Virus record (IMG/VR): IMGVR_UViG_3300042691_000956
Span: 1 to 23,515 of that record
Source of the DNA: a virus
Strand: one strand, 5' to 3'
Length of the DNA stretch: 23,515 nucleotides
The notes beneath the pieces are model-generated. The model made no database searches, was not told the origin of the DNA, and saw nothing but the letters and a program-made list of their open reading frames with translations. Every line of letters starts with the position of its first letter. The stretch's first letter is position 1. The translations under genes and the position numbers were made by a program. Positions 1 through 23,515 of this stretch are shown one piece after another.

Positions 1-1580
1 ATGAAGGTAGGCAGAAGCTTATCAGGGGCATCAACAAGATTGCTCACGCAGTAAAGAGTACATTAGGACCGATGGGTAACACGGTACTGATTGAGTCTTA
101 CCAGCACACTCATTCCATCACGGTTACTAAGGATGGTGTAACTGTAGCCAAGGCGGTAGAGTTATCAGACCCGGTTGAGAACATGGCGGTACGTATTATG
201 AAAGAGGCGGCAGAGCGTACAGCGACATCAGCTGGTGATGGTACGACCACAGCGATTGTATTGACGGAGGCATTGATTAAGGAGGGGTTGGTACAGTTTG
301 CATCCAATCCAAACGTGAACAAGACTGAGGTTTTTAAGAAGTTGGTGGACTTGACGGCACAGGTGGTGGAGTATTTACACAGCAAGAGCATTGAGCTAAC
401 GCCTGAGATGCTATTAGATGTGGCTACTATCTCAGCCAACAACGACACAACGATAGGGAAGATTATTGCTGAGTTGTACAATGACATTGGGATTGATGGT
501 ATTGTAACTGTTGAGAAGTCTCAAAGTACTGAGACATACTCTGAGAGCACGAAGGGTTTGCAGTTTGACCGTGGTTATGCCAGCAACCTATTCATCAACG
601 AGCATGGTAAAGACCAATGTGTCTTTGACGATGTGATGATTATGCTTACGGACATTGAGATTAACTCGGTGTTGCAGATTGAGCAGATACTAAAGCCGGT
701 GATTCAGGAGAACAAGAAGCTTTTAATCATATCTCCCTGCTCACAGAATATGTTAAACACTTTGGTTGCTAACAAAATGAAGAACAACCTAAAGATTTGC
801 GTAGTGTCTCCTCCAAGTTTCGGGTACAGACAGAATGAATTGATGCAGGACATCGCTTTAGCTGTAGGTGCTAACTACTTTTCGGAGAAAACTGGTGACG
901 ATTTGAGCGTAATGAACTACGGAGACCTAGGTCACGCTAGCAAAGTCATCATTGACGACAAGAAAACCATCATCATCCGGTCCGATGTGCGGTCTGATGG
1001 TGAGAAAATACAGGAGAGGCTCACACAATTGTGGTCTGCCTACGACAAAGCCACGAAAAAAGCGGACAAAGACTTCATCAAAGAGCGTATCGGCTCGTTG
1101 AGTGGGGGCGTTGGGGTAATTTTTGTGGGTGGTAACACTGACTTGGAGCAGAAAGAGCTGTACGATAGGGTAGATGACGCAGTATGTGCGGTACATTCAG
1201 CCCTTGAGGAAGGGATTCTACCCGGTGCAGGTAAAGCATTGTACCATATTGGCAACAACCTTCATATGTTGGGGCAAGATAGCGACCAATCGGTGGAAGG
1301 GAACATAGCTTGGGCGATATTAAGCCATGGTATTCAAGCACCACTAGAGCAAATCCTAAACAACGCAGGCATTTGCGTCACTGACATCTACAATGGTAAG
1401 GAAAGTTGGGGCGAAGGCTACAACATCAAGACCAATAAGAAGGGTGGGTTGATTGAGATGGGTGTTATTGACCCATTGAAGGTAACACGCAGTGCATTAC
1501 AGAACGCAGTGAGCGTAGCTGTGACAATTCTTTCCACAAACGCAATCATTACAATGGCAAGAAGCTATGAAACCAAGTAA
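1..1580 (+). CDS. groL: Phage-encoded GroEL (Cpn60) chaperonin, 5'-truncated by window edge
   Basis: An ATP-dependent chaperonin that encloses unfolded proteins in a ring cavity. The frame is open from position 3 (EGRQKLIRGINKIAHAVK), so the ATG at 72 is internal; about 10-12 codons lie outside the window. Nucleotide-site motifs are present: TLGPMG (usual Lys34 is Met), TKDGVTVA with the Asp52 equivalent, AGDGTTTA (Asp87), RVDDAV (Asp398) and VIDPLKVTRSAL (Asp495). The usual GGG loop near Gly415 reads GAG. The apical substrate/GroES groove is recognisable: FDRGYASNLFIN, then helices containing LNTLVANKMK and ELMQDIALAVG. The GGM-rich C-terminal tail is absent; the protein ends ARSYETK. The inter-ring region APLEQILNNAGICVTDI differs from E. 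coli at Arg452 (Glu), Glu461 (Cys) and Val464 (Asp), suggesting a single-ring form. It overlaps the next gene by 14 bases. The family call is certain; the single-ring state is inferred. Confidence 0.97.
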   Translation, partial: EGRQKLIRGINKIAHAVKSTLGPMGNTVLIESYQHTHSITVTKDGVTVAKAVELSDPVENMAVRIMKEAAERTATSAGDGTTTAIVLTEALIKEGLVQFASNPNVNKTEVFKKLVDLTAQVVEYLHSKSIELTPEMLLDVATISANNDTTIGKIIAELYNDIGIDGIVTVEKSQSTETYSESTKGLQFDRGYASNLFINEHGKDQCVFDDVMIMLTDIEINSVLQIEQILKPVIQENKKLLIISPCSQNMLNTLVANKMKNNLKICVVSPPSFGYRQNELMQDIALAVGANYFSEKTGDDLSVMNYGDLGHASKVIIDDKKTIIIRSDVRSDGEKIQERLTQLWSAYDKATKKADKDFIKERIGSLSGGVGVIFVGGNTDLEQKELYDRVDDAVCAVHSALEEGILPGAGKALYHIGNNLHMLGQDSDQSVEGNIAWAILSHGIQAPLEQILNNAGICVTDIYNGKESWGEGYNIKTNKKGGLIEMGVIDPLKVTRSALQNAVSVAVTILSTNAIITMARSYETK

Positions 1581-1827
1581 TAAAAGAGAAGTAATCGAAG
1601 AAAGGTTTGGCGATATGCCCATCTTATTTGCTGATGGGTTCGATGACGCAATCATCGGGGTAGATGTCAACACGTTTCGTGTATGCTATGACGTATTGAA
1701 GTGTATTGAGATACTGATGGAGCAAGAGGGGATGGATGACATTGATGCCACTGACTATTTCTACTACAATGTGTCTGGGGCTTACGTTGGGGAGTACACT
1801 CCAATATGGGTTGAGACTGATTACTAA
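1567..1827 (+). CDS. Conserved phage protein of unknown function between groEL and groES
   Basis: An 86-residue acidic protein whose ATG lies inside the last codons of groEL (14-base overlap), implying translational coupling. I recognise the pattern ADGFDDAIIGVD, then a Tyr/Asp-Val-Leu helix, then YFYYNVSGAYVGEYTPIWV, as a small family common in many tailed phages, usually annotated hypothetical. The function is not known to me. No membrane segment or signal peptide is seen. Its place between chaperonin and co-chaperonin may mean co-expression only, since the family also occurs in phages without chaperonins (recollection). Confidence 0.8.
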   Translation: MKPSNKREVIEERFGDMPILFADGFDDAIIGVDVNTFRVCYDVLKCIEILMEQEGMDDIDATDYFYYNVSGAYVGEYTPIWVETDY

Positions 1828-1828
1828 C

Positions 1829-1848
1829 AGTGTACTTGAGTACACACT
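1829..1848 (+). repeat. Palindromic element, copy 1 (GTGTAC-TTGA-GTACAC)
   Basis: This 20-base stretch, AGTGTACTTGAGTACACACT, begins two bases after the stop codon of the upstream gene and lies just before groES. It contains a perfect 6-bp inverted repeat (1830-1835 with 1840-1845) around a TTGA loop. The same stem occurs at 12382-12397 and 19495-19510 with the loop read as TCAA, its reverse complement. No T-run follows, so it is a weak terminator candidate here. It may be an RNA hairpin in the groES leader or a protein-binding site. Confidence 0.75.
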
Positions 1849-1863
1849 TAAAATTTAAACCAT

Positions 1864-2121
1864 ATGCAACCAATAGGAAAATATATTTTAGTTAAATTGA
1901 TTGAGGAAGAGGTGAAGACCGACAGCGGTCTTCTCCTTACCTCACAAGATGTAAATGATTTCAGATATTGCAAAGCACGGGTGGTTAAACCCGGCACTGA
2001 TGTATCAGTAATCAAAGAAGGCGATGTTATATTCTACGACAAGTCTCACGGCTTTACGATGGTAATCAATCAAGAGCACTTGACTGTGATTCAAGAGCGT
2101 GACGTTGTTGTTGTCTTGTAG
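1864..2121 (+). CDS. groES: GroES-type co-chaperonin (Cpn10)
   Basis: An 85-residue protein, slightly shorter than E. coli GroES (97). It caps the GroEL ring and drives substrate encapsulation. The order of elements fits the family: N-terminal strand PIGKYILVKLIEEE; a mobile loop at residues 17-28 with KTDSGLLLTSQ, where LLL (23-25) stands in for the GroEL-binding Ile-Val-Leu of GroES; a core strand KARVVKPGTD; the signature KEGDVIFYDKSHG (51-63); and a C-terminal strand VIQERDVVVVL. It follows groEL and one small gene, so the phage carries a matched pair. Its last 56 bases overlap the minus-strand regulator gene, so transcription of the two may interfere. The leader contains palindrome copy 1. 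Confidence 0.9.
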   Translation: MQPIGKYILVKLIEEEVKTDSGLLLTSQDVNDFRYCKARVVKPGTDVSVIKEGDVIFYDKSHGFTMVINQEHLTVIQERDVVVVL

Positions 2122-2521
2122 CTTTTCGCATATCCATTATCATATTTCGGTACACCTTGTCTGTGTACTTAACATTCCGTTTGAATATAGGGGAGGTACT
2201 TTCTTTGATTGATATCTCCTCTCCATTCAACTTCTTATAAACGGAGTCGATTAATCTTTTTGATTTCAGGGATAGTTCATAGATGGCTTTCATATTCCTA
2301 CGTGGTTGACGAAAGTGTACTATCCATCCATTAGCAAACAGCTTTTCAAATCTCTTAACATCCCAAGGTATTATATTATCGAACTCATCGAACTTGGCTC
2401 TATCGAAGTAACCTTCTGAGTACAAGAACAATAGTGTTTCCAATTCTGCGGTACTCAATCCATACTTGGATTTGACGTAGTAGCGTATCACACGCCAATA
2501 CTTGAGATAATCTGATTTCAT
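2066..2521 (-). CDS. Winged-helix/MarR-like putative transcription regulator
   Basis: A 151-residue basic protein and the only convincing minus-strand gene. Residues about 18-75 read as a helix-turn-helix (KYGLSTAELETLLFLYSEGY, then a second helix WDVKRFEKLFANGW) followed by a wing-like strand IVHFRQPRRN and a further helix ending KLNGEEIS. This resembles MarR/PadR-type winged helices and a family I recall from Bacteroidota phages with the C-terminal signature KYTDKVYRNMI. It overlaps groES tail to tail by 56 bases and diverges from the basic-protein operon across 38 bases, so it probably controls that shared promoter and perhaps its own. The regulatory role is inferred from fold and position. 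Chance shadow is unlikely: no + strand gene explains most of this interval. Confidence 0.8.
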   Translation of the reverse strand: MKSDYLKYWRVIRYYVKSKYGLSTAELETLLFLYSEGYFDRAKFDEFDNIIPWDVKRFEKLFANGWIVHFRQPRRNMKAIYELSLKSKRLIDSVYKKLNGEEISIKESTSPIFKRNVKYTDKVYRNMIMDMRKATRQQQRHALESQSSALD

Positions 2522-2531
2522 TTTATTCTAT

Positions 2532-2552
2532 TATATTTGTGAAGCAAATTTA
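2532..2552. promoter_or_regulatory. Divergent promoter pair / operator between regulator and basic-protein operon
   Basis: The 38-base gap between the divergent genes contains TATATTTG (2532-2539, + strand) and, facing it, TAAATTTG on the - strand (2552-2545). Both fit TAnnTTTG, the Bacteroidota -7 element. Together they make an inverted repeat TATATTTG-TGAAG-CAAATTTA. I see no clear -33 TTTG at standard spacing for either. The symmetry would also suit binding of a dimeric regulator such as the adjacent winged-helix protein. The boxes are visible directly; their use is inferred. Confidence 0.5.
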
Positions 2553-2559
2553 AAATATT

Positions 2560-2640
2560 ATGCCAAGTAATTGTAACACACCAATCACGCAGCGAGTTAA
2601 AGCTGCTACTGGAAAAGCAAAACCCTCTAAGAAAAAATAA
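2560..2640 (+). CDS. 26-residue basic peptide, unknown
   Basis: The ATG lies 20 bases after the + strand TATATTTG box and the frame runs to TAA at 2638-2640, one base before the next ATG. The product has a short uncharged start (MPSNCNTPITQ) and a Lys-rich tail (RVKAATGKAKPSKKK). The tail resembles the Lys/Ala/Gly texture of the next protein. Too short to assign to a family; support comes from position, tight packing and composition. Confidence 0.5.
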   Translation: MPSNCNTPITQRVKAATGKAKPSKKK

Positions 2641-2641
2641 A

Positions 2642-2812
2642 ATGAAAAACGGAAAATCAATGGACGGATTACCAAAAGCTTCTGTGATGCAGATGCCTGC
2701 TGGTAAGAAAGCTGCCGGTAAGGTAAAAGCTACTGGTAAAGGAACAACTGCAAAAGTAATGGCGGCTGCCAAGAAAGGTGCAGCTAAGATGGCTAAGAAA
2801 AAATCTTACTAA
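2642..2812 (+). CDS. 56-residue Lys/Ala-rich histone H1-like protein
   Basis: The product has 15 lysines, no arginine and one acidic residue in 56 positions. From residue 20 on it is built of Gly/Ala/Lys segments (AGKKAAGKVKATGKG, then AAAKKGAAKMAKKK), the composition of histone H1 tails and bacterial Hc1/AlgP-like DNA-binding proteins. A role in DNA binding or condensation is plausible but unproven. It starts one base after the preceding stop, and its own stop precedes the next ATG (2817) by four bases. Confidence 0.6.
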   Translation: MKNGKSMDGLPKASVMQMPAGKKAAGKVKATGKGTTAKVMAAAKKGAAKMAKKKSY

Positions 2813-2816
2813 TCTT

Positions 2817-3107
2817 ATGGCAGATAAATCAAGAATGGCGTGCAACAAACCAGTGGCTTCTGACCGTCCCGGAAAGAAGAAAATGGTAAAAGCTTGTGCC
2901 AACGGGCAGGAGAAACTTTTGCATTTCGGTGCTAAAGGATACGGACATAACTACTCACCTGCTGCTCGTAAGTCTTTCAAGGCACGTCATTCTTGTGATA
3001 CTGCAACAAACAAGTTAACACCCAGATACTGGGCGTGTAAAAATCTATGGGCAGGACCGGGTGGTTCTACTCAGAGCAGTCCAAAAAGTAGGAGAGGGAA
3101 GTACTAA
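2817..3107 (+). CDS. Conserved basic phage protein with RHxCDTA...RYWACKNLW motif
   Basis: 96 residues from the ATG at 2817 (MADKSRMACNKPVASDRPGKKK). An in-frame ATG at 2778 lies inside the preceding gene and gives an unconserved-looking extension, so 2817 is preferred. The core HFGAKGYGHNYSPAARKSF, ARHSCDTATNKLTPRYWACK matches a family I recall from cyanophages, pelagic phages and some large eukaryotic viruses, with conserved Cys and aromatic residues and no assigned function. Highly basic. Cys residues at roughly 8, 26, 60 and 73 could bind metal. It shares one base with the next gene (TAATG). Confidence 0.85.
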   Translation: MADKSRMACNKPVASDRPGKKKMVKACANGQEKLLHFGAKGYGHNYSPAARKSFKARHSCDTATNKLTPRYWACKNLWAGPGGSTQSSPKSRRGKY

Positions 3108-3442
3108 TGAAAGATGCTTGCTATAAAAAAGTAAAAGCCCAGTATGATGTATTCCCATCGGCTCGTGCTTCTCAGGCTATTGCCAAGTGCCGGAAAGAAT
3201 CTGGCAGTGTACGCAAGAGTGAGAAGGGTACGAGTTTAAAGAGATGGCAGAATGAGAAGTGGGTAGACACAAAGAGTGGCAAGCCATGTGGAGCTGGTGG
3301 CAAGAATGAATACTGCCGTCCAACCAAGAGGGTGTCGGCTCAGACCCCCAAGACTAAATCAGAAATTAGTCCTAGCAAACTTGCTGCAAAGAAAGCAGAG
3401 AAGAGCAGAGTGGGTATGGGTGCTAGAGTATCAAAAGTATAA
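3107..3442 (+). CDS. Conserved basic phage protein, DUF5872-like
   Basis: 111 residues. N-terminal part DACYKKVKAQYDVFPSARAS, AIAKCRKESGSVRK, then LKRWQNEKWVDTKSGKPCG, YCRPTKRVSAQTPKT. From memory this combination (pattern Y-x-VxPSAxAS plus a W-x-x-EKWV-x-x-SGKPCG-x-CRP-S/T-KRV block) is the DUF5872 family of phages and giant viruses, function unknown. The conserved Cys and Arg/Lys residues suggest a nucleic-acid or zinc-binding protein. Together with the three preceding genes it forms a run of basic proteins transcribed from the divergent promoter region. The Pfam assignment is from recollection. Confidence 0.85.
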   Translation: MKDACYKKVKAQYDVFPSARASQAIAKCRKESGSVRKSEKGTSLKRWQNEKWVDTKSGKPCGAGGKNEYCRPTKRVSAQTPKTKSEISPSKLAAKKAEKSRVGMGARVSKV

Positions 3443-3456
3443 TCAAGAAAAATATA

Positions 3457-3464
3457 TAAATTTG
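3457..3464 (+). promoter_or_regulatory. TAnnTTTG promoter-like box (TAAATTTG) with almost no leader
   Basis: TAAATTTG ends six bases before the ATG at 3470, within ATATATAAATTTGCAAAT. If it acts as a -7 element, transcription would start at or next to the ATG, giving a leaderless or nearly leaderless mRNA. The last part, ATTTGCAAAT, is also a perfect 10-base palindrome. No -33 TTTG is visible. Confidence 0.35.
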
Positions 3465-3469
3465 CAAAT

Positions 3470-3652
3470 ATGGAAAACAACAAGAGCAAAGGTTTGGGTG
3501 ATACTATTGAAAAGATTACCACAGCCACTGGAATTAAAAAAGTAGTAGACAAAGTGTCTGAAGCTACCGGCAAGCCTTGTGGCTGCAAGGAGCGTAGAGA
3601 TGCATTAAACAGAATATTCCCATATAATAATAAAGAAAATGCCAACCCCTAA
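3470..3652 (+). CDS. Small conserved phage protein with C-terminal CGCxxR motif
   Basis: 60 residues: KGLGDTIEKITTATGIKKVV, a short helix, then KPCGCKERRDALNRIFPYNN. I recall this layout (GLGDTIEKxTxATGI, CGCxxRxxxLNxxFPY) from many Bacteroidota phages, where it usually lies near fibre or structural genes. The paired Cys residues could bind metal, but two are not enough alone unless the protein dimerises. Function unknown. It overlaps the next gene by 14 bases. Confidence 0.75.
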   Translation: MENNKSKGLGDTIEKITTATGIKKVVDKVSEATGKPCGCKERRDALNRIFPYNNKENANP

Positions 3653-4112
3653 ATTACAAGTAAGCCGTGCACTAAACGTGTATGCTTCTGATAACGCATT
3701 GACTCCTTGCCCGGTGAACCTTAAAGTTCAGCAAACAAATACAAGTACAGGTGCTAGCCAACTTATTGCTTCGGCAGGGTTGTTTGTAACACGTGGTGTA
3801 CAAGTGGGTGATGTAGTTTGGAACACAGCAACAAACACATACGCTACGGTTATAGCTGTTAATAGTGAAACCACATTAACATTAAATGCAAATATTTTCA
3901 CAGCATCTTCTGTTTTCTTTCAAATCTTTGGTTCTCCATATAACAATGCCGGTTGTGTATTGTACATTGGTACTACCGGTAATTTGACAGTATTGACTGC
4001 TGGTGATGATATTGTAACATTCACTGCTGTCCCTGCTGGGATATTCTTACCAGTAAACGTAAAACAAATTTACACATCTACAACTGCTTCCAACATAGTA
4101 GCACTTTGGTAA
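3639..4112 (+). CDS. Beta-rich virion protein, possible head fibre/decoration protein
   Basis: 157 residues, rich in Thr, Val, Ala and Asn, with few charges, as in phage surface beta-structures. Residues 42-98 form a module, GVQVGDVVWNTATNTYATVI, then a ...TLTLNANIFT segment, which closely matches residues 124-183 of the neck protein at 20380-21333. The C-terminal half (VLYIGTTGNLTVLTAGDDIV, FLPVNVKQIY) resembles small virion proteins that precede fibre genes in related phages. The start overlaps the preceding gene. The next ATG follows the stop codon by one base. Confidence 0.7.
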   Translation: MPTPKLQVSRALNVYASDNALTPCPVNLKVQQTNTSTGASQLIASAGLFVTRGVQVGDVVWNTATNTYATVIAVNSETTLTLNANIFTASSVFFQIFGSPYNNAGCVLYIGTTGNLTVLTAGDDIVTFTAVPAGIFLPVNVKQIYTSTTASNIVALW

Positions 4113-4113
4113 T

Positions 4114-6696
4114 ATGTTAAATGCGATAGGCATATATGTAGGGAAGAACGTATTGTCAGGAGGACCTGCTCCTGTCCCAGCACCTGTGGCTACTGCTGCA
4201 ACAGGCGTTGGGGATACATCGTTTATTGCAAACTGGAATGTGTATAGTGGGGCTGTGTACTATTTACTTGACGTAAGTATTAGTAGTTCGTTCGGCAGTT
4301 TCATATTGCAGGACCAGCCTGTATATACCAATTACTTCACAGTAACCGGACTTATCCCAAATAGAACATATTACTATCGTGTTAGAGCAAACACTGACTA
4401 TGATACAGATGCTCAAGCTTATTTCGATAGAGTAACTACTGCTGGTGGCTCATTGACAATAACAGAAAGAACGTCAGTAAATGCCTTGGTCCTAGACATG
4501 AAGTATGCCGGGGTCTGGTCAAGTATGAAAGCGGTTTATCCTATGGTTGGTTCAAGTGCTGCTGCCTGTGCACAGAACTTAATTAGTTCGAGTTATACTG
4601 GCTCTTTTTCAAGTGGTTGGACCTATTCTAATTTAGGTGTTTCTGGGGATGGTACTAGTTCTTATTTTCAAACTAACTTGAATCCAAGTACACAATTAAC
4701 TTCTTCTGTAACAGCAACCGCATACTTGAATAGTGCCTATACAACTGCTGGTAGTTATCCTATTATTTTTAACGCAGTACTTGCTCCAAGTTATAACTAT
4801 TGGGGTGGAGGAGACTGGAATGAAAGTTACATGGGTAGCACTTCTTCATTGATAGGACCTGCTTCACAAACAAGAACTGGATTTTTTAATAGAAGAGCAA
4901 GAACAGGGGAACAAGTTGCTTGGAGAAATACCACTAGTATAGGTACAAGTTCTGTTAACTATACTCCAGCGAATGCTACATATACTTTAGCCGTTAATGA
5001 TGTTTATGGGGTACATAACGGAAGATATGCATTTGTATCATTTGGTGATTACATAACCAATACACAATCAACTACACTATATACGATAGTTCAAACTTTC
5101 CAGACAAGGCTGTCTCGTCAGGTAGGTACTCCTATTGTTCCTGATGCTGATTTACAAGGTTTTATCGATAGAGTATATACAGCAGGTGGTACGCTTTCAA
5201 ATGCTGAGGTAAGCTCAGTAAGTCAATTAACTACGGATTTAAAGATTAATAATCTTTGGTCAAAGATGAAAGCTATCTATCCAATGTTAGGGGCTAGTGC
5301 TGCTGCTTGTGCTCAGAATTTAAGGAGTGCAGGATTCACTGGCTCATTCTCAAGTGGATGGACTTATGCAAGTACTGGGGTAACTCCAAATGGTACAAGT
5401 GCATTCATGAACACAGGGTTGATGCCAAGTTCACAATTAACAGCAAGTTCTACTCACATCAGTTATTATTCAAGAACTGATACAACCACAAATGATGGTG
5501 TTGAAATTGGCTCTTGGAATACAGGATATGCAAATGGGATTGAATTTGCTTTAAATCGTAGTGTTGCATCTCCTAGAACATACATGACATTGAATTCAAC
5601 TCCTGCATCTAATGTATTGGGAGGTAGTCAGGTATCTTCAGGATTCTTTATAGGTAGTAGAACATCAAGTTCGTTAGCAAAAATATATAAGAATAATAGT
5701 ATAGTAGGAACAAATAGTAGTTCATATACCTTAACACTAAGTTCATTTAATTTATACTTAGGTGCATCAAATGATTTTGGCACTGGTGGGGCTTACTCAA
5801 CTAAACAGTGTGCGTTCGCATCTATTGGAGATGGATTGACAGACGCTGAGGCAAGCAACCTATATACTTATGTTCAATCATTCCAAACAAGGTTGTCTCG
5901 TCAAGTAGATAAACCAATTGTTAGCGATGCAGATGCTCAGGCTTTTGTCGATAGAGTATATACAGCAGGTGGCACACTATCTGGTGCTGAACCAATTGCT
6001 GTGAATCAAATGACTATTGATTTAAAGACTGCGAATCTTTGGGCTAAGATTCAGGCTATATACCCAATGGTAGGTGCTAGTGCAGCAGCCTGTTCTCAAA
6101 ATTTAAAAAGCAGTTCGTTTACTGCTACATTTACAGCAGGGTGGACATTTACTAGCCAAGGAGTTACAGGGAATGCAGCATCTACTTATATGGATACTGG
6201 ATTTGTACCTTCGACTAACTTCGCTAGTTTTAACAGTGGAGCTAGTTTGTATAGTAGAACCAATAGTACTGCGGTTATGTACGACTACGGAGTCCAAGCA
6301 TCAGGAGGTATAGGGCATAACGTATACTTAAACTATAGTGGTGTAGGTCTGAGATGGCATTTACAATGTGTATTTGCAGACAGACCTGCTTACACTCCTC
6401 CGGGTACTCAAAGTAATGGATTTTATATTGGAGTTACAGGAGCTGCTAATGATAGACGTGCATATAGAAATGCGGTATTGATTGGTAGCAACACAAGTAT
6501 TTCAACAACAAACCTTACTACTCTGAATCAGAGTATTCCTTTAGGTTGTCTTAGAGATACTGGTACTGGATTCCAAGCTTATTCAAATAGACAGTACTCA
6601 TTGTTTGCATTACATCAAAGTTTAACCGTAAGTGAGGTAAATGATTTCACTTCAATAAATTTAATATTCCAAACAACATTATCAAGAAACGTATGA
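4114..6696 (+). CDS. Large modular fibre protein: FN3 domain plus three tandem lectin-like units
   Basis: 860 residues. After a Pro/Ala linker, residues about 20-92 form a fibronectin type III domain (TSFIANWNVYSGAVYYLLDV, GLIPNRTYYYRVRA). Three homologous units follow from residues 97, 344 and 605. Each opens with (A/F)(F/I/V)DRV-T/Y-TAGG, has a helix ending MKA-V/I-YPM-V/L-G-x-SAAACxQNL, then SG-W-T-Y and a beta-rich, LamG/concanavalin-like body, and closes FQT-R/T-LSR-Q/N-V. This arrangement is common in environmental phage surface proteins that bind glycans. A role in host recognition or as a head/tail fibre is inferred. No enzymatic residues are recognised. Its stop overlaps the next start (ATGA). 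Confidence 0.85.
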   Translation: MLNAIGIYVGKNVLSGGPAPVPAPVATAATGVGDTSFIANWNVYSGAVYYLLDVSISSSFGSFILQDQPVYTNYFTVTGLIPNRTYYYRVRANTDYDTDAQAYFDRVTTAGGSLTITERTSVNALVLDMKYAGVWSSMKAVYPMVGSSAAACAQNLISSSYTGSFSSGWTYSNLGVSGDGTSSYFQTNLNPSTQLTSSVTATAYLNSAYTTAGSYPIIFNAVLAPSYNYWGGGDWNESYMGSTSSLIGPASQTRTGFFNRRARTGEQVAWRNTTSIGTSSVNYTPANATYTLAVNDVYGVHNGRYAFVSFGDYITNTQSTTLYTIVQTFQTRLSRQVGTPIVPDADLQGFIDRVYTAGGTLSNAEVSSVSQLTTDLKINNLWSKMKAIYPMLGASAAACAQNLRSAGFTGSFSSGWTYASTGVTPNGTSAFMNTGLMPSSQLTASSTHISYYSRTDTTTNDGVEIGSWNTGYANGIEFALNRSVASPRTYMTLNSTPASNVLGGSQVSSGFFIGSRTSSSLAKIYKNNSIVGTNSSSYTLTLSSFNLYLGASNDFGTGGAYSTKQCAFASIGDGLTDAEASNLYTYVQSFQTRLSRQVDKPIVSDADAQAFVDRVYTAGGTLSGAEPIAVNQMTIDLKTANLWAKIQAIYPMVGASAAACSQNLKSSSFTATFTAGWTFTSQGVTGNAASTYMDTGFVPSTNFASFNSGASLYSRTNSTAVMYDYGVQASGGIGHNVYLNYSGVGLRWHLQCVFADRPAYTPPGTQSNGFYIGVTGAANDRRAYRNAVLIGSNTSISTTNLTTLNQSIPLGCLRDTGTGFQAYSNRQYSLFALHQSLTVSEVNDFTSINLIFQTTLSRNV
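4402..6693 (+). repeat. Three tandem in-frame ~250-codon repeats within the fibre gene
   Basis: Units begin at 4402, 5143 and 5926 (247, 261 and 256 codons). The junctions are especially similar: TTTCCAGACAAGGCTGTCTC at the end of unit 1 and TTCCAAACAAGGTTGTCTCG at the end of unit 2, both encoding FQTRLSRQV, whereas unit 3 has diverged to FQTTLSRNV. The middle of each unit differs much more than its ends. Confidence 0.85.
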
Positions 6697-6920
6697 TAGG
6701 ATATATTTTAACAGTAGAACAATACGAACAAATTCAGGGACAATTCTATGCCCCTTATGAATTCTTTAATTGTGTTCAAGACGAGAACGGAGTATGGTTC
6801 TTGTTCCTTACAGATGAAGACAAATCACAAGTTGCTACAACAGAGTACGCTTGGATTCTTGAATGTCCAGAAGGGGAATATGTTCCACCACCAGCCCCAC
6901 CTTTACCATCAACTGAATAA
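6693..6920 (+). CDS. Small fibre-associated phage protein, proline-rich tail
   Basis: 75 residues, starting in the ATGA that ends the fibre gene. The core (YILTVEQYEQIQGQFYAP, FFNCVQDENGVWFLFL, TEYAWILECPEGEYVPP) matches small proteins I recall directly downstream of fibre genes in Bacteroidota and marine phages. By position it may be a fibre chaperone or virion accessory, but this is unproven. The acidic core ends in PPPAPPLPSTE. No signal peptide or membrane segment. Confidence 0.75.
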   Translation: MIGYILTVEQYEQIQGQFYAPYEFFNCVQDENGVWFLFLTDEDKSQVATTEYAWILECPEGEYVPPPAPPLPSTE

Positions 6921-6923
6921 CCA

Positions 6924-7784
6924 ATGCCACTAACTGGATACTCAAATACCATTACAGTTACAACGCTTGCGTTCTTGGATGCTTATCCCGGAGCTACTGT
7001 TGCTTATTCTTTGCGTAAGTTAAGAGTTGGGTATACAGGTAGTGCAATTCGTGTTCGTAGGTCAAGTGATAACGCTGAACAAGACATAGGATTCTCAGGT
7101 AATGGAGACTTAAACACAAGTTCTTTGCTTTCATTTGTGGGATTGGGCAATAATGGTTTTGTGAAAACTTGGTATGACCAATCTGGGAATGGAATAGATG
7201 CAACACAAGCAAGTAATTCTGCTCAACCTCAAATAGTGTCTGGGGGAACAATGATAACTAGAAATGGGAAATCTACAATGCTATTTGACGGAGTAAATGA
7301 TAAATTGGCTACTGCTAGTGCATTACCAATTAATCAGATACCAATGACAATATTAACATTGTCATATACAACATTAAATAGTAATTATTATTTTATAGCT
7401 GGAGGTGCTGACTTTGCTACAAGTAATGGTTATCAGTACGCAACTGCTTTATTATTGAATAATTATTATTCTGAATTTAAAGCTGTAGTTTCTTCCCCTC
7501 AAGCTAGTGAATTGTATGTAACTAAAAGTGCCGACTATGCATTACTTACAAATATTGTAGAGGGAACAACACAATATCTTTATCTAAATGGAAGTCTTGG
7601 AGGTTCAAAATCAATTGCTTTAGCAGCAGCAGCTTCTACAATACCTTTAAATATTGCTGGTTCATCTACAAATGGAGCGTACTTTAATGGAGAAATAAAT
7701 GAGGTTATAGTTTATAATAGTGGTAAGCTAGGCAATGTTTCAGCAATGAATATAGACCTTAATAATTATTACGGTATTTATTAA
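6924..7784 (+). CDS. LamG/arabinofuranosidase-B-like jelly-roll surface protein
   Basis: 286 residues. AYSLRKLRVGYTGSAIRVRR, EQDIGFSGNGDLNT, VKTWYDQSGNGIDATQ and, after a spacer, MLFDGVNDKL form the fold signature shared by phage LamG-like lectins and by AbfB-type arabinofuranosidase domains, in which YDQSGNG is conserved. The C-terminal part (GEINEVIVYN, AMNIDLNNYYGIY) is the closing strand of concanavalin-like domains. Most phage members bind rather than cleave glycans; I cannot identify a catalytic pair. It probably decorates the virion and aids adsorption, acting alongside the preceding fibre. Confidence 0.8.
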   Translation: MPLTGYSNTITVTTLAFLDAYPGATVAYSLRKLRVGYTGSAIRVRRSSDNAEQDIGFSGNGDLNTSSLLSFVGLGNNGFVKTWYDQSGNGIDATQASNSAQPQIVSGGTMITRNGKSTMLFDGVNDKLATASALPINQIPMTILTLSYTTLNSNYYFIAGGADFATSNGYQYATALLLNNYYSEFKAVVSSPQASELYVTKSADYALLTNIVEGTTQYLYLNGSLGGSKSIALAAAASTIPLNIAGSSTNGAYFNGEINEVIVYNSGKLGNVSAMNIDLNNYYGIY

Positions 7785-7801
7785 TACATCAATACAGAAA
7801 A

Positions 7802-8074
7802 ATGAAACCTTTAGAAATAGACAAGTCGACTAGATTCAACATCACACTTGAGTTTTTAATTGTGATTATCGCAGGAGTAATAAGCACTATGGGTGTTTAC
7901 TATAAGCTATCTTCTGATATTGAAGAGGCAAAGCAATTGCCTAAGCCATCTGTAACCAAGGAGGAGTATGAGCTGAAAGACCAGCTCTTGCGTACTACCG
8001 TTGACAACATAGACAAGAAGGTTGACAAGATTGACCAGCGTCTTGAAAAAATGGAAGAGAGGCTAATGAGATGA
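7802..8074 (+). CDS. Single-pass membrane protein with C-terminal coiled coil
   Basis: 90 residues. One membrane segment at about 15-33 (LEFLIVIIAGVISTMGVYY) is followed by a charged coiled coil (residues ~52-90, with repeated VDNIDKKVDKIDQRLEKMEE heptads). A short cytoplasmic N-terminus is likely. This architecture appears in phage lysis regions (holin, antiholin or spanin-like accessory), and the gene lies about 0.5 kb before the endolysin. The exact role is unknown. It overlaps the next gene by four bases (ATGA). Confidence 0.7.
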   Translation: MKPLEIDKSTRFNITLEFLIVIIAGVISTMGVYYKLSSDIEEAKQLPKPSVTKEEYELKDQLLRTTVDNIDKKVDKIDQRLEKMEERLMR

Positions 8075-8418
8075 AGACTATAGCTACCGTTTTGATTCTA
8101 GCCTTGATAAGTTTATTCTTCATCAAGAACTCTCAGCCTAAACCTCAAGGCAGTTCAATTCCTGACCTTACTAAAGGGAAGACAGTTGTTCAATTAAACT
8201 ATGAGTGGAACAAGGACCATACTTATAGATGGGTTAATACTCCGGGAGTTAATTACTATTATCTATCATTGGACAAGTTCCCTCCATACATCAAGGACCA
8301 GTTGAAAGTAAAGGCTGTTCCAACGATTATATTGTTTAACAATGGGAAGGAAGTAAAGAGAGTAGATGGTGGGATGTTAATGGAAATAAAAGTACCACAA
8401 TCTGAAATATTAAAGTAA
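8071..8418 (+). CDS. Membrane-anchored thioredoxin-fold protein without CxxC
   Basis: 115 residues. A hydrophobic N-terminal anchor (residues 3-18) precedes a domain whose second half reads LKVKAVPTIILFNNGKEVKR, the thioredoxin cis-Pro loop and following strands. At the position expected for the catalytic CxxC the sequence is YEWNKDHTYRW, with no cysteine in the protein at all. It cannot therefore act as a disulfide reductase. It may be a periplasmic binding or scaffold protein used during infection or lysis. The thioredoxin call rests on the PTIILFNNGK signature and strand order. Confidence 0.65.
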   Translation: MKTIATVLILALISLFFIKNSQPKPQGSSIPDLTKGKTVVQLNYEWNKDHTYRWVNTPGVNYYYLSLDKFPPYIKDQLKVKAVPTIILFNNGKEVKRVDGGMLMEIKVPQSEILK

Positions 8419-8564
8419 TGGCAAAGGTTAAATCAAATACAGTAGTAAGCAAGTTCAAGTCTAAGCCAAAGGTATCACGCCCCGGTGTTCACGCCAAGAC
8501 TAAGACTAGCAAGCTGAAGCAAAGTAAAAATTATATCAAACCCTATAAAGGACAAGGAAAATGA
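8418..8564 (+). CDS. 48-residue highly basic conserved phage peptide
   Basis: It starts on the last base of the preceding stop (TAATG) and ends in ATGA shared with the endolysin gene. It has 14 Lys, 1 Arg and no acidic residues. The end, SRPGVHAKTKTSKLKQSKNY then KPYKGQGK, matches a small family I recall from Bacteroidota phages (pattern KTSKLKxSKxYxKxYxGQG). The function is unknown; nucleic-acid binding is the obvious guess. It is separated from the other basic proteins at 2560-3442 by the fibre genes. Confidence 0.7.
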   Translation: MAKVKSNTVVSKFKSKPKVSRPGVHAKTKTSKLKQSKNYIKPYKGQGK

Positions 8565-9067
8565 AATTAACTGAAAACTTTTCGTTGCATGAAATGACTA
8601 GTAGTGTAACGGCTCAAAAGCGTGGTATAAATAATATGCCTACTCAAGAGCACACTGAGAATTTAAAAGCTTTGTGCGAAAATGTACTAGAGCCTGTTCG
8701 TGAATTAATGGGCTGCCCAATCAAAATCACTAGCGGATATCGCAGTGGTCAATTGAATGCATACATTGGTGGAGCTTCAATGAGCCAGCATATGTTTGGT
8801 CAAGCTGTTGATATTGACTTGAATGAAAAGAATGCTGAGTTGTACAATGCAATTGTAAAGAACTTAGAGTTCGACCAAGTCATATGGGAGTTTGGCACTG
8901 ATGAGAATCCTGATTGGGTTCACGTATCTTATGCAGCTGATAAGAATAGAAAGAAATGTTTGAAGGCTGTTAAGAAGGATGGTAAGACTGTTTACTTAGA
9001 TGTAACTCCTAAGTCTAAAGAAGCTAAAGAGCCTAAAGCTGATAAGCCTAAAGCAAAAGCAAAATGA
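8561..9067 (+). CDS. Endolysin: M15-family peptidoglycan L,D/D,D-peptidase
   Basis: 168 residues, with a Peptidase_M15 (VanY/D-Ala-D-Ala carboxypeptidase-like) domain. FSLHEMTSS and ITSGYRSGQLNAYIGGA lead to SQHMFGQAVDID, giving zinc ligands His77 and Asp84 (HxxxxxxD), then WVHVSY with His121. An acidic residue between Asp84 and His121 (Glu110, Glu115 or Asp118) would be the catalytic base. It cuts peptide stems or cross-bridges in peptidoglycan. The C-terminal ~20 residues are a Lys/Ala/Pro tail, perhaps for wall or membrane binding. No signal peptide, so release needs a holin; the next gene is a holin candidate, overlapping by four bases. Confidence 0.92.
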   Translation: MKLTENFSLHEMTSSVTAQKRGINNMPTQEHTENLKALCENVLEPVRELMGCPIKITSGYRSGQLNAYIGGASMSQHMFGQAVDIDLNEKNAELYNAIVKNLEFDQVIWEFGTDENPDWVHVSYAADKNRKKCLKAVKKDGKTVYLDVTPKSKEAKEPKADKPKAKAK

Positions 9068-9291
9068 AAAAAATACTAGAGATATTCAAAGGAGACAAAG
9101 GGGAGTGGAGTTCCAAGAGATTCGTTGGAATCATTGGAGCGTTTGTTCTATTTGGGACAATGGCTCACAATTCTTTATCTCCACAAGAGGTTGCTCCGAG
9201 TGCTGAGTTAGTTCAGTCGGTTGAGTGGGTAACTGTATTGTCTTTAGGATTCACATCAATTGATAAATTTGCAAATAGAAAATCTGAATGA
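9064..9291 (+). CDS. Putative holin, two membrane segments
   Basis: 75 residues. Charged N-terminus (ILEIFKGDKGEWSSKR), first hydrophobic stretch FVGIIGAFVLFGTMA (about 20-34), a loop with Pro and acidic residues, and a second stretch VEWVTVLSLGFTSI (about 53-66), ending DKFANRKSE. Size, two membrane segments and a place between endolysin and spanin fit a class II holin. I recall similar KGExSSKRxxGI...FTSIDKF proteins in Bacteroidota phages. Holins are poorly conserved, so the call rests on architecture and position. Confidence 0.7.
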   Translation: MKKILEIFKGDKGEWSSKRFVGIIGAFVLFGTMAHNSLSPQEVAPSAELVQSVEWVTVLSLGFTSIDKFANRKSE

Positions 9292-9674
9292 GGTATTTAA
9301 TCCTTGCTATATTATTCACATCGTGTTCTGCTAAGTGGCATTTAAAGCAAGCTTGCAAGAAAGATTCAAGCATTTGCCAGCCACAGGTAGTTAAGTTTGA
9401 TACTGTTATCATAAGAGACACGCTTGAATTATATAAAGAATTTTATACCAAGGTTCACGATACAATTACCATAGACACTGGTAGTATTAGGATAAAGATT
9501 ATTCGTGACCACGATATAATAAAGACCTATATCAAGCAAAAACCAGATACTATAACTATTTCAAAAACAATAACATTACCACCAAGAGTATCCATCAAAG
9601 AGGAGGATTACCCTTGGTGGTTAGTAATTGTTTCAATTGTATTATTTTTGTTACTGATAATAAAATTAAAATGA
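9288..9674 (+). CDS. Candidate unimolecular spanin (u-spanin)
   Basis: 128 residues. The very short hydrophobic start MRYLILAILFTSC ends in a lipobox-like FTSC with Cys13, predicting an outer-membrane lipoprotein. A long charged, strand/coil-rich periplasmic stretch follows (FDTVIIRDTLELYKEF, DTITIDTGSIRIKIIRDHD). A C-terminal membrane segment WWLVIVSIVLFLLLII closes it. A lipid anchor at one end and an inner-membrane helix at the other is the defining layout of u-spanins such as T1 gp11, which fuse inner and outer membranes in the last lysis step. It overlaps the holin and the next gene by four bases each. Phe at -3 of the lipobox is unusual. Confidence 0.75.
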   Translation: MRYLILAILFTSCSAKWHLKQACKKDSSICQPQVVKFDTVIIRDTLELYKEFYTKVHDTITIDTGSIRIKIIRDHDIIKTYIKQKPDTITISKTITLPPRVSIKEEDYPWWLVIVSIVLFLLLIIKLK

Positions 9675-10012
9675 CACCATCAAAATTCATAGGCATATTG
9701 TTTCAGTCGAGAGACATAATGCATTTGCAACATTTAAAAACAATGTCTTTTGCTGAACATAAAGCATTGAACGCTTATTATGATGGCATCCTTGACTTGA
9801 CTGATAGCTTTGTAGAATCATATTTTGGCTATTATGGTAGACAGGAATTAAGCATTCCCCAATCAACTGCCGAAGATGCAATCGCTCATTTGAAAAGCTT
9901 GGCTAAGATTATTGAATCTGAATATAACAACTACCCATCTTGTTTACAGAACATACTAGACGAGATGTCTGCATTGATTTACAAAACTTTATACCTATTA
10001 ACACTTACATAA
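9671..10012 (+). CDS. Helical conserved phage protein, DUF5856/Dps-ferritin-like
   Basis: 113 residues from the ATG at 9671, which overlaps the spanin stop (ATGA). An earlier frame-open start at 9614 would intrude into the spanin membrane segment, so it was rejected. The sequence IMHLQHLKTMSFAEHKALNA, YYDGILDLTDSFVESYFGYY carries a His/Glu-rich helix pair reminiscent of Dps/ferritin-like four-helix proteins. From memory it belongs to DUF5856, found in T4-like and Bacteroidota phages. The putative metal-ligand pattern (HxxHL...AEH...D...E) is suggestive only. Cellular role unknown. Confidence 0.7.
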   Translation: MTPSKFIGILFQSRDIMHLQHLKTMSFAEHKALNAYYDGILDLTDSFVESYFGYYGRQELSIPQSTAEDAIAHLKSLAKIIESEYNNYPSCLQNILDEMSALIYKTLYLLTLT

Positions 10013-10013
10013 G

Positions 10014-10628
10014 ATGGCAAAAATATCAACATATCCAGTAGACAGCACCCCATCGCTTTCCGATAAGCTTATTGGAACTGATGCTGAAGATTCAAATAAT
10101 ACAAAGAACTATCCGTTATCGGATATTGCTGCATTGATAAACGAAACTACTCAATTTGCCCCAGTGCTTCAAGCTGTTTCTACAGTAGCTCAAGCTCCAA
10201 GTGGGGTAGGTGTGGCTACTCAAGTTACATTTGGAGGTGCTACATCTAACCCAGCTTTAAGTTTAAGTGCTGGTGGTCTTGTTACTTTCAATCAGACTGG
10301 AGTCTATTTAATAAATGGATACGGAAGTATTGAGCGTCAAGGGTCATCAGGTGGGTATTCTATATTTCTATTTAGATTTTTAGTAAACGGGGTTCAACAG
10401 GGTTTTGTTACGGCATTCCATTTAGATACTCCAGATACTGTGAATCCTTATGAAATAACTTTCCCGTTGACTATCACCACAGTGGGTACTACTATTTCTT
10501 TTGAGATTATGCGTGATGCATCTGGTACAGGAGGGGGTCAAAACCAAGGCGGTCTATATCCGCACACCAACTTGAGCGGTTGGAGTAATACACCATCTGC
10601 GGCATTGTCCATCTGGCAGCTTCAATAA
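10014..10628 (+). CDS. Fibre/appendage protein: conserved N-terminal peptide plus C1q/TNF-like domain
   Basis: 204 residues. Residues 1-42 (AKISTYPVDSTPSLSDKLIG, TKNYPLSDIAALI) match an N-terminal segment I recall at the head of many unrelated fibre proteins in Bacteroidota phages, probably the virion-attachment peptide. The rest, from about residue 70, reads as a jelly roll: GGLVTFNQTGVYLINGYGSI, a hydrophobic FRFLVNGVQQG strand, FPLTITTVGTTISFEIMRDA, and a closing ALSIWQLQ. This is the strand order of C1q/TNF-like trimers. A trimeric appendage is likely. It starts one base after the preceding stop. Confidence 0.75.
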   Translation: MAKISTYPVDSTPSLSDKLIGTDAEDSNNTKNYPLSDIAALINETTQFAPVLQAVSTVAQAPSGVGVATQVTFGGATSNPALSLSAGGLVTFNQTGVYLINGYGSIERQGSSGGYSIFLFRFLVNGVQQGFVTAFHLDTPDTVNPYEITFPLTITTVGTTISFEIMRDASGTGGGQNQGGLYPHTNLSGWSNTPSAALSIWQLQ

Positions 10629-10632
10629 GCTG

Positions 10633-10657
10633 TTAAATTAAATTAAATCAAATCAAA
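10633..10657 (+). repeat. Pentamer tandem repeat (TTAAA x3, TCAAA x2) at a start codon
   Basis: Between the stop at 10626-10628 and the ATG at 10657, five A-rich pentamers run in register, and the last A of the fifth is the A of ATG. There is no purine-rich Shine-Dalgarno. The A-rich context matches other starts here (AATCAAATGG at 16901, ATATCAAATG at 19546), so it may simply be an unstructured ribosome landing site. Confidence 0.6.
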
Positions 10658-10884
10658 TGGATATAAGAAAAATAGCTGTTGGTCCTGACTATAAAGGTGG
10701 GGCGATGCATTATATAGTGGGTCAGAAAGTTCTTGATGGGACTAACGAGATTCATTTGATTAAATACAATCCTTCCAAACAATCTATCTTAATCTATATC
10801 ATCAATGATAAGAAAGAGGTAGTTCTTTGGAAAGAATTTTCTCAAACGATTCCAATCTCAATTGAATATAATATCAACTATTAA
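10657..10884 (+). CDS. Small conserved phage protein, unknown function
   Basis: 75 residues. The pattern MDIRKIAVGPDYKGGAMHYI, GQKVLDGTNEIHLIKY, VVLWKEFSQTIPISIEYNI matches a small family I recall from Bacteroidota and pelagic phages, found near structural or packaging genes. It appears to be a compact beta-rich domain without signal, membrane segment or catalytic signature. It shares one base with the next gene (TAATG) and with it probably forms an expression unit reaching to the terminase genes. Confidence 0.75.
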   Translation: MDIRKIAVGPDYKGGAMHYIVGQKVLDGTNEIHLIKYNPSKQSILIYIINDKKEVVLWKEFSQTIPISIEYNINY

Positions 10885-11447
10885 TGAAGTCACCATTTTA
10901 TTTTATAGCCAAACCAGTAAAGAACAGAAGATACAACAACACCAAAGAGATAGCCGGGGTAGATATTATAATCAGTACATCTGAAGAAGACCACAGGTAT
11001 TCAAACAGATACGCTGAAGTTATCGAAACGCCTTTAGGTTATACTGGGGCTATCAAGCCCGGTGACATTTTGTTGGTTCATCATAATGTATTTAAGTTCT
11101 ATAATGACATGAAAGGCAAACGCAGAAGCGGTAAGTCTTTCTTTAAAGATGACTACTTCTTTATTGAGCTGGACCAGTTCTTTATGTACAAGCAAGACGG
11201 CAAGTGGAATTCACATGACCGGTTTTGTTTTGTTAAGCCAATGCCTGTAGTTGATTCTTATATATTCAAACCATTCAAAGAAGAACCTTTGATGGGCGAG
11301 ATGGCATATCCTAATGACTATTTAAAAAGCAAAGGTGTAAAGTCTGGAGATATAGTTTGTTTCCAGCCGGAGAGTGAGTATGAGTTTGATGTTGATGGAG
11401 AAAAGATGTACAGAATTTACGACCACCAAATAACAGTAAGGCTATGA
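10884..11447 (+). CDS. GroES-like-fold phage protein, possible second co-chaperonin
   Basis: 187 residues. The first half reads FYFIAKPVKN, RYAEVIETPLGYTGAIKPGD, ILLVHHNVFKFYNDMKG: strand, then an xEVI-x-x-P segment, then xxGDILLVHH, the pattern of a Cpn10 barrel. The second half repeats it: FCFVKPMPV, KSGDIVCFQPESEYEFDVDG, EKMYRIYDHQITVRL. It thus looks like two tandem GroES-like barrels, about twice the length of GroES. I recall relatives in environmental phages annotated as GroES-like. A mobile loop with an obvious hydrophobic triad is not evident (EIAGVDIIISTSEE is a candidate). It could be a chaperone cap for capsid folding, like T4 gp31, or a structural protein. Confidence 0.5.
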   Translation: MKSPFYFIAKPVKNRRYNNTKEIAGVDIIISTSEEDHRYSNRYAEVIETPLGYTGAIKPGDILLVHHNVFKFYNDMKGKRRSGKSFFKDDYFFIELDQFFMYKQDGKWNSHDRFCFVKPMPVVDSYIFKPFKEEPLMGEMAYPNDYLKSKGVKSGDIVCFQPESEYEFDVDGEKMYRIYDHQITVRL

Positions 11448-11914
11448 ACATAATGATATCTGATGACGCAATAGAAAATCCTATTGAGTACTTAAAAGAA
11501 ATATTTTCTAACGATTTCCAAGATTTCCCTGATGGGGATAAAGTATTTAAGGGGATTCAGCCAAGAGAATACGATGAGTTTGCGAAGTACTGCACGTATC
11601 TATTTAGTGACTCTATGGTCATGTTAAACTTTATACGTAAGTCTCCGTATAAACAATTAGAACCAACCTTTATTCATTCGGATGAAATGATGGGGGACAT
11701 TACGTGCATTCTGTACTTGACTCAGAATCCACCAAAAGATGATGGAACTATATTCTATAATGATGATGAAGAAATCTCTTGCGAAGTGAGAGCTAAGTTC
11801 AATAGGATGGTGGCATTTGATTCTTCTATTAAACACTCTCGTGCTATCTTTGATAACTACGGAGAAGAAGATGATGCTAGATTAATTCAAGTTGTATTCC
11901 TTAAAAAGCTATGA
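11444..11914 (+). CDS. 2-oxoglutarate/Fe(II)-dependent oxygenase-like protein
   Basis: 156 residues. The double-stranded beta-helix signature is clear: FIHSDEMMGDITCILYLTQN supplies His78 and Asp80 (HxD), then NRMVAFDSSIKHSRAIFDNY supplies His131, and ARLIQVVFL supplies Arg146 for 2-oxoglutarate. The LYL-x-QNPP turn and the F-D-S/P-x-x-x-H pattern fit prolyl-hydroxylase-like phage oxygenases (DUF6445-like, from memory). The reaction would be hydroxylation of a protein, base or small molecule; the substrate is unknown. Unusually it lies between a GroES-like gene and the small terminase gene, overlapping each by four bases. Confidence 0.8.
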   Translation: MNIMISDDAIENPIEYLKEIFSNDFQDFPDGDKVFKGIQPREYDEFAKYCTYLFSDSMVMLNFIRKSPYKQLEPTFIHSDEMMGDITCILYLTQNPPKDDGTIFYNDDEEISCEVRAKFNRMVAFDSSIKHSRAIFDNYGEEDDARLIQVVFLKKL

Positions 11915-12195
11915 GAGATATCAGGAAAATAAAGTTGGATATCATTGATGCTGGTCACGTTGCTATTGAGCAGTTGATAAAAGTTGCTAAAGAAGATATC
12001 TTGAAGACGGGAGAAGACGATGAGTTATCGGCAGACAGATTAAAGAATGCGGCAGCTACAAAGAGATTAGCTATATTTGATGCGTTTGAGATTCTCAATA
12101 AGATTGAATCTGAAAAAGAGAATCTGGATATGCTAGATAAAGGAGTAAGTACAACCGATAGTAAAATAGGTTTTGCAGAAAGAAGGTCAAGATAA
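11911..12195 (+). CDS. terS: Putative small terminase subunit
   Basis: 94 residues, mostly helical: IRKIKLDIIDAGHVAIEQLI, a short acidic turn, ELSADRLKNAAATKRLAIFD, then AFEILNKIESEKENLD. It lies directly upstream of the large terminase, overlapping it, as TerS usually does, and I recall similar proteins at this position in related phages. TerS forms a ring that binds phage DNA and regulates packaging. No canonical helix-turn-helix is obvious, so the assignment depends on context. It could instead be a small helical packaging accessory. Confidence 0.6.
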   Translation: MRDIRKIKLDIIDAGHVAIEQLIKVAKEDILKTGEDDELSADRLKNAAATKRLAIFDAFEILNKIESEKENLDMLDKGVSTTDSKIGFAERRSR

Positions 12196-14422
12196 TAATC
12201 TGTATAGGGTTATTGAAAATTATATCCCTAATCAAGTTCTTAAATCTAAGAACAGGTTGAAATCATGGACCTATGGGTACAATGAGGATTACGATATGGT
12301 TGTCATATCCAAGACCGGAGAGATAGGAGAAATAGTATTCATATCTGGATTAATCATAGCATTACCACTATCCCCAAAAGAGTGTACTCAAGTACACACT
12401 AAAAAGGAAGAGCAGTACTGGGAAAGGCAAGAACTTCCCAGAGAACTAGAGAAGATACAATCTACATTCCAATGGAACGATATGCCCGTTCAGTTTAAAA
12501 ACAAGTGGGTAGATTATATTGAAAAGCAATTCGACTACCGTGAGCAAGGGCATTGGTTTATGAATAACGGAAAGCCAACCTACATTACGGGGGCACATTG
12601 GTTTTACCTACAGTGGTCCAGTATAGATGTAGGATACCCAGATTATCGTGAGGCGAATAGAATACTCTTCATATTTTGGGAGGCGTGCAAGGCTGATGAC
12701 AGGTGTTTTGGAATGATATACTTGAAGATAAGACGTTCAGGATTTTCATTCATGGCATCTTCAGAATGCGTAAACACTGCTACGTTGGCTAGGGATTCAC
12801 GTGTTGGTATATTGTCAAAGACCGGACCTGATGCTAAGAAGATGTTTACAGACAAGGTAGTACCTATCAATAGTAAACTACCATTCTTCTTCAGACCGAT
12901 AATGGATGGTATGGACAAGCCAAAGACAGAGTTGTCTTATAGAGTCCCTGCCTCAAAGATTACCAAGAAGAATATGCACGACATCAACTCCGAGGAGATG
13001 GATGGATTGGACACCACTATTGACTGGAGGAACACAGACGACAACTCATATGACGGTGAGAAGTTGTTGTTATTGGTACATGACGAAAGCGGTAAGTGGG
13101 TAAAGCCTGTTAACATCAAAACGAACTGGCGTGTAACAAAGACTTGTTTGCGATTGGGGCGTAAGATTATTGGTAAGTGCTTGATGGGTTCTACATCAAA
13201 TGCTTTGAGCAAAGGTGGTCAGAACTTCAAGGATATGTATGAGGATTCAAACATTGCACATCGCAATGCTAACGGTCAAACTAAGAGTGGGTTGTATTCT
13301 CTGTTCATTCCTATGGAGTGGAACATGGAAGGATTTATAGACCGATATGGGATGCCGGTATTCCGCACCCCATCTGTTCCTATCCGTGGTATTGATGAAG
13401 GTTGGATAAAGGTAGGAGCTGTTGATTATTGGGAGGCAGAGGTAGATGGATTGAAGAGTGATGCTGATGCACTCAATGAATACTACCGACAGTATCCAAG
13501 AACTGAGTCTCATGCATTTAGAGATGAGAGCAAGCAGGCGATATTTAACCTCACTAAGATTTATCAGCAAATAGATTACAACGATTCTCAAATGGAATCG
13601 CACCATCTTACTCGTGGTTCGTTCCATTGGAAGGACGGGGAGAAGGATAGCAAAGTGGTGTTTACCCCAGATAGCCGTGGTAGATTTTTGGTAAGTTGGT
13701 TTCCACCAAAGGAGTTGCAGAATAATATCGCTCAAAGGAATGGAATGAAGTATCCCGGAAATGAGCACCTTGGGGCGTTTGGATGTGACCCTTATGATAT
13801 ATCAGCAGTAGTAGATGGTAGGGGGTCTAATGGGTCGCTTCACGGAATGACTAAGTTCCATATGGAGGATGCCCCGGTTAGCCAGTTTTTTTTGGAATAC
13901 ATAGCTCGTCCTCAAACCGCAGAGATATTCTTTGAGGAAGTATTGATGGCTTGCGTATTCTACGGAATGCCAATACTTGTAGAGAATAACAGACCACGAT
14001 TGCTGTATCACTTGAAAAATAGAGGATACCGAGGCTTTAGTCTGAATCGACCTGATAAGCCGTTAGCAAAGCTTAGTAAGACTGAGAAAGAGTTAGGAGG
14101 GATACCTAACTCATCTGAGGATGTAAAGCAAGCTCACGCATCTGCTATTGAAACATACATAGAAAAGCATATTGGATTTGACTTTGCTGGTACTTATAGA
14201 GACCCTGATGAGATAGGTATTATGCCTTTCAATAGAACATTAGAAGACTGGGCTAAGTTTGATATAGAAGAAAGAAATAAGTTTGACGCATCAATTAGTT
14301 CTGGTCTTGCTATTATGGCAAATCAAAAACACGTATATTTACCTGAAAAACAACAATCCAAAATAAGCATTACTTTTGCAAGGTATTCCAATAACGGTAA
14401 TATAAGTGAACTACTCCGATGA
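12173..14422 (+). CDS. terL: Large terminase subunit (ATPase-nuclease)
   Basis: About 749 residues. It powers DNA translocation into the head and cuts concatemers. ATPase part: Walker A-like RRSGFSF (187-193, lacking the usual GKT/GKS), GILSKTGPDAKKMF, Walker B LLLLVHDE (Asp304-Glu305) and coupling motif GSTS (339-342). Nuclease part: FGCDPYD (Asp539) and ILVENNRP (Glu604), with later acidic candidates near KFDASISSGLA. The start is uncertain: TTG at 12173 overlaps terS; the first in-frame ATG (12296) would remove the segment LYRVIENYIP, which I recall as the N-terminus of relatives; a CTG at 12200 lies exactly at that point. A 20-base palindromic element sits in frame at 12381. The family call is firm, the start is not. 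Confidence 0.92.
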   Translation: MQKEGQDNNLYRVIENYIPNQVLKSKNRLKSWTYGYNEDYDMVVISKTGEIGEIVFISGLIIALPLSPKECTQVHTKKEEQYWERQELPRELEKIQSTFQWNDMPVQFKNKWVDYIEKQFDYREQGHWFMNNGKPTYITGAHWFYLQWSSIDVGYPDYREANRILFIFWEACKADDRCFGMIYLKIRRSGFSFMASSECVNTATLARDSRVGILSKTGPDAKKMFTDKVVPINSKLPFFFRPIMDGMDKPKTELSYRVPASKITKKNMHDINSEEMDGLDTTIDWRNTDDNSYDGEKLLLLVHDESGKWVKPVNIKTNWRVTKTCLRLGRKIIGKCLMGSTSNALSKGGQNFKDMYEDSNIAHRNANGQTKSGLYSLFIPMEWNMEGFIDRYGMPVFRTPSVPIRGIDEGWIKVGAVDYWEAEVDGLKSDADALNEYYRQYPRTESHAFRDESKQAIFNLTKIYQQIDYNDSQMESHHLTRGSFHWKDGEKDSKVVFTPDSRGRFLVSWFPPKELQNNIAQRNGMKYPGNEHLGAFGCDPYDISAVVDGRGSNGSLHGMTKFHMEDAPVSQFFLEYIARPQTAEIFFEEVLMACVFYGMPILVENNRPRLLYHLKNRGYRGFSLNRPDKPLAKLSKTEKELGGIPNSSEDVKQAHASAIETYIEKHIGFDFAGTYRDPDEIGIMPFNRTLEDWAKFDIEERNKFDASISSGLAIMANQKHVYLPEKQQSKISITFARYSNNGNISELLR
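12381..12400 (+). repeat. Palindromic element, copy 2, inside terL
   Basis: AGTGTACTCAAGTACACACT differs from copy 1 (1829-1848) only in the middle of the loop (TCAA for TTGA). It is translated as part of ECTQVHT, between the N-terminal segment and the KKEEQYWERQELP segment of TerL, a place that looks like a tolerant linker. The perfect stem is 12382-12387 with 12392-12397. Confidence 0.75.
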
Positions 14423-16854
14423 AAGAAATTAAAATAGATATATCTCCTACATCATTTCCGGGACAATTTGTTTCTGATGCAGAAAAAGCCACTAAAGAAT
14501 ACGGGCTACAAATAGGGCAAGCTATTCAATATGAATGGTTTCGTAAGGACGGGAATCAGTGTAGGTATTATAGTCAATGGAGAGACTTTCATAGATTAAG
14601 ACTGTACGCAAGAGGGGAGCAATCCACACAGAAGTACAAGAATGAAATGGCTATTGATGGAGATTTGTCTTACTTAAACTTAGACTGGACTCCAGTACCT
14701 ATTATACCAAAGTTCATTGACATAGTTGTTAACGGGATGTCTGACCGTTTGTTCAAGCCTAAAGCGTATGCTCAAGATGCAATGTCTCTATCTAAGAGAA
14801 ACAAGTATCAGAATATGGTTGAGGGGCAGATGGCAGCTAAGGATATCTTAATGACCATTAGAGAGGAATCAGGGGTCAATCCATTTATGATGGATGTTCA
14901 GGAGTTGCCAGAGAACGATGAGGAGCTTCAGCTTCATATGCAATTAAAGTACAAGCCTGCAATTGAGATAGCTGAAGAGGAAGCCATCAATACTATTTTT
15001 GATGAGAACCATTATCAAGACACAAGAAAAAGAATCGACTATGATATTGCTACGATTGGAATTGGCGTTGCTAAACACGATTTCTTGCCGGGAGCTGGCG
15101 TTGAGGTATCGTATGTAGACCCTGCGAATATGGTTTACAGTTATACTGAAGACCCTTACTTTAGAGATTGTTTTTATTGGGGAGAGATTAAGACTCTTCC
15201 TATTACAGAGTTATTAAAGATAGACCCGAAATTAACTAACGATGACTTGCAAGATATATCCAAGTACAGCCAAACTTGGTACAACTACTACAACGTGGCT
15301 CAATACTACGAGAATAGTCTGTTCTACAGGGATACCGCAACCTTATTATACTTCAACTACAAGACCACTAAAACAATTGTATATAAAAAGAAGAAACTTG
15401 ATAACGGTGGAATTCGTATGATTGAAAAAGATGACAGCTTCAATCCACCAGTAGAGATGATGGAGGAAGGGTCATTTGAAAAAGTAGAAAAGAAAATAGA
15501 TGTTTGGTACACAGGCGTAATGGTTATGGGTACAAACTATCTTTTGAAGTGGGAGTTGTCAGCTAACATGGTTAGACCAAAGTCATCTTCCCAGCACGCA
15601 TTACCCAACTATGTGGCTTGTGCTCCACGTATGTACAAAGGAGTTATTGAATCATTGGTTCGTAGAATGATTCCATTCGCTGACTTGATTCAGTTGACTC
15701 ACTTGAAGCTGCAACAAGTTATTGCACGTACCGTACCTGATGGTGTATTCATTGATGCCGATGGGCTGAATGAGGTAGACTTGGGAACGGGGAATGCATA
15801 CAACCCAGAAGATGCTCTTCGTTTATATTTCCAAACGGGTAGCGTTATCGGTAGGTCCTACACTCAAGACGGTGAGTTTAATAATGCAAGAGTTCCTATT
15901 ACTCAGTTGACTTCAAACTCTGGAGCTAGCAAAACTCAAATGCTTATCGCCAACTACAATCATTATATGGATATGATTCGTACCGTTACAGGGCTTAACG
16001 AAGCTCGTGATGGTTCTGACCCAGACCCGAACTCTTTGGTTGGCTTACAGAAGCTTGCTGCGTTAAATTCAAACACAGCTACACGCCATATACTTGAAGC
16101 AGGACTATACATTTATAGAAGTTTAGCAGAGGCTCTTACTTATAGAGTTGCTGACATTGTTCAGTATGCTGACTTCAAAGAAGATTTTGTGAATAAGATT
16201 GGCAAGTACAATGTATCTATCTTAGATGAGATAAAAGAATTGTACGTCTATGACTTTGGTATCTTCATTGAGGTATCTCCTGACGAAGAACAGAAGGCAC
16301 AGCTTGAAGCCAATATACAAATGGCATTGTCTAAAGGAGACATAAACTTGGAGGATGCTATTGATATTCGTGAGATTAAAAACTTAAAGCTAGCCAATCA
16401 GCTCTTGAAGATGAAGAGAGTGAAGACTATGATGAGAGAGGAAAAGATGGCTATGCAGAAACAATCTATTACAGCACAGCAGCAATTGCAGTCTCAACAA
16501 ATAGCAGCACAAACAGCTATGGCTAAGATTCAACAAGAGGCTCAAGCCAAGATGCAAATAAAACAAGCAGAGGTTGCTTTTGAGATTGAGAAGATGAAGG
16601 CTGAAGCTCAATTGAAACAGCAGTTGATGCAGGTAGAGTTCCAGTACAATATGCAACTAGCAGAAGTTAATGGGGCTACGACTGTAACAAAAGAAGAGAT
16701 GAAAGAAAAAGCAAAAGATAAGCGTGTATCTATTCAGAACACTCAGCAATCTAAGTTGATAAACCAAAGAAAGAATAATCTTCCTCCGATTAATTTTGAG
16801 TCTAACGAGGATAGTTTAGATGGTTTTGACCTAGCTGAATTTGAACCGAGATAA
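14419..16854 (+). CDS. Portal protein
   Basis: 811 residues, the dodecameric ring through which DNA enters and leaves the head. Position directly after terL (ATGA overlap) and before scaffold and capsid genes is classical. Supporting sequence: RDFHRLRLYARGEQS, VPIIPKFIDIVVNGMSDRLF (a portal wing/stem pattern), KRIDYDIATIGIGVAKHDFL, YVDPANMVYSYTEDPYFRD and a clip/stem-like block near VRRMIPFADLIQLTHLKLQQ. Residues about 673-750 form a long Gln/Lys/Ala-rich coiled coil, comparable to the C-terminal barrel of P22-type portals, followed by a basic stretch and an acidic end. The length suits large podovirus-type portals. The call is based on context plus recalled similarity. Confidence 0.88.
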   Translation: MKEIKIDISPTSFPGQFVSDAEKATKEYGLQIGQAIQYEWFRKDGNQCRYYSQWRDFHRLRLYARGEQSTQKYKNEMAIDGDLSYLNLDWTPVPIIPKFIDIVVNGMSDRLFKPKAYAQDAMSLSKRNKYQNMVEGQMAAKDILMTIREESGVNPFMMDVQELPENDEELQLHMQLKYKPAIEIAEEEAINTIFDENHYQDTRKRIDYDIATIGIGVAKHDFLPGAGVEVSYVDPANMVYSYTEDPYFRDCFYWGEIKTLPITELLKIDPKLTNDDLQDISKYSQTWYNYYNVAQYYENSLFYRDTATLLYFNYKTTKTIVYKKKKLDNGGIRMIEKDDSFNPPVEMMEEGSFEKVEKKIDVWYTGVMVMGTNYLLKWELSANMVRPKSSSQHALPNYVACAPRMYKGVIESLVRRMIPFADLIQLTHLKLQQVIARTVPDGVFIDADGLNEVDLGTGNAYNPEDALRLYFQTGSVIGRSYTQDGEFNNARVPITQLTSNSGASKTQMLIANYNHYMDMIRTVTGLNEARDGSDPDPNSLVGLQKLAALNSNTATRHILEAGLYIYRSLAEALTYRVADIVQYADFKEDFVNKIGKYNVSILDEIKELYVYDFGIFIEVSPDEEQKAQLEANIQMALSKGDINLEDAIDIREIKNLKLANQLLKMKRVKTMMREEKMAMQKQSITAQQQLQSQQIAAQTAMAKIQQEAQAKMQIKQAEVAFEIEKMKAEAQLKQQLMQVEFQYNMQLAEVNGATTVTKEEMKEKAKDKRVSIQNTQQSKLINQRKNNLPPINFESNEDSLDGFDLAEFEPR

Positions 16855-16871
16855 CATTTATTTTTTTTGTA

Positions 16872-16879
16872 TAAATTTG
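16872..16879 (+). promoter_or_regulatory. TAnnTTTG promoter-like box before scaffold and capsid genes
   Basis: TAAATTTG lies 21 bases upstream of the ATG at 16901, in the 46-base gap after the portal gene and behind a run of eight T (16861-16868). It fits the Bacteroidota -7 element and would supply extra transcription of the scaffold and major capsid genes. No -33 TTTG at the usual spacing is seen. The leader AACAACAATAATCTAATCAA is A-rich and lacks a Shine-Dalgarno. Confidence 0.45.
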
Positions 16880-16900
16880 TAACAACAATAATCTAATCAA

Positions 16901-18007
16901 ATGGAAATTAAAGTAAGAGAAGTTACGGGCGAAGTAAAGAGCGTCCAAGAGATGGAAAACCTTTTACTCAAGAAGCACGAAGAAGAACTGAATGGTAGTG
17001 GTGGACAATTGGAATTGAACTTAGAACCAAATCCAAATCCTTCCCCTGCTCCAGAACCAGAGCCAGCTCCTACGCCTCAAGAGATAAAAGAAGAAGATGT
17101 TCTTTCATATATTGGAAAGCGTTTCAATAAAGAGATTAAATCTTTTGATGACTTAATGTCTGAGCGAAACCAAGAGGATTTACCTGAAGACGTTTCTGCT
17201 TTCTTGAAGTACAAGAAAGAAACAGGAAGAGGCATTCAGGATTTCTTAAAGGTTAACGAAGACATTGATTCTCTTCACGAGGATGATGTAATTAAAAGAT
17301 ATCTCAAGTCAACCAACGCTCATCTTGATGATGAGGATGTTGATATGATGATGGATGAGTTCAGGTACGATGATGACCTAGACTCTGATTCAGATATCAA
17401 AAAAGCAAGGTTGGCTAAGAAAAAGATTATTGCAGAAGCTAAAGGGTTTCTTAATCAGGAAAGAGAAAAATACAAAGTACCTCTTGAGTCAAGAATGGGA
17501 ACTGTTTCTCAAGAAGAGAAAGAAGAACTTGAAGCTTACAAGCAGTATATAGCTAACTCTAAAAGCATTGAGGAAGAGAATCAACGGAAGAAAGAGTGGT
17601 TTGAAAAGCAAACAAATGATTTGTTCAATCAAGAGTTCAAAGGTTTTGAGTTCAATGTGGATGATAGGTCATTGAAGTTTTCTCCCGGTGATGCAGCTGA
17701 ATTAAAGAAACTACATTCAAATCCATCTAACTTTATTGCAAAGTATTTGGATGATAATGGTATGTTGAAGGATTCGGTTGGATACCACAAAGCTTTAGCA
17801 GTAGCAATGAACCCTGAGAAGTTTGCCAAGTTCTTTTATGAGCAAGGCAAAGCAGATGCAACTGATGATGTTACACGTAAGATTAAGAATATTCAAATGT
17901 CTGAACGTGTAGCTCCTCAGACAACTGCCAAAGAAGGGGTTCAAATTAGGGAGTTAAACCCCGACTCTGGGAGGAGTTTAAAAATCCGAAGTGCAAAAAG
18001 ATTATAA
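16901..18007 (+). CDS. Putative capsid scaffolding protein
   Basis: 368 residues, highly charged and mainly helical, placed between portal and major capsid protein as scaffolds are. A short N-terminal helix is followed by a Pro/Glu linker (residues ~42-59: NPNPSPAPEPEPAPTP), an acidic domain with VLSYIGKRFNKEIKSFDDLM and many Asp/Glu (LDDEDVDMMMDEFRYDDDLD), a coiled coil (KEELEAYKQYI to EWFEKQTNDLF), and a basic C-terminus, GRSLKIRSAKRL, of the kind that contacts capsid protein. It guides procapsid assembly and normally leaves the finished head. No protease motif is recognised. Confidence 0.78.
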   Translation: MEIKVREVTGEVKSVQEMENLLLKKHEEELNGSGGQLELNLEPNPNPSPAPEPEPAPTPQEIKEEDVLSYIGKRFNKEIKSFDDLMSERNQEDLPEDVSAFLKYKKETGRGIQDFLKVNEDIDSLHEDDVIKRYLKSTNAHLDDEDVDMMMDEFRYDDDLDSDSDIKKARLAKKKIIAEAKGFLNQEREKYKVPLESRMGTVSQEEKEELEAYKQYIANSKSIEEENQRKKEWFEKQTNDLFNQEFKGFEFNVDDRSLKFSPGDAAELKKLHSNPSNFIAKYLDDNGMLKDSVGYHKALAVAMNPEKFAKFFYEQGKADATDDVTRKIKNIQMSERVAPQTTAKEGVQIRELNPDSGRSLKIRSAKRL

Positions 18008-18030
18008 CAACAATTTAAAAACTAAACAAA

Positions 18031-19470
18031 ATGGCAGGTTCAATATTAGCGACCCCTACCTTCGCCCTTCAGCCGAGTGCTGAACGTGTGGCGTTGTCTA
18101 CTAACTATGTTACCAACTTCAACTTCTTGAACCAGTATCTTCCTGATACTTACGAGAAAGAATTTGAGCGTTACGGTAATCGTACTATCGCATCTTTCCT
18201 ACGTATGGTAGGAGCAGAGATGCCTTCTAACTCAGACCAAATCAAATGGGCTGAACAAGGTCGTTTGCACCTGAAGTTTACTAACGTGACTTCTGCTGCT
18301 GCTGCCGGTTCTAACACTGCTGTTTTGACTATCTCTGATACTGGCGTTACCAGCGTACCAGTTCGTGTTGGTCAAACCGTCTTCATTCAGCGTAACTCAA
18401 CTGGTGAAAGTAACAAGGCTATTGTAACTGCGGTATCTGCTACCCCTTTCACTGCTCCTTACACTTTCACTGTGGCTTACTATGAGTCAGGTGGACAGAC
18501 ATTCGCTGCATCTCAGCCTTGTACTGTATTCATCTATGGTTCTGAATTTAAAAAAGGAACTAACGGGATGGTTGGTTCTTTGGAAGCAGAAGATGATATC
18601 TTCTCCAACAACCCCATCATCTTGAAAGACACTTATGAAGTGAACGGTTCAGATATGGCATTCATTGGATGGATTGAAGTAACCACTGAGAACGGTGCTA
18701 CCGGTTACTTGTGGTACTTGAAGTCTGAGCACGAGACTCGTTTGCGTTTTGAAGATTACTTAGAGACCGCAATGATTGAAGCAGTTCCTGCTATCGCTGG
18801 TTCTGGTGCAGCTACCGCTGGTTTCATCGGTTCTAACGGTATCTTCTACACTGTTCAACAGCGTGGTAATATCTGGGGTGGTGGTACTCCATCTACCTTG
18901 GTTGACTTTGATGCAATCGTTGCTCGCTTAGACAAGCAAGGTGCTATCGAAGAGAACGTAATCTTCGTTAATCGTGACTTCAGTTTCGATATTGATGATA
19001 TGTTAGCCAGCTTGAATGGTTACGTGTCAGGGGGTTCTTCTAACTCAGCTTCTTTCGGTTTGTTTGATAACGATACTGAAATGGCTTTGAATCTTGGCTT
19101 CACCGGTTTCCGTAGAGGTTATGATTTCTATAAGTCTGATTGGAAGTACTTGAATGACCCAACTATGCGTGGTGGTTTGGCAACAAACACAACAGCTGGT
19201 TTGACTGGTACTATTTCTGGTCTTCTTGTTCCTGCTGGTTCTACTAACGTGTATGACCAAATCATGGGTAAGAATGCCAAGCGTCCTTTCTTACACGTGC
19301 GTTACCGTGCGTCTGAGACTGAGGACCGCAGATACAAGACTTGGATTACCGGTTCTGCTGGAGGTGCACAAACAAGTGACCTTGACGCAATGACCGTTAA
19401 CTTCTTGTCTGAGCGTTGCGTTTGTACCTTGGGTGCTAATAACTTTGTATTGTTCCGTTACGGTGCATAA
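18031..19470 (+). CDS. Major capsid protein
   Basis: 479 residues, after the scaffold gene and before a strong terminator. The N-terminus LNQYLPDTYEKEFERYGNRT, ASFLRMVGAEMPSNSDQIKW resembles major head proteins I recall from Bacteroidota phages; an HK97 fold is expected but not provable by eye. Residues ~90-175 look like a beta-rich inserted domain (PVRVGQTVFIQRNSTGESNK, FTVAYYESGGQTF). Later, VIFVNRDFSFDIDDMLASLN and FLHVRYRASETEDRRYKTWI are conserved-looking. Codon choice is distinct from neighbouring genes, with many AAC, TTC, ATC and GGT, as in very highly expressed genes. This is a plausible client of the phage chaperonin (inference). Confidence 0.85.
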   Translation: MAGSILATPTFALQPSAERVALSTNYVTNFNFLNQYLPDTYEKEFERYGNRTIASFLRMVGAEMPSNSDQIKWAEQGRLHLKFTNVTSAAAAGSNTAVLTISDTGVTSVPVRVGQTVFIQRNSTGESNKAIVTAVSATPFTAPYTFTVAYYESGGQTFAASQPCTVFIYGSEFKKGTNGMVGSLEAEDDIFSNNPIILKDTYEVNGSDMAFIGWIEVTTENGATGYLWYLKSEHETRLRFEDYLETAMIEAVPAIAGSGAATAGFIGSNGIFYTVQQRGNIWGGGTPSTLVDFDAIVARLDKQGAIEENVIFVNRDFSFDIDDMLASLNGYVSGGSSNSASFGLFDNDTEMALNLGFTGFRRGYDFYKSDWKYLNDPTMRGGLATNTTAGLTGTISGLLVPAGSTNVYDQIMGKNAKRPFLHVRYRASETEDRRYKTWITGSAGGAQTSDLDAMTVNFLSERCVCTLGANNFVLFRYGA

Positions 19471-19486
19471 TTAAAGTTAATCAAAC

Positions 19487-19526
19487 GGAGGGGAGTGTAC
19501 TCAAGTACACTCTTCTCCTTTGTTTT
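19487..19526 (+). terminator. Hairpin terminator after the capsid gene, built on palindrome copy 3
   Basis: A 14-bp stem, 19487-19500 with 19505-19518 (two G-T wobbles), closes a TCAA loop and is followed by TTTGTTTT. Its apex, GTGTACTCAAGTACAC (19495-19510), is the palindrome seen at 1830 and 12382. The flanking GGAGGG/TTCTCC arms exist only here. It lies 17 bases after the capsid stop and 20 bases before the next ATG. It may end or attenuate capsid transcription, or protect the 3' end of the capsid mRNA. Confidence 0.75.
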
Positions 19527-19545
19527 AAGAATTAAATCATATCAA

Positions 19546-20295
19546 ATGAAAAACAAAAAGTCAATACAATTAGTAGATAAGACCTACAAGTTAAAGAATG
19601 GGATGAGCCCATTGTCTTACACAATCCCTTCAAGAAATACTAGAAGATATCCTTTGATGCATTTTGATGAAGAGACCGGATTAAACCGTGCATTGCGTTA
19701 TGCACGAAATCAAAAGTCACCATTTGAAGATGAGCAGGATGGTAATTTCATACTAGAGCCTGTGGTATTTGAAGATGGTATGTTGATTGTACCAAAAGAA
19801 AACCAAGTGTTGCAACAATTCCTTTATTACCATCCCTTGAATGGTAGATTGTTTGAAGAGGTTGACAACGAGAAAGATGCTGAGTTAGAGATGGAAGAAA
19901 TCAACTACGAGGTTGATGCCCTTATCGAAGCACGCTCAATGCCATTTGAACAAATGGAGATGGTATTTAGAGTGTTGTTCGGTAGAGACCCATCCAAGTA
20001 TAGCTCGGCAGAGATTAAGCGTGATGTATTGCTTTACGCTAAGAATCAACCAAAGAGTTTCTTGGATTCAATCAACGACCCTATGTTGAAGCTTGAAGCA
20101 AACGTACACAGATTCTTTGCTGCTAACTTGCTGATATTTAAGAACGGAACAAAAGAAGTGTGGTTCAACACCACATCTAACAAGAAGAAGATGATGAATG
20201 TTCCTTTCGATTCAGACCCATATACTAGCGTTGCTGTCTATTTGCAGAGCGATGAAGGCATTGACGCTTTGAAGCTACTAGAAACCAGTATATAA
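19546..20295 (+). CDS. Conserved head-region phage protein, unknown function
   Basis: 249 residues from the ATG at 19546. A GTG at 19495 keeps the frame open but lies inside the terminator hairpin, so it is rejected. The segments MSPLSYTIPSRNTRRYPLMH, FDEETGLNRALRYARNQKSP, FEDEQDGNFILEPVVFEDGM, then a helical middle, and KKMMNVPFDSDPYTSVAVYL, QSDEGIDALKLLE match a family I recall directly after the capsid gene in related phages. It may be a head-completion or internal virion protein. The protein is isolated between two terminators, so its expression probably depends on read-through from the capsid gene. Confidence 0.8.
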   Translation: MKNKKSIQLVDKTYKLKNGMSPLSYTIPSRNTRRYPLMHFDEETGLNRALRYARNQKSPFEDEQDGNFILEPVVFEDGMLIVPKENQVLQQFLYYHPLNGRLFEEVDNEKDAELEMEEINYEVDALIEARSMPFEQMEMVFRVLFGRDPSKYSSAEIKRDVLLYAKNQPKSFLDSINDPMLKLEANVHRFFAANLLIFKNGTKEVWFNTTSNKKKMMNVPFDSDPYTSVAVYLQSDEGIDALKLLETSI

Positions 20296-20320
20296 GTTTT
20301 CCATATTTATGTTTAAGGTT

Positions 20321-20354
20321 AAAAGAGGAGGGTGCAATCACCCTCTTTTTTTTT
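20321..20354 (+). terminator. Intrinsic terminator
   Basis: Stem GAGGGTG (20328-20334) pairs with CACCCTC (20339-20345) around a CAAT loop, followed by nine T (20346-20354). The upstream AAAAGAG run (20321-20327) can pair with the T-run, so the hairpin may also work on the opposite strand. It lies 26 bases after the preceding stop, a textbook rho-independent terminator. Confidence 0.9.
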
Positions 20355-20357
20355 ATT

Positions 20358-20365
20358 TATCTTTG
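20358..20365 (+). promoter_or_regulatory. TAnnTTTG promoter-like box starting the neck-gene block
   Basis: TATCTTTG begins four bases after the terminator T-run and ends 14 bases before the ATG at 20380. It fits the Bacteroidota -7 element and is placed where a new transcription unit must begin. No -33 TTTG is visible; the expected position lies within the terminator itself. Confidence 0.55.
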
Positions 20366-20379
20366 TATAAAAAGGCACG

Positions 20380-21333
20380 ATGATTAATGAAGTAAGAAAC
20401 ACCGTATTGTCAATCTTGAATAAGAATAACTACGGGTATATATCTCCTTCTGATTTTAATTTATTTGCAGCTCAAGCTCAAATGGAAATGTTTGAAGAAG
20501 CTTTTTCTGCATATAATAAACTTTCTGTTGGACAGAATATGAAACAGATGTATGAAGGATATGGAGATATCCTTCAAACTTATGAGGAGCTATTGGAAAT
20601 ATTTAACGTGACTAAGCCATTAAGCAATTACTTGGGTAATGTTTATTATTCACCATCACTGATTACTACTGGGGACAGCTCATATTTAATTTCAAGAGTT
20701 ATATGTTATCCAACGCAATATGCATTTGGGAGCAACACTACTGTTGTATCAGGGCAGTTGGTTGATGCCGCTGCTTCTTTCAATACACTTGGTATTGTAG
20801 CTGGAGATGTTGTTGTAAATTCAACTACTAATCAAATAGCACAAGTAATACAGGTTGTTAGCTCTACTGTTATAAATATCAATAATGATATATTTACAAT
20901 TCCCGGAGAGGGGTTTGCTATATATAAAGCAAGCAGTGCTGTTGAAGCTGAAAAAATCACTCAAGATAAATTAGTACTTTTAAACACATCATTGCTAACT
21001 GCATCATCTGTATTGTTCCCAACATACTCTTTGCAAGGTGACAAGATAACTGTGATGCCACCATCATATAGATTGATTGGTCAAGTTGTAATGAATTATT
21101 TCAGATATCCTCTTGCTCCGAAATGGACATACATAAATCTATTAGGAGGTGAGCCTGTATTTGACCAGACTCAACCAGACTATCAAGATTTTGAATTGCC
21201 AATTGATTATGAATACAAATTGGTTACAAAAATTCTTGAGTATGCAGGTATGTCTATCAGAGAAACAGAAGTTGCTCAATTTGGTATGGCACAACAAGCA
21301 CACGAAGAACCTACACTTAGTGTACAACAATAA
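20380..21333 (+). CDS. Putative head-to-tail connector (neck) protein
   Basis: 317 residues. The helical start INEVRNTVLSILNKNNYGYI, SPSDFNLFAAQAQMEMFEEA and the end NLLGGEPVFDQTQPDYQDFE, LPIDYEYKLVTKILEYAG match a family I recall downstream of capsid genes in Bacteroidota phages, thought to be an adaptor between portal and tail. Residues 124-183 form a beta module (GIVAGDVVVNSTTNQIAQVI ... NNDIFT) closely similar to that in the protein at 3639-4112. The first gene of a new transcription unit, after terminator and promoter. The connector role is inferred from order. Confidence 0.72.
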   Translation: MINEVRNTVLSILNKNNYGYISPSDFNLFAAQAQMEMFEEAFSAYNKLSVGQNMKQMYEGYGDILQTYEELLEIFNVTKPLSNYLGNVYYSPSLITTGDSSYLISRVICYPTQYAFGSNTTVVSGQLVDAAASFNTLGIVAGDVVVNSTTNQIAQVIQVVSSTVININNDIFTIPGEGFAIYKASSAVEAEKITQDKLVLLNTSLLTASSVLFPTYSLQGDKITVMPPSYRLIGQVVMNYFRYPLAPKWTYINLLGGEPVFDQTQPDYQDFELPIDYEYKLVTKILEYAGMSIRETEVAQFGMAQQAHEEPTLSVQQ

Positions 21334-21338
21334 AAATT

Positions 21339-22262
21339 ATGGCATATATATCCCAATATCAATACTATACCAACAACGGTACAACCCCAGAAGATGCTAA
21401 CTGGGGTTCGTACCAATATGTTAGTTTGGCTGATATAGTTAAAAACTTTCAGCTAATGTACACAGGAGATTTATCATTGATTAGTAATGAAGCACGATAC
21501 AAAATACTTTTCCACGCAAAACGTGCGATACAAGAATTAAACTATGATGCATTCAAAGAAATCAAGGTCCTAGAACTTACAGTGGCTGACAATTTAATAT
21601 TTGTGTTGCCATCAGATTATGTGAACTGGGTTCGCATATCATTGTATAAGGACGGGTATCTAAGACCAATGACTGAAAACATCCAAACCCTTTCATCTAA
21701 TGCATACTTGCAGGATAATGATGGGTTTATATTGTTTGATATGAATGGGAATATCCTTGAACCTCAGAACTCAACTATAGATTACGATAGATTAAAAGGT
21801 TCAAAGAAAAACATTTACTTGAATCCCGGTCATATGTTTGACGGACAGGAAGGGTGGTACATAGATGGGATGTGGTATTTTGATTATTGGTTTGGGGAAA
21901 GGTTCGGATTGAATACTGAAACTGCTAACATCAACCCAACATTCAACGTAGACAAGAAGAGAGGTGTTATAAACTTCAATAGTGATATGCGTGGTCAGTT
22001 ATGCATACTTGAGTACGTATCTGATGGAATGGAAAACGGTGACGAGTCTGCTATATCAGTTAACAAATTGTTTGAGCAATATGTGTATGCGTGTATCAAG
22101 TATGAGATGTTAGCATCCAAGCTGAATGTGCAAGAGTACATTGTTGCTCGTGCAAGAAAAGAAAAGCAAGCATTGTTAAGGAACGCTAAAATTAGAATAA
22201 GTAATATACATCCCGGTAGATTGTTGATGAGTCTGCGTGGTAATGATAAATGGTTAAAGTAA
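21339..22262 (+). CDS. Conserved neck/connector protein
   Basis: 307 residues. NWGSYQYVSLADIVKNFQLM, YKILFHAKRAIQELNYDAFK, EIKVLELTVADNLIFVLPSD, YVNWVRISLYKDGYLRPMTE and a C-terminal helical part (KLFEQYVYACIKYEMLASKL, RKEKQALLRNAKIRISNIHP) match a family widely present beside the preceding protein in environmental Bacteroidota phages, including crAss-like relatives as I recall. The order portal-capsid-adaptor-this protein suggests a tail-ring or head-completion component. It lies 5 bases after the preceding stop and 1 base before the next ATG. Confidence 0.75.
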   Translation: MAYISQYQYYTNNGTTPEDANWGSYQYVSLADIVKNFQLMYTGDLSLISNEARYKILFHAKRAIQELNYDAFKEIKVLELTVADNLIFVLPSDYVNWVRISLYKDGYLRPMTENIQTLSSNAYLQDNDGFILFDMNGNILEPQNSTIDYDRLKGSKKNIYLNPGHMFDGQEGWYIDGMWYFDYWFGERFGLNTETANINPTFNVDKKRGVINFNSDMRGQLCILEYVSDGMENGDESAISVNKLFEQYVYACIKYEMLASKLNVQEYIVARARKEKQALLRNAKIRISNIHPGRLLMSLRGNDKWLK

Positions 22263-22263
22263 T

Positions 22264-23515
22264 ATGCCAAAATTCACAAGAACATTTGTAGCTGGTAGAA
22301 TGAATAAGGTAACTGACGAGCGTCTTTTACCCGAAGGAGAATACATTGACGCAATGAACGTGCGTATGGGGTCTACCGAATTATCCGAGATTGGAGTAAT
22401 TGAAAACACTAAAGGGAATGAGCAGCTTACTAGCCTTACCTATATTGACGGCACATCCTTGAGTAACCTTGCTAAATGTATAGGGGCATATGAGGATGGA
22501 GAAGCTAATACTTTATATTGGTTTGTTCACGACCCAGACTTTCCAGTGGGAGCTACTGGGAAACTAGACTTGATAGTTTCATTTAATGTAATAACTGGTA
22601 TATTGACTTATCACGTTGTCAGCATTGACGATGGAGGTGGCGTAAATACTACATTGAATTTCAATGAAAGTTATCTAATCACAGGGATTAGCCTAATTAA
22701 AACCGGTACTCTAAATGAGAACTTATTGTTCTTTACAGATGATTTGAATCCACCTAGGTTCATTAACCCAACAAGATTGTACTCTATACCAACATTAAAT
22801 ATTGATAGTCCAATATTGGCAGAGCAATTGTTGGTTATAAAAAAACCACCTATTCAATCTCCAAGCATTACTCCCATAAGATTAAATGGTCAAGAGAATT
22901 TTATGGAGACTAGATTCTTATGCTTTGCATATAGATATAGATATGCTGATAACGAGTACTCTGCAATATCTCAGTTTAGTGCTCCTGCATTTATCCCTAA
23001 TCCATTTGACTTTAGTATCAATAGCTTCCTAAACGAAGGTATGGTCAATGAGGCGAATGGAGTTAATATCACATTTAACACTGGTGGACCTTTAGTAAGA
23101 GGTATTGATTTATTGTTTAAGGAGGCTGATTCAAATGTTATCAAAGTAATTGAGAAGCTTGATAAACAAAAGCAAGGATATGTGGATAATGCAAACTACA
23201 CGTTCTTATTCAGTAACAGTAAGATATTTACAGTTCTTCCTGATTCAGAGATATTAAGATTATACGACAACGTACCACTACAAGCTAAGGCTCAGACAAT
23301 AATGGGTAATAGGTTGATGTATGCTAATTACATTGAAGGATATGATTTAGTAGATAGCAATGGTAGTGATGTACAATTTTTATACGAAACTAGCCTTACT
23401 AGTGAATCTGTTGGAGACACACAAATACCTGACTCAACTATAAGCAGTGTATATACTATTGATGGGTCACAAACAATAGGTGACTCAGCTTTCCAAATTG
23501 ATTTGACGGGGCTGT
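22264..23515 (+). CDS. Large virion (stabilization-type) protein, 3'-truncated by window edge
   Basis: The frame is open from the ATG at 22264 to the last base: 417 codons, no stop. The start FTRTFVAGRMNKVTDERLLP, EGEYIDAMNVRMGSTELSEI, GVIENTKGNEQ and the block LCFAYRYRYADNEYSAISQF match large structural proteins of crAss-like and related phages that I recall annotated as stabilization proteins, next to the neck genes. The fold looks beta-rich with propeller-like repeats (TLYWFVHDPDF, LLFFTDDLNPPRF). It probably forms part of the tail hub or neck collar. The length and C-terminus are unknown. Confidence 0.8.
   Translation, partial: MPKFTRTFVAGRMNKVTDERLLPEGEYIDAMNVRMGSTELSEIGVIENTKGNEQLTSLTYIDGTSLSNLAKCIGAYEDGEANTLYWFVHDPDFPVGATGKLDLIVSFNVITGILTYHVVSIDDGGGVNTTLNFNESYLITGISLIKTGTLNENLLFFTDDLNPPRFINPTRLYSIPTLNIDSPILAEQLLVIKKPPIQSPSITPIRLNGQENFMETRFLCFAYRYRYADNEYSAISQFSAPAFIPNPFDFSINSFLNEGMVNEANGVNITFNTGGPLVRGIDLLFKEADSNVIKVIEKLDKQKQGYVDNANYTFLFSNSKIFTVLPDSEILRLYDNVPLQAKAQTIMGNRLMYANYIEGYDLVDSNGSDVQFLYETSLTSESVGDTQIPDSTISSVYTIDGSQTIGDSAFQIDLTGL

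Follow-up and report, generated by a model that had tools for sequence, protein, structure and literature searches.

The window analysed here is an entire virus record of 23.5 kb, from a virus that infects Bacteroidota-type bacteria, and its left end falls inside a groEL gene. A GroEL gene, an ORF of 86 aa and a GroES gene follow one another in series on the + strand, and a second GroES-like protein, ES2, is encoded further downstream (Table 1). The profile matches of GroEL and GroES lie well outside what chance would produce. The remainder of the window contains phage terminase, portal and virion protein genes; a scan of the window for tRNA genes found none. The initial annotation described a complete GroEL/GroES pair in one operon. 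The row of genes is as described, but GroEL is not complete within the window, its start lying beyond base 1; the near-identical contig L002 provides the missing start, MTDFINPSMGYSPKDLNFGDEGRQ. For the operon, the sole basis is the same-strand packing, with a 14-nt overlap between GroEL and the small ORF and 36 nt between the small ORF and GroES. A promoter scan of the window scored no better than shuffles, and a terminator scan was likewise uninformative.

Table 1. Positions of the chaperonin genes and of the neighbouring features discussed in the text
Feature	Position	Strand	Description
Phage GroEL (group I chaperonin)	3-1580	+	525 aa, 5′ end cut by the edge of the record; Pfam PF00118, E 7e-55; phrog_5725, E 7e-131
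86-aa ORF between groEL and groES	1567-1827	+	phrog_13182, E 7e-21
Phage GroES (Cpn10)	1864-2121	+	85 aa; Pfam Cpn10, E 8e-12; PHROG GroES, E 9e-17
Convergent gene	2066-2521	-	phrog_17028, E 5e-9; 56-base overlap between its 3′ end and groES
ES2, second GroES-like protein	10884-11447	+	Two barrels in tandem; encoded three genes before terminase; phrog_13932
Terminase large subunit (context of ES2)	12173-14422	+	phrog_6681, E 3e-176

The closest annotated record is MW202828, from an uncultured podovirus, in which groEL, groES and the convergent gene are followed by peptidase M15 and terminase genes. A homologue of the convergent gene faces groES in 137 of 140 loci; it is tightly linked to groES and is named 'repressor protein' in the annotation of MW202828. 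The 86-aa ORF has a detectable homologue in 28 of 140 loci; its product is acidic, and a small gene likewise separates the two chaperonin genes of Cellulophaga phage phi38:1. Several other products of the window were noted in passing. A short basic protein (2642-2812) is very rich in Lys and Ala, with a composition resembling a histone tail. An 860-aa protein (4114-6696) combines an N-terminal fn3-like domain with about three long repeats that resemble one another (YPM(V/L)GASAAACAQNL...) and is possibly a surface or receptor-binding protein. A small membrane-anchored protein (8071-8418) looks thioredoxin-like (VKAVPTIILFNNGKEV) without a CxxC motif. Finally, the gene between ES2 and terminase (11444-11914) encodes a protein resembling 2OG-Fe(II) oxygenases, for which the Pfam match is just under the cut-off and the PHROG label is 'minor coat protein'.

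The co-occurrence of GroEL and GroES in a phage had been presented as rare, with a search of phage genomes for co-located Cpn60 and Cpn10 proposed as the check. Such a search matched 56 viral contigs by GroEL and 80 by GroES, and in all 129 loci holding this GroEL it is followed on the same strand by a GroES gene, at a median distance of 238 nt; the count of loci omits near-copies of the window and includes twice the few contigs fetched by both searches. Eight further GroES loci have no visible GroEL, and in these the contig ends within ~1.6 kb upstream. Isolated phages also carry both genes. In a phage database, 68 records of phages of Flavobacterium sp. BAL314 (elemo phages, Elemovirus) match both proteins, and in the elemo record that we inspected groEL and groES are annotated as adjacent genes, in the same order as in the window. 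In phi38:1 (Pervagoviridae, Callevirus), groEL, one small gene and a Cpn10 gene are contiguous, although unlike in the window the order is Cpn10 then groEL; this Cpn10 was missed by the A2 GroES profile and found by Pfam only. Cpn10 scored above the Pfam cut-off in all ten records scanned, nine of them known to hold GroEL. Both proteins have been reported for Maribacter phage Panino (PMC11590407), and a 2020 paper noted both homologs in some phages (PMC7185714). The pair is thus common in a large, partly described phage group, and the claim of rarity is refuted by the very search proposed for it.

We then compared the window GroEL with its relatives. Its Cpn60 domain is full-length (Pfam Cpn60_TCP1, 187 bits versus a cut-off of 34.3, profile positions 1-488 of 490), and the ATP site (GDGTTT, D52, D87, D398 and D495) is complete in the window GroEL and in all 112 of its relatives examined, which bears out the earlier description of intact ATP-site Asp residues for D52, D87 and D398. 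Among 63 phage and 55 bacterial representatives, ATP-site positions are kept at 98% versus 52% for all bacterially conserved positions. The protein is 37% identical to Salmonella GroEL and only ~40% identical to the nearest bacterial GroELs, and its C terminus has no GGM tail. In a tree that also held 33 bacterial sequences and four other phage types, the podophage GroELs form one separate clade (support 100), the long elemo branch having an unsure position. Gene order differs as well: bacterial loci read groES-groEL in 78 of 79 cases, whereas the phage order is groEL-groES. Recent capture from a host was rejected for the podophage clade on the low identity to the nearest bacterial GroELs and the separateness of the clade. 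An EL-type chaperonin was rejected by the presence of GroES and by sequence distance, matches to bacterial GroEL structures having E values of 1e-97 to 1e-109 versus 1e-30 for 6tmt, which we take to be the EL chaperonin. In Bacteroides phage SJC03 (L172), GroEL and Cpn10 are annotated only as hypothetical proteins; its GroEL, unlike the podophage clade, nests among Bacteroidota sequences, which implies that host capture has occurred more than once.

These comparisons bear on a rival reading that holds, in part, that ES2 is merely a further GroES paralogue of minor importance. It draws on what is conventional in the system, namely the intact ATP site and whole-length Cpn60 match of GroEL, a GroES that is a bona fide Cpn10 by both Pfam and fold, and the existence of other phages, such as SJC03, with a GroEL nested among host sequences. 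We regard it as unlikely, as the GroEL clade stands apart from all bacterial GroELs, the gene order is the reverse of the bacterial one, and ring-contact and groove residues that are fixed in bacteria have been replaced, as described below.

The apical groove, earlier called recognisable, is so at Y199, F204, L237 and N265, all kept in the window, but it is altered at Y203 (to L), L234 (to E) and V264 (to A). The change of L234 to E is found in 112 of 112 relatives, and Y203 to L, E238 to K, A241 to I and V264 to A are common or near-fixed among them. Since L234E places a charged residue in the groove that takes up GroES and substrate, binding of either is not assured, and this and the other groove changes could be read as marks of a decayed or repurposed chaperonin that has lost protein folding. 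We consider this highly improbable: reading frames are intact in ~100 relatives, the ATP site is near-invariant and the pairing constant, and the phi38:1 GroEL protein is made during infection, mass spectrometry having detected it both in infected cells and in virions (PMC13288928). Rather, the residue changes suggest to us a groove interface that has been re-keyed to the phage's own lid.

The 85-aa lid scored 45.4 bits against the Pfam Cpn10 profile (curated cut-off 21.1). Its AlphaFold model (pLDDT 93) is a GroES beta-barrel, and the best 36 Foldseek matches were GroES, Cpn10, Cpn20-complex or gp31 chains. The clear mobile loop that had been proposed from KTDSGLLLTSQ, residues 18-28 of the protein, was upheld: it contains the hydrophobic tripeptide L23-L24-L25, and [LI]-x-L is found in nearly all of 84 relatives. 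The segment that corresponds to the roof hairpin is 10 residues long in 84 of 84 phage sequences; Salmonella has 19 residues there, and most bacterial GroES in the comparison have 14. Judged by this alignment, the phage GroES is without a roof hairpin. The hairpin is absent from T4 gp31 as well, whose lack of roof loops has been proposed to widen the opening for gp23 (PMC6318259). T4 gp31 and RB49 CocO are phage GroES proteins like that of the window, but proteins of this type use the host GroEL with no phage GroEL, whereas the window phage has its own GroEL on the same record; set against them, the window GroES also passes the Pfam Cpn10 cut-off. Together, the sequences and predicted models establish GroEL and GroES as intact members of their families that always occur as a pair, belong to a clade that is old and specific to phages, and retain the catalytic residues. 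The earlier proposal of a self-contained phage folding system, a chaperonin with its own co-chaperonin, is the best reading of the locus because the gene order, the pairing and both active-site signatures are conserved.

Residues at the contacts between the two GroEL rings have fared differently from those of the ATP site. K105, A109, R452, E461, S463 and V464 are all replaced in the window (E452, C461, T463 and D464; position 109 is P or S by alignment, never A) and largely lost in the clade, whereas 80 bacterial GroELs are near-invariant there, with R452 in 76, E461 in 73 and V464 in 64. Contact positions 105, 109, 452 and 461 are kept at 12% versus 58% for conserved equatorial positions (permutation P 0.024), a test of four sites only in a divergent clade. 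The elemo GroEL differs from that of the window (35% identity, a very long branch) in keeping both R452 and L234. A single-ring variant of the E. coli protein is mutated at 452, 461, 463 and 464 (the first residue is numbered 451 in PMC5575113). A single-ring phage GroEL is thus plausible from these substitutions. More generally, the loss of ring contacts favours a GroEL that either stays a single ring or joins its rings through another interface; that a different double ring is possible is shown by phage EL, whose double rings part into single rings with ATP (PMC7185714). The assignment as a group I homologue stands while a GroEL-type double ring appears less probable, as contact loss bears on ring state and not on homology. 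Phages EL, OBP and AR9 resemble the window phage in encoding a GroEL, and single-ring or ring-separating behaviour would be a parallel between them; however, their chaperonins act without a co-chaperonin (PMC9598537), whereas the type found here always has a co-chaperonin gene and is remote in sequence.

The earlier picture of one co-chaperonin missed ES2, which we located through elemo and phi38:1 annotations of a co-chaperonin GroES beside terminase (a 180-aa protein in elemo; immediately before terminase in phi38:1, where it is ~34% identical to the window ES2). ES2 matches phrog_13932 'co-chaperonin GroES' (E 3.5e-22) and occurs in 34 of the 38 long related records; the other four, at 39-52 kb versus ~60 kb for full genomes, are possibly fragments. 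Relatives of ES2 are encoded by 588 or more matching stretches in viral contigs. The AlphaFold model (pLDDT 82) has two GroES-like barrels in one chain. Its top Foldseek match is the tandem co-chaperonin Cpn20 (7ekq_R, E 3.6e-5), with which residues 1-187 of the predicted model align (VIA Z 10.0, 162 residues aligned); after it come ordinary GroES structures, which match residues 106-187 with Z about 8. At the sequence level, the window ES2 has no Pfam match to Cpn10 at E up to 1, and a PDB sequence search with the ES2 profile gave sub-threshold GroES matches only (E 0.055); the phi38:1 homologue passes the Pfam Cpn10 cut-off at 24.1 bits. Tandem Cpn20 has been reviewed as chloroplast-specific and as forming mixed rings of seven domains (PMC5780408). 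ES2 shares its two barrels, with alignment over the whole length of ES2, but belongs to a phage rather than a plastid, has an unclear C-terminal loop, and resembles Cpn20 in structure with no specific sequence relationship apparent. We had also considered ES2 as the sole lid of phi38:1, which is wrong, as Pfam finds a Cpn10 beside the phi38:1 GroEL.

The position of ES2 raises the alternative that it is a virion or assembly factor reusing the GroES barrel, for example in head completion or in association with terminase, and that the chaperonin consists of GroEL and the 85-aa GroES only. Indeed, ES2 lies in the packaging module, beside or near terminase, in the window, MW202828, elemo and phi38:1; its C-terminal barrel has no clear mobile loop, and ES2 and the phage GroES match weakly when their profiles are compared directly. 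Other features argue for a lid. In addition to the whole-chain match to a tandem co-chaperonin, the N-terminal loop of ES2 holds a conserved tripeptide. Among 99 sequences, its first residue, which corresponds to GroES I25, is hydrophobic in ~93, its middle residue is acidic in 97, and its last, which corresponds to L27, is hydrophobic in 99. This hydrophobic-acidic-hydrophobic pattern is compatible with results on E. coli GroES, where binding is lost in the I25D and L27D mutants but not in V26D (PMC5575113). Furthermore, the phi38:1 homologue (gp089) carries no structural label while many of its neighbours do. Distances between GroEL sequences also correlate with those of ES2 (partial r 0.55), GroES (0.60) and the linked non-partner gene at 2066-2521 (0.47) in 26 genomes with partial terminase sequences as the control; GroEL divergence thus tracks ES2 about as well as it tracks GroES once terminase is allowed for, a result that is suggestive only. 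On balance, a virion factor is possible but doubtful.

ES2-type proteins may have been seen before, as the core proteins of Pervagoviridae include a 'chaperonin cpn10' (PMC8776804). A search of the literature available to us found no paper on the tandem nature or use of ES2. While the GroEL/GroES pair is already known, the tandem second lid is a less-known variant, labelled by databases and apparently unstudied.

The explanation that we favour, with somewhat better than even confidence, is an old phage-specific group I chaperonin accompanied by a dedicated, re-keyed GroES lid and by ES2, a second, tandem lid-like protein encoded in the packaging module. In such a system, the groove of GroEL would take up phage proteins, the phage GroES or a ring containing ES2 would close the cavity, and ATP hydrolysis would free the product. 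The chaperonin would probably act as a single ring, or as a double ring joined weakly or differently, because the canonical ring-ring contacts are gone. By analogy with T4 gp31 and gp23, a roofless GroES and partly double-barrelled lids would make the folding chamber bigger or less closed, to suit a late protein, for instance a component of the capsid or of the packaging machinery. More tentatively, and with little confidence, we speculate that this is a natural single-ring group I chaperonin with two lids, one a roofless GroES and the other a tandem lid that arose independently of plastid Cpn20; the two might form mixed seven-domain rings, and the tandem lid, made late and encoded beside the packaging genes, would serve to fold a particular virion protein. 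If this is true, these phages would have a compact natural chaperonin that is without the GroEL ring-ring contacts yet still has a dedicated lid, plus an additional lid of the tandem kind, which is elsewhere called chloroplast-specific. The system would then offer a direct test of lid-dependent cycling by a single ring and of the way in which even-numbered lids fit onto seven-fold rings.
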